The notes beneath the pieces are model-generated. The model did not search any database. It worked only from the letters and a program-made list of their open reading frames with translations, and was not told the DNA's origin. Positions 1 to 64,000 of a stretch of 64,000 nucleotides of DNA are shown here, one piece after another; position 1 is the stretch's first letter, and each line of letters begins with the position of its first letter. The DNA is from Candidatus Sumerlaeia bacterium (GTDB lineage: Bacteria > Sumerlaeota > Sumerlaeia > JADFCW01). The stretch is from assembly GCA_026415575.1 (NCBI GenBank), contig JAOAGV010000002.1, positions 30,308 through 94,307 of the forward strand, written 5' to 3'. The position numbers were made by a program, and so were the translations under genes.

Positions 1-738
1 AAAGCCCTCCTTCTCCACATGCCACTCGATATAGTCCGGTCGCTGTTCCGACTCGCCCGGACGGTGCTCGCTGAACCGCGTCACATATTCATTCAGCCGG
101 AAAATCTCCGGCTCATCCAGCCGCTCTCCGTTGATATACACATGCGGCGGGCGAATCTCGACCCGCTCGCCGGGAAGACCGACCAGCCGCTTGATGTAGA
201 TGGGCTTGTCGCGCTGATAGATCAGCGGCGGCACGCGGAAGACCACGATTTCGCCCCGGCGCGGCGCACGAAACCAGTAGAGGAACTTGTTGACGATGAT
301 CCGATCATCGCGCACTTCCCTTCGCCGCAGCGCTTCGAGCGGCAGCGCCAGCTCGTGGCGCTCCTCGTTGCGGACATATTTCCCGCCCTCGCGGTAGAAA
401 ATATGATAGCGCGGAAACCGGTAGCGCCCGCGGTCAAGAATCAACTCCTTCTCCCCGTCGGGCGGCACGCTGAGGTCCCATTCGATGACATATTCCTCCG
501 CCTGATTCCACTCGTTGAATCCCGTCCCGACCAGCGTCGGCGTCATCGAACCGGAGGGGATTTTGAACAGCTCAACAGTGAACGTACGGATAAACATCGC
601 CAGCAAAAACGCGATAACCAGCGCGTCGCTCCATTCGCGCAGAACGGCCAACGGCGACTTCCGGGCAGCCGGGGTGCGCGGCGGTTTTTCGACCGGCGCT
701 TTTGCGCCTGAGGGCGATTTGCTTTTTGAGCGCGCCAT
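1..738 (-). CDS. lepB: Signal peptidase I, C-terminus cut by window edge
   Basis: Reverse-strand translation from ATG at 738: [11 protein letters not shown]...[31 protein letters not shown]; the PSGSM catalytic-serine motif after an N-terminal TM is typical of SPase I; open to position 1. Confidence 0.92.
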
Positions 739-936
739 ACGAGATTGCAAACATCCTTTGGGCGATGGCACCCAACGACGAGCTGCTTTTGTTGCTTTTG
801 CGCCGGGTTGTCAATGCAGGAGTGCAACCGCGCGCGCCCCAAGGTCTCGCATTTCACGCTTGACGGCTTGGCGACTTTGGTGTGCGGATTGCCTTGCCGC
901 CGAGACGGCGCCAATTCTTTCCAATGGAGGGCACTC

Positions 937-1848
937 ATGTCTTTGGTTCAACGAATCGCTCCGGCATTCCTTGCGACTGCTTTATGGATCGCGTTTTGCG
1001 CTTACGCCGCCGAGCCTGTGCGCTTGCCGACCGACGAAGAGATCCGGAAAATCGAGGCGGCGGTTCCTGCAAAGCCAACCGTCCAGCCGAAACGCCCGCG
1101 CAAGGTGCTCGTTTGCGGGGTCAACGAAGCGCATTTGCCCGTGCCGTTCTGCGCCAAGGCCATCGAGATCATGGCCAAAAAGACCGGCGCATTTGAAGCT
1201 GTGTTCAGCAATGATCCCGCGATGTTTGAGGCCGAAACCCTGAAGCAGTTTGACGCCGTCATCCTCAACAACTCCCACACGTTCAGTCCGCTCCTGCCGC
1301 CCGAGTTCAAAAAGATGTCCAGAGAAGAGCAAGCCCGCGCGCGCGAGCGGGCAAAGAGCCTCCAGAAGAACCTCGAGGAATTTGTCGCCGGCGGCAAGGG
1401 TTTGGTCGGCATCCACGGCGCAACGGTCGGCCTGCCGGAAATTGGCAACCTGCTCGGCGGCAACTTCGCCGACTGGCCGTGGAAGGGCAAAGAGCCGTTC
1501 CCCGTCAAACTCGACGAGCCCGATCATCCGCTGAACGCCGCTTTTGCCGGACAGGGCTTCTCCGTTCTCGACGAGGGCTATCAGTTCAAAGAGCCTTATT
1601 CGCGCGAGCATGTCCGCGTGCTTATGAGCATTGATCTGGGCAAAACACAGGACCTCGGCAAGCGCCCCGACGGCGACTATGCAATGGGCTGGGTGAAGCA
1701 ATACGGCAAGGGGCGGATCTTCTACAGCGCGCTCGGCCATTTCCCCGAACTCTATTGGAATCCGCAATTGCTCCGCCACTGGCTCGACGGCATCCAGTTC
1801 GCTCTCGGCGACCTTGAGGCGGACGCCGCACCCCGTGCGAAGAAATAG
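937..1848 (+). CDS. ThuA-like domain protein (trehalose-utilisation family), exported
   Basis: GGAGG upstream of ATG 937; signal peptide MSLVQRIAPAFLATALWIAFCAYAAEP; ThuA-like pattern (GLVGIHGATVGLPEIGNLLGGNFADWPWKG, DEGYQF, YALGHFPELYWNPQLLRHWLDGIQFALG). Confidence 0.85.
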   Translation: MSLVQRIAPAFLATALWIAFCAYAAEPVRLPTDEEIRKIEAAVPAKPTVQPKRPRKVLVCGVNEAHLPVPFCAKAIEIMAKKTGAFEAVFSNDPAMFEAETLKQFDAVILNNSHTFSPLLPPEFKKMSREEQARARERAKSLQKNLEEFVAGGKGLVGIHGATVGLPEIGNLLGGNFADWPWKGKEPFPVKLDEPDHPLNAAFAGQGFSVLDEGYQFKEPYSREHVRVLMSIDLGKTQDLGKRPDGDYAMGWVKQYGKGRIFYSALGHFPELYWNPQLLRHWLDGIQFALGDLEADAAPRAKK

Positions 1849-2043
1849 CCGCCTCGCAGGGGAAGCAACAAAGCGTGCCTGTGGACTATTTCGGCGCGTG
1901 CCGATTTTGCCCGCCCTTGTGTTCTTGTGTTCTGCAACATTCCGGTTTCGCTTGCGCCGGCACCCCGACCGCCCGTATGGGTAGGGGCTGCAAGCGGTGC
2001 GCCGGCACCGCGCAACTCCAATTTTCTTGCGAAAGGGAAAATC

Positions 2044-2925
2044 ATGCAGGTTATATCGCCCGCCAGTGTTCTGCTCGGCACCGCCGTTTGGCTGGCCGCC
2101 TGTTCGTTGGCGGTCCACGCCGAGCCGGTCACGGTTGTGCTGGGCGCGCAGACGCGTGAGATTTCAGCCCTGCGCGAGGAACTCCGCGACCGCAAAGACC
2201 ACAACATTCTCGGCCTGCCGTTCTGGGAGGGCCGCCTCGCCGGCCGCCGTGTCGTCGTGGCCAAAATGAGCGCCGGCAAAGTGAACGCGGCGATGATTGC
2301 CACCTTGGCCATCGAGCATTTTCGCCCGGCGGAAATTCTCGTGACCGGAATTGCGGGCGGTCTCCATCCCGATCTGGCGCCGGGCGATATCGTCATCGCA
2401 CGCCAGACCGTTCAGCACGACATGGTGCGCCACGGCGACAGCGGCGTCGAGTATCGCGGCGCGCGCCATCCGGTCACCGGGCGGCGCGCCCCGGCTTTCC
2501 TCGACACCCCAACGACGCTGGTAGCAATTGCCCAACAAGCGGCGGGTCGCGTTCCGTTCATTCCGTTGGTCGGCGACGACCGTCGCACGTCGCCGCATTT
2601 GGTACGCGTGATCACAGGGATTGTGGCCACAGGCGACGCATTTGTCGAGTCGGACTCCAAGCGGCGCCAGTTGCGCGAACAGCTCAATGCCGACTGTGTC
2701 GAAATGGAAGGCGGCGCCGTCGCCCAAGTGTGCAACGTTTTGGGCGTTCCCTGCTTGGTCATCCGCTGCATGAGCGACATGGCCGATTCGACGGCAATGG
2801 CCGACCTCGAAGCCTTTGCCGACGCCGCCGCGCTCAATTCCGCCCGGCTGGTCTATGCCATCGTGGACCTTCTCCACGATGGGCAGCAGGATGCCCTGAC
2901 GCTGCAAATGAAAAAGAAACAGTGA
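2044..2925 (+). CDS. MTA/SAH nucleosidase-like (PNP_UDP_1 family) with signal peptide
   Basis: Pfs-like motifs VTGIAGGLHPDLAPGDIVIA and VEMEGGAVAQVCNVLGVPCLVIRCMSD; N-terminal hydrophobic leader MQVISPASVLLGTAVWLAACSLAVHAEP. Confidence 0.85.
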   Translation: MQVISPASVLLGTAVWLAACSLAVHAEPVTVVLGAQTREISALREELRDRKDHNILGLPFWEGRLAGRRVVVAKMSAGKVNAAMIATLAIEHFRPAEILVTGIAGGLHPDLAPGDIVIARQTVQHDMVRHGDSGVEYRGARHPVTGRRAPAFLDTPTTLVAIAQQAAGRVPFIPLVGDDRRTSPHLVRVITGIVATGDAFVESDSKRRQLREQLNADCVEMEGGAVAQVCNVLGVPCLVIRCMSDMADSTAMADLEAFADAAALNSARLVYAIVDLLHDGQQDALTLQMKKKQ

Positions 2926-2943
2926 CTGCACAACCGGCTTCGC

Positions 2944-2969
2944 CCCGCGGTTTCCTGCGGTTTTTTTTT
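2944..2969 (+). terminator. Rho-independent terminator
   Basis: CCGCGG-TTTC-CTGCGG stem-loop followed by 9 Ts (2961-2969), downstream of the nucleosidase stop. Confidence 0.6.
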
Positions 2970-3078
2970 GGAAAAAAGAGCTTGTCAAGGGCTGCAGCCC
3001 CACAGCATAAAAACATCTGAAAACCGGCCTGTGTTTTCCATCAGGTGGTGTTTGAACTTTCGTGCAAAGGTGACAGCC

Positions 3079-3936
3079 ATGAAACGGACATCGGCCTTTG
3101 TGGCGGCAGGAGCGCTGATCTGCGCACTCGCGGCGCCTCTTTTGGCCCAAAGCCCCGTGGGCGTTCAGTATCTGACCCCGCGCGAAGTGGAACGCTTGAG
3201 CGCGCCGGCGCGCGAAGCCTATGAAAAAGGCGTCAAAGCGCTCGACCGCGTGGACCCCATTACCGCGATTCAGATGTTCGATCAGGCCTCGCAAGCCGAT
3301 CCCGCGGCGCTCGAACTGGCCTTTCTCACCGCGCGTCTGGCCTATCTGCGCGGGCGCATTGTGCATGGACAGGAAGCCGCCAAGTATTACGACATTGCCG
3401 AAAAGGCTTTGCAGCGGATCGGCAAACAACAAGACCTTTCGCCTCTGGTCAAGCGCCGCTACGAGGTGCAGCTAAAAACCGTCCAAGACGAAAAAAGCAA
3501 ACTTGAAATCCGCGACAGCCGCCGGAAGACAGTCGGCGAGTCGTTTTTGAAAATCTATGCCCAAGAACGTTACTCGAATGCATCGAAAACCGGCGAAGGC
3601 GGCGAAAAAGGCGTCGCCGCGGCAGCCAAAAGACCCGGCCTCGCCGGCATGCAGCAGCCACGCGCCGCTATCCCCGGCCTGCAACCGGGGATGCAGCCCG
3701 GCATGATGCAGCCGGGGATGCAACCGGGCATGATGCAACCGGGGATGCAGCCCGGCATGATGCAGCCGGGGATGATGCAACCCGGAATGCAGCCGGGGAT
3801 GATGCAGCCGGGGATGCAACCGGGCATGATGCAGCCCGGCATGATGCAGCCGGGAATGCAACCCGGTATGATGCAGCCGGGCATGCAACCGGGCATGCCG
3901 ATGCCCGCCGGTCGGCCGCCGGAAACCGATAGTTGA
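3079..3936 (+). CDS. Exported protein with TPR-like N-terminal region and C-terminal (P)GMQPGMMQ repeat tail
   Basis: Signal peptide MKRTSAFVAAGALICALAAPLLAQ; helical repeat-like middle; about 75-residue Met/Gln/Pro/Gly tail. Confidence 0.75.
   Translation: MKRTSAFVAAGALICALAAPLLAQSPVGVQYLTPREVERLSAPAREAYEKGVKALDRVDPITAIQMFDQASQADPAALELAFLTARLAYLRGRIVHGQEAAKYYDIAEKALQRIGKQQDLSPLVKRRYEVQLKTVQDEKSKLEIRDSRRKTVGESFLKIYAQERYSNASKTGEGGEKGVAAAAKRPGLAGMQQPRAAIPGLQPGMQPGMMQPGMQPGMMQPGMQPGMMQPGMMQPGMQPGMMQPGMQPGMMQPGMMQPGMQPGMMQPGMQPGMPMPAGRPPETDS
3685..3900 (+). repeat. In-frame tandem repeat (GMQPGM/MQPGM units)
   Basis: Iterated 'ccgggnatgcagcc(c/g)ggcatgatgcag' units coding for the PGMQPGMMQ tail. 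Confidence 0.85.
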
Positions 3937-4025
3937 TCCTTATGGAAAGCGTAGTGTCAGTAGTTTGAATTGTCCATGCGCCGCTGTCCCGTGAGGGCAG
4001 CGGCATTTCCATCAAAGGCCCCGCG

Positions 4026-4364
4026 ATGAAGCTGGTCGTGGCAATTGTCAAACCGTCGAAACTTGGGGACATTAAAGCGGCGCTAAGCGAAATCGGCGTG
4101 CAGGGTATCACCGTCGGCGAGGTTAAGGGATTTGGACGGCAAAAAGGCCACGACGCCGTCTATCGCGGCCGCGAGTATCACGTCGAGTTTATCCCCCGCC
4201 TTCGTTTGGAGATTGCCATCGAAGACTCGCTGGTCGAGCGCGTCATCCAGACCATCGAGCGCGCCGCCCGCACAGGCGAGATCGGCGACGGCAAAATCTT
4301 CCTGTTCCCCCTTGAAGAAGCCGTACGAATTCGCACCGGAGAGCGCGGCGAAGATGCGTTGTGA
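4026..4364 (+). CDS. P-II family nitrogen regulatory protein
   Basis: MKLVVAIVKPSKLGDIKAALSEIGVQGITVGEVKGFGRQKGHDAVYRGREYHVEFIPRLRLEI...; T-loop Tyr and C-terminal GEIGDGKIFLFPLEEAVRIRTGERGEDAL match the PII signature. Confidence 0.96.
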   Translation: MKLVVAIVKPSKLGDIKAALSEIGVQGITVGEVKGFGRQKGHDAVYRGREYHVEFIPRLRLEIAIEDSLVERVIQTIERAARTGEIGDGKIFLFPLEEAVRIRTGERGEDAL

Positions 4365-4491
4365 ACCGTAACGGCCGGCAATCATGGACACCGTGAACAT
4401 TATGGACGGAATGGACGCCCAAACACCAAGAAGACCAAGCATCATGCGCGCAGCCGCGCGCTCATTCCAAAACCCAAAGGAAGCGTGAACG

Positions 4492-6039
4492 ATGCAAAAA
4501 CAACGGATCAACCGCCGCACATTTCTGACCGCCGCAGCGGTCAGCCCTCTGGCTCTTACCTATATCCCCCGGCGTGTCTGGGGCGCCAACGAGCGCTTCT
4601 ACATCGCCGGCATCGGCGTCGGCGGCAAGGGAGCCGGCGAGGTGAAAGACCTGACCAATGCCGGCGCCGTTTTTGTCGCCTTGTGCGACGTGGACGAGGC
4701 CCGCGCCGCCAACACCTTCAAACAGAACCCCGACGCCAAGGTGTACAAAGACTTCCGCGTCATGCTCGAAAAGGAAAAAGGAATTGACGCCGTCACCGTC
4801 AGTACGCCCGACCACACGCACGCCCCCGCGGCGCTGCTTGCCATGTCGCTGGGCAAGCATGTTTATTGCCAGAAGCCGCTGACCCATTCGGTCTATGAAG
4901 CGCGCCTGATGGCCCGCGCCGCAGCCTACTACAAAGTGCAGACCCAAATGGGCAATCAAGCCCACGCGGGCGAGCCGATCCGCCGCGCCGTCGAACTGAT
5001 CCGCGCCGGCATCATCGGACCCGTCCGCGAAGTCCATGCCTGGACCAACCGTCCCATCTGGCCGCAAGGACAGAGCGCTCTCGACGAACGCAAGCGGTTG
5101 GCCGACCAGCCCAAGCCCGCCGGTTTGGACTGGGACCTGTGGCTCGGCCCCGCTCCCGAACGCCCCTACAACGCCTGTTACGTGCCGTTCAAGTGGCGCG
5201 GGTGGTGGGATTTTGGCACGGGCGCGCTCGGCGATATGGCATGCCACATCATGGACATGGCTTACTGGGCGCTCGATCTCGGCGCACCGCTTTCGGTCGA
5301 GGCGGAATGCGGCGGCATGACCGATGAAACAGGGCCGGATTGGGCCGTGATTACTTATAAATTTCCAGCGCGCACATCCGTCGGTGGCGGCGACCTTGGC
5401 GCGTCGGTTGGCCCCAAAGCAGCCGTCGAACAACCGCCCGTGACGTTTGTCTGGTATGACGGCAAGAAGGATGGCAAGCAAAACGCGCCGTATCAGTTGC
5501 TGGCGCAGGCTACCGAGGAGGCGCGAAAATCGGGACGCGCCGCCGCAGTCGCAGAAGTAACAACCGAAGCGCCCGCCAAACGCCCGCGCAAGAAAGATGC
5601 TCCGGCCAAAGAAAAAAAGCAAAAAGCCGCCGGCGACTCCGCCCTCGACAATCCCGGCCGCTGGGATATGATCCTCGTCGGCGACAAAGGCATGATGCTC
5701 TTCCGTCGCAGCGCTACCGACTGGATTGTTACTCCCAATAGCCGTCTGGCCGAATTCGCCAACGTGCCCAAAACAATCCGTCGCGTGCCCAACGAGGACG
5801 TCGAATGGATGGAAGCCTGCAAAGGCGGCCCCAAGGCCCTGTCGAGCTTCGACTATTCCGGCCCGTTCACCGAAATGGTGGTGCTCGGCACGGTGGCCGA
5901 GCGGCTGGGCAAGAAAATCGAGTGGGACGCCAAGGCACTCAAAGCAACCAACGCTCCCGAAGCCGACGCCCTTATTCACCGCACGTATCGCAAAGGCTGG
6001 GAACCGCCGGTAGCCAAAGAATTGCTGAAAGTCAGTTGA
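4492..6039 (+). CDS. Gfo/Idh/MocA family oxidoreductase, Tat-exported
   Basis: NRRTFLTAAAVSPLALTYIPRRVWGANE Tat-like signal; GIGVGGKGAGE; VSTPDHTHAPAALLAMSLGKHVYCQKPLTHSVYEAR. Confidence 0.93.
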   Translation: MQKQRINRRTFLTAAAVSPLALTYIPRRVWGANERFYIAGIGVGGKGAGEVKDLTNAGAVFVALCDVDEARAANTFKQNPDAKVYKDFRVMLEKEKGIDAVTVSTPDHTHAPAALLAMSLGKHVYCQKPLTHSVYEARLMARAAAYYKVQTQMGNQAHAGEPIRRAVELIRAGIIGPVREVHAWTNRPIWPQGQSALDERKRLADQPKPAGLDWDLWLGPAPERPYNACYVPFKWRGWWDFGTGALGDMACHIMDMAYWALDLGAPLSVEAECGGMTDETGPDWAVITYKFPARTSVGGGDLGASVGPKAAVEQPPVTFVWYDGKKDGKQNAPYQLLAQATEEARKSGRAAAVAEVTTEAPAKRPRKKDAPAKEKKQKAAGDSALDNPGRWDMILVGDKGMMLFRRSATDWIVTPNSRLAEFANVPKTIRRVPNEDVEWMEACKGGPKALSSFDYSGPFTEMVVLGTVAERLGKKIEWDAKALKATNAPEADALIHRTYRKGWEPPVAKELLKVS

Positions 6040-6276
6040 GAGTTATTGCACGGGTAAAAAGCTGCTTCAAGGCCATCCACAGATTTCGCAGACTGCGTGT
6101 ATTTTTTTGTGATCATGCGGACCTATTGCAGCGTCTGCGGACCGGCCCGATAGTGGCGTAATTTCAGCCTCGGCGTCTGATCTGCCACCGATTTTGCCCG
6201 CTTCCGAGGGAACATCCGTTCCAAAGAATATCCCGCGGCAGGCTCTCAGGCAAGTGCGCTTCAGCCTGAGACCGCC

Positions 6277-7407
6277 TCAGGGTATGATCTCGGTCAAAGT
6301 CTTCCGGTGCTTTCGGTAAAGGCGTCGAAACTGGTGATAGGTCAAGCCGAGGTTTTTTGCCGCAACACGCTGGTTGAAGCGTGCAGTCTTGAGAGCGCGA
6401 CGGAGATAAAAGAGTTCGACCCGCTCGATGGCCTCCGGCAATGTGGCAGAGTTGAGATCGGGTAAATCTGGCGGCGCAGATGGCGGAGTCGGCTCGGAAG
6501 GTGCAGACGGAATCACAGGTGTTTCTCCCTGAGGCCGCAGAAAAGCGGCTGGAGCGGCCGCCGGCAACGGCGCATAGGGCGACCGGAAAGGATCGAACTC
6601 GACCTCGTCTTCCGTAATGTGAAAGTCCTCGGACCGATAAACGGCGCGCTCGATGACATTTTTCAGTTCGCGGATGTTTCCGGGCCACGGGTAGGAGAGG
6701 AGCCGCGCGATGGCTCCGTCGGAGAATTCGGGAACGCCCGGTCGGCCAAGTTCCGCGGCCATGCGGGCGGCGAAATATCCGGCCAGCAGAAGGATGTCTT
6801 CCTGTCGCTCGCGCAGCGGGGGCAGGAAAAGAACCTCGAACGAAAGACGGTCAAGCAGGTCTCGTTTGAACCGGCCGGCGGCGGCTTCGCGCGCAAGATC
6901 GGTATTGGTGGCGCCGATAATGCGGACATTGACGCGGACGGGCCGGGTGCCGCCGACGCGCTCGAACGTGCCATATTCGACCACGCGGAGGATTTTTTCC
7001 TGCGTCTCGATGGGAATGAGCGAAATCTCGTCGAGGAACAGCGTGCCGCCATTGGCCGCCTCGAACCGCCCGATCCGTTTGCGCGTCGCGCCGGTGAACG
7101 CGCCCTCCTCGTGGCCGAACAACTCCGACTCGATGAGAGAGGGAGCGAGCGCCGCACAGTTGAGCGTCACCAGCTCGTGGTCGGCGCGGGGGGAGAAGCC
7201 GTGGAGCCAGCGGGCCGCCTTCTCTTTGCCCGTCCCGCGCTCGCCAATGAGCAGGACGGGGCGGTCAATAGGGGCGACGCGCTGGAGTCGTTCTTGAAAA
7301 TCGAGGAAAGCCTTCGAGCGGCCGATGGTTTCCGCGCGCAGCGCACCGAACAGCTCGGAAGGCCGGTGAATTTGCTGCAACTCGTTGTCGGTATCCATGC
7401 AATACAT
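6277..7407 (-). CDS. pspF: Sigma-54-dependent activator, PspF-like (AAA+ plus Fis HTH, no receiver domain)
   Basis: GERGTGKEKAARWLH Walker A, ESELFGHEEGAFTGA (GAFTGA loop), GGTLFLDEI, WPGNIRELKNVIERAV, C-terminal Fis-like HTH; divergent from pspA. Confidence 0.88.
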   Translation of the reverse strand: MYCMDTDNELQQIHRPSELFGALRAETIGRSKAFLDFQERLQRVAPIDRPVLLIGERGTGKEKAARWLHGFSPRADHELVTLNCAALAPSLIESELFGHEEGAFTGATRKRIGRFEAANGGTLFLDEISLIPIETQEKILRVVEYGTFERVGGTRPVRVNVRIIGATNTDLAREAAAGRFKRDLLDRLSFEVLFLPPLRERQEDILLLAGYFAARMAAELGRPGVPEFSDGAIARLLSYPWPGNIRELKNVIERAVYRSEDFHITEDEVEFDPFRSPYAPLPAAAPAAFLRPQGETPVIPSAPSEPTPPSAPPDLPDLNSATLPEAIERVELFYLRRALKTARFNQRVAAKNLGLTYHQFRRLYRKHRKTLTEIIP

Positions 7408-7596
7408 ACCCGTCTCAAGGGACTGGCTTGAAGCCGATGAAGCACTTTAGGGGCCACGAAGGTCAAGTCAGAAAACGGCACACAATGGTCGAAATTGCCA
7501 ACTATTGGTTTCATCTGACTGCTTTGGGCCAAACCTGCATGTGTCATAAATCCCTCAATTAATTAGTCTTATCCGTCGTATCCGTCCAATTCCCCC

Positions 7597-7613
7597 TTGG
7601 CACATACAATGCA
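7597..7613 (+). promoter_or_regulatory. Sigma-54 (-24/-12) promoter of the psp operon
   Basis: TTGGCAC-ATACA-ATGCA closely matches YTGGCACGnnnnTTGCW, about 50 nt upstream of the PspA ATG and divergent from a PspF-type activator. Confidence 0.8.
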
Positions 7614-7662
7614 AATTCTCCGCCTCAGCAACATTTACTCTCCACGACGGAGGCCAACAATC

Positions 7663-8340
7663 ATGGGTATTTTTACACGATTCCGCGACATCATCAGCAG
7701 CAACATCAACGCGATGTTGGACAAGGCTGAGGACCCGGAGAAAATGCTCAAGCTCATGCTGCTGGAAATGGAAGACACGCTCATTGACATCAAGGCCGAG
7801 TGCGCCTATGCAATGGCGCAATCGAAGACGTATGCACGCGCGGTTGCGGAAGCGCGCGAGCGGGCGCAAGACTGGGCAGGCAAGGCGCGGCTGGCTGTCG
7901 AAAAGGGCCGCGAGGACCTCGCCCGCGAAGCCCTGCTCGAAAAACGCCATTACGAGGAACGCGCCAAGTCGCTCGAAGTCCAGCAACGCGACTGCGAGGC
8001 GCTGGTGGCCAAGTATCAGGCCGACATCACGCAGCTCGAAGCCAAAATGCAGGGCGTGCGCGACAGGCAGAAGGTCTTGATTCAGCGCCATGTCCACGCG
8101 CGGGCCCAGAAGCGCGCCGAAGAGAACATCCGCCGAGCCGACGGCGCCGACGTGCTGGCCCGCATCGCCGGCTTCGAGAAGCGCATTGACCGCATGGAAG
8201 CGGAAGCCGAACTGGTGAACTATGGCCGCAAACCCACGCTTGAGCAGGAATTCGAAAAACTAATCACCGACGAGGAACTCGAAAAAGAACTGGAGCGGTT
8301 GCGCGCCGAGGTCAAGAGCAAGACCGAAAATCGCTCCTGA
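7663..8340 (+). CDS. pspA: PspA/IM30 family protein
   Basis: MGIFTRFRDIISSNINAMLDKAEDPEKMLKLMLLEMEDTLIDIKAECAYAMA..., long coiled coil. The ORF-track start at 7597 (TTG) falls inside the promoter; ATG 7663 is preferred. Confidence 0.93.
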   Translation: MGIFTRFRDIISSNINAMLDKAEDPEKMLKLMLLEMEDTLIDIKAECAYAMAQSKTYARAVAEARERAQDWAGKARLAVEKGREDLAREALLEKRHYEERAKSLEVQQRDCEALVAKYQADITQLEAKMQGVRDRQKVLIQRHVHARAQKRAEENIRRADGADVLARIAGFEKRIDRMEAEAELVNYGRKPTLEQEFEKLITDEELEKELERLRAEVKSKTENRS

Positions 8341-8505
8341 GATAGCTCTGGATGATGTGCGGCCGGAGACCGCGGAAAAGTTCCGGGTTCCGAAACAGTG
8401 AGGTGCAAGACACCCCACGCATCAAACGGGCACTCATGAAAAGAACCGACCGGGCGGATGCAGTTGAAACCCTACTGCTCGAACGGGGCGGAAAGGAGCA
8501 AGATA

Positions 8506-8748
8506 ATGAGCTGGTTTATGGCCTTTTTCCCAGCCATTCTCGTGGGCGGAATGCTCTTGGCCATCACTATCTGTGGGTTGATCGTCTTCGCAGGTCTTCG
8601 GTTGCTCGGCGGCGGGGAACGAAGCCGGACGGGGATGACACCGGATGACCGGCGGCTGGTGCAGGAAATCCACCGCCAACTGGGGCGGATGGAAAAACGC
8701 ATCGAAGCGTTGGAAACGATTCTTCTGGAACGCATCAAGGAAAGGTGA
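8506..8748 (+). CDS. PspB-like membrane protein
   Basis: N-terminal TM (MSWFMAFFPAILVGGMLLAITICGLIVFAGLRLL) plus C-terminal coiled coil (DDRRLVQEIHRQLGRMEKRIEALETILLERIKER); position in psp operon. Confidence 0.65.
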   Translation: MSWFMAFFPAILVGGMLLAITICGLIVFAGLRLLGGGERSRTGMTPDDRRLVQEIHRQLGRMEKRIEALETILLERIKER

Positions 8749-8755
8749 GACGACC

Positions 8756-9034
8756 ATGGGATGGCTGTTGCGCGGCACGTTGATTTTGGTCTTGGGACTC
8801 TTGTTTATCAAGATTACTCTGGGCTTGTTGGGCGCACTCCTGCCGTTGGCCCTGATGATTCTGGTGGCGCTGGCACTGTGGGCGGTTCTGAAGCGATTGC
8901 TTTGCGGGTGTGACGCCGGGGCAGGCGCCGGTGGCCCGAATGACGTTTGGGCAAAGACAGGTCCGGCTTCCCGCCTCGATCGCATCCAAGAGCGGATCGA
9001 ACGTCTCGAAGCCGTTTTGTCCGACCGGAAATAA
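8756..9034 (+). CDS. Small membrane protein with C-terminal coiled coil, psp operon
   Basis: GGTGAGACGACC-ATG; two TM-like stretches then SRLDRIQERIERLEAVLSDRK. Confidence 0.65.
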   Translation: MGWLLRGTLILVLGLLFIKITLGLLGALLPLALMILVALALWAVLKRLLCGCDAGAGAGGPNDVWAKTGPASRLDRIQERIERLEAVLSDRK

Positions 9035-9122
9035 TTGAAACACGTCGGCCATGCTATCGTCTTCCCGGCGGGCACTCGCAGAAAAGGCATTGCTCAATCC
9101 GCCGACCATGCCGGCGGAATGC

Positions 9123-9153
9123 AAAGCGGCAGCGCGGCTGCCGCAGTCCAAAG
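9123..9153. repeat. Solo REP arm, family I
   Basis: AAAGCGGCAGCGCGGCTGCCGCAGTCCAAAG matches the right arm of the elements at 22892, 24828 and 63326. Confidence 0.7.
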
Positions 9154-9185
9154 CGTTGGCCTATGCGCGGAAAAGGAGAAGCACG

Positions 9186-9575
9186 ATGACCCATAACCGA
9201 TCAAATTGGGAGCGCGGTTTGTATCGTTCGCGCAACGGGATGATTCTCGGCGTGTGCAAGGGGATAGCGGATTATCTGGAGTTTCCCGTCACGGCCTTGC
9301 GCGCGATCACAGTGATTCTGATGCTGATCACGGGGCCCGGCATTGCGCTATGGGTCATCGCCTACTTTGTCGTGGCCCTTCTGATGAAACCGGAGCCAAT
9401 CCTGCCGTTCGAGAGCGAGTCGGACCGCGAGTTTTACGACTCCTATGCGGGGTCGCCTTCGTTGGCCATCCATCGGTTGAAACAAACCTACGATGCGCTG
9501 GACCGGCGAATCCAGCGGATGGAGAGCATCGTAACGTCAAAAGATTGGAATTGGCAGAAGCGCCTTAATGAATAG
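9186..9575 (+). CDS. pspC: PspC domain protein
   Basis: LYRSRNGMILGVCKGIADYLEFPVTALRAITVILMLITGPGIALWVIAYFVVALLMKPE is a clear PspC domain. Confidence 0.9.
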   Translation: MTHNRSNWERGLYRSRNGMILGVCKGIADYLEFPVTALRAITVILMLITGPGIALWVIAYFVVALLMKPEPILPFESESDREFYDSYAGSPSLAIHRLKQTYDALDRRIQRMESIVTSKDWNWQKRLNE

Positions 9576-9741
9576 GCCGCGCATGCAGAACGCAGAACAA
9601 TCTTTCGGAATGACACCCCTGCCGAATGCCTCACCCCTGTAGGGCAATCAAGCCCCGAAATCTTTACAAAACACGAAGACTGGATTGGCATGAAGACTGG
9701 ATTGTTAATACTCGCGCTGTAATTAATTGCGCGTCCCTCCC

Positions 9742-9837
9742 GTGGAGGGTCGGGTTCCACCCCGACCGGACCTCATAATCCCTCCAACCCCCATTTTCGA
9801 TTCCGACACCGTGGAGGGTCGGGTTCCACCCCGACCG
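9742..9837. repeat. Two direct copies of a hairpin-forming repeat
   Basis: GTGGAGGGTCGGGTTCCACCCCGACCG at 9742 and again at 9811 (period 69); each has a GGTCGGG/CCCGACC stem. Confidence 0.8.
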
Positions 9838-10071
9838 CATCCTATAATTCCTCAAGACTCCATTTCCCATTCGAACACCGAGGATGGCGTCCCTCCAATT
9901 ACCGACTGCGGGACGCCCACGCTGGCACTTGCCGCAAAGGTCGGGCCGCAAAGGCGCGCGGGATTTCTTTTGACAGCCCCAACGAGCAAGCGATGAAATA
10001 GGCACTTGAGGTTGCAGGGTGGGCCGCGACGGTGTCGGGCGCGTTTGATTCCGGCCGCAAAGGAGAAGGGC

Positions 10072-10737
10072 GTGGAGTTCAGTTGGGAGTCGCTCGGCGA
10101 CTATGCAGCGCGGCTGTTTCTGGCCGTGCTTTTGGGCGTTGTGGTCTCGTTCCGGCGCAAAATGACGCGCTACGATCAGTACGTGGTGCAGGCGCACGCC
10201 TTTTTGTCGGTCGCCGGTGCCATGTTTATGATGATTATCGCAGGCGAGTTGTTTCGCGCGGTCGGCCTGCTGGGGGCGGCCAGCGTCGTCCGCTACCGCT
10301 ATGCCATCCGCAATCCGCGCGACGCCGGAACGCTGATTATCGCATTAGGGTTGGGCATGGCCTGCGGGTCGGGGCTTTTGCTGCTGGCCGTGTCGGGCGG
10401 CATCTTTGTCGCCGCAGTGGCGTATGTGTTGGATCATTTCCCGCAATTGCTGATTTTTCCGCGCATCCGCCAGAGGGAGCAAATTGTGCTGTCGCTGACC
10501 ACGCGCGACTACGACCACACCATGAAGCGGCTTCACGAGGTGTTCGACAAATACACGATCAACTATGTGCTTCGCACCATGGCCCAAAAGACCAGCGAGA
10601 CCAAGGCCGGCATGTCGGACATCGAAATGCTGGTCGAATATCCCATCGAACTTAGTTTGACAGACTTGACATTTGAGCTGACGGATGACAACATAGTGCG
10701 AATTTCGTGGGAACCGCCGCGAACGCTCTTCTACTAA
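10072..10737 (+). CDS. DUF4956 / MgtC-SapB-like membrane protein
   Basis: AAAGGAGAAGGGC-GTG start; multiple TMs; VGLLGAASVVRYRYAIRNPRDAGTLIIALGLGMACGSG resembles the DUF4956/MgtC-like core. Confidence 0.75.
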   Translation: MEFSWESLGDYAARLFLAVLLGVVVSFRRKMTRYDQYVVQAHAFLSVAGAMFMMIIAGELFRAVGLLGAASVVRYRYAIRNPRDAGTLIIALGLGMACGSGLLLLAVSGGIFVAAVAYVLDHFPQLLIFPRIRQREQIVLSLTTRDYDHTMKRLHEVFDKYTINYVLRTMAQKTSETKAGMSDIEMLVEYPIELSLTDLTFELTDDNIVRISWEPPRTLFY

Positions 10738-10750
10738 TTGCTGAAGGCTG

Positions 10751-10806
10751 CATGCTGAATGTTGAACGTGGAACGCAGGGCTCGGAACGCAGAATGCAGA
10801 ACGCGC
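10751..10806. repeat. Low-complexity GAACGCA/GAATGCA word repeat
   Basis: ...TGAATGTTGAACGTGGAACGCAGGGCTCGGAACGCAGAATGCAGAACGC...; the same words occur at 9586-9598. Confidence 0.6.
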
Positions 10807-10890
10807 GGGGTCGAAAGTCGAAGGCGGAGTTTCCGTTCATAGTTCCAACACGGGTTTGTCCCAGCCGGTTTGGAGTTCAACCTGAAAGGA

Positions 10891-12581
10891 ATGTATTTTC
10901 CTTTTTTTGCCCCGCCGTTCAACGCGCCGGACTTCGCTGGATACCCGCGGCGCTTGCTGTGTGTCTGTGCGTCTCCTGCCTGACATCGGGCGGGTTAGAT
11001 CGTTTCCCGCGCGAAACACAGCGGGCGCGGCCATTTTCGCCCATGCCGCCTCCGCCGCCCGTGGCAGTTCCCATTGTCCCCCCTGCGGCATCCGCCAATC
11101 CAACAACCGCGTCGCTTGCCGTATCCGCTCACCCTGCCGCCGAACTGGCGTCGGACACCTCCTTGCAGGAGATCACGTTCACCAGTCAGACCTTGGGCGA
11201 ATGGCTGTATTGGATTGTCTCGGCAACCGAGGAGAACGATCCGCAGCTCAAGTACTACGACACCGAGCTGCGCCGGATTGATGCCGAAATGAAGGAAATC
11301 TGGGCGTCGGTTGGATGGGAATTCGAGGTCACCCGCCAGCGCTCGACGTTCGACGCCGAGCGGCATGAAACGCGCGCCGGCACCACACTGGGCCTGGACG
11401 GCCGACCGCGCCGTGCCTACGATCTGTTCGGCGACTACGACCGGCGCGACCGCGACCTGATTCTCCGGCTGAAGCGCTCGTTTCTCGGCCCCGACCACGA
11501 GGTCTATGTCCGAATCTGCGGTCGGCGGCTGGAGAAAATGGACGCGGTGATCCAAAAACAACAAACGCGCCGCGACATCCATCTGCTCATCCTTCAAGCC
11601 GTCCTCGACATTCTTTACCGCCGGAACATTCTCCCGCTGGTGGCCGAGCAGATCGCCCTCGTACAGCGCAAGACCGCGTTGCTCGAGGTGCTGCAAAAAG
11701 CCGGCGAAGTTCTGCGCAAGGACCTTCTGGCGGCGCAAAAACAGTTGCGCGCCTACGAGGAACAGCAAGCGATTCATCAGAATGCAATTACTCTGGCGCT
11801 GAACGACCTGCGCGGCCGTACGGGCCTGACGACGCTGACCCTGCCAACGCAGTTCCAACTGGCCGTCGCGCCATCCACATTGCCGGCGACACTGGCCGTG
11901 CCGGACGCCACAAGTCAGGCGCTGCAAAACCGCCTCGAATATCTTGTGGCGCAGATGCGGGTCGAACTGGCCGAACAGATGACGCGCTACATGTCGTGGT
12001 ATTTTCCGCGTGTGGACTTCGAGGTTGCTTGGAACAAGTATCGGGAAACCCGCGAGTTCCTCGACGAGACGCGCGACGAGCGCGGCCGCGAACTTACCAC
12101 CGAACTGACGGTCAATATCCCGCTCGGCCTGCCGTATCGCACCTGGAAACGCCGCGAGTCGTTTCGTGCCACACAGGAGGGCTACGCGCTGCAGGTCGCC
12201 CGCATGCGGCGCAGCATCGAGAACGAAATCCTTCGCGCCTCGCTCGACTTGCAGCAGGCCCGATTGCATTGCGAGGTGGCGCGCGAGGCCCTCGAACACG
12301 CTCTGGAAGAACTGCGCGCCACCGAACTGGTCGCCCGGCAGCTGCCCGGCGAAATTCAGGGCATCGCCGCCCTGAGCACGCTGGACGCCCAACTCAAGGT
12401 GCTCGACGCCCGCATGGCCCTGACCGCAGCCGAACATCAATTGTTGCTTGCACACATGCAGTGGGACTATCACATTGGCTGTTCGCCGATGGATGAGGCG
12501 TCGGCCGGTTTTGCCGATGCCGATTTGCGCGCGGCCGAAAAAATTGGCTGGCTTCGATGGTGGACGAGTTTGATCAAATAA
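10891..12581 (+). CDS. TolC-like outer membrane efflux lipoprotein; start/frame problematic
   Basis: Lipobox ALAVCLCVSC; long alpha-helical TolC/OMF-like repeats; overlaps hlyD. No credible start in this frame (see finding on the T7 run at 10902-10908). Confidence 0.75.
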
Positions 12582-13756
12582 CCCGCAGCCGCTGGCGCCG
12601 ATGGACCGCCGCCGTCGTGGTCAACCTCGTGCTTCTGGCCATGATCGGCCTCGCCGTGTATGTGCTGCTTGTCCAGTCGGGCACCATCGCGATTCCCTCG
12701 ATTGTGGCCAGCCGCACCATTCGCATCAGCGCCGAGCATCAGGGCAACATCAAGGCTCTCCATGTCATCGAAACCCAGGAGTTCAAGGTCGGCGACGTGC
12801 TGTTCGAGCTCGAAGACACGGTGCTGGACACCCGAATCGCCGAAGCGGAAAAGGCCATCAAGTCCTATGAGCAGCAGATTGCCGAGCAGGAATCCGAGCT
12901 GGCCCGCCGCCTGCGCGAGTTTGATCCCAAAATGAAAGTCGAAACGGCCGAACAGATGGTCCGCGAGAAACAAACAGCGCTGAAAAATCTCGCTCCGCTT
13001 CTGGATGCCGCCAACCGCCGGCTGGCCTATCAGGAAGACCGCCTCAAGAGAGCCGAAGACCTCTTTTCTTCGGGCGCCATCACGCGCGCCCGCCTCGACG
13101 CCTACCGACTCGATGTCGAAACCGAGCGGGCGGCGCGCGACAAGATTCTTGCTGATCAGAAAATTCTCGAAACGGAAATCCGCGGCCTTGAAAACCAGAT
13201 CGCCGCCTACAAAACCATGCTGGCCGACCTCACCCGCTCGACCGCCGAGCAGGAACGCGCCCTGCGCGACAAACTCACCCAAGCCCGAAGTAATCTGGCC
13301 AATCTTCAAAGCGAGCGCGCGCTGCTGACCGGGCGCGCCAAGGTCAGCGGCTCGGTGGCCATGCGTCTGAAGAACGAAGGCGAAGGCGTTTCGGCCGGCG
13401 AGCCGGTCATCGAGGCCACCTCCGGCGACGACGTCTGGGTCGAGGCTTACTTCAAACCCGAAGACGCCACCACCGTCCACTCGGGCGACCGACTTGTCGT
13501 ACGCTACGGCAACCAGACTTTCCCGGTCACCGTCGAAAGCATCGGCCTGATTACCAAGCCGTTTCCCCTGCAGCGGTCGGCGATGATTCTCGCGCCGGAG
13601 AACCTTGTGGTCGTCAAGCTGGTGTTCGACCAACCTGATCAAGCGCGGCAGGCGGGGCTTCGGCCCGGCATGCAGGTTACCACTGAATTGACCCGCCGCG
13701 AGGGATTGCTGGCCCGCATAGGCTGGAAGCGCGGAAAGGCAACGGCAGGCAGATAG
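12557..13756 (+). CDS. HlyD-family membrane fusion protein
   Basis: N-terminal TM, GNIKALHVIETQEFKVGDVLFELEDTVLDTRIAEAEKAI biotinyl-lipoyl-like half, long coiled coil, VSGSVAMRLKNEGEGVSAGEPVIEATSGDDVWVEAYFKPED. Confidence 0.9.
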   Translation: MVDEFDQITRSRWRRWTAAVVVNLVLLAMIGLAVYVLLVQSGTIAIPSIVASRTIRISAEHQGNIKALHVIETQEFKVGDVLFELEDTVLDTRIAEAEKAIKSYEQQIAEQESELARRLREFDPKMKVETAEQMVREKQTALKNLAPLLDAANRRLAYQEDRLKRAEDLFSSGAITRARLDAYRLDVETERAARDKILADQKILETEIRGLENQIAAYKTMLADLTRSTAEQERALRDKLTQARSNLANLQSERALLTGRAKVSGSVAMRLKNEGEGVSAGEPVIEATSGDDVWVEAYFKPEDATTVHSGDRLVVRYGNQTFPVTVESIGLITKPFPLQRSAMILAPENLVVVKLVFDQPDQARQAGLRPGMQVTTELTRREGLLARIGWKRGKATAGR

Positions 13757-13923
13757 TTGGCGCCAAAGCACGGAATTTTGCCAGCGCGAATTTCTCACAA
13801 CAACTTGCGTCGCAAGGCAACAGCGGCGCCGCGGCATCGGGGGATGGCGAGGAGGGCAGGACTTCCCACAGGTGCCCCGGCGTTTGCCAAAATCTACTCG
13901 ATGATCGTGGTTGCCCCAACCCT

Positions 13924-13955
13924 CTGGACTGCGCGCAGCCGTGCTGCCGCTTTGC
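13924..13955. repeat. Solo REP arm, family I
   Basis: TGGACTGCGCGCAGCCGTGCTGCCGCTTTGC matches the left arm TTGGACTGCGGCAGCCATGCTGCCGCTTTGC. Confidence 0.6.
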
Positions 13956-13967
13956 TCTTATCGCCCG

Positions 13968-14022
13968 CCGCAGTAGGCGATTGGCCTAAAAACCCTCCGC
14001 TGAAGCGGTGACTGCATCCATG
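13968..14022. repeat. Degenerate copy of repeat family III
   Basis: GCAGTAGGCGATTGG...CCCTCCGCTGAAGCGGTGACTGCATCCATG resembles GCAGTGGGCGACTGGG...CCCCCACTGAAGTGGGAGCTGCATGCATCC at 51592-51667. Confidence 0.5.
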
Positions 14023-14087
14023 TCATGCGGCCGCGGCAAAGGGTTTTTGGACAGGCCTGCAAAAACGGACAGCAGCGAGCGCGGGCG

Positions 14088-16319
14088 CTATTTTCTCTTC
14101 GTTGTTTTCTGCGTTTTTTTCTCGTTTGTCTCTTTATCGCCAACCGCAACCGACGGCGCATACATCGGCAGATAGCGATAATAGACTTCCAAGCACAGGG
14201 CGGCCATGGCGGTCTCGACCACGCGTCCGCCTTGCGTACCCCACTGGCCTCGCGGCGGCCAGCTCCCTTTACGAGCGCCTTCGGTTTCCTGCGAGGCGAG
14301 CAGCACGCGACGCATGGCCCGGTTCCATTCCTCCCACGCCGGCCCCTGATGCTGGAAAAGGGCAAGGGTGCCGTAATACCAATAATACATATTGGGGTCG
14401 GAATTGCGGGGCAGATTCTTGCGCAGATAGTCGGCGGCCTCGACCATCGCCGCATCGGTCGGTTTTACACCCATCAGTTGGCGGGCAAACATGGCCTCGG
14501 CGGTCATCGAGGGCGTTGGCGACTTGCCTTGATAGCCGCAAAGGCCCCCGTGCTGGCCGCCACCGACGCGCTCGAACCACAACGCCGCCCGTTTCAGTGC
14601 GTCGCCGGGAACGGGCAAACCGGCCATCTGTGCGCTCTTGAGAGCCATGACCTGCCAGCCGAAAACGGATGTATCCCCCGGCTCTTCGGGCGTCATAGCG
14701 TGTGGGTAATAGCGCCAGCCGCCGGTTCGCGGGTTTTGCGCGGCGGCGATAAACCGCACAGCGTCGGTAACAGCCTTCCGGAGTGCGGCATCCTGCGTCA
14801 TGCCGCAGGCCTCGGCCAGAGCAATGGTTGCCATGCCCTGGTCATACATGTTGCCCTCGCCGCGAAGATCGCCCCCCTCTCGCATTTGGGAAAGCAGCCA
14901 CGCGATGCCGGCGGCCACGTTCTGGCGATAGGGGCCGGCGGACTTGTGCGTATGGTTGGCGCCAAGAAAGGCCAGAAGCGCAAGACCCGTTGCGGCAACG
15001 TCCTGTTTGCCGTAGCCCCCCTCGCCGCCGCACTGCTTGCAACGGGCGTCGAATCCCTCGATGTCCCAGCGGCCGTCGTCGCTTTGATGGGCGGCAAGCC
15101 AAGCCAGAGCATCTTGGACCGCCTTTTCGGTTTCGGTGGTGCCGCCGAGGCGTTCGAGAACTTTTTCGCGGCGGGACGGCTCGCGCAGCACATAGGTCTC
15201 TTCGCTGACCGGTCGTTCTTCGAGAACGAACGGCGGAGGGACGATGCGCGGCGCTGGATGTGGCCGCAGAATCCGCGGCGGCACCGCCGGCTCGACCGGT
15301 CGGCCCTCCGGAGTGCCGGCCGGCGCCGGCAAGGCGACAAGGCTTTCGATCAATGGCGCACCGGGCCCTAGCGGCGGTGCCTGCGCCGGACCGCCCGCAC
15401 TCGGCGCAGGAACCGCCGGCAGCTCGGCCAGCGGCAATTCGATCTTCTGCAGCGGCGACGAAAGCGTCGGCGAAGATTCGGACTCCGGCGGCGGTTTGAC
15501 CGGCGACCGAACCGCTTCCAGTTGAATGGGCGGGAGCGCAATGCGGAAGTCGGTGGCGGGCCGGGCGGCCAGCGGCGTGGGCAGCTCGCGTCGCTCCGTC
15601 GGCCGCGGCGGTGCCAGATCGGGTGGAAGGACGAAGGCCGCGGTGTCCACGTGGCCGGGAGCAATTTCCCTTTCCTCTTGGACGGGGGCGGCGCGCGGCA
15701 ACTCAATGTCTGCCGGCTGGGGAGCGACGGCCTCTGCTGCCGTGGCGTCGGCCAGAGGCAGGTCGGTCGTTTCCTCCCGGATGCCGAGGCTGACTTTTTC
15801 CTCGATGAGGCTTTCGCTGTCGAGCAGCACCTCAAACTCCGGATCGCGCAGTGTTTGGAGTACTCGCTGAGTCAGAACCACCGACTCGAACGAGACGAGG
15901 AAGAAAACATGAATAATGGCGGAGAGGATGAATGATCGCGCCGTGACTGTGCGCCAGCGTGTTGCTTTCCGGCTTCGCAGCGAGGCGACCAGCAAAACGA
16001 GAAACACAATGCCCAGAAGCCACAAAAACAGCGGGCCCCGCAGCCGCTCCCACAGCACCTGTCGAAAGCGGGCGATCAGCTCGGCGCGGTCGGGAGCGGG
16101 CGGCGACGGCGTCAACACAGGTGGCGGTGGCACCGGGGGAAGTTCGATGGTCTCCAGAGCGGGCCGCGGCGGCAGAATCTGCTCCGGCAGAATCGGCAGC
16201 ACCACCGTCGAGCGGTAATCTTCCAGCTTGACGACTTGTGGTTTGGGCGCGGCAGCCGGAAAGGCCGGACGTGCAAAAACAAAAACACCGGCCGTTAGAA
16301 CGAGCGGAATCCACGGCAT
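14088..16319 (-). CDS. TonB-like membrane anchor, Pro-rich linker and alpha/alpha-toroid (prenyltransferase/squalene-cyclase-like repeat) domain
   Basis: Two TMs (GPLFLWLLGIVFLVLLVASLRS; SFILSAIIHVFFLVSFESV with TonB-like SxxxH), about 230 aa Pro-rich region, then repeated DDGRWDIEGF / TGLALLAFLG / GMATIALAEACG / GGWRYYP / GWQVMALKSAQMAG / ETAMAALCLEVYYRY toroid motifs. Start could be ATG 16319 or 16442. Confidence 0.82.
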   Translation of the reverse strand: MPWIPLVLTAGVFVFARPAFPAAAPKPQVVKLEDYRSTVVLPILPEQILPPRPALETIELPPVPPPPVLTPSPPAPDRAELIARFRQVLWERLRGPLFLWLLGIVFLVLLVASLRSRKATRWRTVTARSFILSAIIHVFFLVSFESVVLTQRVLQTLRDPEFEVLLDSESLIEEKVSLGIREETTDLPLADATAAEAVAPQPADIELPRAAPVQEEREIAPGHVDTAAFVLPPDLAPPRPTERRELPTPLAARPATDFRIALPPIQLEAVRSPVKPPPESESSPTLSSPLQKIELPLAELPAVPAPSAGGPAQAPPLGPGAPLIESLVALPAPAGTPEGRPVEPAVPPRILRPHPAPRIVPPPFVLEERPVSEETYVLREPSRREKVLERLGGTTETEKAVQDALAWLAAHQSDDGRWDIEGFDARCKQCGGEGGYGKQDVAATGLALLAFLGANHTHKSAGPYRQNVAAGIAWLLSQMREGGDLRGEGNMYDQGMATIALAEACGMTQDAALRKAVTDAVRFIAAAQNPRTGGWRYYPHAMTPEEPGDTSVFGWQVMALKSAQMAGLPVPGDALKRAALWFERVGGGQHGGLCGYQGKSPTPSMTAEAMFARQLMGVKPTDAAMVEAADYLRKNLPRNSDPNMYYWYYGTLALFQHQGPAWEEWNRAMRRVLLASQETEGARKGSWPPRGQWGTQGGRVVETAMAALCLEVYYRYLPMYAPSVAVGDKETNEKKTQKTTKRK

Positions 16320-16425
16320 GCGCGCCCGAACCAAACTGTGCGCAACCAGCCGGCAAGTCCGCGGGGCACAGGCCGCTTTTCCTGCACACGCCGGCGGCAG
16401 CCGTGCAGCAACTTTAAGGAGATTT

Positions 16426-16842
16426 CTATCGCGGCAATTCATAACCGATATTGGCCTGACGGATTCCGCATTCCTTGCAGACAGCCACGGCGGCGGCAAC
16501 ATAGCCGTGAAGCGCCTGTTTGTCCGCCCGCACCAGAACCTTCTGGTCGGGATTGACTTTGACGGCGCGCGAGAGAAGAGCCCGCAATTCATCGGGCGAG
16601 ACTTCGTTGCCGCCGACGATGTAGGTGCCGTCGCGCCGCACGTTGAGAATCAGCAGCGAGCGCGCGGTCGAACTCAGCGTCTCCTCGATGTGCGTCTGCG
16701 GCAGGTTGACCTGAATGTCGCGCTCTTCTTCGTGGAACTGCGCGCTGACCAGAAAGAAGATGATCAGGTTGAACATCAGGTCCACCAGCGGCGTAATGTT
16801 GATCGAAGGTCGTTCGCGAATGTGATGTCGGGGAATGTGCAT
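16426..16842 (-). CDS. ExbD/TolR family protein
   Basis: RERPSINITPLVDLMFNLIIFFLVSAQF (Asp-containing TM), DPDQKVLVRADKQALHGYV. Confidence 0.92.
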   Translation of the reverse strand: MHIPRHHIRERPSINITPLVDLMFNLIIFFLVSAQFHEEERDIQVNLPQTHIEETLSSTARSLLILNVRRDGTYIVGGNEVSPDELRALLSRAVKVNPDQKVLVRADKQALHGYVAAAVAVCKECGIRQANIGYELPR

Positions 16843-16967
16843 GGCAAGACAGTCTTTCAGTTGGGCTGGGTTAAGATGGAGAATACCCGCGACTTGGATA
16901 ATATGGACAACACGGCCGACATGAGCCAAACAGATGTTCTTTTTCTTCTTCCCTCATCCCTCATCCT

Positions 16968-17843
16968 TCATCCCTCTGCTTCTTTATTGGCTTTGGGCGG
17001 TTCGCTATAGACGGCAGTTCCGGGCGCGTCGTGGCACTGGTCGAGAAACTCATTGCTGATGGCCTCGAATTCATCGGCAAGGCTTTCGATGCGGCTGAGA
17101 AAATAGTAATACAGCAGCAATGCGGGAATGGCCACCGTCAGGCCGGCGGCCGTGGTGATCAGGGCGACATAGATGCCGGAGGCCAAAAGTTCGCCGCGCC
17201 CCAGACCGTGCTGGGCCGCACTGCGAAAGGCTCCGATCATCCCATAGATTGTTCCGAGCAGTCCAAGCAGCGGAGATATGGTACCGACAATGGCAAGTGT
17301 TTCCAGTCCGCGGCGCAAACGCGCCACTTCGCTGGTGGCAGCGTCCTGCACTGCCTGTTCGAGGATTTCGAGCCGCCGGCCCAGTTTCAAGATGCCCGCG
17401 CGGATGATATTCGAGAGCGGCGACGGCGTGCGGTCACAATACGCCAGAGCGCCGGCAATGTTGGTGCCGTCCGGTCCAAAGGCAACGACCAGTCCCTTCA
17501 TGAATCCGGGCGGGATGATTCGATTGCGCCGCAGGCTGAACAGCCGTTCGAGCGCAATCGCCAGTGCAACCAGCGAACACAAGCCGATGGGGATCATCAT
17601 CGGGCCGCCGGCGACAATCAGTTCCCAGAGGGTTTTTGGGTGTTGGAAGGGAATGGCCGGCGGGCGGTCGCCCAGAACGGCCGGCGGATTGGCGGGTGGT
17701 TCGGGGGCCGGAGCGGCTTTCGGTGTTGAAAGCGCAAGAACCGTCATGGCGAGCAGTGAAGCCGCCATGAAAAACTGCTTCCAGCGTGTTACCGCCATGG
17801 ATGGGATGGACAGAATGCTTGGTGGCTTCATTTTTCTTTTCAT
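16968..17843 (-). CDS. MotA/TolQ/ExbB proton channel family protein
   Basis: GGPMMIPIGLCSLVALAIALERLFSL; LETLAIVGTISPLLGLLGTIYGMIGAFRS; GIYVALITTAAGLTVAIPALLLYYYFL. Confidence 0.92.
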   Translation of the reverse strand: MKRKMKPPSILSIPSMAVTRWKQFFMAASLLAMTVLALSTPKAAPAPEPPANPPAVLGDRPPAIPFQHPKTLWELIVAGGPMMIPIGLCSLVALAIALERLFSLRRNRIIPPGFMKGLVVAFGPDGTNIAGALAYCDRTPSPLSNIIRAGILKLGRRLEILEQAVQDAATSEVARLRRGLETLAIVGTISPLLGLLGTIYGMIGAFRSAAQHGLGRGELLASGIYVALITTAAGLTVAIPALLLYYYFLSRIESLADEFEAISNEFLDQCHDAPGTAVYSEPPKANKEAEG

Positions 17844-17877
17844 TTTTCCCTTTTCCCTTTTCGCTTTTTGGTTCCGC

Positions 17878-20800
17878 TTATCGTTGTCCGATTTCGGCGA
17901 GGCGTTTTTCGGCCAGACGCGCTTCGTCGGTGTCGGAATACTTCGATTTTACTTCCTCATAGCGTGCGCGGGCTTCCTCGAGACGGCCCATTTTTTCGAG
18001 GGCGCGTCCGGCCTCCAACAATGCGCGCGCGCTCCATTGCGGAAATGAATAAAGAATTTCGACTTTCATCAACTCCTTAACCGCGTCGGCGAGACGGTTT
18101 TGGGCAAACAGACACTCGCCGATCTGAAACTGCGCCCGCGCCGCCCACTCGCCCTGATAGCCCGAATCGAGCAGCGCGCGATAGGCCGCCACCGCGTCCT
18201 CGTGGCGTTTCAGGTTCTCGCGCGCCCAACCCAAATAGAATTGCGCGCGCGGGGCAAGGCTGCCCGATGGATACTTCGCCAGAAACTCCGCCGCCGACTT
18301 TTCCGACGCCTCAAACCGCTCCGCCAGAGCCTGACACTCCACAAGACGCAGCAGGCTCTCCGCATGGAGATCGAAAGTCGGATACTCCTTCGCGATCCGC
18401 GCGTAGTGCAAGATTGCCTTGTCGTATTCCTTCAACCGGAACCGTGCCTCGCCCGCCTGATACGCCGCCTGCGGCGCCAAAGCGGACGTGGGCATCTCGC
18501 CGGCCAGCCGCTCGAACGCGGTGGCCGCCCGCGCCCAATCGCCCTTTTCGAACCAGCACCAGCCGAGGCGGTAAAGTGCGCGCGATTTGAGCGCAGCGTC
18601 CCGTGTTTTTTCCACCACCGGCTCAAGGCGCGCGATGGCTGCATTCCATTGTTTCGCGTCAAATTCCAGTTCGGCCAGTTCGACCGCCGCCGCCGCGGCA
18701 AGCGGGCTTTCCGGAAAATCGCGCATCAACCGCTCGTAGCGCGCGCGCGCCGCTTCGGGTTCCTTCAGCCGGCGAAACGCCCACGCCGATTCATAGAGCG
18801 CGCGATCACTCAGGGCCGACCGCGGCGAGCGCTCCAGAAGCCGCTCATATTGCTCGACGGCCCAGCGGTCGCGTCCGGCTTTGGCCACCGCGGCGCCGAG
18901 CTGCACCAGCGCTGTATCGGCCAGTTCGAGCGGCGCCGTGGTTTTCAGCACCCGCTGCAGCAATTCGTCGGCTTGGGTGAATTGCTCCAGTTGAATCAGC
19001 GCAAGGGCGCGATGGCAGGCCGCTTCGCCGGCGCGCGGGTCGTTCGGATAGCGTTTTGCAAAGTCCTCGAACCGCCGTGCCGCTTCTTCCCAGCGGCGTT
19101 GCTCGGCGGCCAGAGAAGCCAGATTGTAATCGGCGGCCGCGGCAAGAGGACCGGCGTCGGGCCGCGCCAACAGATGCTCGAACCTCCGGCGCGCGTCGTC
19201 GTAGGCCTTCCGCTCGTATTGTGTCTGTCCGGCCTCGAACAGGGCGCGCGGCACGAGCAGACTTTCGCCGCATTCCTTGACCACGCGGTCGAATGCGGCA
19301 ATTGCCTCGGCAGTTTTTCCGCATTCGCGCAGCGCAATCCCCCACTTCAGGAGCGCATCGTCGCGGTTCGCGGTGTTGCCGGCGTGGGCAACATATCGCT
19401 CAAGATACGCCGCGGCTTCGCTCCACTTTTTCATCTGCACCAACGCATCGCCCGTCAGATAGAGCGCCTGCGCCAGAACCGAATCCGTCGTGGCTCGGTC
19501 GGCCAGCGGCTGAAGCAGCCGGACGGCTTCATCAAACCGACCGCGTGCATGGGCGATGGCGCCGATCCGGAATCGCGCCCGTTCGACATGCTCCGAGCGC
19601 GGATAGCGCTCGATGAAGCTGCGATAGCGATTTCCGGCTTCCTCAAATTGCTTGAGGAGAAAGAGGTTTTCGGCGGCCAAAAACCGGAGCGCCTCTGCGC
19701 GCGACCCTTCGCCGGCACTGCGCAGAAGCGTCTCGCATCGCTTGAGGCTTTCCTCGTAGCGCCCGGCCTGATGAAGACAGAGGCAGGCGGAATAGGCGGC
19801 CTCGCCCGCGCGCGGATGGCTGGCAAACTCCGAAGCAAACGTCCCAAATGTCCCGGCCGCTTCGACAAACCGCTTCTGGCCCATCTGCAACGCGGCCAGC
19901 TCCAGCAACATGTCGCCGCGCAGGTCGCTGTCGCGATGCTGCTTCAAGGCCCCGGCCAGAACCTGTTCGGCCTCGGCAGATTTGCCCCGTGCGGCCAATG
20001 CGCGCGCACGCCAGAATTGCGCATCGTCGGTCCATTCGTCGGCGGTTTCAGCCAGACGGGCCAGCAGTTTGTCGGCCTCGTCGGCGCGGCGAAGTTCCAG
20101 AAGTGCGCGCGCGCGATAGAGCTCGCCAAGACGCGTGAGAGGGCTGTTTGGGAAATCGCGGCGGAGTTGATCGGCCACCTCGACCGCCTTGTCGTATTCC
20201 GCGGCCTCGAACTGCGCCAGCACAAGCCCCGCCAACGCTTCGGCCCCGAAGTTACCCTTGCGGCGGCGGGCGGCGTCATAGCGACGGGCGGCCTCGGCGG
20301 GTTTTCCCGCCTCGCGCAGACAATCGCCGAGCAGAACTTCGGCCTGCTGGGCATGGGGCGATTCGGGATTGTTCTTGAGAAACTCTTCGAGCCGCGCCTG
20401 TGCCTGCTCGAATTGCTTCAAGCGCGTCCGGGCCACCGACGATTGGAGAAGGGCGCGGGCGGCCAGAGGACTGTTCGGCCAGCGCCGCAGGAGAGTCTCG
20501 TAGTGGTCGGCGGCTTTTTGCCATTGCTCGCGCGCCAGAAAGCTTTCGGCCAGACCCGCCGCCGCATCGTCGGCCAGCTCGTGATCGCCGCGCTTCTCCA
20601 CCACCCATGCGAACGCCTTTTCGGCGCTCGCCGCATCGCCCAATGCCAAACGGCACTGGCCCAGCAGGCAGTGAACCTCGGCCGCTTGTGCGAAGCGGTC
20701 TTTCGAGGCCAGCGCCTCGAACTGTTCGGCCGCTTCTTTCATCCGGTCCAACTGATAGTAGCACAAGCCGAGTGCATAGCGGGCTTCATCGGCTTTCGGA

Positions 20801-21006
20801 TGGGTGGGATGCTTTTGAAGAAAGGCACGGTATTCTTCGGCGGCCAGTTCGTGCAGGCCGCTGTTGAACAGGCCGTTGGCCGTATACAGCTGTTCGCTGG
20901 CCGCGTCGCGCTTGGCCGGTGCCGCTGCGGCCAACAGTGCCGCTGCGCACACGGCCAGCCACGCCGCGCGCCACCTCGCACGCCTTGTCTGTTTGTGCAT
21001 CATCAA
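17878..21006 (-). CDS. Large exported tetratricopeptide-repeat protein (1042 aa)
   Basis: Signal peptide; many TPR/CpoB-like repeats (e.g. LAAEEYRAFLQKHPTHPKADEARYALGLCYYQL); same strand and adjacent to exbB. Confidence 0.9.
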   Translation of the reverse strand: MMMHKQTRRARWRAAWLAVCAAALLAAAAPAKRDAASEQLYTANGLFNSGLHELAAEEYRAFLQKHPTHPKADEARYALGLCYYQLDRMKEAAEQFEALASKDRFAQAAEVHCLLGQCRLALGDAASAEKAFAWVVEKRGDHELADDAAAGLAESFLAREQWQKAADHYETLLRRWPNSPLAARALLQSSVARTRLKQFEQAQARLEEFLKNNPESPHAQQAEVLLGDCLREAGKPAEAARRYDAARRRKGNFGAEALAGLVLAQFEAAEYDKAVEVADQLRRDFPNSPLTRLGELYRARALLELRRADEADKLLARLAETADEWTDDAQFWRARALAARGKSAEAEQVLAGALKQHRDSDLRGDMLLELAALQMGQKRFVEAAGTFGTFASEFASHPRAGEAAYSACLCLHQAGRYEESLKRCETLLRSAGEGSRAEALRFLAAENLFLLKQFEEAGNRYRSFIERYPRSEHVERARFRIGAIAHARGRFDEAVRLLQPLADRATTDSVLAQALYLTGDALVQMKKWSEAAAYLERYVAHAGNTANRDDALLKWGIALRECGKTAEAIAAFDRVVKECGESLLVPRALFEAGQTQYERKAYDDARRRFEHLLARPDAGPLAAAADYNLASLAAEQRRWEEAARRFEDFAKRYPNDPRAGEAACHRALALIQLEQFTQADELLQRVLKTTAPLELADTALVQLGAAVAKAGRDRWAVEQYERLLERSPRSALSDRALYESAWAFRRLKEPEAARARYERLMRDFPESPLAAAAAVELAELEFDAKQWNAAIARLEPVVEKTRDAALKSRALYRLGWCWFEKGDWARAATAFERLAGEMPTSALAPQAAYQAGEARFRLKEYDKAILHYARIAKEYPTFDLHAESLLRLVECQALAERFEASEKSAAEFLAKYPSGSLAPRAQFYLGWARENLKRHEDAVAAYRALLDSGYQGEWAARAQFQIGECLFAQNRLADAVKELMKVEILYSFPQWSARALLEAGRALEKMGRLEEARARYEEVKSKYSDTDEARLAEKRLAEIGQR

Positions 21007-21028
21007 AACAAGGACTTCCTTTCTCGGC

Positions 21029-21649
21029 CTACATGGCGACGGGCCATTTCAACTCCTCGCGCAGGCCGGTCAGCACGAGCGAAACGGCCTTGGCGGCGAG
21101 GAAGACATACAAGAGCCGCGCAATGATCAATCCGTCGTGCGGCCCCAGCACGCGCGCGAGCATCGGCGCGCCGCGCACAATTGCAAAAACCACCACAAAC
21201 GCCGCCAGCGCCGTCAGGATCATCAACACCGGGCCGTCGCGCTGCGACAAAATAATCGTCATGGCCAGAGTGCCCGGCCCCACCAGAATCGGAAACGCCA
21301 GCGGAAAATAGGCCAGAAACCGTTCTTCCTGCTGAGTGACTTTTATCTCCGCCATGGGGTTCAGCACGCCGCGCGCAGCCACGATGAACAGCAAAATGCC
21401 CCCGGCAATTTTGAACTCCCCCAAAGTAACTCCAAACAAATGCCGCAAACACACGTCGCCCACCAAGGCGAAAAACAAAACCATGCACAGCGCCGTCAAT
21501 ACGGCGGTATTCAACGTTCGGGCCCGGCGCTCCGGGTCCATCTTCGCCGTGAACTTCACAAACAGCGGGATATTGCCGATCGGGTTGAGCACGGCCAGCA
21601 ACAGCAGCATTTCGCGAAAAATCAAGGTTACTGTGGCAATCACATCCAT
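21029..21649 (-). CDS. MarC family integral membrane protein
   Basis: LLLAVLNPIGNIPLFVKFTAKMDPERRAR...FPLAFPILVGPGTLAMTIIL. Confidence 0.9.
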   Translation of the reverse strand: MDVIATVTLIFREMLLLLAVLNPIGNIPLFVKFTAKMDPERRARTLNTAVLTALCMVLFFALVGDVCLRHLFGVTLGEFKIAGGILLFIVAARGVLNPMAEIKVTQQEERFLAYFPLAFPILVGPGTLAMTIILSQRDGPVLMILTALAAFVVVFAIVRGAPMLARVLGPHDGLIIARLLYVFLAAKAVSLVLTGLREELKWPVAM

Positions 21650-21683
21650 TCAGGATATCCTTTCCTGCCGCGCCCGCACCGCC

Positions 21684-22694
21684 TCACGGCGAACGGGGTT
21701 CGCGAGCCATTTCCTGCACAATCGGCAGCAATCGCACGACATCTTCCGCCTTGGTGATTTCCACTTCCACGTGCCTCAGGTCCCACCGCTCCTCGAAGGA
21801 ATACGTTTGCCCCGGCGCCAACTTCACCGTCGGACTCATCGGCTCCAGTTCCGTCCGCTCTTGAGCATCCACATAAAGAGCGACCGTGTTGCCCCCGTCG
21901 CCGTAGTGTGCGTCGGCAAAGACCGGAAAGCGTTTGACATACAGCCAGCCGTTGCGAAATCCGGCCACCCAGCCCGTCATACTGTCGGCTCCTACTTTTT
22001 CCGTTTTTCTCCCCGGCACGGTAACAAGCAGATTGCCAATCCGTTGCACGCGCGGGGAACCGGGCGACTGCCCATCATAGCGGAATTCGCCGCGCTTGCC
22101 CTGCCGTTGCGACCAACCGGCGGGAAACCGGCTCCGCGGATTGATTTCCAGAAATGCATAGTCGGCGACGGTCAATGTGCGGTCCCACAGGCACCATTTG
22201 GCCTCCTGCGAGCCGATGTTCTTCATCGCCTGCTTTATAGTTAGACCCGCGCCGCTCGGGTCGAGTTTGATCTCCTTGATTAATTGTGCCGGGAGGTCTT
22301 CATCGGGCGGGCTGGTCAACCGCACCGAGAGCGGGCCAAGCCGCTCGACGGCATAGCGCCCCAGCCACAACGGCAGATGTATGGGCAGATTGGCAATCTC
22401 CGGGCCGATGTCGAGATTGTAGCCGCCGACAGGAAACCAGCGGTCGAGCGCTTCGAGCGTATCGCCTTCGGCGCGCGGGTCTTCCCAGAGGAAATTGGGG
22501 CCGCCGTCGCGGCTGTAATGGAGAATGCGGCCGCCGGCAGCCGGGGCAACAATCACACGTGCCGTGCCGTTGGAGATTTCCAGACAATCCGTCCATCCTT
22601 GAAACGCTACGGTTTGGATTTCCGCTTGCACCGTTGCTGTACCAACAAGACATCCAACCAGCACGCTCCCGAAGGTTGCAGAAAACCGACGCAT
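21684..22694 (-). CDS. DUF4380-type (mutarotase-like) exported protein
   Basis: Signal peptide; LEISNGTARVIVAPAAGGRILHYSRDGGPNFLWEDP; FEERWDLRHVEVEI. Confidence 0.7.
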   Translation of the reverse strand: MRRFSATFGSVLVGCLVGTATVQAEIQTVAFQGWTDCLEISNGTARVIVAPAAGGRILHYSRDGGPNFLWEDPRAEGDTLEALDRWFPVGGYNLDIGPEIANLPIHLPLWLGRYAVERLGPLSVRLTSPPDEDLPAQLIKEIKLDPSGAGLTIKQAMKNIGSQEAKWCLWDRTLTVADYAFLEINPRSRFPAGWSQRQGKRGEFRYDGQSPGSPRVQRIGNLLVTVPGRKTEKVGADSMTGWVAGFRNGWLYVKRFPVFADAHYGDGGNTVALYVDAQERTELEPMSPTVKLAPGQTYSFEERWDLRHVEVEITKAEDVVRLLPIVQEMAREPRSP

Positions 22695-22891
22695 CGCTTG
22701 ACCTCCTCAAGAGGGCTGCAGAAACTTTTGAAGTACGAACGCAAAGGTTTCAAGTATAGATGGACAGAATCTAAAATGTTCAAATCATGGAGGGACGCCT
22801 TCTATGGTGGGTGCATCATCTCCCGAAATCGGGACAGGGTTGCCGCGAGCGCAAGCAAGACCGCCGCGGGATGCGGAACCCCCTTACTAGT

Positions 22892-23033
22892 TTTGGAGTG
22901 CGGCAGCCATGCTGCCGCTTTGCTGAAATCGTCCGTCGTCAGACAAAGCGTCGGCGCTGGGGAAAGGACCCACCTTTGGCGAGTTTGAACTTGGCAAAAA
23001 AGAAAGCGGCAGCATGGCTGCCGCAATCCAAAG
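22892..23033. mobile_element. REPIN/MITE-like element, family I
   Basis: Left arm TTTGGAGTGCGGCAGCCATGCTGCCGCTTTGC and inverted right arm GAAAGCGGCAGCATGGCTGCCGCAATCCAAAG. Confidence 0.8.
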
Positions 23034-23274
23034 GGGACGCCGATTTGTGTATAGTGACGAGGGTGCTGTCTCAGACCAATTCCTTTTTGCCGTTCGGGTC
23101 AAAAAAGCCGCAGCATGATCGAAAGACCTTCTCGCGATTTCGGGAGAAACCCCCTTCTATGGCGTCCGAACCAAACTTGAATACGGTTGGGACGCGATGG
23201 GTTCAGTGTATGGAACCACGCACCTCCAAGACTTGCTATCGCTATTTGAAAGAGCAAGGCCCATTGGCGTCATC

Positions 23275-23572
23275 TTATCCACAGGGTTTTCCACAGCCGA
23301 CTGACGGCTTTTTCACAAAACGGATGATTGCAAATGTTTTGCGCACGGCAGACTGGTTAGGGGCTTTTTGTAAGGATAAACGGAAATATCCAGTCTAAAA
23401 TAAGTTCAATAAAATCAGATTGGTAGAATTTTTGTCGCCATGCCATTTGTTAGAATAACATGATTTATGGATGATGTTGCTTTAACATTCTTTTATGGAC
23501 AGAATGCCGAAAAAATGCTTCATTTTGTTTTCGTTAGGCAGTTTTCCACAGGTTTTTCAACCGATAACCACA
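23275..23572. other. AT-rich region with DnaA-box-like 9-mers; possible replication origin
   Basis: TTATCCACA 23275-23283, TTTTCCACA 23287-23295, TTTTTCACA 23309-23317, TTTTCCACA 23542-23550, ATAACCACA 23564-23572, flanking an AT-rich segment (about 23376-23540). Confidence 0.4.
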
Positions 23573-23622
23573 AGCCCCAATTACGGGCTCTCAATCCGTA
23601 ACCTCTGAAAGGAAAACCACCT

Positions 23623-24321
23623 ATGTCTGAGCAGGAAATATCCGAGGCCGAATACATCCGTAATTACAACCCCAACCGCTGGGCGCATCCTTCGCTGGCT
23701 GCCGACGCCGTGGTATTCACTTTCGACGCCGGTCGCCTTCGTGTTCTTCTCATCCAGCGAAAAAATCATCCCTTTCGCGGCTGGTGGACTTTTCCGGGCG
23801 GATTTGTGGACGATGGCGAAGACCCCGACGTGGCCGTGCGGCGCGAGTTGCGCGAAGAGGCCGGACTCGATCTTCCCGAAATGTGGCAGTTCGGCGCCTT
23901 TGGACGGCCCGACAGGGACCCGCGATGCCACGTCGTTTCCATTGCCTATTTCGGCATACTGGTGGCGGGCGCACAGACGCCCCGCGCCGATGACGACGCG
24001 GCCGCAGCCGGCTGGTTTCCCGTCGCCGAGCTTCCCCCTCTGGCCTTCGATCACAAAGACGTGTTTGCGCGCGTGATGGAGCGCCTGCGGCGCGAGCTGG
24101 AGCGGCCGTCGTTTGCGCTGAAGTTTTTCCGAAAGCGCGTAACCGGCGGCGAGATTGCCGCGCTTTACCGTGAGGTTTTCGGAAAGAATCTCAACCGCAC
24201 CCGACTGCTTCGCCGCCTTCGGCAGTTTTGTCGTGAGGAACCGACGCTCCATCGCCCCCTCCGAATCAGCCGCCGGCGCCTTCGCCAGTTCGAAGCCGCC
24301 CGCGCCAAATGGTGGGTTTGA
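23623..24321 (+). CDS. NUDIX hydrolase with NrtR-like C-terminal region
   Basis: Nudix box GGFVDDGEDPDVAVRRELREEAGLDL; C-terminal winged-helix-like region (FALKFFRKRVTGGEIAALYREVFGKNLNRTRLLRRL). Confidence 0.9.
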   Translation: MSEQEISEAEYIRNYNPNRWAHPSLAADAVVFTFDAGRLRVLLIQRKNHPFRGWWTFPGGFVDDGEDPDVAVRRELREEAGLDLPEMWQFGAFGRPDRDPRCHVVSIAYFGILVAGAQTPRADDDAAAAGWFPVAELPPLAFDHKDVFARVMERLRRELERPSFALKFFRKRVTGGEIAALYREVFGKNLNRTRLLRRLRQFCREEPTLHRPLRISRRRLRQFEAARAKWWV

Positions 24322-24347
24322 TGCGGGGAATTGTATCGGTGGTCGAA

Positions 24348-24790
24348 CTACTCCATCCGGTTCCACGGCAGGGCGGCTGAGGCGGGGCCGTAGATGCGCA
24401 ATCTTGCGGATTTTGGCGTGGCCACAAGATGCGTTCCTGGCGGCTCCTCATCGGCGGCACCGTCTTCGGCTCCGGTGACCAAGCGGCTGCCATTGGTGGA
24501 CAGCGCGGCGCCCGTGAGTGCGCCGGTGTGGCCGACGCGGCTTCGCAACAAAGTGCTGATCGAGGCATTCCAAAAGATTGTCTGGCGGTCGCTTGCAACC
24601 ACAATTGACTCGGCATCGAAGGAAAAGGCCACAAAGGCAATCGAGGAGGGAAAGCCCGCAAAGGTGCGAATCCATGCGCCCGTGTTGGCGTTCCACAGTC
24701 TGACAGTGTTGTCATCGCTGCCCGTCAGGATTTTGGAGCCGTCGCGCGAGAAGGCAATCGCGTTAATACCGCAAGAGTGCCCGGGGTGCT
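24348..24790 (-). pseudogene. C-terminal WD40-repeat fragment without a 5' end
   Basis: Reverse-strand translation GHSCGINAIAFSRDGSKILTGSDDNTVRLWNANTGAWIRTF... is a WD40 repeat; upstream it runs into a hairpin (24791-24808) and a family I element with no start codon. Confidence 0.7.
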
Positions 24791-24827
24791 ACTCCCGAAA
24801 TCGGGAGTATGTGTTTACCACGGGCCC

Positions 24828-24965
24828 TTGGAGTGCGGCAGCCATGCTGCCGCTTTGCTCTCCGACGGCCCTAAACCAGCCAAATGGGGCCTTTTCCGGG
24901 AAAACGAACGTTTCTTTTCACAACGGACGCTTATAAAAGCGGCAGCCATGCTGCCGCACTCCAAA
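24828..24965. mobile_element. REPIN/MITE-like element, family I
   Basis: TTGGAGTGCGGCAGCCATGCTGCCGCTTTGCTCTCCGACGGCCCTAAACCAGCC...AAAAGCGGCAGCCATGCTGCCGCACTCCAAAG; interior nearly identical to 63326-63464. Confidence 0.85.
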
Positions 24966-24986
24966 GCCTTGTCTAACGTGGCCCTC

Positions 24987-25439
24987 TTATTTCACCCAGT
25001 GGCGGCTGTCGAGCACAAGGGTTACGGGGCCATCGTTGCACAGCGAGACGTCCATCATGGCCTGAAACTGGCCCGTGGCTACAGGCAGATTGTGCTCGCG
25101 AAGGCGGGCCACGTAGCGCTCGAACAGGGCGTTGGCGCGTTCGGGCGGCGCGGCGTCGGTAAAACTGGGCCGCCGGCCCTTGCGGCAATCGGCCAAGAGT
25201 GTGAATTGCGAGACCGCCAGAATTGCCCCGCCCACATCGAGCAGCGAGCGGTTCATGTGGTGCTGGGCGTCGGGGAAAATCCGCAGGTGGACGGTTTTGT
25301 CGGCCAAGGCCAGTGCATGCTGCTCGTCGTCGGCGGCCGCCACGCCGACCAGCGCGAGCAAGCCCGGCCCGATTTCACCGACAAGGCGTCCGGCAACTTC
25401 GACGCGCGCCCATTTCACACGCTGGAGGACGGCGATCAT
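24987..25439 (-). CDS. dtd: D-aminoacyl-tRNA deacylase
   Basis: [33 protein letters not shown]...[41 protein letters not shown]. Confidence 0.97.
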
Positions 25440-25792
25440 GACACGGTCGGCTCCGTCGTCGGCGGGGAAGTGGTCTTGCCCGTATCTCTTTTCAGATTGC
25501 AGGCATGAAGGTAGGCCATCCGAACGGCGTGGAGCATTTCGTCGAGATAGTCTTTTTCGTCAGCCGTGAGGTTGCCTTTGGTTTTAGCCTCCAGAAGTTC
25601 GAGTATGCCGATTTGATACTGGGCGAGTTTGAGATTCGGCTCAGCCTTTTCGCTAACCGGATTGAGCAAGTGGCCGGTCCATATAAGCGCGGGTACGGCA
25701 AAGGTTTCGACCAAGTGTCTAAAGGTGGGATGGGGCGGCGAGGCATCTTCGCCTGCGGCCGCGGAATCGGATTTGTCGGTCTCTTCGTTCAT
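25436..25792 (-). CDS. DUF1844 family protein
   Basis: [24 protein letters not shown]...[43 protein letters not shown]. Confidence 0.85.
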
Positions 25793-25881
25793 CGGCTTTT
25801 GGCTCCCCTAATCTGAAGAAATTCGGCGAGGGTGAAGTCGGGCTGAAACCCGGTATGGTCTTTTTCAGCAAGGCACCGGCA

Positions 25882-26967
25882 TTATTGCCGTCCGGACGCC
25901 GGAGGGCGGTTGCCCGCCGTCGGCGCAACGGTTTTTTGGGTGCGCAATGCCCGTGCGCGCTCGCGGTCGCCGATCTGCTCGTAGAACGCTGCGGCGTCGC
26001 GGAGCACACTGGGGGTTGGGTCGGCGAATTTCAAATACTTTTCATAGACGGCGCCGGCCTCAGCGCGTTTGCTCTCGCGCGCCAGACGGGCGGCGATCTG
26101 CAAAAAGGCATCGGCTAATGCTTCGCGCACTTCCGGCCAGCGCTCGGCGGCCGCATCGGCATCCTTCGGAGCTGCCTCATAGAGCATGGCCACGCGCCCG
26201 TGGTCGCCCTTGGCCCGATAGCACTGCATGAGTTGCATCAGCACGCCAAAGTTGTGCGGTTCGGCGCGCAGGGCGCGTTCGAGCAAGCCGGCGGCCAAGT
26301 CCAGATTGCGCAGCCGCATCTGCGCCATGCCTTCGAGATAGTCAACCCCCGGCGTTGTAGGATCGAGTTCGCGGGCCTTGCGCGCATCGGCCAGCGGGCC
26401 GTGCGCTTCACCCGACTGGCGCAGGCGGTATTCAGCGCGTCCGAGATACAGTTCGGCCAGTGCGCGCCGGCCCACCGCACCGGCAGGCCGCGAGGACAAC
26501 CCGCTTAGCCGAATGCGCTCGGTCAGCGTCGTGATGGCGTCGTCAAATTTGCGCCCGCGAACCAGCTCGGTGATCTGCGCCATTCCGAGCGACTCGCGGA
26601 TTTTCAGGGCCGCCGCCTTCTGTTTGTCGAGCGCAATGGGATGGCTGGTCTCGACGGCGAGAATCGCCGTGGCCGCCTCGTAAAGAGCCGGCCAGTCGCC
26701 CTTTAATTCGAGGCCTTGCAGCCGCTCGATGGAAATCGTTGCCGTGGCCGGAGTCGTGGCGGCACTCGTCTTGCTGATCGAAACGATCTTGCTTCGCGGG
26801 ACCGTCACGGTTGCCCCGCCGACGCGCACCTGCAGAGCCAATTCGCTCTCGGCGACGATCGTTCCCTCGATGGTCTTGCCGGAATCCAGCGTAATGAGGT
26901 CGCCAAAGACTGCGGCAACCGCGCCCATGCATACAATAATTCCCAAACGCTGCAACAGCCGGCTCAT
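25882..26967 (-). CDS. Exported TPR-containing protein
   Basis: Signal peptide from ATG 26967 (MSRLLQRLGIIVCMGAVAAVFGD); ITLDSGKTIEGTIVAESELALQVRVGGATVTVPRSKI; TPR-like C-terminal half. Confidence 0.75.
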   Translation of the reverse strand: MSRLLQRLGIIVCMGAVAAVFGDLITLDSGKTIEGTIVAESELALQVRVGGATVTVPRSKIVSISKTSAATTPATATISIERLQGLELKGDWPALYEAATAILAVETSHPIALDKQKAAALKIRESLGMAQITELVRGRKFDDAITTLTERIRLSGLSSRPAGAVGRRALAELYLGRAEYRLRQSGEAHGPLADARKARELDPTTPGVDYLEGMAQMRLRNLDLAAGLLERALRAEPHNFGVLMQLMQCYRAKGDHGRVAMLYEAAPKDADAAAERWPEVREALADAFLQIAARLARESKRAEAGAVYEKYLKFADPTPSVLRDAAAFYEQIGDRERARALRTQKTVAPTAGNRPPASGRQ

Positions 26968-27164
26968 CTGCGCCGTCCTTCCTTCCATCGGCGCGACTGT
27001 AGGCCGCTGCGGCCGGTCGTGGCAAGCGATTTCGCCAACGCATTCGCAACCGCCCGCCGCGATAGGACTTGCATTTGACCTTTTGGGCGCATGAAATCCC
27101 AAATGTAGCGCAGATCAAGGCAACGCCGCGAAATGCACAGGCAATGCGCGGAAAGGAGAGCGGG

Positions 27165-28625
27165 ATGAATCGCTCCGTTGATCGTCGAAATTTTCTGCGG
27201 GACTTGACCGCGGGAACCGCTGCCCTGACATGGCCGTCTATCGGCACGGCGTTTGGGGCAACCCAGAGTGGCAAATCCGACAAGCCACTGAACGTGCTTT
27301 TCCTGTTCGCCGACCAGATGCATGCCTTTGCCATGGGTTGCATGGGCAATCCGGAAATCCGAACTCCCAATCTGGACCGGCTGGCCGCCGAAGGAACGCT
27401 CTTGCGCAACACCTATTCGTGCGCGCCCGTCTGCACACCGTTTCGCGCCGCACTGCTTACCGGCCTTTATGGCTCGCAGACCGGTATTCTGACCAACGCC
27501 ATGCCGCTTCCGGCGGGCGAACCCACCATTGCCGACTGCTTCAATGCCGGCGGCTATCGCACCAGCTATATCGGAAAGTGGCATTTGGGCGGAGCAGGCA
27601 ACAAGGCTGTGCCGCCGCAGCTGCGCGGGGGATTTCAGGAGTTCATCGGCTATCAATGCTACAACGATTTCATCAACAATGTCTGTTTCTACGACGAGGA
27701 AGGCAGGGAGCACGTCTTCCACAAGCATCGCACGGACGTGACGACCGACCTTGCGATCTCGCGTTTGGAGCGGCTGGCCGGAAAGCCCTTTCTGCTGATG
27801 GTGTCCTATCAGAACCCGCACTATCCACTGCAACCGAGCCCCGAATTCGAGGCGATGTATCGCGACACCAAGATCACACGTCGGCCCAACTGCCGTGACA
27901 TTGATCCCTACACGCCGACGGCCAGTCCGCCCGCACCCACGCCGCCGGAAAAAGACCCGATCTTTCAAAAATACGGCAACAATCTCGACCTCTATCTGCG
28001 CCTTTACTATGCCATGGTGACCCAATTGGACGCCAACATCGGCCGATTGATGGCGGCGTTGGACCGTCTGGGCCTGCGCGACAATACCGTGGTCATCTTC
28101 ACCTCCGATCACGGCGACATGCAGGGCAGCCATGGCGCCAAGAACAAAAGCCTGCCGTGGGAAGAATCCACACGGATTCCCGGCATTGTGCGCGATCCAC
28201 TGGGCGTGCGCGGACAGGTCTGCGACCGGTTGATTTCGAGTGTGGACTTTCTGCCGACTTGTTTGGCCTACGCCGGCCTGCCGCCCAAACGCACGGCCGC
28301 GGGGCTTGATTTTTCGCCACTGACACGCAGCAGACAACTGCCCGTCGCGGATCGGCCGATCTTTTCGGAAATGAACAATTGGTGCATGGTCCGACAGGGC
28401 CGCTACAAGCTGGTCTGCGAGCGGCCTTCGCTCGCTCCCAAAAACCTCTTCGATCTCGAAGCCGATCCCTACGAGATGAATGATCTCGTTGCTGACGCGG
28501 CCCACGCAGCCACGCGGGACAAACTGCATGAGACCCTACGGGCTTGGAATTCGCGCGTGACCGCTCGCAATGTGACGAGGCCTGAAAAAAAAGATAAAGC
28601 CCGGAAGAAAAAACAGGTAGCGTGA
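27165..28625 (+). CDS. Sulfatase, Tat-exported
   Basis: RRNFLRDLTAGTAALTWPSIGTAFGA; LFADQMHAFAMGCMGNPEIRTPNLDRLAAEG; CxPxR formylglycine motif CTPFRAALLTG; SDHGDMQGSHG. Confidence 0.95.
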   Translation: MNRSVDRRNFLRDLTAGTAALTWPSIGTAFGATQSGKSDKPLNVLFLFADQMHAFAMGCMGNPEIRTPNLDRLAAEGTLLRNTYSCAPVCTPFRAALLTGLYGSQTGILTNAMPLPAGEPTIADCFNAGGYRTSYIGKWHLGGAGNKAVPPQLRGGFQEFIGYQCYNDFINNVCFYDEEGREHVFHKHRTDVTTDLAISRLERLAGKPFLLMVSYQNPHYPLQPSPEFEAMYRDTKITRRPNCRDIDPYTPTASPPAPTPPEKDPIFQKYGNNLDLYLRLYYAMVTQLDANIGRLMAALDRLGLRDNTVVIFTSDHGDMQGSHGAKNKSLPWEESTRIPGIVRDPLGVRGQVCDRLISSVDFLPTCLAYAGLPPKRTAAGLDFSPLTRSRQLPVADRPIFSEMNNWCMVRQGRYKLVCERPSLAPKNLFDLEADPYEMNDLVADAAHAATRDKLHETLRAWNSRVTARNVTRPEKKDKARKKKQVA

Positions 28626-28807
28626 GAGGAAGATAGACAGCAAACAGGCAAGCGGCATCGTTTTGGCTCCGCCGGACGGACAATTGAATAGCACCCCGCC
28701 ACCGCAATTGGACCGCCGGTGGGAGCGGCCGGCTGAACAAAATCTACGACTGAAGTCGTTGTGAAAAATGCGGGCCAATCCTTGGCCCTGTCAATATGCG
28801 GCGGAGA

Positions 28808-29962
28808 TCACAGCAGACGAATGGGGCGGCGAACCATTGGCTCGCTGTTCGGCGTCTGGGCTTCGCACGTCCGGCAGCGCCCTGCAAGGTCGTGATAATA
28901 GAGGCGGCGGCGAAGGTCCAGATAGGCGGGGCTGTTCCAAATCTCCTCGAAGGGGGACGCGGAGAGATTGCCGAAGGGCGGGTCGTTCTGGCGATGGCTG
29001 CACGGATGCACGTCACCGTTGGGCGAGATGAACAGCATCATCCACGGGGAGGCGCAGTAGATGTTTTCGCCGGCGGGCTCGACACGCTGCGAGGTTACGC
29101 GCGCACCGGTGCCCGCCAAATCGCTGCTTCGGCTTTGCTGCAACCGGCGCTCGCGCGGGACACCGGCGTCGGCGGCCAGTTCTTCGGGCGTGAACGGCGC
29201 GGGCAGCAACACGCGCATGGGGCTGTCAACGATGGCACGCCGGGCGTCTTCGTAAGCGGCGGCGTAAAGTTCCGGCGCAAGAAGCAGCGAATCGGGATTG
29301 TCGCGCGACCGTGGCATGACGTGGACAAAGGTTACGTCCTCAGCGCCCAATTCGCGGCACAATTCCAGAAAAGGCACAATCTCGCCGACGTTTCGCTTCA
29401 TCAGGACAAAGTTGATAAACAGGTGCGGCAGGTCGCTTCCGGCACGGCGTTTCATGGCCTGCAGGGTGCGGACGTTGGACAGCACGCGGTCGAAGAGGTC
29501 CGCGCCGCGAATGTCGCGGTAGGTCTGCCGCGTGGCACCGTCGAGCGAAACGCTGAGCACAACCATGCGATGGCGAATCAATGCGGCAGAGACCTTCTCG
29601 CTCAAGAGCACGCCGTTGGTTACAATCCCCCATTCCGGCACTTCATGGCGCGCGGCAATCTCAAGGAGTCCCTCGAATTCCGGATGCATCAGTGGCTCGT
29701 AGGCGCAGGAAAGCGCCAAGTGATATGCATGGGGAAAGACTTGGGCGGCGATGCGCTCGAAGAGAGCAGGCGGCATGATCTGTGGCGGTGCACCGGACTC
29801 GGCCGCCGCCGAATAGGGACACATGAAGCACCGGAGATTGCAGCGATTGATGATGTCCATGCGGACAAGGAGCGTGCGTCCGGGGGATGAAAGATCATAG
29901 CGAAACCGGCGGGCGGGTCGGCGGAACAGTCGCGCGCAAAGTTGTTTTACACCGTTTTTCAT
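28808..29962 (-). CDS. Radical SAM protein with SPASM-like C-terminus
   Basis: CNLRCFMCPY; GIVTNGVLLSEKV; C-terminal Cys cluster YCASPWMMLFISPNGDVHPCSHRQ...RCRTCE. Confidence 0.92.
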   Translation of the reverse strand: MKNGVKQLCARLFRRPARRFRYDLSSPGRTLLVRMDIINRCNLRCFMCPYSAAAESGAPPQIMPPALFERIAAQVFPHAYHLALSCAYEPLMHPEFEGLLEIAARHEVPEWGIVTNGVLLSEKVSAALIRHRMVVLSVSLDGATRQTYRDIRGADLFDRVLSNVRTLQAMKRRAGSDLPHLFINFVLMKRNVGEIVPFLELCRELGAEDVTFVHVMPRSRDNPDSLLLAPELYAAAYEDARRAIVDSPMRVLLPAPFTPEELAADAGVPRERRLQQSRSSDLAGTGARVTSQRVEPAGENIYCASPWMMLFISPNGDVHPCSHRQNDPPFGNLSASPFEEIWNSPAYLDLRRRLYYHDLAGRCRTCEAQTPNSEPMVRRPIRLL

Positions 29963-30069
29963 CCCTTTATTCCGAGGAAGCCTCTGCGCAGTTCAGAATC
30001 ACTTTCCGTTCTTGCCTCTGAAATCCAAAATCCTGCCTGCGGAATCCCCAGAGCGAGCCAAAGTATAAT

Positions 30070-30485
30070 GGAGTGGGTCTGTAAGCCGAATTCTGTACCG
30101 GCGGCGCGCGGCCGCCGGCGGCAGTCATTCCTCTGGGACCGGCGTTGCCGCCGGCCTCAAGCAGCCTACCCGGGGATTCAGAGACACGGCGGTCGGGGAC
30201 ACGTCCCCACCGCCCGCATCTCGCGCGACGGGCCGCCGCTTTCCCCCTATTTGGCCTTGCACCGGGTGGGGTTTGCCAGGCCGTCGTGTCGCCACGACGC
30301 CGGTGCGCTCTTGCCGCACCGTTTCACCCTTGCCGGCATACACCGGCGGACTGTTCTCTGTTGCACTTTCCGTCGGGTCGCCCCGCCTTCCGGTTGGGAA
30401 GCACCCTGCCCTGCGGTGTTCGGACTTTCCTCCGCGAAGCGCGCCAAAAAGGACGCCGGTTCGCGGCGACTGCCCGACCCACTCC
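30070..30485 (-). ncRNA. rnpB: RNase P RNA (bacterial type A)
   Basis: Minus strand: 5' GGAGTGGGT...GAGGAAAGTCCGAACACCGCAGGGCAGGGTGC...AAAGTGCAACAGAGA...AAGGGTGAAACGGTGCGG...GCAAGGCCAAATAGGGG...GGGTAGGCTGCTTGAG...ACAGAATTCGGCTTACAGACCCACTCC 3'; ends pair as P1. Confidence 0.97.
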
Positions 30486-30596
30486 AAGAAATCAAGAATA
30501 AGCCCCACCTGCCCCATCATGCAATCAGAAAAGGTGCATCGCGGCGTTGGGGCGCCGCGGGCGATGCCCCCACGTGGGGCGTGGTTCATCTGCCTC

Positions 30597-30738
30597 TTTG
30601 GACTGCGGCAGCCATGCTGCCGCTTTGGTTCGTCACGACATTTTACCGGCCGAATGTTCCCGTTTCCGGCAGCAAGAACGTCTCACCACACGACCGGCGA
30701 TGAAAGCAACGTGGGAGCGTGGCTGCGCGCAATCCAAA
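30597..30738. mobile_element. REPIN/MITE-like element, family I (right arm degenerate)
   Basis: TTTGGACTGCGGCAGCCATGCTGCCGCTTTGG ... GAAAGCAACGTGGGAGCGTGGCTGCGCGCAATCCAAA. Confidence 0.7.
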
Positions 30739-30889
30739 TAGGAGCCTCTCCGGCCGCTCCCTCCAGAGGGCCAGCTTCTGCAAGCGGCTCGAAAGCCTGC
30801 AGTATCTGCAACATCAACAAAAGCCCAAAACCCGCTTGCTCCGGCAAGGTTTTCTGCATGGCCGCCCGCGTTGTTGCGAGAAATGCGGG

Positions 30890-32323
30890 TTAGGAATAGG
30901 CGGTCCAAGAAGTCGCGCGCAGATTGACGGGCGATGCGTTATACCGCAGCGAAATCGTCTGGTAGCGCTGGCCGATGGTCGGGGCGGAAAAGTCGGCATG
31001 CTCATGGACGCCGAGACTCTGGAAGCGGGTGCCGCCGTGACTATAAACGATCCCCGACGGTGGATTGTCAGCCTGTGCGGCCTCGTGCAGGTAGTTGTCG
31101 GCATTGGGCAGCCGATTCGCCACAGAAGTGGCCTTGCCGGTTTGATTGGGATCATTATAAGCAGCAACGAGAAGGTCGTAGGCGACCGTATCTATGGCAA
31201 CGGGGTCGAGGGAAAGCAACAGGCTGGCTGTATAGTGGTTGCCAAAGGGAGCAGAAGTCCAGCGCACGGGCGTCGTATCCAGGGACATTGCCCCATACAG
31301 ACCGTCCATCAGGTATAAAAGCGTCTTGCCGCCGATTTCCGGACTCCCCATGATATCCACCAGCGGATTGTATCTCGGAAGATTGCCCACGGACGTATTC
31401 AACGGGTCTATATACGTATGGTCCTTGCCGGTGTTGATCGTGCCATAGTGGTTTTTGGCACAGAGCGTCACGCCGGCAGTGGCGTGTCCTTTCAGCAAGG
31501 GAACATTGATCAGGTATTTGGCGTCTTTGACGACCGTTGGAATCTGAGCCCCGCAGGAGTTGCTGACGGCATACGTGAGAACATTGCCGGTGAGCACCTT
31601 GGCGGTTCTGCCATTGCCGCCGTAACTGTCCACCCAGACGACGTTGAGGAACTGGCCTCCGGGGGCGCGGCAGTAGTTAAAAATGCGGTCCGGTATCCGG
31701 CCGCGGTTGATGCTGGCATAGGTTGCATCATAGACAACCAGAGAGGCTCCGGGAATTCCCGCCTCTAAAATCAGGCTTTTCAGAAGTGCCAACACCAAGT
31801 GTTGTGTGGCGTCCGGCTGATTGTCATTGGGGTCGTGGGCATTGTTGAGATTGATCTTGATGGCGATGGACTCGCCGGGCGTATAGCCTGCAGCACCGCG
31901 GTTGAAGTGGCGAAAGAGCGCATTCCATGCGGCGGTGTCCGTGCCCGCATCAGTCAAGTTGCGCAAACCGAGCGAGAGCATCTGTTCAACCCGCGCTTGA
32001 TCAGTGTTGGCGTCCTCCCACCAGTAGCCGCTACCCGTCCATTTGACGGCTTGCGGGTCGTGCTGCCAGACCACTCGGCCTTCCTTGCCGCGCATGCCGC
32101 GCGGGACACCGATGGCGGGGCCGCGAAGACCAGGCAATTCCGAACGGGCCACGCCTAACGAAGGCGTTAGAATAAGCAGACCTGCCGCACCAACGCCGGA
32201 GCGAACGAATGCCCGCCGATTGCAATGGGTCCTCTTCGTAGTCGCGGCGTGTTTTGCTGGGGCGGTCGAATCCTGAAAACAGACTCCGCGCCCTCGAAGA
32301 AGATTCTTGTTCCTGCGCGCCAT
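30890..32323 (-). CDS. DUF362 family protein, Tat-exported
   Basis: NRRAFVRSGVGAAGLLILTPSLGVA; IAIKINLNN; VVKDAKYLINVPLLKGHATAGVTLCAKNHYGTI; SLDPVAIDTVAYDLL. Confidence 0.8.
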   Translation of the reverse strand: MARRNKNLLRGRGVCFQDSTAPAKHAATTKRTHCNRRAFVRSGVGAAGLLILTPSLGVARSELPGLRGPAIGVPRGMRGKEGRVVWQHDPQAVKWTGSGYWWEDANTDQARVEQMLSLGLRNLTDAGTDTAAWNALFRHFNRGAAGYTPGESIAIKINLNNAHDPNDNQPDATQHLVLALLKSLILEAGIPGASLVVYDATYASINRGRIPDRIFNYCRAPGGQFLNVVWVDSYGGNGRTAKVLTGNVLTYAVSNSCGAQIPTVVKDAKYLINVPLLKGHATAGVTLCAKNHYGTINTGKDHTYIDPLNTSVGNLPRYNPLVDIMGSPEIGGKTLLYLMDGLYGAMSLDTTPVRWTSAPFGNHYTASLLLSLDPVAIDTVAYDLLVAAYNDPNQTGKATSVANRLPNADNYLHEAAQADNPPSGIVYSHGGTRFQSLGVHEHADFSAPTIGQRYQTISLRYNASPVNLRATSWTAYS

Positions 32324-32675
32324 GATCCACCTCCATGAAACGTACATTATTTCCCGCCCGCCGAATCCTCCATGCTCGGCGGGAGAAAAGCAGAATGCTG
32401 TCATTTACATGGAAAAGCCCGCTCTCGTGAATCCGACAGCAACGGCTGCGGCGCATCCGTCCGCAGAAGCCATCGCCCCTTCCCCACCATAGAGATGCTG
32501 GTGCAACATGCTGGGACGGGGCAAGGGAAAACGGCATCGGCCTCCAGTTAGAACTTGGATTATTGCGGGCAATGTTTGACGCATTTTCTAGGTTGAATGA
32601 GAGCCGCAAGGAACGTAGGGATTTTCATGAAAGCCGCAAGCAGGCGGCTTTCTGACTCTGGAGGTTGTTTTTGGA

Positions 32676-34142
32676 ATGAAAGCAAAAGTTTTCCTGATCG
32701 GCATACTTTGGGGAACCGTTCTTTTCCCCGCAGTTGGTCAAATACCCGTTCGCCCATCGCCCACCCCCGCGAGCAGGGTTCAAGCGCCGCGGGAAACACC
32801 CGCATCGCCGCGCACGACAGGCGTTTCGCCGGCGCGGCCAACTCGAACGCCCATCCGTGTGATCCGCGGCAGTCTGTGGCGCGGGCGAACCCAACCGACG
32901 ACGCTGACGCTCACGGCACCATCGCTTCGGGCAACGCCGGTGGCGCGCGCGGCCGCGCAAGCCACGACCACGACTGCCGCCGTCCGCACGTCAGCCGCGC
33001 CGCGCTCGACGGCCGCGTCCACCTCCCCGCTGCCGCTGCGGGTTCGCGGGCCGCGTCCGCCCGAAAAAATCATTGTCGCCGCAGTCGGCAAGGAACAACT
33101 CACTCTCAAAGACGTCGAGGATCAAATTGCTCTGATCAAAAGCCGCACGCTCAGCGGCCCGAAGGATGTCGTGGAACGCTACCGTCGGGCCTACGGCCGG
33201 CAGATTTACAACGATTGGGTGGATGCCACCCTTCTGGCCACCGAAGCGCGGGCGCGCGGCATCACGGTGACTCAGGAGGAAATGAACCTCTACATTCAGG
33301 GCACCGCGCTCGACAGCGGCCTGCGCATTCCGCTGTCCGAGCGCATCCGGCTTCTGGGCGTGGATGAAAAAAAGGTCGCCGCCATGCTGACCGACGCCAT
33401 TCTGGGTGACAAGCTGGTTCGCCAAGTCATCCGCGAGCGAATCACCGATGCCATGCTGGCCGAGGCTTACAATCGCAATCCGGGAATGTTCTGGTTCCCC
33501 CCGCGCCGCCATGCACGTCACCTATGCTGGACGTTGACCGGCACCGAGACGCCCGAGCAGTTGCGCGACATTCAGAAAAAAATGAACAGCATCCGGCGCC
33601 GGCTGGCTTGGTTTGGCGTCAAGATGGACAGCTATGCCCAGCCGGATTACTCAATGCCGAATTTGGTGTATCGAGACTTGGGGTGGCTGGCCGTGGGCGA
33701 AGCCATTACAGAAAAAGAAAAGTTTATCTATGACGTGGTGTTTCGGTTGGCGGGAGTAACGCCGGGGCGCGAGCCGCAGTATGCATTGAAGGTCGGCCAG
33801 ATCAGCGAGGTGCTGCAATCGCCGGCCGGCTTCCATATTTTTGAAATCCTCGAAGAGCAGCCCGGCCGCCGCAAGACGCTTGAAGAAGCGCGCCTCGATG
33901 TCGAACATACCTTTTTCAATCAGGTGCGCGAAGGTCTGATCAAAGAACTCGAAAAAAAGTATCGTACGTATCGCGATCCTGAGGGGTTTTTCGAGAGCGA
34001 ACCCGTGGCGCCCGAAGAACTGGAGCCGGCTATCTCGGGCCGGATCGGCTCGGCGCCGCCCGTCCTACCTTCCACTGCTGCACCGCTGGTAATTCCACCC
34101 TCGCTGCCGGCAAGACCGGCCTCACCTCCGGCTGCGAAATAA
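32676..34142 (+). CDS. SurA-like / PpiC-type peptidyl-prolyl isomerase, periplasmic
   Basis: Signal peptide, Thr/Pro/Ala-rich linker, SurA-N-like EKIIVAAVGKEQLTLKDVEDQIALIKSR and PPIase-like LKVGQISEVLQSPAGFHIFEILEEQPGR. Confidence 0.8.
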   Translation: MKAKVFLIGILWGTVLFPAVGQIPVRPSPTPASRVQAPRETPASPRTTGVSPARPTRTPIRVIRGSLWRGRTQPTTLTLTAPSLRATPVARAAAQATTTTAAVRTSAAPRSTAASTSPLPLRVRGPRPPEKIIVAAVGKEQLTLKDVEDQIALIKSRTLSGPKDVVERYRRAYGRQIYNDWVDATLLATEARARGITVTQEEMNLYIQGTALDSGLRIPLSERIRLLGVDEKKVAAMLTDAILGDKLVRQVIRERITDAMLAEAYNRNPGMFWFPPRRHARHLCWTLTGTETPEQLRDIQKKMNSIRRRLAWFGVKMDSYAQPDYSMPNLVYRDLGWLAVGEAITEKEKFIYDVVFRLAGVTPGREPQYALKVGQISEVLQSPAGFHIFEILEEQPGRRKTLEEARLDVEHTFFNQVREGLIKELEKKYRTYRDPEGFFESEPVAPEELEPAISGRIGSAPPVLPSTAAPLVIPPSLPARPASPPAAK

Positions 34143-34309
34143 CGCACGACCGAGACCGTGTGCGACCTCCTGCTGCGCTCCATCGAAATATCCGCGCGGA
34201 CGCATGTCCGTTCTTTGTGGTTGACCATTGGATTTGGATTCAAGATGTCTTCTGATTTGTTTGCGTGCGAGGTAGAATGCCCTGCGACTTGCATGCAGGA
34301 ATAGGGGGT

Positions 34310-34329
34310 GCAGGGCGCATATGCCCTGC
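34310..34329. promoter_or_regulatory. Hairpin just upstream of lpxC
   Basis: GCAGGGC-GCATAT-GCCCTGC, 7-bp perfect stem, about 20 nt before the proposed TTG start. Confidence 0.4.
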
Positions 34330-34351
34330 CGACCAATGGAAGGTAAATCCC

Positions 34352-35293
34352 TTGGCTTTCGAGTCGCCATATCAGCATACATTGGGCGGAGAGGTTGTTC
34401 TCAGCGGAGTTGGCGTTCATTCGGGCCAGCCGGCGCGGTTGCGTCTCCTGCCGTCCGAGCCGGATACCGGGCTTCGGTTTCGGCGTGTGGACCTGCCGGG
34501 CGCTCCCGAGATCCCGGCGACGCTGGACTATGTTCTGGCGGATCAATTGGCCCGCCGGACAACCCTCGGACTCGGGCGGACGGTCTCGGTGGCTACGGTC
34601 GAGCACTTGCTGGCCTGCTGTCTGGCTCTCGGCGTTGACAACGCCGTGTTCGAGGTCAATGCCGAGGAGATGCCGTTTTTTGACGGCAGTGCGCAATCGC
34701 TTGCGCACGGGATCCAGCAGGTGGGCGTCGTAGCCCAGAACCGGGCCCGCCAGCCCATGACGATCCATGAGCCGGTGGTGTTCAACCGCTATCCGGTGCA
34801 GATGGCGGCCTTCCCGTCGCACACCCTTCGGATCACGTATTTTCTGGATTTCGACAGCGCGGCCATTCCCAAACAATCGGGCCACTATGAAATTACAGGC
34901 GAGTCGTTTTTGCGGGAATTGTCGCCCGCCCGCACGTTCTGCTTGTGGCAGGATGTGCAGCCGCTCTTGGAACAAGGGCTGATCAAGGGCGGCAGCCTCG
35001 ACTGCGCAATTGTCATAGACGGCGACCGCTTGCTCAATGGCCCGTTGCGGTTCCCCGATGAGTGTGTGCGCCACAAGGCGATAGATTTGCTGGGCGACTT
35101 GTGCCTGCTGGGCCGGCCGATTCGGGCGCACCTGACGGCTTGGCGCGCGGGCCATTTGTGGCATTTCCAGTTTCTGCGGGAATTGCAAAACGCCCTTGTC
35201 GCCGTCGAAAACAGTCCTCGCACTCCGTGCGAGAAACAGGTCATGAGCAGTCCCGACATGCGGACTCAAAACAAGGAGGCCTTTGCGCCATGA
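34352..35293 (+). CDS. lpxC: UDP-3-O-acyl-N-acetylglucosamine deacetylase
   Basis: QHTLGGEVVLSGVGVHSGQPARLRLLP; SVATVEHLLACCLALGVDNA; EMPFFDGSA; HKAIDLLGDLCLLGRPIRAHL. Proposed TTG start. Confidence 0.95.
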   Translation: MAFESPYQHTLGGEVVLSGVGVHSGQPARLRLLPSEPDTGLRFRRVDLPGAPEIPATLDYVLADQLARRTTLGLGRTVSVATVEHLLACCLALGVDNAVFEVNAEEMPFFDGSAQSLAHGIQQVGVVAQNRARQPMTIHEPVVFNRYPVQMAAFPSHTLRITYFLDFDSAAIPKQSGHYEITGESFLRELSPARTFCLWQDVQPLLEQGLIKGGSLDCAIVIDGDRLLNGPLRFPDECVRHKAIDLLGDLCLLGRPIRAHLTAWRAGHLWHFQFLRELQNALVAVENSPRTPCEKQVMSSPDMRTQNKEAFAP

Positions 35294-35751
35294 ATGAATT
35301 GGAAATGCCCCAAGTGGTGGATATTCTGGGCGTGATGAAACAGCTGCCCCACCGTTATCCGTTCCTGTTGGTGGACCGTGTTGTGGAGTGGGAAGCCGGA
35401 AAGCGTTTGGTTGCGATCAAGAATGTTACGATCAACGAGCCGTTTTTTCAGGGGCATTTTCCGGGCGAGCCGGTCATGCCGGGCGTGTTGATCGTCGAGG
35501 CCATGGCGCAAACGGGCGGGCTGCTGATTGGTCTGTCGCGGCCGGACGAGACAGGTTTGCTCTATTTGCTGGCCAGTGTGCGCAATGCACGGTTCCGCAA
35601 GCCGGTTCGACCGGGGGATCAGTTGCGACTGGAAGTAATCAGCGACTCGGTGCGTTCGATTGCGCCGCGGGTCGAGGCGAAAGCGCGCGTGGGCGACGTG
35701 ATTGTAGCCGAAGCGGAAATAATGTTTGCCTTGGCGCGGCGCGAGAAGTAG
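35290..35751 (+). CDS. fabZ: 3-hydroxyacyl-[acyl-carrier-protein] dehydratase
   Basis: LPHRYPFLLVDRVVEWEAGKRLVAIKNVTINEPFFQGHFPGEPVMPGVLIVEAMAQTGG; ATGA overlap with lpxC. Confidence 0.97.
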   Translation: MNELEMPQVVDILGVMKQLPHRYPFLLVDRVVEWEAGKRLVAIKNVTINEPFFQGHFPGEPVMPGVLIVEAMAQTGGLLIGLSRPDETGLLYLLASVRNARFRKPVRPGDQLRLEVISDSVRSIAPRVEAKARVGDVIVAEAEIMFALARREK

Positions 35752-35984
35752 GAGTTCTCAATTGAACGGCGTTGGGGGAAAACGCCGGGCGGGCTGAGGC
35801 AATACACCACAATGCTCTGAAATCGCCTCCGCGCAAGGACACGCACGCGGCGGCAACCCCGGTGATGGACTGCAATACGCATCCCCGCCGCACACAAGAA
35901 TTCTGAACGGAGAAACATCCTCTGGGCCGGAAGAAAGACATCCGAGGGCGCACACTGGAAACGCCCCAAATCCACCCCTCGGCC

Positions 35985-36752
35985 ATGATAGACCCGACGG
36001 CGCGCGTCGAGGCGGGCGTGGTAATCGAACCCTATGCCATTGTGGGCCGCCATGTCCACATTGGCGAGCAAACGCGGATTGGGGCCTTTAGCGTTATTGG
36101 CGATTATACGATTATCGGCCCCCACAACCGCATTTACCATCATGCCTCGGTGGGCACGGATTCGCAGGACCTAAAGTATAAGGGCGAACAAAGCTATCTG
36201 GTCATAGGGGAGGGAAATATCATCCGCGAGTACGCCACGCTGAACCGGGCAACCGGCGCGGGCGAAAAAACGGTGGTTGGCAACCATAGCGTGTTTATGG
36301 CCTACAGCCACCTCGCCCACAACTCGCGGGTCGGCGACCACTGCGTCATTGCCAACGCCGCCGAGATCGGCGGCCATGTCGTGGTCGAAGACTATGCGAT
36401 TCTGGGCGGACTGGCCGCCATTCACCAGTTCTGCCGCATTGGGGCACATTCCTTGGTTGGTGCCGGCAGCAAGGTGACCATGGATGTTCCGCCGTTCCTG
36501 CTGGTGGATGGCCATCCGGTGCGGCCGCAAGGCTTGAACGTTGTCGGATTGCGGCGTCGCGGATTCACACGCGAGGAAATGCGCGAGTTGGAACGCGCCT
36601 ACGAAATTGTGTATGACAGGTCGTTGCGGGTCGCCGAGGCCATTGAGCACCTGCGCCGGCAGTTCAAAGGTTCGCGCCATGTGGAGCAGATCGCCGCGTT
36701 TCTCGAACAGTCCCGGCGCGGCATTATCCGCCCGATAAAAAAGAAGAAGTAG
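35985..36752 (+). CDS. lpxA: Acyl-[ACP]-UDP-N-acetylglucosamine O-acyltransferase
   Basis: Hexapeptide repeats; HHASVGTDSQDLKYKGEQSYLVIGEGNIIREYATLNRAT; IGGLAAIHQFCRIGAHSLVGAGSKV; GLNVVGLRRRGFTREEMREL. Confidence 0.96.
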   Translation: MIDPTARVEAGVVIEPYAIVGRHVHIGEQTRIGAFSVIGDYTIIGPHNRIYHHASVGTDSQDLKYKGEQSYLVIGEGNIIREYATLNRATGAGEKTVVGNHSVFMAYSHLAHNSRVGDHCVIANAAEIGGHVVVEDYAILGGLAAIHQFCRIGAHSLVGAGSKVTMDVPPFLLVDGHPVRPQGLNVVGLRRRGFTREEMRELERAYEIVYDRSLRVAEAIEHLRRQFKGSRHVEQIAAFLEQSRRGIIRPIKKKK

Positions 36753-36795
36753 CGCACACCGCTCATCCAGCGTAACATGTAAATTCGAGGACACC

Positions 36796-37650
36796 ATGCC
36801 TTTGACCGAAGGAGAAAAGATAGGCCTGATTGCCGGCAGCGGGGAGTTTCCGATCACCTTTGCCGACGCCGCGCGCGCCAGCGGCTACAAAGTTATGGCC
36901 ATCGCCATTCAGGGCTTTGCCTCGCCCGAACTGGCCAACCATGTGGATGAAATCCACTGGCTGGGCGTGGGCCAGTTGGACACCCTGATTGCGCTGTGCC
37001 ATAAGAACAACGTGTCGAACCTAGCCCTCGCCGGCAAAATCGAACATGTGACCCTGTTCAATCTGGGAATTCCCGAAACGCGCGTCATCCGCCTGTTGAT
37101 GCGGCTGAGCGACCGCCGGGCCCAGTCGCTGGCCCGGGCGTTGATTGAAGAATTGGAGAGCGAAAACATTCATGTGCTCGATTCCTCGCTCTTTCTCAAA
37201 CCGCTTATGCCGCCCGAAGGCCTTCTAACGCCGCGCCGTCCGTTGCAGAAGCGCGAGAAGCGCGCCATCGAGTTCGGCTGGCCGCTCGCCCGCAAAGTCG
37301 CCGAGCTGGACATCGGCCAGAGCTTGATTGTCAAGGATGGCATGGTGGTGGCGGTCGAGGGGGCCGAAGGGACGGATAAGGCCATTCTCCGCGCAGGCGA
37401 GCTGGCCGGCCCCGGTACGGTCGTCATCAAAGTCAGCCGCCCGCGCCAGGATTTCCGCTTCGATCTGCCGGTGGTTGGCATCCAGACTATTCGGACCATG
37501 AGCGAGGCCAAAGCGTCGGCGCTGGCCATTTCGGCGGGCGAAACCATCCTCCTTAATCGCGAAGCGGTGACTGCCCTGGCCGAGGAATCGAATATTGCAA
37601 TTATTGCCCAGACGGACTCGCCGGCCAACGGAGGGAAAATGCCATGCTAG
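36796..37650 (+). CDS. lpxI: UDP-2,3-diacylglucosamine diphosphatase LpxI (DUF1009)
   Basis: IGLIAGSGEFPITFADAARASGYKVMAIAIQGF; GQSLIVKDGMVVAVEGAEGTDKAILRAGEL. Confidence 0.93.
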   Translation: MPLTEGEKIGLIAGSGEFPITFADAARASGYKVMAIAIQGFASPELANHVDEIHWLGVGQLDTLIALCHKNNVSNLALAGKIEHVTLFNLGIPETRVIRLLMRLSDRRAQSLARALIEELESENIHVLDSSLFLKPLMPPEGLLTPRRPLQKREKRAIEFGWPLARKVAELDIGQSLIVKDGMVVAVEGAEGTDKAILRAGELAGPGTVVIKVSRPRQDFRFDLPVVGIQTIRTMSEAKASALAISAGETILLNREAVTALAEESNIAIIAQTDSPANGGKMPC

Positions 37651-37958
37651 CACCCAAACGTTCCAACACAGTGTATGACGTCATTGCGGTGTCGGTGGGC
37701 ACCTTCTTCTTCCTGCTGTTTCTGCTTGTGTCGTTTCGACGCGAGCTCGGGCCGACCAGCGGCTTCGCCGGTCTGTTTATCCTCGTCATGATACTCGGAG
37801 CCATTGCCGCCGGCATCGGCGCTTTGCTCTCCCGCAGCTCGCGGGCACAAGACCGCCGGCTCGGGCTGATTTTGATTTCCGAGGGGGCGGTCCTGATTGT
37901 GCTGGTTCTCATTGCTTGGGCGTTCATGGGACCGACAGACCTGCCGCCGTTGAATTGA
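37644..37958 (+). CDS. Small integral membrane protein, unknown function
   Basis: Three predicted TMs; ATG overlaps lpxI stop. Confidence 0.7.
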   Translation: MLAPKRSNTVYDVIAVSVGTFFFLLFLLVSFRRELGPTSGFAGLFILVMILGAIAAGIGALLSRSSRAQDRRLGLILISEGAVLIVLVLIAWAFMGPTDLPPLN

Positions 37959-38066
37959 ACGCCTCGACCGGATGTGGGGCAGCCGGCATTTTGAGTTTTT
38001 CATCCAAACACAACGCAATCTATTTCGGGCCTTTCCATCTTTCCTATTTGCCTGCCATAATCACTC

Positions 38067-38876
38067 ATGTGTGCAAAAGAGCCATTGGATTTTGAACGGA
38101 TCGAACAGGTCGCGCGCGAGGCGCACCGCGCCGGCGGACGGATTCTGCGCCGCCATTTTCGCCGCCTGACCACCATCGAATTCAAGGGCCGCAACGACGC
38201 CGACCTGATTACCGTTGCCGACCGCGAATCGGAAGCGGCGATCATGGCGATTATTCGCCGCGCGTTTCCCGACCACGGAATTCTTGCCGAGGAATCGGGC
38301 GAAAGCCGCCCGCACGGCTCCACGAGCACCACCCAGTGGGTGATTGACCCGCTCGACGGAACGACAAACTTCGCCCATGGACTGGCCTACTACTCGATTT
38401 CCATCGGCGTCGTGCACGAGGGACGGACGGTTCTCGGCAGTGTCTCCTGTCCGCAGCTGGGCGAGTTCTTCTTTGCGCGGCGCGGCGGCGGCGCCACACT
38501 CAACGGCCGCCCCATTCGCGTCTCGACCGTCCCGTCGTTGCAGCGCAGTCTGGTGGTCACCGGCTTTCCCTACGACAGCCGCCAGCGCGCCGACCGCTAT
38601 CTGGCACAGTGGCGTGCCGTTATGATGAAAGCCCACGGATTGCGGCGGCTGGGCTCGGCCGCCATTGATCTGTGCTATGTAGCCGCCGGCATTTTCGATG
38701 CCTACTATGAAGAGTCGCTCAACCCGTGGGACTGGGCGCCGGGGGCGCTGATTGTTGAGGAAGCCGGCGGCCGCGTTACCGACTACGCAGGGCGGCCGTT
38801 TGATCCCGACATGAAGCAATGCCTCGCCACCAACGGCTACGTGCACGATGAGATGCTGCACGTGCTGAATGTATAA
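38067..38876 (+). CDS. Inositol monophosphatase family protein
   Basis: GILAEESGE; WVIDPLDGTTNFAHGLAYYSISIGV; NPWDWAPGALIVEEAGGRVTDYAG. Confidence 0.96.
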   Translation: MCAKEPLDFERIEQVAREAHRAGGRILRRHFRRLTTIEFKGRNDADLITVADRESEAAIMAIIRRAFPDHGILAEESGESRPHGSTSTTQWVIDPLDGTTNFAHGLAYYSISIGVVHEGRTVLGSVSCPQLGEFFFARRGGGATLNGRPIRVSTVPSLQRSLVVTGFPYDSRQRADRYLAQWRAVMMKAHGLRRLGSAAIDLCYVAAGIFDAYYEESLNPWDWAPGALIVEEAGGRVTDYAGRPFDPDMKQCLATNGYVHDEMLHVLNV

Positions 38877-39083
38877 ACCCCGGCGTTTGGAATCCCCATT
38901 TCCGTTTGCCCATCTTCGGTCTGCTGATATTGTCCATTCCGGCGCCGAGAGCATAGTGCATTCAGCGGGCTGAAAATGCGCCGCAAAAGTGAAAAAATAC
39001 AGGTCGAAGTAAAATGTGCACTGCGTGCGGCAAGATGAAATATGAGTTCCATGCGCCGAAAAAGATTAAAGATTATACTTGAT

Positions 39084-39105
39084 TATGTGCATATATAGCC
39101 ACATA
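39084..39105. promoter_or_regulatory. Candidate ArsR operator
   Basis: TATGTG-N10-CACATA inverted repeat about 33 bp upstream of arsR in an AT-rich promoter segment. Confidence 0.5.
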
Positions 39106-39137
39106 GTCTCAGCTGAATTGCATAGGGAGGAACTGAA

Positions 39138-39464
39138 ATGTCCCGAAGCCTGCTGCGCATGAAAGCCAACGTACTCAAATCTTTGGCCCACCCGACACGT
39201 CTTGCAATGATCGAGTATTTGGGAGCGGCGGGCGAGCGGTGCGTCTGCGAAATCGCCGAGCATGTCGAAGGCGCCGGCGACCGCACGACCATCTCGAAAC
39301 ATCTTGCCGTTCTTCGTGCCGCCGGTCTGGTGAGCGATCGAAAGGAAGGCCTGAAGGTCTTTTATCGCCTCAATTGTCCGTGTGTTCGAAGATTCCTGTC
39401 GTGTATCGAGCAGATGGTTGTGGAGCGCGTGCGAAGAGAGCACAAAGCGCTGCTGGCCAAATAG
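39138..39464 (+). CDS. arsR: ArsR/SmtB family transcriptional regulator
   Basis: KANVLKSLAHPTRLAMIEYLGAAGERCVCEIAEHVEGAGDRTTISKHLAVLRAAGLVSDRKEGLKVFYRL; CVC in helix alpha3. Confidence 0.95.
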   Translation: MSRSLLRMKANVLKSLAHPTRLAMIEYLGAAGERCVCEIAEHVEGAGDRTTISKHLAVLRAAGLVSDRKEGLKVFYRLNCPCVRRFLSCIEQMVVERVRREHKALLAK

Positions 39465-39466
39465 AC

Positions 39467-39586
39467 GTTGGACCGCCGGCGGCTCGCCGGTGCTTTAGAC
39501 GTGCGTGTGAGAAAAAGGTTGGGTTTGGCGGATGCAATTTGGCAGGGATAGCGGTTGGAACACCGGCGAGCCGCCGGCGGTCCAAC
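39467..39586. mobile_element. Palindromic MITE/REPIN-like element, family II, copy 1
   Basis: Perfect 26-bp terminal inverted repeat GTTGGACCGCCGGCGGCTCGCCGGTG (39467-39492) / CACCGGCGAGCCGCCGGCGGTCCAAC (39561-39586). Confidence 0.88.
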
Positions 39587-39623
39587 GGCCGCCAATAGTA
39601 TAGAGAGCAAGGAGGTCCGCACA

Positions 39624-39863
39624 ATGAAGATTCAAGTTCTGGGCGTCGGGTGTCCCAAATGCAAACAGCTGGAGGCCAATGCAAAAGAGGCGCTTCGGCT
39701 TCTGGGCATGAATGATCCGGTCGAGAAAGTAACCGACATTCGCGAGATCATGAAATTCGGCGTCATGATGACCCCGGCGCTCGCGATTGACGGAAAAGTG
39801 GTGCTGTCCGGCAAGGTCGCCTCGCCTGCCGAAATTCAATCGGCCATCACGTCGGCGCTATAG
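39624..39863 (+). CDS. Thioredoxin-like small redox protein (redox-active disulfide type)
   Basis: MKIQVLGVGCPKCKQLEANAKEAL...MTPALAIDGKVVLSGKVAS; AAGGAGG RBS. Confidence 0.9.
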   Translation: MKIQVLGVGCPKCKQLEANAKEALRLLGMNDPVEKVTDIREIMKFGVMMTPALAIDGKVVLSGKVASPAEIQSAITSAL

Positions 39864-39911
39864 TGGCCGGACGGCATGGGCCAGATGGACTGAATAGACA
39901 GGGCGGGCGCC

Positions 39912-41219
39912 ATGGACAAAAGGGAGTGGAAAACATTTGCCGCGCTGGCGGGGATTTTTCTCCTCGCCTACTTTTTGCCGCTGGGCAATCCCAAAGTATC
40001 AAACGCCGTGCTCGAGGCGTTTCGTCTGCTCCAGTGGTATGCGCGCGAGCATACACTGGCATGTGTCGTGCCGGCGATGTTCATCGCAGGGGCGATCTCA
40101 ACGTTTCTCTCGCAGGCATCGGTTCTGCGCTATCTGGGACCGAATTCACCCCGCGTGCTGGCCTATACGGTCGGCTCGGTTTCCGGCATCATCCTCGCGG
40201 TCTGTTCGTGCAGCGTGCTGCCGATGTTTGCGGGCATTTACTCGATGGGCGCGGGACTGGGGCCGGCCTGTGCCTTTTTGTATTCGGGGCCGGCAATCAA
40301 CGTGATGGCGATTTTTCTCTCCGCGCGCGTGCTGGGTTGGGACTTGGGCGTGGCGCGCGCCGTGGGGGCGATCTCCTTTGCATTTATCATCGGACTTTTG
40401 ATGGCATTTATTTTTCGTCGCAGCGAAAAAGTGCGGCTCGACATGGCCATGCAAATGCCCGAACCGCCACGACCGCGCCGCCGACTTTGGCAGACGTCGC
40501 TTTACTTCCTCTGCATGATCCTCTTTCTCGTTTTCAGCGACTGGTATAACACCAACGACGTGACGATCCGCATGAAGGACGGCTCCACCGTCACCGCCAA
40601 TGTTCGCTACAAGACCACCGACGCCCTCGACGTTCAGGAGTATCTTGCCGACGGTTCGCTCTCGACCGAAACCCGCCGCATCGCCCGCGCCGACATCGCC
40701 GGGATCGCGCCCGTGCCCAGCCTCACCATGACCATCCACGGCATCAAGTGGTATCTGGCCGGCGCCATGGGGCTGGCCGTGCTGGCCATGCTGGCCGCGT
40801 GGTTCACGCGCGACGAGGTCAGGGAGTGGCTCCACGCGACGTGGGACTTCGGCAAGATGATCGTGCCGCTGCTGTTCGGCGGCGTGTTTGTGACGGGTTT
40901 CATCGGCGCGCTGATTCCGGAGAAGTATGTGGCGACGCTGGTGGGCGGCGACAGTCTGGCCGCCAACTTCATCGCCTCGTTCGTCGGCATGATCTGGTAT
41001 TTTGCCACACTGACCGAAATCCCCATAACCGAGATGTTGCTGCGGTTGGGCATGGGACGCGGGCCGGCGCTGGCGTTGCTTCTCGCCGGACCGGCGCTAT
41101 CGCTGCCCAGCATGCTGGTGATCTACCGAATTGTCGGGTTCCGAAAGACTTTGGTTTTCTGTTTGTTGACTGTTGTCATGTCCACCATCGTAGGGATGAT
41201 CTTCGGATGGATGGTGTAG
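39912..41219 (+). CDS. Permease, DUF318/UPF0718 (ArsP / SO_0444-like)
   Basis: GIILAVCSCSVLPMFAGIYSMGAGLGPACAFLYSGPAINVMAIFLSARVLG; second half GLIP-like repeat; central about 80 aa soluble insertion. Confidence 0.88.
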   Translation: MDKREWKTFAALAGIFLLAYFLPLGNPKVSNAVLEAFRLLQWYAREHTLACVVPAMFIAGAISTFLSQASVLRYLGPNSPRVLAYTVGSVSGIILAVCSCSVLPMFAGIYSMGAGLGPACAFLYSGPAINVMAIFLSARVLGWDLGVARAVGAISFAFIIGLLMAFIFRRSEKVRLDMAMQMPEPPRPRRRLWQTSLYFLCMILFLVFSDWYNTNDVTIRMKDGSTVTANVRYKTTDALDVQEYLADGSLSTETRRIARADIAGIAPVPSLTMTIHGIKWYLAGAMGLAVLAMLAAWFTRDEVREWLHATWDFGKMIVPLLFGGVFVTGFIGALIPEKYVATLVGGDSLAANFIASFVGMIWYFATLTEIPITEMLLRLGMGRGPALALLLAGPALSLPSMLVIYRIVGFRKTLVFCLLTVVMSTIVGMIFGWMV

Positions 41220-41333
41220 TTTGAAACAAGGGGCGGAAAGTGAAGCAGACTTGCTGCAACCCATAACCATGTGCATCCCGCCGTCGAGTAAGCCAAGGCG
41301 CTTTTCGGGGTTGGGACAAAGGAGAGGCCGCGT

Positions 41334-41771
41334 ATGAAACCCAAAGCCGCAATTGCTGTCGCAGCCATTATCTTGGCTGCGGGTCTTGTTGTCGCTGTCA
41401 AACAAGCACAACAACGGAGCCGCTCGGACAGTGGGGCAACCGCTTCCCGCTCGGAGTTTCCGCCCCCGCCCGCCACACTGCCCCGCCTGCTCGACATCGG
41501 GGCCGGCAAGTGCATTCCCTGCAAGATGATGGCGCCGATTCTGGACGGCTTGAAGAAAGAATATGAGGGACGGATGGATGTCGTCGTAATAGATCTGACT
41601 GAACACCCGGAGGCCAGCCGGTTCTACGATATCAGTCTCATTCCCACGCAGATTTTTTACGACGCGTCGGGAAAGGAACTGTGGCGCCACGAGGGCTTCA
41701 TCGCCAAAGAGGATATTCTCGCCAAATGGAAAGAACTGGGGTTCGACTTCCAGAAGGATGCGGACAAGTGA
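41334..41771 (+). CDS. Membrane-anchored thioredoxin-fold protein
   Basis: N-terminal TM; DIGAGKCIPCKMMAPILDGLKKEYEGRMDVVVID...ISLIPTQIFYDASGKELWRHEGF. Confidence 0.9.
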   Translation: MKPKAAIAVAAIILAAGLVVAVKQAQQRSRSDSGATASRSEFPPPPATLPRLLDIGAGKCIPCKMMAPILDGLKKEYEGRMDVVVIDLTEHPEASRFYDISLIPTQIFYDASGKELWRHEGFIAKEDILAKWKELGFDFQKDADK

Positions 41772-41800
41772 CGGCAGCCGCGAGAGGAGCGCATTAGGCG

Positions 41801-42499
41801 ATGGAGCAACTCTTCACGGCATTAACGCGCGCCATGGAAGGGACTGCAGTTGTGGCTTTGGCCGCCTCGTTTGTCTGGGGCATCCTGAGCATTCTGCTCA
41901 GCCCGTGCCATCTGGCCAGTATTCCGCTGATCATCGGTTTCATTGACGCCCAGGGACAAATGACCACGCGACGGGCGTTTTCGCTTTCTGCGCTGTTTGC
42001 CGGCGGCATATTGATGACGATCGCGATGATTGGGACGATTACGGCTGCCGCCGGCCGGATGCTGGGCGATCTGGGTCCCTATGCCAATTACTTTGTGGCG
42101 CTGATCTTTTTTGCCGTGGGACTGTATTTGTTCGATGTGTTTCCGATGCCTTGGTCGGGTCCCGACACCGCGCGGATGAAACGAAGGGGGCTGTGGGCGG
42201 CCTTTTTGCTTGGCCTGATCTTTGGCGTGGCCATCGGCCCGTGCACTTTCGCCTACATGGCGCCGATGCTGGCCGTGACGTTCAAGTTGGCCGCCACACA
42301 ATTGCTTTACGGCATACTTCTGCTGCTTGCCTACGGCCTCGGACACTGTTCGGTGATTGTGCTGGCGGGAACGTCCACAGAGTGGGTCCAGCGTTACTTG
42401 AATTGGAATGAGCAATCAAAAGGCGCGCTGATTTTGAAGCGCGTATGCGGCGCCTTGGTGATTTTAGGCGGTCTGTATCTGATTTATATCGCAAGATAA
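41801..42499 (+). CDS. CcdA/DsbD-like membrane electron transfer protein
   Basis: SILLSPCHLASIPLIIGFI and GVAIGPCTFAYMAPML: paired Pro-Cys TM motifs of the CcdA family; 6 TMs. Confidence 0.88.
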   Translation: MEQLFTALTRAMEGTAVVALAASFVWGILSILLSPCHLASIPLIIGFIDAQGQMTTRRAFSLSALFAGGILMTIAMIGTITAAAGRMLGDLGPYANYFVALIFFAVGLYLFDVFPMPWSGPDTARMKRRGLWAAFLLGLIFGVAIGPCTFAYMAPMLAVTFKLAATQLLYGILLLLAYGLGHCSVIVLAGTSTEWVQRYLNWNEQSKGALILKRVCGALVILGGLYLIYIAR

Positions 42500-42516
42500 G
42501 GGAGGCGCTTGCCGCG

Positions 42517-42636
42517 GTTGGACCGCCGGCGGCCCGCCGGTGCTTTACGCGTGTGTGCGAGGAGAAAGGTTGGGTAGGCGGACGCAATTTGGCAAGGATA
42601 ACGGCTGGAACACCGCCGAGCCGCCGGCGGTTCAAC
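42517..42636. mobile_element. Palindromic MITE/REPIN-like element, family II, copy 2
   Basis: GTTGGACCGCCGGCGGCCCGCCGGTG ... CACCGCCGAGCCGCCGGCGGTTCAAC; interior clearly similar to copy 1 (GGTTGGGTNNGGCGGANGCAATTTGGCANGGATANCGG). Confidence 0.88.
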
Positions 42637-42655
42637 CTCGGTTCATACATTCAGA

Positions 42656-43519
42656 ATGGTGGCAAAGAAGAAGAAAATCCAGTCCGCGGAGACCGTCCGC
42701 GAATCGGTTCGCAAAGGCTACGGCGAGATCGCGCAGGCCGGCTTGTCGTGCTGCGCGTCGTCCTGCTGCGGCGCGCCGCAGCCCGCGCAACTGGCCGAGG
42801 CCATCGGCTATAGCCAAAAGGACCTGGCCGTGTTGCCCGAAGGGGCCAACATGGGATTGTCCTGCGGCAATCCGACGGCGCTGGCCTCGCTCCGGCCCGG
42901 CGAAGTCGTGCTCGATTTGGGCAGCGGCGGCGGATTTGATTGCTTCATTGCCGGACCCAAGGTCGGCCGCAAAGGCCGCATCATCGGCGTGGACATGACG
43001 CCCGAGATGGTCGCCAAGGCGCGAAAGAACATCGCGGCCTATACCCGGCGGACAGGATTAAGCAACGTCGAGTTCCGCCTCGGGGAAATCGAGCATTTGC
43101 CGGTGGCCGATTCGAGCGTGGACGTCGTGATCTCCAACTGCGTCATCAACCTGTCGCCCGACAAACCGCAGGTCTGGCGCGAGATCGCGCGCGTGTTGAA
43201 ACCCGGCGGCCGCGTCGCCGTCTCCGATCTTGCCTTGCTGAAGCCTCTTCCGCCGGAAGTGACCGAGATGGTCGTGGCGCTGATCGGCTGCATCGCCGGC
43301 GCGGTGCTGGTCGAAGAAACGCGGCGCATGGTCGAGGCTGCCGGGCTGACGGAGATTGTGCTCACTCCCAAAGCCGACTACATCGAATCCATGACCCAAT
43401 GGCAGGATCCGCTGTATCAGAAGATTATGGCCCACCTTCCGCCGGGCGCCAAGCCGTCGGATTTCATCACGAGTTTGGAAGTCCGTGCCCGAAAGCCCGC
43501 CGGGCCCTGTTGCGCATAA
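42656..43519 (+). CDS. arsM: Arsenite S-adenosylmethyltransferase
   Basis: GLSCCASSCCG; GLSCGNPTALASLRPGEVVLDLGSGGGFDCFIA; ISNCVINLSPDKPQVWREIARVLKPGGRVAVSD; GPCCA C-terminus. Confidence 0.96.
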   Translation: MVAKKKKIQSAETVRESVRKGYGEIAQAGLSCCASSCCGAPQPAQLAEAIGYSQKDLAVLPEGANMGLSCGNPTALASLRPGEVVLDLGSGGGFDCFIAGPKVGRKGRIIGVDMTPEMVAKARKNIAAYTRRTGLSNVEFRLGEIEHLPVADSSVDVVISNCVINLSPDKPQVWREIARVLKPGGRVAVSDLALLKPLPPEVTEMVVALIGCIAGAVLVEETRRMVEAAGLTEIVLTPKADYIESMTQWQDPLYQKIMAHLPPGAKPSDFITSLEVRARKPAGPCCA

Positions 43520-43558
43520 GATTCAAGGAATCGCGGAGAAAAGGAGCACCGAATCCCC

Positions 43559-44644
43559 ATGAGCCAGCCTTGCGTCCCAAGCCCAAAGAAGCGCCTCAAC
43601 CTCTTTGAACGGTATCTCACGCTGTGGGTGGCCGTGTGCATGATCATCGGCGTGCTGGTCGGCAAGGCGCTGCCCGACCTGACCAACCGGCTGCGCGCGA
43701 TGGAATTCGCCGGCGGCAGCCAGATCAACATCCCCATCGCCGTGTTGATCTGGCTGATGATCTATCCGATGATGCTCAAGGTGGACTTTGCGTCGGTCGT
43801 GGGCATTCGCAAGCGGCCGCGCGGACTGGTCATCACGCTGGTGGTCAACTGGCTGGTCAAGCCGTTCAGCATGGCGCTGATCGGCTGGGTGTTTTTCAAG
43901 CACATCTTTCTGCCGTGGATCGGACCGGAGCTGGCCGACCAATACATCGCGGGCGTCATCATTCTCGCCGCCGCACCTTGCACGGCGATGGTGTTTGTCT
44001 GGAGCTATCTGACCGACGGCGACCCCGCCTATACGCTCGTGCAGGTCTCGGTCAATGACCTAATCATGCTGTTTGCCTTCGCACCGATTGTGAAATTTCT
44101 CGTGAGCGGCGCTTCTGCACTGACGGTTCCGTTCATGGTTCTGCTCTATGCCGTGATCTTCTTTATCGTGATCCCGCTGACGGCAGGGGCGGTCACGCGG
44201 ACATTGCTGGTACGCGCCTACGGACGCGACTGGTTCGAAAACCAATTCCTGCCGTTTTTCCATCCCGTTACCGTGATCGCGCTTCTGGCAACGCTGGTCT
44301 TCATCTTTGCCTTTCAGGCCGAAAACCTCACCACACGGTTCTTTCACGTGGTACTGATTGCGATCCCGATTTTGATTCAGGTGTATTTCAACTCGTCGCT
44401 GACCTACGGGTTGATGAAACTCTTTCGCGTCAGCCACAACGTGGCCGCGCCGGGCGCGCTGATCGGCGCAAGCAACTTCTTCGAGCTGGCGGTGGCAACG
44501 GCAATCGCCTTGTTCGGTCCCGAATCGGGCGCGGCGCTGGCCACGGTCGTCGGCGTGCTGGTCGAAGTGCCCGTGATGCTGTCGGTGTGCAAGGTGTGCA
44601 ATTTGACGCGGGGATGGTTTCCGGCCGAAACGCACGGCGGATGA
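43559..44644 (+). CDS. acr3: ACR3-family arsenite efflux transporter
   Basis: RYLTLWVAVCMIIGVLVGK; LIWLMIYPMMLKVDF; LAAAPCTAMVFVWSYLTDGDPAYTLVQVSVNDLIML; GASNFFELAVATAIALFG. Confidence 0.97.
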   Translation: MSQPCVPSPKKRLNLFERYLTLWVAVCMIIGVLVGKALPDLTNRLRAMEFAGGSQINIPIAVLIWLMIYPMMLKVDFASVVGIRKRPRGLVITLVVNWLVKPFSMALIGWVFFKHIFLPWIGPELADQYIAGVIILAAAPCTAMVFVWSYLTDGDPAYTLVQVSVNDLIMLFAFAPIVKFLVSGASALTVPFMVLLYAVIFFIVIPLTAGAVTRTLLVRAYGRDWFENQFLPFFHPVTVIALLATLVFIFAFQAENLTTRFFHVVLIAIPILIQVYFNSSLTYGLMKLFRVSHNVAAPGALIGASNFFELAVATAIALFGPESGAALATVVGVLVEVPVMLSVCKVCNLTRGWFPAETHGG

Positions 44645-44647
44645 ACC

Positions 44648-45412
44648 CTATCGCCGGCTGGTGACAAACACAACTGACGGGCTGGCATCGGTCAGCGGTT
44701 CGCCCGCCCAGCCGCCGTAGGCGCGGTAGTTGCCCCACGGCCCGCTCTCGAACGCGCGCTCAATTTCCACCGGCATGATCTTCTGCAAATATTGATAGAA
44801 GGTCTCCGCCTTCCACGTGGTCTCGCCCGGACGCCGCGTCATGCGGCTGACCAGCATCAGCAGATTGCTCCCGCCCGTATTGATGTAGTGCCGCGTCAGA
44901 AGCACCTCCCGTCCGGCCTCGGTCCATGAACGCACAGGCTGCAGCCGCACGCCACCGGCCTCGACCCACGAAACATTGACAATCTGACCGATGACAATCC
45001 CGCCGCGGCGAAGCAGCGGCGCAATCTGGCGTGACACCTTGGCCAGCGAGGTGTCCTCCGTGACCAGATGCGGCAGCGTGTTGCCCAGACACAAAATGGC
45101 GTCGAACCGCTGCGTGGCACGGGCGGCCAGATCGCCGAGGGTGGCCAGTTCAAAGGTTGCGCCCTCGACGCGGGGGGCGGCTTGGGCTTTTTCGATCATC
45201 GCCGGCGAGGTATCAATGCCCAGCACGCGAAGGCCCTCGGCGGCCAGCGCACGCGCATGCGCTCCTGTGCCGCAGCCGATGTCGAGCACTTCCTTGCCTT
45301 CGATCTGCCGGATTTCGCGAAGCAAAAAAGGAACTTCGCGGCTCAACCGTGCCGGCTCGTCGGTCATCTGCGCATATTCGTCAGCCATGTGCTCATAGAA
45401 ATCTTCGGGCAT
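44648..45412 (-). CDS. Class I SAM-dependent methyltransferase
   Basis: EVLDIGCGTGAHARALAAEGLRVLGIDTSPAMI; FDAILCLGNTLPHL. Confidence 0.92.
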   Translation of the reverse strand: MPEDFYEHMADEYAQMTDEPARLSREVPFLLREIRQIEGKEVLDIGCGTGAHARALAAEGLRVLGIDTSPAMIEKAQAAPRVEGATFELATLGDLAARATQRFDAILCLGNTLPHLVTEDTSLAKVSRQIAPLLRRGGIVIGQIVNVSWVEAGGVRLQPVRSWTEAGREVLLTRHYINTGGSNLLMLVSRMTRRPGETTWKAETFYQYLQKIMPVEIERAFESGPWGNYRAYGGWAGEPLTDASPSVVFVTSRR

Positions 45413-45492
45413 GGATGGGTTCTCCTCGATGATGGGGAATGGTCATTATGAACGGTGTGGACGAACTGGACAAGACAACACCCCGCTGTGTT

Positions 45493-46791
45493 TTATTCTC
45501 TCAATAAATCGGCCGGCCAGCGCCGCACGGCCTTCCAGACCATCGGCGCCGTGGCCAGTGCACTGCCGATCAGTCCCAAGGCCACACAGAAGAAAAACAA
45601 CCCCGCGCGCTCGTCGAGCCACCGATTGGGTGCCAGCGAAAACGGCGGCAGCCAGCGCGCCAGCGCCCGATTGAGCGCCGCCGCAGCGACCCACGCCGCG
45701 CCCGATCCGACCGCCGCTCCCGACAAGCCCAAGACCACCGACTCGCCCAGCAGCAACGCCATTGCGCCCATCCGCGTTGCGCCCACAGCACGCAGCAAGC
45801 CGATCTCGCCGCGCCGTTCGAGCATGATCAGCGCAAATGTATTGACGATGTTAATTGCCGCCAGTGCGAGGATCGCGGCGCCGAACGCCACCAGCACCAG
45901 CGCCGCGCCGTTGATTGCCAGCCGCAGCCGGCGCGCCGTCTCCCGCTGGCCGACCACCTGCAGGCCCAAAGACTCCACCGTCTTGGCCACGGCGTCGTAG
46001 TGCTCCATCGAACGCAGCATCAGATGCAGCTGCGCATAATTCTCAACCGCCTGTTCGCCCTGATACCAACGGTTAAACTCGCGCACATACTCGATGGGTG
46101 CCGTCAGGCCCAGCAGCGATGGATTATCGGTCAGGCCCACGATCTCACACTCGATTTTCCGAACGCGGTCGGCCGGCACCTCAACGGCCAAAAGCGAGGC
46201 GCCGAGCACCAGCTGAAAGTGGCGCCCGATCACCGCTTGATCCGTCAGCTTGGGCAGGCCCTGGCCTTCGGCCAGTCCGAGATTGAACATGTCCACGAAA
46301 AAGCGGGAGACAATGACGGGCATGGGGCTGGTCGGAGAGTCGGAATAGGTGAAACCGCGCCTGCCGACCACATCGGCGGCGACCATTTCGCGCGGCACGC
46401 CGTAGGCCACAATATCCGTGCTGCCTTCGTAGCCGGCCAGACTGCCGGTGGCCAGTGCAGGCATGTTCAGCGGCAGCTGCGGCCAGACCGACTCGACTCC
46501 GGGCAGGGCGGCCAACCGGCGGGCAATCTCCGGCGTGATGCGTGCCGTCAGCAGCGCCGGCGAAAACGCCAGCGGCCCCAGTTCAATGGCGCGTGCCCGC
46601 ACGATCATCGAACGTTCGGGGAAAATCCGCTCCACTTTGTTCAGCACATCCGAACGCAGCACCAGAGCCAGCGCAGCGGCCAGATGAAAGACGGCAACCG
46701 CGACAGCCACGGCGCCGATGGCCGTCAGAGTCCGGCCGCGCCGCCGCTTCAGGTTCCGCCGCAAAAAGAAAATGACATGCCCGGGTTTCAT
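45493..46791 (-). CDS. ABC transporter permease (FtsX/MacB-type)
   Basis: MacB-like periplasmic region and C-terminal TMs; ALAAINIVNTFALIMLERRGEIGLLRAVGATRMGAMALLLGES. Confidence 0.9.
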   Translation of the reverse strand: MKPGHVIFFLRRNLKRRRGRTLTAIGAVAVAVAVFHLAAALALVLRSDVLNKVERIFPERSMIVRARAIELGPLAFSPALLTARITPEIARRLAALPGVESVWPQLPLNMPALATGSLAGYEGSTDIVAYGVPREMVAADVVGRRGFTYSDSPTSPMPVIVSRFFVDMFNLGLAEGQGLPKLTDQAVIGRHFQLVLGASLLAVEVPADRVRKIECEIVGLTDNPSLLGLTAPIEYVREFNRWYQGEQAVENYAQLHLMLRSMEHYDAVAKTVESLGLQVVGQRETARRLRLAINGAALVLVAFGAAILALAAINIVNTFALIMLERRGEIGLLRAVGATRMGAMALLLGESVVLGLSGAAVGSGAAWVAAAALNRALARWLPPFSLAPNRWLDERAGLFFFCVALGLIGSALATAPMVWKAVRRWPADLLRE

Positions 46792-47630
46792 GCTTCCTTT
46801 TGTCGTGCCGCCGAAGGATGAAAGTTCTCTGGAGCCGCGCGTCCACTCGCCGCCGATTCCACGACCGCGGACCCTGCCTGCAACTTTCCGCCAACCAAAT
46901 ATAACTGGGACGTCGCGTGCAGCTCGACGCTCGGATCGTGCGTGGCCATCAGGATGGTCAGGCCCCGCTCGCGCTGATAGGAAGCCAGCAAGTCCATGAT
47001 CGCGCCGCCGGTCTGCTCATCCAAATTGCCCGTTGGCTCGTCGGCCAGAAGCAGCGTCGGACGATTGACCAGCGCCCGCGCAATGGCCACGCGCTGCATC
47101 TGGCCGCCCGACAGGTCGGCCGGACACGCCTTCGCTTTGGCCGCAAGCCCCACTTGCTCGAGCGCATCCAGCGCCCGATGCCGCGCGCGATGCACCGGCT
47201 CGCCCGACAGCAGCGCCGGCACCATGACGTTTTCCAGCGCCGTCAGGCTCGGCGCAAGATAGTAGTTTTGAAAAATAAAGCCCAGCGTCCGGTTGCGAAA
47301 ATGCGACAGAGCCCGGTCGCTCATCTGAAACAGGTCCCGTCCGCCGATCAGCACATGGCCGCGCCGCGGTGCCAGAATCCCCCCGAGGATATGCAACAGG
47401 GTGGATTTGCCCGTGTCCGACCGGCCATGAATGGCCACAAATTCGCCCGCCCGCACAGTCAGGTCTATCCCGCACAATACCCAACTGTCGCCTTCCTGAT
47501 CGCCGGCATAGGCATGATGGACATCCACCAGTTGAACCAGATTGTCGCCCAAAAATGTCCACCTCGCTGCCGGATTCCCTGCATGGCTCGAAACAGAAAG
47601 GATGTTCCGCCGGAGGTTTTTGATTGTCAA
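46788..47630 (-). CDS. ABC transporter ATP-binding protein (LolD/MacB-type)
   Basis: [16 protein letters not shown] Walker [16 protein letters not shown] signature, [12 protein letters not shown] Walker B; ATGA overlap with permease. Confidence 0.95.
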
Positions 47631-47714
47631 TCCCCGATGCCTCCGCCATCGTGTTCCCGACGTTCGATTCGCTGCTTTCCACTCTGGATTGCGTCCCGTT
47701 TATCTCCGCCGATC

Positions 47715-50375
47715 ATGACAAAAACCGCCCCTGCATTTGAATTGGACGCGTTGATTCACGACGACTGCCGGCGGCAAATCGCCGACATCATCGCCGCCAA
47801 TGGCGGGCGCGAGGTGTTTTTTGTCGGCAAGCCCGACGAGGCCGGCCGCATTGCCGAAGTCGAGGCCTTTGCCTTCGGCACCGACAACGCCGTGCCCGCC
47901 ATCATCCATCAGGCGCAATACGGCGACGTTGTGCTGCACAACCATCCGTCGGGCGACCTCGAACCATCGGGCCCCGATTTGGCCGTCGCCTCGACCCTCG
48001 GCGATGCCGGCGTCGGCTGCTATATCGTGGACAACCACTGCACGCGCGTTCGCGTCGTGGTCTCCGCCTTCCGTCCGCAAACGCTGGAACCGTTGGACCT
48101 TGAGCAAATCCGCCGTGATCTCGGCCCCAAAGGTTTCCTCTCCCGTTCGCTCGAAGATTTTGAGTATCGTCCCCCGCAAGTCGAAATGGCGCTGGCTGTG
48201 GCCGACGCGTTCAACCACAACCGCATCGCCGTCATCGAGGCCGGCACCGGCGTCGGCAAGTCCATGGCCTATCTTCTGCCGTCCATCCGCTGGGCGCTGG
48301 CCAACAAGCAGCGCGTGGTAATCTCGACCAACACCATCAACTTGCAGGAGCAGCTCCTGCAGAAAGACATCCCGCAGGTGCAGCGGCATTCCGGCCTCAA
48401 GTTCACCGCGGCGCTGGTCAAGGGCCGGCACAACTACGCCTGCCTTCGGCGCGTCTATGCAGTCCGGGGCGAGGTCGCACAGCCCGAATTTGAGCCGTTC
48501 CGCACGGAACTGAAAGCACTGATCGAATGGGCGTTGGCCACGCAAGACGGCAGCCTCGCCGACCTCGCCGCCCAGCCGTCCGAAGAGGCGTGGGATGCAA
48601 TCAAGGTCGAGGCCGAAACCTGCATCCGCGCCCGATGTCCCTACTATGTCCGATGTTTTTTCTATCAGGCACGCCGCGCCGCCAGCCGTGCACAACTGGT
48701 CATTTGCAACCACCATATCCTGATGGCCGATTTGGCGGTCCGCCGCGAAACCGGCAATTATACGGCCGCAGCTATTCTGCCCCCTTTCCAGCGGCTCATT
48801 CTTGATGAAGCGCACAACCTCGAGGATGTTGCCACGGAATACTTGGGCCTGCGCGTCACACGCCGGGGCATGCGACAGATGCTCGGCCGCATTTATTCCG
48901 CAGCGCCCAACCGGCCTGCCGCCGGCATTCTCGCCACCGTGTTGCGCAAACTCGCCGCCTGCGACTCGAAAACCGACCAAGCCGAACTGGCCCAACTGGC
49001 CGACGCCGTCACCCATACCGCCATCCCGCTCCTCAACGACCTTCGGCATCGCGTGGACCACGAATGCGAGGCAATCTATGACGGTGTTCTCGAATGCCTC
49101 AACCGCAGCGCACTGAACGACAACGAGGAAACCGCGTTGCGCATCACGCCGGACATTGAACAGTCGTTTTTCTACACCAGCGTCCTTGTCGAATCGCTTC
49201 ACTCACTGGCCTCAAGCCTCGGCGAACTGGCGGGGGCGCTCGACAAGATTGCCGAACAACTCAAAGACCTTTGCGAGCCGCTGGGCGAACAGGCCGCCGA
49301 CCTGCAAATTGAGGTCGCCGCTGCACGCGACCGCGTTCTCACACTGGCCGCCAGCCTCGCCTGCTACCTCACCGACACCGGGGGAGTCTGCCGCTGGCTC
49401 GAAATCCGGCAGAACCGCACGGAGCATATTGTCCGGCTGTGTTCCGCGCCCCTTGAAGTGGGGCCGGACCTGCGAAAGGCGCTGTTCGAGAAGTGCCCGA
49501 CCATTGTCTTGACTTCGGCGACGCTGACCGCCGCGGGCAGGTTCGATTATCTGCTCGAACGGCTCGGTCTGCAGAAGCCCAAGTCACCAAATGCCAACGA
49601 GCGCAGCCGGCAATCGGCAATGCTCGAAGAGTCGGAACTGCCGGAAATCCAGCTCGATCGCGCCTCGGACGAGGCCTTCGAGGCGCTCGCGCAGCGCCTC
49701 CGCACATTCATTCTCGACACGCCGTTCGACTTCGACCGGCAGGCACTGGTGGCGGTGCCCCTCGATATTCCCGATCCGGAAAGCACCGAATATGCGAGGG
49801 AACTGGAGTCGCTGATTCTCGAAGCGGTAACCATCAGCCGGGGCCGCGCCTTTGTGCTGTTCACCTCCTACAGCCTGCTGCGGCGCCTGTATAATGCGCT
49901 CAAAGACCGTCTCAACGAGGCCGGCTTTACCCCGCTGCGACAGGGTGAAACCAACCGCCATATCCTGCTCCAACAATTCCGCCGCGAACGCGCCCCCGTG
50001 CTCTTCGCCACGTCCAGCTTCTGGGAAGGCGTGGACGTCAAGGGCGAGGCTCTGGTCTGCCTCATTCTGACACGCCTGCCCTTTCGCGTGCCGACCGACC
50101 CGATCATTCAGGCGCGCGTGGAGCATCTCCAGAATCAGGGCGTGGATGCGTTCGCGCACTACACCGTGCCGCAGGCGGTGATCAAATTCAAACAAGGCTT
50201 CGGCCGGCTGATCCGCCACAGGACCGACCGCGGCGCTGTTCTGATTTTCGACAGCCGCGTGGCCGTCAAGCGCTATGGACGGGCGTTTCTTCAGTCGCTT
50301 CCCGCGCGCAACATCCTCGTCGCCCCCCGCAGCGAGGTGTTTCAAACCATGCGCCGGTTCTTTCAGGAACCGTGA
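47715..50375 (+). CDS. DinG/XPD-type helicase with N-terminal RadC/JAB-like domain
   Basis: VLHNHPSGDLEPSGPDLAVASTLGDAGVGCYIVDN (JAMM/RadC-like) then AVIEAGTGVGKSMAYLLPS Walker A, LDEAHNLED (DEAH), CIRARCPYYVRC Fe-S cysteines, FATSSFWEGVDVKGEAL and QGFGRLIRHRTDRGA. Confidence 0.93.
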   Translation: MTKTAPAFELDALIHDDCRRQIADIIAANGGREVFFVGKPDEAGRIAEVEAFAFGTDNAVPAIIHQAQYGDVVLHNHPSGDLEPSGPDLAVASTLGDAGVGCYIVDNHCTRVRVVVSAFRPQTLEPLDLEQIRRDLGPKGFLSRSLEDFEYRPPQVEMALAVADAFNHNRIAVIEAGTGVGKSMAYLLPSIRWALANKQRVVISTNTINLQEQLLQKDIPQVQRHSGLKFTAALVKGRHNYACLRRVYAVRGEVAQPEFEPFRTELKALIEWALATQDGSLADLAAQPSEEAWDAIKVEAETCIRARCPYYVRCFFYQARRAASRAQLVICNHHILMADLAVRRETGNYTAAAILPPFQRLILDEAHNLEDVATEYLGLRVTRRGMRQMLGRIYSAAPNRPAAGILATVLRKLAACDSKTDQAELAQLADAVTHTAIPLLNDLRHRVDHECEAIYDGVLECLNRSALNDNEETALRITPDIEQSFFYTSVLVESLHSLASSLGELAGALDKIAEQLKDLCEPLGEQAADLQIEVAAARDRVLTLAASLACYLTDTGGVCRWLEIRQNRTEHIVRLCSAPLEVGPDLRKALFEKCPTIVLTSATLTAAGRFDYLLERLGLQKPKSPNANERSRQSAMLEESELPEIQLDRASDEAFEALAQRLRTFILDTPFDFDRQALVAVPLDIPDPESTEYARELESLILEAVTISRGRAFVLFTSYSLLRRLYNALKDRLNEAGFTPLRQGETNRHILLQQFRRERAPVLFATSSFWEGVDVKGEALVCLILTRLPFRVPTDPIIQARVEHLQNQGVDAFAHYTVPQAVIKFKQGFGRLIRHRTDRGAVLIFDSRVAVKRYGRAFLQSLPARNILVAPRSEVFQTMRRFFQEP

Positions 50376-50504
50376 TGGTATAGGGGCGTGCAAGCCGGTA
50401 TTTTTCTTGACTCCGGCGCAAGGCCTTTTAGACCAGAAAGCGATGACTGGGCAATGCGCCGGTCGCTCGCACATCAAAATCATCGCACGAAAGGAGTTGC
50501 GCAC

Positions 50505-51515
50505 ATGAAACACGGGTATCGGTTTGTCGGTTGGATTGTCGCTGTTGTCTCGCTTATGGCGCTGCCGGCCATGGCGCAAAAGCAGGACTACGCCAAGTCG
50601 GTTCCGGCCGAATATCGCGTGGGCGGTTTTGTCCTTGGCTGCCAGGCCTATTCGTTCAACCGCTTTACGTTCGTCGAGGCGGTGGACAAAACGCGCGAGA
50701 CAGGCTGCCGCGTCATGGAAATGTATTCGGGGCAGAAGTTTAGCCCCGATAACCCCGCGGTTCTGAGTTGGGATTCCCCGCCGGAATTAATCGAGGCCGC
50801 CAAAAAGAAACTCGACCAGGCCGGCGTCAAACTTGTGGCCATCGGCTCGATTGGCGGCATCGGCAAGAGCGAGGCGGAGACCCGCAAGGTCTTCGAGTTC
50901 GCCAAGAAGATGGGCATCCTTACCATCGCCGGCGAACCCGTCGAGGGCTCGTTCGAGATGATTGACAAACTCTGCAACGAATACGGCATCCCGTTTGCCA
51001 TCCACAACCATCCCAAGCGCGAGAACGATCCCAATTACAAATACTGGAATCCCGACTACATTCTGGAATGCTGCAAGGGGCGCAGCCCCATGATCGGCGC
51101 CTGTGCCGACACCGGCCACTGGATGCGGTCCGGTCTTAAGCCCCTCGAATGCCTCAAGAAGCTCGAAGGCCATATCATCAGCATGCACCTCAAAGACCTC
51201 AACGAGTTCGGCCCCAAGGCCCACGACGTGCCTTTCGGCACCGGTCAGGCCAATATGAAGGGGATACTCGATGAGCTGCGGCGCCAGAACTTCGACGGCG
51301 TGATGTCCATGGAGTATGAGTATAACTGGGACAACAACGTGCCCGAAATGAAGATGTGCGTCGAATTCGTCCGCGCTTATGGCACAAGCGCGGCCGCCGC
51401 CGCCGTCGCCGCTCCGGATAGCCAAAAGGCCGCGAAAAAGGAAGGCAAACCCGCCGGCGGCGCCAAGAAGGGCGCGGGGAAAAAGACCTCCGCAAAGAAA
51501 AAATCAACGCCCTAA
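50505..51515 (+). CDS. Sugar phosphate isomerase/epimerase (xylose isomerase-like TIM barrel), exported
   Basis: Signal peptide MKHGYRFVGWIVAVVSLMALPAMAQ; IPFAIHNHPK; ACADTGHWMRSGLKPLECLKKLEGHIISMHLKD; Lys/Ala-rich tail. Confidence 0.88.
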   Translation: MKHGYRFVGWIVAVVSLMALPAMAQKQDYAKSVPAEYRVGGFVLGCQAYSFNRFTFVEAVDKTRETGCRVMEMYSGQKFSPDNPAVLSWDSPPELIEAAKKKLDQAGVKLVAIGSIGGIGKSEAETRKVFEFAKKMGILTIAGEPVEGSFEMIDKLCNEYGIPFAIHNHPKRENDPNYKYWNPDYILECCKGRSPMIGACADTGHWMRSGLKPLECLKKLEGHIISMHLKDLNEFGPKAHDVPFGTGQANMKGILDELRRQNFDGVMSMEYEYNWDNNVPEMKMCVEFVRAYGTSAAAAAVAAPDSQKAAKKEGKPAGGAKKGAGKKTSAKKKSTP

Positions 51516-51591
51516 AGACTGTGCCAACTGAATTCCGGAGAAAGCCTTGACGGTTCGGAAAGCACGTTTCCTTCGCCCTCAGGGCCTTCGC

Positions 51592-51667
51592 GGGGAATGC
51601 ATGTAGTTCCCACAGCAGTGGGCGACTGGGACCAGCCCCCACTGAAGTGGGAGCTGCATGCATCCCC
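51592..51667. repeat. Palindromic repeat family III, copy 1
   Basis: GGGGAATGCATGTAGTTCCCAC ... GTGGGAGCTGCATGCATCCCC imperfect terminal inverted repeat with two internal hairpins. Confidence 0.75.
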
Positions 51668-51725
51668 AGCGATGCTCCAAGAGGATCCCCGACAGAGTCC
51701 AAGCCCCGATGTTTGCGCAGCATCG

Positions 51726-52139
51726 TTATCGGCCGGCGGTGATCAGGTAGATCCAGTTGGCAAGCAGTGCGGCAACGGCAAGAACGCGAATCGCGTTGGG
51801 TTCCCAACGGCGCGTAAGGGAAATGCGCAAGCGGCGGGTGTTGAGCAGCGCAACCGTGCATGCATACACCGCATAAAAGACTGCAAAAACTGCGAGGGCC
51901 GCAACCAGCGGGTTCGCACCAAATGCCGCGGCAAGGTCGAGCCGGCGCCACGCCAAGACCGCCCGCGTCATTCCGCACGTCACACACGGCCAGCCGGTCA
52001 ACTGCTTTAAGGGACAGGAAAAGCGAAGTGCATCGAGCGGGGCAATGGCCGCGATAATCCCAAACCCAGCCGCCGCAATTCCCCAAATCCGCTCGTGATC
52101 GAGGCAGCCGGCCGGCAATCTTTTCCACTCAAAGCGCAT
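51726..52139 (-). CDS. DUF2752 membrane protein
   Basis: FSCPLKQLTGWPCVTCGMTRAVLAWRRLDLAAAFGANPL (CPxxxxTGxxCxxCGxTR). Confidence 0.88.
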   Translation of the reverse strand: MRFEWKRLPAGCLDHERIWGIAAAGFGIIAAIAPLDALRFSCPLKQLTGWPCVTCGMTRAVLAWRRLDLAAAFGANPLVAALAVFAVFYAVYACTVALLNTRRLRISLTRRWEPNAIRVLAVAALLANWIYLITAGR

Positions 52140-52159
52140 CGGGCGGGCGTTTCCTTTCG

Positions 52160-55100
52160 TCAGGTTCCCGTTTCCACCAGTTGCCGCAGAAGTGCCAGTG
52201 CCTCGTGCACGCGCGAGAGAGGGTGACTGCCCGGCGGTTTCAGCACGATCTCGACCGCACCGTTCCACGTCCGCACCGACTGAAGGGCGGGCCGGTTGTG
52301 GCGCAGCCGTTCGAGGCGGCTGAGAAGATCGCGCGGCTCGTCCGGCGTTTCGAGCCGAATGGATTGCGGCGAGGCCGCAACGCGCGCGATCCGGCACAGG
52401 CTCGCGGCCACGCGAATAGCGGCCAGAGCGATCAAGGCCTCGACGGCCTCGGGCGGCTTGCCGTAGCGGTCGCGAATTTCTTCTTCGATGTCGGCAACGG
52501 CGCGCAGCGTGCGCACGCCGGCCAACTGCTTGTAGAAGCCCACGCGCTGCGACTCCAGCGGGATATACGATTCGGGCAGATAAGCATCAATGGGCCATTT
52601 GACCTCGGCCTCGATTTCGGCCTCCGCCGCCTCGCCTTTCAGTTTTCGCACGGCCTTTTGCAGGAGGTCGCAATACAGTTCGAACCCAATGGCGACCATT
52701 GCCCCGTGTTGTTCGCGCCCCAAAAGGTTTCCGGTTCCGCGAATCTCCATGTCGCGCAGGGCAATCTGAAACCCCGCGCCCAGTTCGACAAATTCCTGAA
52801 TCGCCGCCAGACGCCGAACCGCCGCATCGGTGATCGCCTCGCCGTGCGGCACAATCAGGTAGGCGTAGGCTTGTCGGGCGCTGCGGCCCACCCGCCCGCG
52901 CAATTGATACAGCTGCGCCAGCCCCAAGGCGTCGGCCCGGTTGATCAAGATTGTGTTGACGTTGGGAATGTCGAGCCCCGACTCGATGATGGTGGTCGAG
53001 ACCAGAATATCGTATTTCCCCGCGACAAAGTCGAGCATGATGCGTTCGAGCGTATGCTCGTCCATCTGGCCGTGGGCGATGGCAATCCGGGCGTGGGGAA
53101 CGATTTCGCGCAGCCGCCGCGCCACCAGCTCGATGTTCTGCACGCGATTGTGGACAAAAAACACCTGTCCGCCGCGGTTTAATTCCCGCAATAACGCCTC
53201 TTGCACGCGGTCGTGCTCGAAGTGAATCACGTGCGTGCGGATTGGCAGCCGGTCGGCCGGCGGTGTGTGGATGACGCTCATGTCGCGCAGACCGGACAGC
53301 GCCATGTGCAGCGTGCGGGGAATCGGCGTTGCCGTCAACGTCAGCACGTGGACCGACGTGCGCATCTGCTTAAGTTTTTCCTTGGCGCGAACGCCGAAGC
53401 GGTGCTCTTCGTCCACGACCAAAAGTCCGAGGTCGGCGAACTCGACATCCTTGCTCAGCAGCCGGTGCGTGCCGATGATAATCTGGACGTCGCCGAGGCG
53501 AAGCCGGCGCAGAATTTCGCGTTGCTCGCGCGCCGAGCGGAACCGGCTGAGCATCTCGATCCGCACGTCGTAGTCGGCGAAACGCTCGCGGAACGTGTTG
53601 AAATGCTGCTGCGCAAGGATGGTCGTCGGCACCAGTACGGCCACCTGCCGGCCTTCCTGAACCATCTTGAAGGCCGCGCGCATGGCCACTTCCGTTTTCC
53701 CGTATCCGACATCGCCGCATACGAGCCGGTCCATCGGGATCGGCCGGCGCAGGTCGTCCTTCACGTCTTCGATGGCTTTCAGCTGATCGGGCGTTTCCTG
53801 ATAGAGGAACGAGGCCTCGAACTCGGTCTGCCAGACCGTGTCGGCATCGCACGGTCGGGCTTTGACGGTGGCGCGGCGCGCATACAGATCGAGCAGTTCC
53901 TCGGCCATCTTCTCGATGGACTCCTGCGACTTGCGCTTGCGGGCGATCCACCGCTTGCCGCCCAGTTTGTCCAGCGAGGGCACCGTTCCTTCGACGGCCG
54001 AGTATTTTTGCACATACTGAATTTTCTCGACGGGCACCAGCAACTTGTCGCCGTCCTGATAGAGAATCTCGATCAGGTCGGTCATGCGGCCGTCCACCAT
54101 CTGGCGGCGAAGACCCAGAAAGCGGCCGATGCCGTGATCCACATGGACAACATAGTCGTTGCGCGCAATGTCGGCGACCGAGACAACCGGCGTGCCGCGA
54201 TAAATCTTCCGGAACATGTGGCGGTGCTTGTACCGGCCAAACACCTCGCGGTCGGTCAAAAGCAGGAGTCGGGCATCGGGCCACACACAGCCGGCGTGCA
54301 GCGGACCGACCGTCAGCACGACCGGTGCGGGTGCGTTTGAGCGACCGGGCCGCCACGGACTTTTCGCCGAAACCGTCGCACATTCGACATGGCGCTCGCC
54401 CAGCATTTCCTCGAACCGCTGCACTTGGCCGTCGTTGTCGCAGGCGATTACAACAAAGAAGCGACGGGCGAGATGCTCGCGGATGATGTCGAGAAAGGTG
54501 TCGAAGTTGGGGGGAACCGCATCGAAGGCGGCGGCTTGGAAATTCACCGACCGCAGTGTTCGCCCGCGCGCCGACCGGCGACTGCTCTCCGGTCGCTGAA
54601 GGCTCTGCGCTGCGCGGGCCGGCTCATCCGCCTCGCCCCTGGTAGCCCCGCCGCCGATTTCAAGAACGTGATGCTCAACAACCGGCGGTCGCGCGTGCAC
54701 CCGCGCCAGAAAGGAGTCCAACGGTTCATAGAGTTCTTCCGGCGCCGGCACCGCGGTGTCCGACTTGCCGGTTTGCTCGGCATACTGCCGTTGAATCAAT
54801 TTCCAGAATTCCGCCGCGCGCGCCGCAAACCGCTCCGGTTCGTCGAGGACAAATACGGTGTCCGGCGGCAACAGTGAAGCCCACGGCGCCAGTGCTTCAC
54901 GATGTTCGAGACACCGGCGGACAAGCTGGTTCTTTCCGGCCGGCAGCAAAACGACTTCCTTCAGCGGCTCCCGCTTCAACGAGCGCTGCGTGGCCGGATC
55001 GAATTGCCGAATGGACTCAATCTGCTCGCCGAAAAAATCCAGCCGAACAGGATAATCCTGATCCAGCGGATAGACATCCACGATGCCGCCGCGCAGCGCA

Positions 55101-55759
55101 AACTCGCCGTGGCTTTCGACGATGGGCACGCGAATATAGCCGGCTTCGCTCAGCGAGCGGGCAAGTCCGTCGGTCGGAACCGAATCCCCCTGTCGAATCC
55201 GCAGCGCATGCGCACGAAACCGGTCGGCCGGAACTGTTTTGGACAGAACCGATTCGAGAGGTGCCAGCACAATGCCGGCATGTGGCGCGTGGCGGTGGTC
55301 GTAGCAACCCGACAGGTAGCCAAGAGTTTCAATTTGGCGGGCAAGAATTTCGACCGCCGGCTCTTCTAGCTCATAGGGCAGCGTTTCGTCTTCGGGGAAG
55401 TGGAAAACATGGGGCAACCCGAGAAAATCGAGATCATTCCTGATTTGCTCGGCGCGTTCGTTGACCGAGGTGACTAAACATAAGGGGCGCTGAAGCGATT
55501 GTGAAAGCAGGGCAAGAAAAACGGAGAAAGCGGAGCCGGGCAATCGGACAACACTTAGGTTGTTACCCGATTCAAGACAACCTAGTGCCTCACCAAAGGC
55601 TTTTGATTGCCTCCCCAGATTGAAAATATGCTCGCGGAGCCTGTTCACAAGCGCCCCTTGCCCACTCCGGGGCGGGATTGTGGTCCGCCGCAGTATGTCC
55701 GTCAATACGAGAAACATCATAGTTCTTGAGGGCGAAACAGGAGCGCTTTTGGTTGACAA
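52160..55759 (-). CDS. mfd: Transcription-repair coupling factor
   Basis: UvrB-like N-terminus, RNAP-interaction region DYVVHVDHGIGRFLGL, VCGDVGYGKTEVAMRAAFKM, DEEHRFGVRAKEKLK, LTATPIPRTLHMALSGLRDMSVI. Exact start uncertain. Confidence 0.97.
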   Translation of the reverse strand: MSTKSAPVSPSRTMMFLVLTDILRRTTIPPRSGQGALVNRLREHIFNLGRQSKAFGEALGCLESGNNLSVVRLPGSAFSVFLALLSQSLQRPLCLVTSVNERAEQIRNDLDFLGLPHVFHFPEDETLPYELEEPAVEILARQIETLGYLSGCYDHRHAPHAGIVLAPLESVLSKTVPADRFRAHALRIRQGDSVPTDGLARSLSEAGYIRVPIVESHGEFALRGGIVDVYPLDQDYPVRLDFFGEQIESIRQFDPATQRSLKREPLKEVVLLPAGKNQLVRRCLEHREALAPWASLLPPDTVFVLDEPERFAARAAEFWKLIQRQYAEQTGKSDTAVPAPEELYEPLDSFLARVHARPPVVEHHVLEIGGGATRGEADEPARAAQSLQRPESSRRSARGRTLRSVNFQAAAFDAVPPNFDTFLDIIREHLARRFFVVIACDNDGQVQRFEEMLGERHVECATVSAKSPWRPGRSNAPAPVVLTVGPLHAGCVWPDARLLLLTDREVFGRYKHRHMFRKIYRGTPVVSVADIARNDYVVHVDHGIGRFLGLRRQMVDGRMTDLIEILYQDGDKLLVPVEKIQYVQKYSAVEGTVPSLDKLGGKRWIARKRKSQESIEKMAEELLDLYARRATVKARPCDADTVWQTEFEASFLYQETPDQLKAIEDVKDDLRRPIPMDRLVCGDVGYGKTEVAMRAAFKMVQEGRQVAVLVPTTILAQQHFNTFRERFADYDVRIEMLSRFRSAREQREILRRLRLGDVQIIIGTHRLLSKDVEFADLGLLVVDEEHRFGVRAKEKLKQMRTSVHVLTLTATPIPRTLHMALSGLRDMSVIHTPPADRLPIRTHVIHFEHDRVQEALLRELNRGGQVFFVHNRVQNIELVARRLREIVPHARIAIAHGQMDEHTLERIMLDFVAGKYDILVSTTIIESGLDIPNVNTILINRADALGLAQLYQLRGRVGRSARQAYAYLIVPHGEAITDAAVRRLAAIQEFVELGAGFQIALRDMEIRGTGNLLGREQHGAMVAIGFELYCDLLQKAVRKLKGEAAEAEIEAEVKWPIDAYLPESYIPLESQRVGFYKQLAGVRTLRAVADIEEEIRDRYGKPPEAVEALIALAAIRVAASLCRIARVAASPQSIRLETPDEPRDLLSRLERLRHNRPALQSVRTWNGAVEIVLKPPGSHPLSRVHEALALLRQLVETGT

Positions 55760-55830
55760 TAAGGTGCCTCGAGGGAGATATTCTTTTTAAAAGGGGGATG
55801 GGCAGTATTTCCAATGGACTGGAAAACACC

Positions 55831-57795
55831 ATGAGTCGGGCAGAACCAAGGAAAAACCGGAAAATTTGCCTACGGCTGTTTGTATTTGGGTTATGGCTGG
55901 GAGCCTCTTTTGCGCTTGCCGACAGTCACATAAAGTTTTCCCTCATCAAGACTTGTCCCACGAAAAATTGGGTAAAATTCTCTTCGCCGACTTTGGTGGA
56001 CCTCGACGGGAATCCGGCCACACTGGAAATTGTGGTTGGCGACGAAGGTGGCGACATATACGGCTTCGACTGCTATGGCAACAAGATGTGGGAGTTCAAC
56101 ATCCGGCAGTTTCCCGGATTTGTAGGCGTTTTGACGCCGTGCCAGTGTTCGCCGGCAGTGGCTGATGCCGACGGCGACGGGGCCAAGGAAGTGGCCGTCG
56201 CTCTTTCGGCGCGCGACGAATTCGACGCCTCGAAGCCCGGTGCCATCTTCATGTTCCGCCTCGATTCCACCGGCAAGAATCCCACCACGTCCGGCGGCTG
56301 GGCCCGGTTCACAGTTGACCGTGGCGGTCCGGCCAATGTCCCCGACGGCATTACCGACGGCGCGATTGCATCGCCCACCTTTGTGGATTTGGACAACGAC
56401 GGCACGCTGGAGATTCTGGCCACGTCGTGGGATGAATTGTGTTACGCCTTTCGTGTGAACGGAACCCTGTTTTGGTCTCTAAACTACGACCCGACGGATG
56501 ATCAGGAATGGGGCTTCAAATCGGGTGACACCATCTGGACTACGCCATGTGTGGCGGATATTGACAACGACGGCGCCAACGAAGTGGTGTTTGCCAGCGA
56601 CGCCCATTACTTTCCGTCGGGCCATCAAATTCCCTACCAAACCCAGAACGGCGGCATTCTTGTTGTGCTCCACGGGCCCACAGGGCTTCTGGAATATGGC
56701 CCGCCCGGCTGCGGCAAGTTCTTTACTGCTTCCTATGCCCCCGAAGGCTGGGACTGGTATTATACGCCCAGCGGCGAAAACCACATTCCCACCGTCAACT
56801 GCTCCGAAGTCATGCAATCGTCGGTGGTCATGGGCGACGTAGACTTCGACATGATGTATGAAATTGTCCACGGCACGGGGCAACCCCACTACTCGCCGGC
56901 CGACAACAAACACAATCGCGTCTATTGCTGGAACGGCGAAAGCGCAACGCTGCGTTGGGAAGTGGACACGGGCGCCGAGGTCTTTGCTTCGCCCGCACTG
57001 GCCAATCTCGACGGCGATCCCGATCTCGAAGTGGTGGTGCGGAATTTTACCGACAAACTGCATGTCATCAAGGGATCAACCGGAATCAACCTACCCGGAT
57101 TTCCCGCGACCATTAGGCCGGGCAACCCGCGCTCCGTCGGCGCAGTCATCGGCGATGTCGAGGGCGACGGACAGATGGAAATCTGCGTGATTTCCTACGG
57201 CAAGTTGTTTGTCTTCGGCGCTGACGGCCATGAAGAAGACGGCTTCGACGACATGCCCAATTGCATGTTCACCACGCCGGCCATCGGCGACATAGACGGC
57301 TGCGGAAGGTGCGAATTGGTTCTCGGAACTTCCAACGGGATCAACATTTATCGCGCCAATTTCGGCAGTGTCGGCGTAATTCCGTGGGGACAATATCGGC
57401 GCGATGCCCGGAAGTCGGGCTTGGTTCCACTCTATGACTCGCAGGCCGTGTCGGTCAGTCTTTTGGACACGCCGCAGGGCGGCGGCACAGTAAATGCGCG
57501 AATCCGGTTCAACAATATGGGAACGGTGATCTGGACGCCGGCTACCGTGCAGATCGTTAATCAATCCGCCGGATGGGGACCGGATATCATCAATTTGAAA
57601 CCAACCGACTATGTGATGAATGGGCAGCAGTTGGACTTGGAGTGCACGCTGGAGGTGCCGCGCAAACTCGGTTCCGCACCGCTGTGCTTCCGCCTTCGTT
57701 TTCTTCCCGGCGTGCCGTTCGGCGAGGCACTGGTCAGGGATGTTACCATTACACAGTTGATGTCCAATGCTGCACGCTGGACGCTTTATCGCTGA
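55831..57795 (+). CDS. FG-GAP/VCBS-repeat exported protein
   Basis: Signal peptide; SSPTLVDLDGN, SPAVADADGDGAKEV, SPTFVDLDNDGTLEI, TPCVADIDNDGANEV, SPALANLDGDPDLEV beta-propeller repeats. Start 55798 also possible. Confidence 0.88.
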   Translation: MSRAEPRKNRKICLRLFVFGLWLGASFALADSHIKFSLIKTCPTKNWVKFSSPTLVDLDGNPATLEIVVGDEGGDIYGFDCYGNKMWEFNIRQFPGFVGVLTPCQCSPAVADADGDGAKEVAVALSARDEFDASKPGAIFMFRLDSTGKNPTTSGGWARFTVDRGGPANVPDGITDGAIASPTFVDLDNDGTLEILATSWDELCYAFRVNGTLFWSLNYDPTDDQEWGFKSGDTIWTTPCVADIDNDGANEVVFASDAHYFPSGHQIPYQTQNGGILVVLHGPTGLLEYGPPGCGKFFTASYAPEGWDWYYTPSGENHIPTVNCSEVMQSSVVMGDVDFDMMYEIVHGTGQPHYSPADNKHNRVYCWNGESATLRWEVDTGAEVFASPALANLDGDPDLEVVVRNFTDKLHVIKGSTGINLPGFPATIRPGNPRSVGAVIGDVEGDGQMEICVISYGKLFVFGADGHEEDGFDDMPNCMFTTPAIGDIDGCGRCELVLGTSNGINIYRANFGSVGVIPWGQYRRDARKSGLVPLYDSQAVSVSLLDTPQGGGTVNARIRFNNMGTVIWTPATVQIVNQSAGWGPDIINLKPTDYVMNGQQLDLECTLEVPRKLGSAPLCFRLRFLPGVPFGEALVRDVTITQLMSNAARWTLYR

Positions 57796-57878
57796 GCAAG
57801 GTTTATCAGGGGAGTGCCGTGCGCGAAAGGAATTCCACGGGATCGTAAAAGGACCAAATACAAAAGGCGGTAAGGTTT

Positions 57879-58868
57879 TTATTCGGCGCGTTCGGCTTTC
57901 TCGCGGGCCAAGCTGGCCGCTCCCAGCAACACGGCGTCATCGCGCAGAAGCGCCGGGACAATTCGTACGCCTTGAAAAGTCACCTCGAAGGTGCGCTTTC
58001 GAGCCGCTTTCGCCACCAAGTGGACGTACTCAGAACCAAAAGCCTCGACCACCCCTCCGCCCAACACGACCATCTCCGGATTTAGCAAATTGAGGATCGA
58101 AGCCACACCGACGCCGCAGTAGCGTGCAGCGCGCTTGACGACTTTGACGGTCAGTTTGTCGCCGCGGAAGAACGCATCAGCAATAACACTGCTGCCGACT
58201 TGGCGCATGTTCTTGTCGGCGACTGTTTTCGTTAAAACCGTTTTGCTGCCCTTGCGGATTGCGGCGGCCAGCTCGCGCAGAATGGCCGTGCGGCTGGCCA
58301 TGGCCTCGAAGCAGCCTTTGTTGCCGCAGCCGCAGCGCGGGCCGTTGACGTCTATGATCATGTGGCCAATCTCGCCGGCCGCCTTGCTGAATCCGTGATA
58401 CAGGGTGCCGTTGAAAATCAGCCCGCCGCCGATGCCGGTGCCCACAAAAATCCCAACGAGGTCCTTCACCCCGACGCCCGCTCCGAAGCGATGCTCGCCG
58501 ACGGTCCCTGCGTTGACATCGTTTTCAACCAGAACCGGAAGCCCCAGTTGCTTTTCGAGCAGCTTTTTGACCGGTACATTTTTCCAACCCAAATTCGGCG
58601 CGATTTTCACGACGCCGGTTTCGGGATCCACAGGTCCCGGCACGCCAACTCCGACAGCCCGAATGCGCGGGCGCGGAATTTTGGATTCGCTGATGGCCAA
58701 GTCCACGCTGGTGGCCAGCGTCGAAAGGACATTGCGATAGCCGGCCTCCGCGGCCGTTTTCGCCTTGACGCGGCCGAGGATTTCTCCCGTTTCGGCCACA
58801 ACGCCGGCGAGAATTTTTGTGCCGCCAAGGTCCACACCCACCACGTAGTCTTTGGATTTGCCTGCCAT
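57879..58868 (-). CDS. ROK family sugar kinase
   Basis: VGVDLGGTKILAGVV; GTGIGGGLIFNGTLYHGFSKAAGEIGHMIID; CGCGNKGCFEAMAS. Confidence 0.95.
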   Translation of the reverse strand: MAGKSKDYVVGVDLGGTKILAGVVAETGEILGRVKAKTAAEAGYRNVLSTLATSVDLAISESKIPRPRIRAVGVGVPGPVDPETGVVKIAPNLGWKNVPVKKLLEKQLGLPVLVENDVNAGTVGEHRFGAGVGVKDLVGIFVGTGIGGGLIFNGTLYHGFSKAAGEIGHMIIDVNGPRCGCGNKGCFEAMASRTAILRELAAAIRKGSKTVLTKTVADKNMRQVGSSVIADAFFRGDKLTVKVVKRAARYCGVGVASILNLLNPEMVVLGGGVVEAFGSEYVHLVAKAARKRTFEVTFQGVRIVPALLRDDAVLLGAASLAREKAERAE

Positions 58869-58961
58869 AAGAGTGGCTCCCGGGGAAAGGATGAAATGAG
58901 ACGGACTGGTCAGACCCGACCGATGGGATTTAGTAATCGCTACCGATTGGACCTGTCGGAA

Positions 58962-59029
58962 AATGCATGTAGTTCCTACTTTGGCGGGCGATTGCAAACC
59001 CCCCGCTGAACGGGAACTCCATACATCCC
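58962..59029. repeat. Palindromic repeat family III, copy 2
   Basis: AATGCATGTAGTTCCTAC...CCCCCCGCTGAACGGGAACTCCATACATCCC. Confidence 0.65.
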
Positions 59030-59062
59030 AAGCCACATTTCACGAGGCTACCCGTCAGGCGC

Positions 59063-59476
59063 CTACAATTTCAGTGCAACCTCGTTCAGCTGCGACAGCA
59101 ATTCGTCAATTTGCTTCAGGTCTTTGCGGCGGCCCTTGTCCGGTTTTACGCGCAATCCCTCGATGCTGCGGAGCATGAAGTCGAGCCGCTCGAGCCGATC
59201 GGACGAATTGCGGCTGGATTCGACAGCTTCGCGCACTTGCACGATTTTGCTTTCCAACAATTCCACATAGTGCGTGGCGATATGGCGAACGGTCGTACGA
59301 AGATGGTTCAGTTCGGTTACCAGCCGGGCTTCCACTTCCGCTTCGCGCATTTGGCGGCGGCTTTTGCGTTCGCCGGAAGATTTTTTTCCCGTCCGGCGGG
59401 CCGGCTTGGCCCCGCCATCAGGTTTGGGCGGCGTCTCCTCGACGGCCTTGTTTTCGGCGGGCGACTCGGTATTCAC
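59063..59476 (-). CDS. Hypothetical coiled-coil protein, coupled to kinase genes
   Basis: Basic, Pro/Lys-rich N-terminus then helical region; start overlaps the stop of the upstream kinase gene. Confidence 0.65.
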   Translation of the reverse strand: MNTESPAENKAVEETPPKPDGGAKPARRTGKKSSGERKSRRQMREAEVEARLVTELNHLRTTVRHIATHYVELLESKIVQVREAVESSRNSSDRLERLDFMLRSIEGLRVKPDKGRRKDLKQIDELLSQLNEVALKL

Positions 59477-60156
59477 AGCACTGCCTCGATGTGTTTTTGC
59501 AGATCGGCGGCGATGGTTCGAATTGGCCGGTTGCCGTCTATGACGATGAATCCGTATTGTTTCTGCATCCGGCGGAATTCCTGCTCGATCATTTTCTGGT
59601 ATTTCATAAAACTTTCAAACATGTCGGCCGACAGACCGATGTCCATGCCAGATTCCCAGTAGTCGAGGCAGTCCTTTTTTTGAAAGTTGCGCTCGACCAG
59701 TTGTTGCGGCGTGGTTTTCAGATAAAAAACCACGTCGGGAACGACGGCAATGCCGTAGAGGGATTCGAGCCAGCGGCGGTCGCACCCGCGCACAATGGCG
59801 CGGGCCATCAAGGTGTAGATGTAGCGGTCGGCCAGAACGACAAAGCCGGCACGCAAGGCGGGGATGATAATATTGTCAAGCTGGTCGGCGAAGTCCGTGG
59901 CATAGAACAGACTCATGGTAATGCGGCCGAGCGTGTTGCCCTGCTTGGCCTTTTCGAGTTCGGCCGAAACGAGCGTCGAGCGGCGCAGCCCCACCTGCAC
60001 GGTGGCGTGGCCGTTGCGTTCGAGCCATTCGTTGATCAGCGCGATCTGCGTCGAGCGGCCCGAGCCGTCGGCGCCTTCAATGACAATCAACTTGCCCCCA
60101 AGGGATTCGGGTTGGGCCCCCGGCGGAGGCGTCCCATAAAACTGGCGTTGACTCAC
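59473..60156 (-). CDS. Thymidylate kinase-like protein with variant Walker A (GADGSGRSTQ)
   Basis: KLIVIEGADGSGRSTQIALINEWL; FVVLADRYIYTLMARAIVRGCDRRWLESLY; overlaps both neighbours. Confidence 0.88.
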   Translation of the reverse strand: MSQRQFYGTPPPGAQPESLGGKLIVIEGADGSGRSTQIALINEWLERNGHATVQVGLRRSTLVSAELEKAKQGNTLGRITMSLFYATDFADQLDNIIIPALRAGFVVLADRYIYTLMARAIVRGCDRRWLESLYGIAVVPDVVFYLKTTPQQLVERNFQKKDCLDYWESGMDIGLSADMFESFMKYQKMIEQEFRRMQKQYGFIVIDGNRPIRTIAADLQKHIEAVL

Positions 60157-60815
60157 CGCATTATCCTCCAGCGATACTGCGCCAGATCAATCCGCTCCGC
60201 GATGATCTTGCGTACCTGTTCCTGCTGTTTCTCGATGGTTTGCGTGGCGTCAATGACGACAGGCTGGAACTCTTCGATAATCTTTTTGTATTCGTTGTAA
60301 ATACGTCCCTGAAAAACGCGAAAACTCTCGACGGGATCGGACGCGAGATTGAGGTCCATGCCGGCCTCGTGGTATTTCAGTTTGGGGCGGCCGGCAAGGA
60401 TGCGGCCCAGAGCCACTTCAAGCGGAAGGTCAAAGAAAAACGTGATGTCGGCAGGGGCGGCAAACGAATAGAGATTGCGCACCCACTGCGGGTCGCAGCC
60501 GCGAACCGAGTCGCGCGCATAGGCCGTATAGACATACCGGTCGGCCAGCACAATGTAGCCGGCGCGCAGAAGCGGCAGCACTTGCCGCTCGTAGCGGTCG
60601 GCAAAATCCGTGCAGTGTATCAACGAAAACGTGGTCGGCGTCAGAAGCTGGCGCTTTTTGCCCTTTCGCGTGGCGCTCTTGACCACCACCGACGAGTTCC
60701 ATTCGGTAAAAAACACCTTGTAGCCTTCCAGTTCCAGCCATCGCTTGACCAGATAGATCTGGGTGGATTTGCCCGATCCATCGAGTCCTTCGACGGCAAT
60801 CAGTGCGCCTTTCAT
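60153..60815 (-). CDS. Thymidylate kinase-like protein
   Basis: MKGALIAVEGLDGSGKSTQIYLVKRWLELEG; YIVLADRYVYTAYARDSVRGCDPQWVRNLY. Confidence 0.9.
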   Translation of the reverse strand: MKGALIAVEGLDGSGKSTQIYLVKRWLELEGYKVFFTEWNSSVVVKSATRKGKKRQLLTPTTFSLIHCTDFADRYERQVLPLLRAGYIVLADRYVYTAYARDSVRGCDPQWVRNLYSFAAPADITFFFDLPLEVALGRILAGRPKLKYHEAGMDLNLASDPVESFRVFQGRIYNEYKKIIEEFQPVVIDATQTIEKQQEQVRKIIAERIDLAQYRWRIMR

Positions 60816-61155
60816 GACAGGCCTCATTGGAATAGGTATGCGGTGTTGCGCCGCACGGGCGATGCAAACTTCAACGGATTCAGCCAACGCGCGCTTATCA
60901 TGTGCCTTTTCCCACGGACAACGTCAAGAAAATATTTGCTCTCTGCCCGACCACGCAGTTGCGAACTATTGTCCCTTCAATGCAGCAGAGGCGTCCCGCC
61001 ATCCCGATTGGCACATCCATGCCCGATCCTCCTGCATTGTCATTGGCGGGACCCTCATCCCACGCTTTTTTTGCAACTGCCTCCCAACCGCGGGTTGTCG
61101 CAACAGTGTCAAGAATGCACGGGCCGGGGTTTGCGTGTCCGCTGTGGATGGGCTC

Positions 61156-63252
61156 TCAGAGCAACCGTTCGTACATCATGTAAAACGTGAACGAGAGAGC
61201 CAGCTTCAAATCGCGCAGGAAGTTGTAACAAACGAGGAATGGATTGATTCGCCAGTAGGCTCTGCGTTTCAGGTAGAATCGGGTCTGCTGCCAGAACCGG
61301 TCGAGATGGCGTCGCGTGGAAACGCCGCGCACCGACAGCACATGCAGCTTTTCCAGAAGCCGCGTCCACCATGCATGGCCGGTTTGTTTGACACGCCGGC
61401 CCGCTTCGGGCAGCGAAACGGCCGGCAAACTGTTCTTCAAGGATTCGATGTTGTGTTCCACGGCCGACCGGACATATCCGGCGGATAAATTAATCCGCTC
61501 GTGGGCGTGATGCAGCTGCTGCCGCAGCACGGTCAGATACTCTCGAAAATGTCTGCGCCACGCAGGACTGACCTTGACTTTCTCGGAAGCAATCCGCGTT
61601 TGCAACCACAGCTCCTGCAACTCCAGAAACAGCCGCAGCCAGTCGCGCAACAAGTTCCGCACTTCCCGTGCGCGCTTGCGCAGATGCGCCCAGCGCGTGT
61701 CAATCGGATAGCCGGGCCGCCGCTCCGTCCGGTCTTTCAGCCGGAAAAAGCCCGTCAGCATCGGATGCGTGCCGTCCACCATGGCCGCCCGATACCACAG
61801 GAGCGCCTTGAACATCCCCCAGTAATTGTTGATGTTGGCGCGGAGCAGGATATTCTTCATGTTTTCGAAGGAGTAGAACCGCTTCCACGCATCGTCATAA
61901 GCGCGCTGCCATTCCTCGCGCGTCATGAGCGGATGATCCCACACGGCGTGAAACGAGTCGAATTTGTTGTAGTCCGGGTCCATGGGAACCCCCGCCGCCA
62001 CGGCGTCCACATGGTCTTGGGAGCCGGGCAGGGGCGTGCGCATAAAGAACGAAACCTCGTCGAACTTCAGATCGCGCGCCAGACAGTCCACATCGGCCAT
62101 GATCGAATCGTACGTGTCATAAGGAAAGCCGATGATATAGGCAGCGTGCACGTGGACCCCGTGCTGGTGCCATGCCTCGACCATCGCGGCGTAGTCCTCG
62201 ACGGCGTTCTGCGATTTCCCCACCGCTTCGAGGTTTTTGGGATTGAGACTTTCGACCCCGACAAAAATCTGCGTGCACCCCGCGGCGGCCGCCTTCTCCA
62301 CAAACCGCGGCAGCCGATACGCCTTTACGTCCACCTGCATCATGAAAAGGATGACGATGCCTTCCTCGCGGCGCATGCGGATTAAGCCGTCAAAAATCTG
62401 CTCCCAGTAAATGTTGCGCGCCAGATTGTCGTCGGCAAATACATAATATCGAATTCCCTTGCCACCCTTGTAATTCTCGCGGATTCGCTGCAAAATCAAC
62501 TCCGGCGAGCGGAACCGCATTTTCCGCCCCTGCACGTTGATTACCGTGCAGAACGTGCAGCCGAACGGACAGCCCCGACCGGTGTCTATCGTCCCGAATT
62601 GCTTGAACACAAACCGGTTCATGTAACCGGGGGGAATGGTCGGAACGGGAGCATGGGTCAGGGGCGGCCGGTCCACGATGTCATAGAGCGGCTGCACACG
62701 ACCTTCGACAACATCTTCGAGAATGTCGGCCCAGCAGTCCTCGACCTCGCCTTTGACCAACGTCACGCCGGCATCGAGCATCTCCTGCAATTCCGGCGGC
62801 GTGGTCTTGCTCATGGCCAGTGCACCGCTGACGTGAAATCCGCCGATCATCGTCACGCAGCCGGCGGCAACAAACCGGCGCGCAAGGTCGGCCGCACGCG
62901 GAAATTGATTGGTCTGCACGCCGACCAGCCCGACCAGAACGCGTGCATCCGACCGCAGGAGTTGGCGGGCGATTTTCTCCGGCACCACCTTGTGCACGGA
63001 TTCGTCGTAGATATGAATGCCGATTTCGACGCGGCCGGCAAACCGCTCGCTTCGGGCCGCATCCTCGGTCAGGCCATACAGGCAGGCCACAGTATTGCTG
63101 GGCAGCACCCCGCGAAAATGACGGATGACATAGCCGTCATCGTCATACTTTCCGGGGCGAATCAATACAACTTCCAGCCGCTTGCACGGGCGGCCGGCAT
63201 TCGGTGTCGCGTTGGGCATGGAGAAAGTTGCTTTCGTTTGAAAGTTCGTCAT
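61156..63252 (-). CDS. Radical SAM protein, B12-binding-like N-terminus, long helical C-terminus
   Basis: GRGCPFGCTFCTVINVQGRKMRFRSPELI; VDVKAYRLPRFVEKAAAAGCTQIFVGVESLN; HAAYIIGFPYDTYDSI. Confidence 0.92.
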   Translation of the reverse strand: MTNFQTKATFSMPNATPNAGRPCKRLEVVLIRPGKYDDDGYVIRHFRGVLPSNTVACLYGLTEDAARSERFAGRVEIGIHIYDESVHKVVPEKIARQLLRSDARVLVGLVGVQTNQFPRAADLARRFVAAGCVTMIGGFHVSGALAMSKTTPPELQEMLDAGVTLVKGEVEDCWADILEDVVEGRVQPLYDIVDRPPLTHAPVPTIPPGYMNRFVFKQFGTIDTGRGCPFGCTFCTVINVQGRKMRFRSPELILQRIRENYKGGKGIRYYVFADDNLARNIYWEQIFDGLIRMRREEGIVILFMMQVDVKAYRLPRFVEKAAAAGCTQIFVGVESLNPKNLEAVGKSQNAVEDYAAMVEAWHQHGVHVHAAYIIGFPYDTYDSIMADVDCLARDLKFDEVSFFMRTPLPGSQDHVDAVAAGVPMDPDYNKFDSFHAVWDHPLMTREEWQRAYDDAWKRFYSFENMKNILLRANINNYWGMFKALLWYRAAMVDGTHPMLTGFFRLKDRTERRPGYPIDTRWAHLRKRAREVRNLLRDWLRLFLELQELWLQTRIASEKVKVSPAWRRHFREYLTVLRQQLHHAHERINLSAGYVRSAVEHNIESLKNSLPAVSLPEAGRRVKQTGHAWWTRLLEKLHVLSVRGVSTRRHLDRFWQQTRFYLKRRAYWRINPFLVCYNFLRDLKLALSFTFYMMYERLL

Positions 63253-63325
63253 TAACAGGTTGGATTGAAATCAAATGCCGAAAAGCAAGTCAAGCCCAAA
63301 TCAGCGTCCCCTTTGAACTGGACTC

Positions 63326-63464
63326 TTGGACTGCGGCAGCCATGCTGCCGCTTTGCTCTCCGACGGCCCTAAACCAGCCGAACGGGACCCTTTCCGGGAA
63401 GACGAACGTTACTTTTCACAACGGACGCTTAAAAAAGCGGCAGCATGGCTGCCGCAATCCAAAG
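63326..63464. mobile_element. REPIN/MITE-like element, family I
   Basis: TTGGACTGCGGCAGCCATGCTGCCGCTTTGCTCTCCGACGGCCCTAAACCAGCCGAACGGGACCC...AAAAAGCGGCAGCATGGCTGCCGCAATCCAAAG. Confidence 0.85.
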
Positions 63465-63562
63465 ATGCCGTGGCCCTTGGCCGCGGCCAAAAAGGTCAGA
63501 GGCAAGAGGTTGGAAGTCAGAAAAGCTCTTCGCATATTGGCTGCATGTTTAGACCGTAGAGC

Positions 63563-64000
63563 CTACGGCTTTGCCGGCTCCGATGCAAAGGTCACTGTGG
63601 GCGCCCCGAGCGAGGGCAGGGAATCGAGCAGGGTTCCGCGCGCGCGTTCGAGATCAATGATCGCCTTGTTGTAAGCAACGATTGAAGCGATATGGGCGCT
63701 TTGGGCGGCGGCAAGACGGTCTTGATAGTCCAACAAGTCTTGGCTGGTGGCCATGCCGACCTCGTAGCGTTTCAATTCGCCGCGCAGTTTTTCGCGTTCG
63801 GCGCGAATGCGGGTCTCGCTGACGGCGATGCTTTCGCGGGCGGATTGCAAATCGCGGATTGCTTTGCGGACCTCGAACTCGGCGAAGTCGCGCGTCTTTT
63901 CGATCAGCAGTTCGCTGCCCTCGACCAGTTTGTCGGCCTGCCGGGCGCGCGCCCGCGCCTTGGTATTGGGAATGGGAAAGTTAAAATCCACGCCTACCGC
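63563..64000 (-). CDS. TolC-family outer membrane efflux protein, N-terminus cut by window edge
   Basis: VDFNFPIPNTKARARARQADKLVEGSELLIEKTRDFAEFEVRKAIRDLQSARESIAVSETRI...LKRYEVGMATSQDLLDYQDRLAAAQSAHIASIVAYNKAIIDLERARGTLL. Confidence 0.9.
   Translation of the reverse strand, partial: AVGVDFNFPIPNTKARARARQADKLVEGSELLIEKTRDFAEFEVRKAIRDLQSARESIAVSETRIRAEREKLRGELKRYEVGMATSQDLLDYQDRLAAAQSAHIASIVAYNKAIIDLERARGTLLDSLPSLGAPTVTFASEPAKP

Follow-up and report, generated by a model that had tools for sequence, protein, structure and literature searches.

Gene content and layout of the operon

On the minus strand of the 64,000-nucleotide stretch of Candidatus Sumerlaeota DNA analysed here (the window), four close-packed genes occupy positions 14088-21006. 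In transcription order they encode a TPR protein of 1042 aa, an ExbB/TolQ-like protein, an ExbD/TolR-like protein and a membrane protein, all as listed in the initial annotation (Table 1). The TPR protein begins with a hydrophobic N-terminal signal and carries repeats along its entire length; it matched the TIGR02795 (tol_pal_ybgF) profile at 1.8e-108 in 15 stretches. The ExbB has an N-terminal signal and a periplasmic extension, and in the ExbD the motor aspartate, as read from the sequence, is the Asp of ITPLVD. The ORF of the membrane protein, designated the transducer in the following, comprises 834 codons when counted from 16592, and its upstream part then overlaps exbD. The most likely start is the TTG at 16334, judging from its retention in the sister species (89% identity between the two transducer genes) and from its position directly before a signal peptide.

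Immediately upstream, the TPR gene is preceded by a MarC-family and a DUF4380-family gene (21029-22694, minus strand). Since the strand is shared and only about 20-35 bases separate the genes, the operon transcript may begin there. The DUF4380 gene is also found upstream in the sister species (L011), and neither gene was seen at the planctomycete four-gene loci described below. On the other side, an outer-membrane efflux protein and an HlyD-type adaptor are encoded as a convergent pair facing the transducer gene (10707-13756, plus strand).

Table 1. Features of the operon and its transducer, and related loci in other genomes
Feature	Position	Strand	Basis and remarks
Secreted TPR protein, YbgF/CpoB-type repeats	17878..21006	-	1042 codons; Pfam TPR_6 7.3e-74
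exbB/tolQ-like motor gene	16968..17843	-	291 aa; Pfam MotA_ExbB 5e-29
exbD/tolR-like gene	16426..16842	-	Pfam ExbD 4e-26; likely ATG start MHIPRHHIRERPSINITPLVDLMF
Toroid-tipped transducer gene (putative)	14088..16334	-	Start probably TTG 16334; ORF open as far as 16592
Predicted signal peptide of transducer, VRARMPWIPLVLTAGVFVFARPAFPA	16253..16334	-	Sequence and hydropathy
TM1, GPLFLWLLGIVFLVLLVASL	15975..16037	-	Predicted out-to-in; hydropathy and positive-inside reading
TM2, TARSFILSAIIHVFFLVSFESV	15879..15944	-	Predicted in-to-out; Ser-x3-His at 15909-15923
Pro-rich linker	15153..15872	-	240 aa, 47 Pro (20% proline)
Alpha/alpha-toroid domain, QW-type repeats	14154..15155	-	SQHop profiles; AlphaFold2 and Foldseek
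RNase III-Mfd-SurA-like-linked toroid loci	L136-L141, L145, L147, L150-L152, L154, L163, L166

Architecture of the putative transducer

From its N-terminus, the transducer has a signal peptide and a short Pro-rich segment, then TM1 and TM2 with a basic loop between them, and finally a linker and the toroid domain. TM segments and topology were assigned on the basis of hydropathy and charge. In the numbering of the 834-codon ORF, TM1 spans approximately residues 186-206 and TM2 residues 217-238, separated by the K/R-rich loop LRSRKATRWR. With signal peptide, TM1 and basic loop preceding it, TM2 is predicted to run in-to-out, the orientation that the TonB-like reading of the initial annotation calls for. 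The Ser-x3-His of TonB that had been pointed out in TM2 (SFILSAIIHVFF) is present as S224-x3-H228 and is conserved in relatives. The Leu and the second Ser of the SHLS motif are not kept in the window protein, which has Phe at His+7.

The Pro-rich linker leads into toroid repeats recognised by SQHop profiles and not into a TonB C-terminal domain, as had been claimed. No Pfam match to TonB_C (PF03544) was found in the transducer, and the reading as a plain TonB was dropped. There was likewise no Pfam match to VWA in the window transducer; a vWA protein used as a positive example (L088:558-1607) does give VWA.

The toroid domain

The SQHop_cyclase profiles, which scored slightly under their curated cut-offs, are the sole Pfam matches of the transducer, and inspection of the toroid sequence by itself shows three QW-like repeats (WLAAHQSDDGRW, FIAAAQNPRTGGW and LLASQETEGARKGSW). 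Structure prediction, proposed earlier as a check, was informative for part of the protein: the AlphaFold2 model of the toroid alone was all-helical, with a pTM of 0.73 and a mean pLDDT of 66.6, whereas the full-length prediction, made with four sequences, was of poor quality, with a mean pLDDT of 42.8. The best PDB matches of the toroid model were squalene-hopene cyclases, complement/alpha-2-macroglobulin toroids and glycan-active toroids, with TM-scores mostly of about 0.45-0.6. The predicted model and these matches support the fold class, not any function.

The catalytic DxDD motif, as read from the sequence, is absent from the window toroid, and the protein scored 30.3 bits against TIGR01507 (squalene-hopene cyclase; cut-off 431). 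Given the missing DxDD and the low family scores, a squalene cyclase was dropped as an interpretation; a thioester-domain protein was rejected because there is no CGEQ motif. Across 80 anchored toroids, many positions are near-invariant, above all W30, W147, Y149, D161, W167, Y208, Y257, Y260, W274, W277, W299, R311 and R327. A toroid paralog encoded in the same genome is secreted and has neither a membrane anchor nor SxxxH; its gene (L010:7502-8551, contig C206) follows one for a long coiled coil.

Relatives and conservation of the SxxxH motif

A single-sequence search with the whole transducer gave no match outside the genus, and a scan of genome contigs yielded only two Lentisphaerae loci and the sister species; the wider family required a profile search. 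With the latter, toroids of the window kind were detected in 126 of the 147 genomes of one phylum, that of genome G174. We infer this phylum to be Planctomycetota from dozens of PF07596 (DUF1559) proteins in G174, G309, G515, G469 and G499, and from one named planctomycete plasmid protein. Judging from these searches, the toroid system is not peculiar to its source genome and is part of a large, mostly planctomycete family.

For a closer comparison, 60 loci were taken around strong toroid profile matches. Among the 79 anchored toroid proteins in the sampled loci, 73 have a His in a TM segment and 67 an SxxxH, fractions that are not phylum-wide frequencies since the loci were picked by best toroid scores. 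Shuffling of the 79 proteins gave 5.9 SxxxH on average and never more than 13 in 2000 shuffles; as the relatives are not independent, the shuffles exclude composition only. When one protein per locus was counted, the motif was present in 55 of 64. Ser was found at position -4 of 67 among 93 TM His, and the other offsets counted gave at most 9. The SxxxH in TM2 exceeds chance: it is kept across homologs, with Ser specifically four residues before His. A Leu at His+7, as in SHLS, follows in 42 of the 73 proteins with a TM His. Two Lentisphaerae homologs of about 32% identity also carry an SxxxH (GSAVFHV), and none was found in five short-N, secreted-like toroids. Among the operon-linked proteins, L131 and L144 have Ala in place of the Ser, and the ExbB-ExbD-linked L155 has no TM His.

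Gene order and toroid phylogeny

An ExbD gene lies directly upstream of 16 of the 79 anchored toroid proteins, 15 of which have at least two TM segments and a TM His; the remaining 63 have no adjacent ExbD within the stretch at hand. The initial annotation had asked whether the gene order recurs in related genomes. It does: the full order TPR-ExbB-ExbD-toroid is found in the window, in the sister species and at four planctomycete loci (L130, L131, L132 and L144), and at L155 an ExbB-ExbD-toroid arrangement is situated at a contig end. At L131, L144 and L155, a TolB-type PD40 propeller is fused into the toroid protein. In the toroid tree, the operon-linked proteins fall into one half (support 96/88), in which the window protein pairs with L131 (94/86), and the solo toroids make up the other half. 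Among 25 genomes of the Sumerlaeota class, the operon occurred in one genus only and other ExbBD loci had no toroid neighbour, so the operon is patchy in this class.

At 13 single-TM toroid loci, the neighbouring gene encodes a SurA-like PPIase within an RNase III-Mfd-SurA-toroid cluster, which suggests that solo toroids may differ in task from operon toroids. Such an RNase III-Mfd-SurA-like PPIase cluster is followed in numerous planctomycete genomes by toroid genes of the single-TM SxxxH kind, frequently as tandem copies, and the association is strong (Table 1). A different cluster in G174 combines an ExbD-toroid pair with TPR-ExbB-ExbD-ExbD genes, a vWA/SxxxH protein and a PBP2-like transpeptidase. 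The vWA protein of L088 (558-1610), whose SxxxH TM helix reads VLSALFHIMV, is encoded near TPR-ExbB-ExbD-ExbD and an ExbD-toroid pair; both transducer types can thus share one neighbourhood.

The ExbB/ExbD motor

The window ExbB aligns to solved TolQ and ExbB structures, and ExbB and ExbD score slightly higher as TolQ/TolR than as ExbB/ExbD. In cryo-EM structures, S16/H20 of TonB and S18/H22 of TolA touch TM1 of ExbB/TolQ at two residues, a Ser and a Trp; the His of the TonB/TolA TM helix is essential (PMC12215075). The window ExbB has equivalents of the pore Thr, the TM3 Pro and the TM1 Ser, and a Leu at the position of Trp38. The toroid-locus ExbBs retain the two pore Thr, the Pro of TM3 and the TonB/TolA-contacting Ser of TM1 (residues from PMC12215075), and the contacting Trp is Leu or Val in all of them. 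The docking contact must therefore differ in detail. With a conserved SxxxH, a preserved TM1 Ser and a shared operon, docking of the TonB/TolA type would be the simplest reading.

In TonB, a D-box strand follows the TM helix and binds ExbD (PMC10907165). A D-box-like strand after TM2 is visible in several operon-type proteins, e.g. EPISIQTVP in L088. The motif is not enriched overall (15 of 80 linkers, 15.2 expected); in the operon subset it was found in 7 of 16 (3.0 expected) in a post hoc comparison.

Other Tol and Ton components of the genome

The genome contains three ExbD loci, in the window and on contigs C9 and C176. Contig C9 carries ParA-ParB-TolQ-TolR together with a TonB_C protein that has its own SxxxH; a genome-wide PF03544 search identified it as the sole TonB_C protein. 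A TonB elsewhere that pairs with the window ExbBD had been named as a possible objection, and the only candidate is encoded next to a TolQ and a TolR of its own. Contig C84 (L196) carries the TolB-Pal-CpoB set, made up of a PD40 protein, three lipoproteins of the OmpA type and one that resembles YbgF. With TolQRA on C9 and TolB-Pal-CpoB on C84, the window system exists in addition to Tol-Pal. Behind TolB on C84 come three consecutive OmpA/Pal-type lipoproteins, each different from the others, and then the YbgF/CpoB lipoprotein; such a triplicated Pal is unusual. The third ExbB-ExbD pair (L008:2542-4668, contig C176) lies beside a ParB-like gene, and no TonB-like protein was seen near it. No Plug domain of TonB-dependent receptors (PF07715) was found in the genome at E <= 0.1; this and the other absences are subject to its completeness of 92.6%. 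TonB_C was absent from 4 of 10 toroid-carrying relatives examined.

Comparison with known systems

The transducer shares with TonB a Ser-x3-His helix predicted to run in-to-out, a Pro-rich periplasmic linker and ExbBD genes in the operon. It differs in having no TonB_C and two TM segments plus a signal peptide, and in belonging to a genome in which no receptor plug was found. Common to the operon and Tol-Pal are the TolQ/TolR-like motor, a CpoB/YbgF-like TPR protein and, in three relatives, a fused PD40 propeller; unlike Tol-Pal, the operon has no TolA C-terminal domain, TolB or Pal. The parts list, with its CpoB-like TPR protein, TolQ/TolR-like motor and PD40 in relatives, is nearer to Tol than to Ton. 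The interpretation in the initial annotation is thus supported in part: its central proposal, an ExbB/ExbD-coupled transducer with a toroid tip, withstood the objections named with it, but its parts turned out to be closer to Tol than to Ton.

QW-type repeats and the toroid fold are shared with squalene-hopene cyclases and prenyltransferases, and one planctomycete relative is annotated as ‘prenyltransferase/squalene oxidase repeat-containing protein’. In contrast to squalene-hopene cyclase, the window protein has a single toroid that is predicted to be periplasmic, lacks DxDD and scores under the family cut-offs.

The closest parallel is to vWA force transducers, whose genes in the PVC group likewise lie together with TPR, tolQ and tolR genes (PMC12204202, Mol Biol Evol 2025). 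Both have the order TPR, TolQ-like, TolR-like and transducer, an SHLS-type TM helix, a Pro-rich or disordered linker and a non-TonB globular tip. The toroid system differs in its alpha/alpha-toroid tip, in having one ExbD instead of a pair and in the additional TM1 and signal peptide. The words toroid, squalene, prenyltransferase and terpenoid are absent from the text of PMC12204202, and we found no description of a toroid-type transducer in the open-access papers searched. The toroid branch is best read as a sister design to the vWA-tipped class of pmf transducers, which has been known since 2025.

Proposed mechanism and alternatives

Taken together, the four genes probably encode a Tol-like force transducer that is powered by the pmf and has the toroid as its gripping domain. 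The four products would form one trans-envelope machine, in which ExbB and ExbD, by their family membership, would be the proton-driven motor of the inner membrane. The Ser-x3-His face of TM2 would dock the transducer on ExbB as in TonB and TolA, and we consider this coupling to ExbBD to be quite likely. The first periplasmic residues of the transducer may add a strand to ExbD, for which the evidence is weak. The linker of about 240 residues would span the periplasm and bear the toroid, which would form the gripping end, the place that the C-terminal domain takes in TonB and TolA. That the transducer delivers force is a hypothesis with a good chance of being correct: with each motor cycle, some envelope structure would be pulled or let go, as part of a Tol-like role in maintenance or assembly. 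The toroid most likely binds a periplasmic or outer-membrane partner. The CpoB-like TPR protein would be the first candidate, and a direct partnership between the two is possible but rather doubtful.

Alternatively, the toroid might bind a ligand or act on a glycan, peptide or lipid, with the ExbBD-coupled helix regulating or positioning it without any pulling. Enzymes and binders are frequent among toroids (cyclases, glycan lyases/hydrolases, transcobalamin-like), the near-invariant W147, Y149, D161, W167, Y208, Y257, Y260, R311 and R327 could line a pocket, and there are weak Pec_lyase matches in L130, L132 and L144. However, the repeat fold itself also demands conservation of Gly and Trp, the window toroid lacks DxDD and a thioester motif, and its enzyme-family scores are far under the cut-offs. 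The interchangeability of TonB_C, vWA and toroid tips also favours binding and pulling, and such a gated binder or enzyme is thus unlikely.

The same pmf coupling could also serve outer-membrane-protein or wall assembly, with the toroid acting on SurA-delivered OMPs or wall-synthesis enzymes and not on an outer-membrane tether or the TPR protein. The SurA-like genes beside the 13 single-TM loci and the cluster in G174 with its PBP2-like transpeptidase, TPR-ExbB-ExbD-ExbD and vWA/SxxxH protein point in this direction. SurA-like or PBP2-like neighbours are absent, though, near the window operon and the planctomycete four-gene operons, and solo and operon toroids, as separate halves of the tree, may differ in task; we regard this variant as improbable. 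Very improbable in our view is the reading that the toroid protein merely adjoins exbBD, with SxxxH as a relic and the TolA/TonB-like C9 protein as the true transducer. E. coli Tol and Ton motors do cross-complement (PMC12215075), and the C9 protein likewise has an SxxxH. But C9 has its own TolR and TolQ (166 bits), gene order and motif are conserved jointly across phyla, and relatives without any TonB_C still have toroid transducers.

Implications

If the force-transducer reading holds, ExbB/ExbD motors in planctomycetes and their relatives would have tasks to perform even in genomes without a detectable TonB/TolA C-terminal domain. We tentatively suggest, at somewhat less than even chances, that, next to TonB/TolA and vWA proteins, the toroid proteins make up a third class of pmf transducers on the scale of a phylum. 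Where planctomycetes lack TonB_C, most of the envelope work powered by ExbBD might then fall to them, and the operon form would be a Tol-like machine with a toroid gripper at its centre, surrounded by a CpoB-like TPR protein, the motor and, in some lineages, a TolB-like propeller. A very common family with an enzyme-like name (‘prenyltransferase/squalene oxidase repeat’) would thereby be tied to ExbB/ExbD motors via a specific, mutable His. This would extend the view of the motor-docking helix as a module which has been fitted with varied gripping domains, be it TonB_C, vWA or a toroid.
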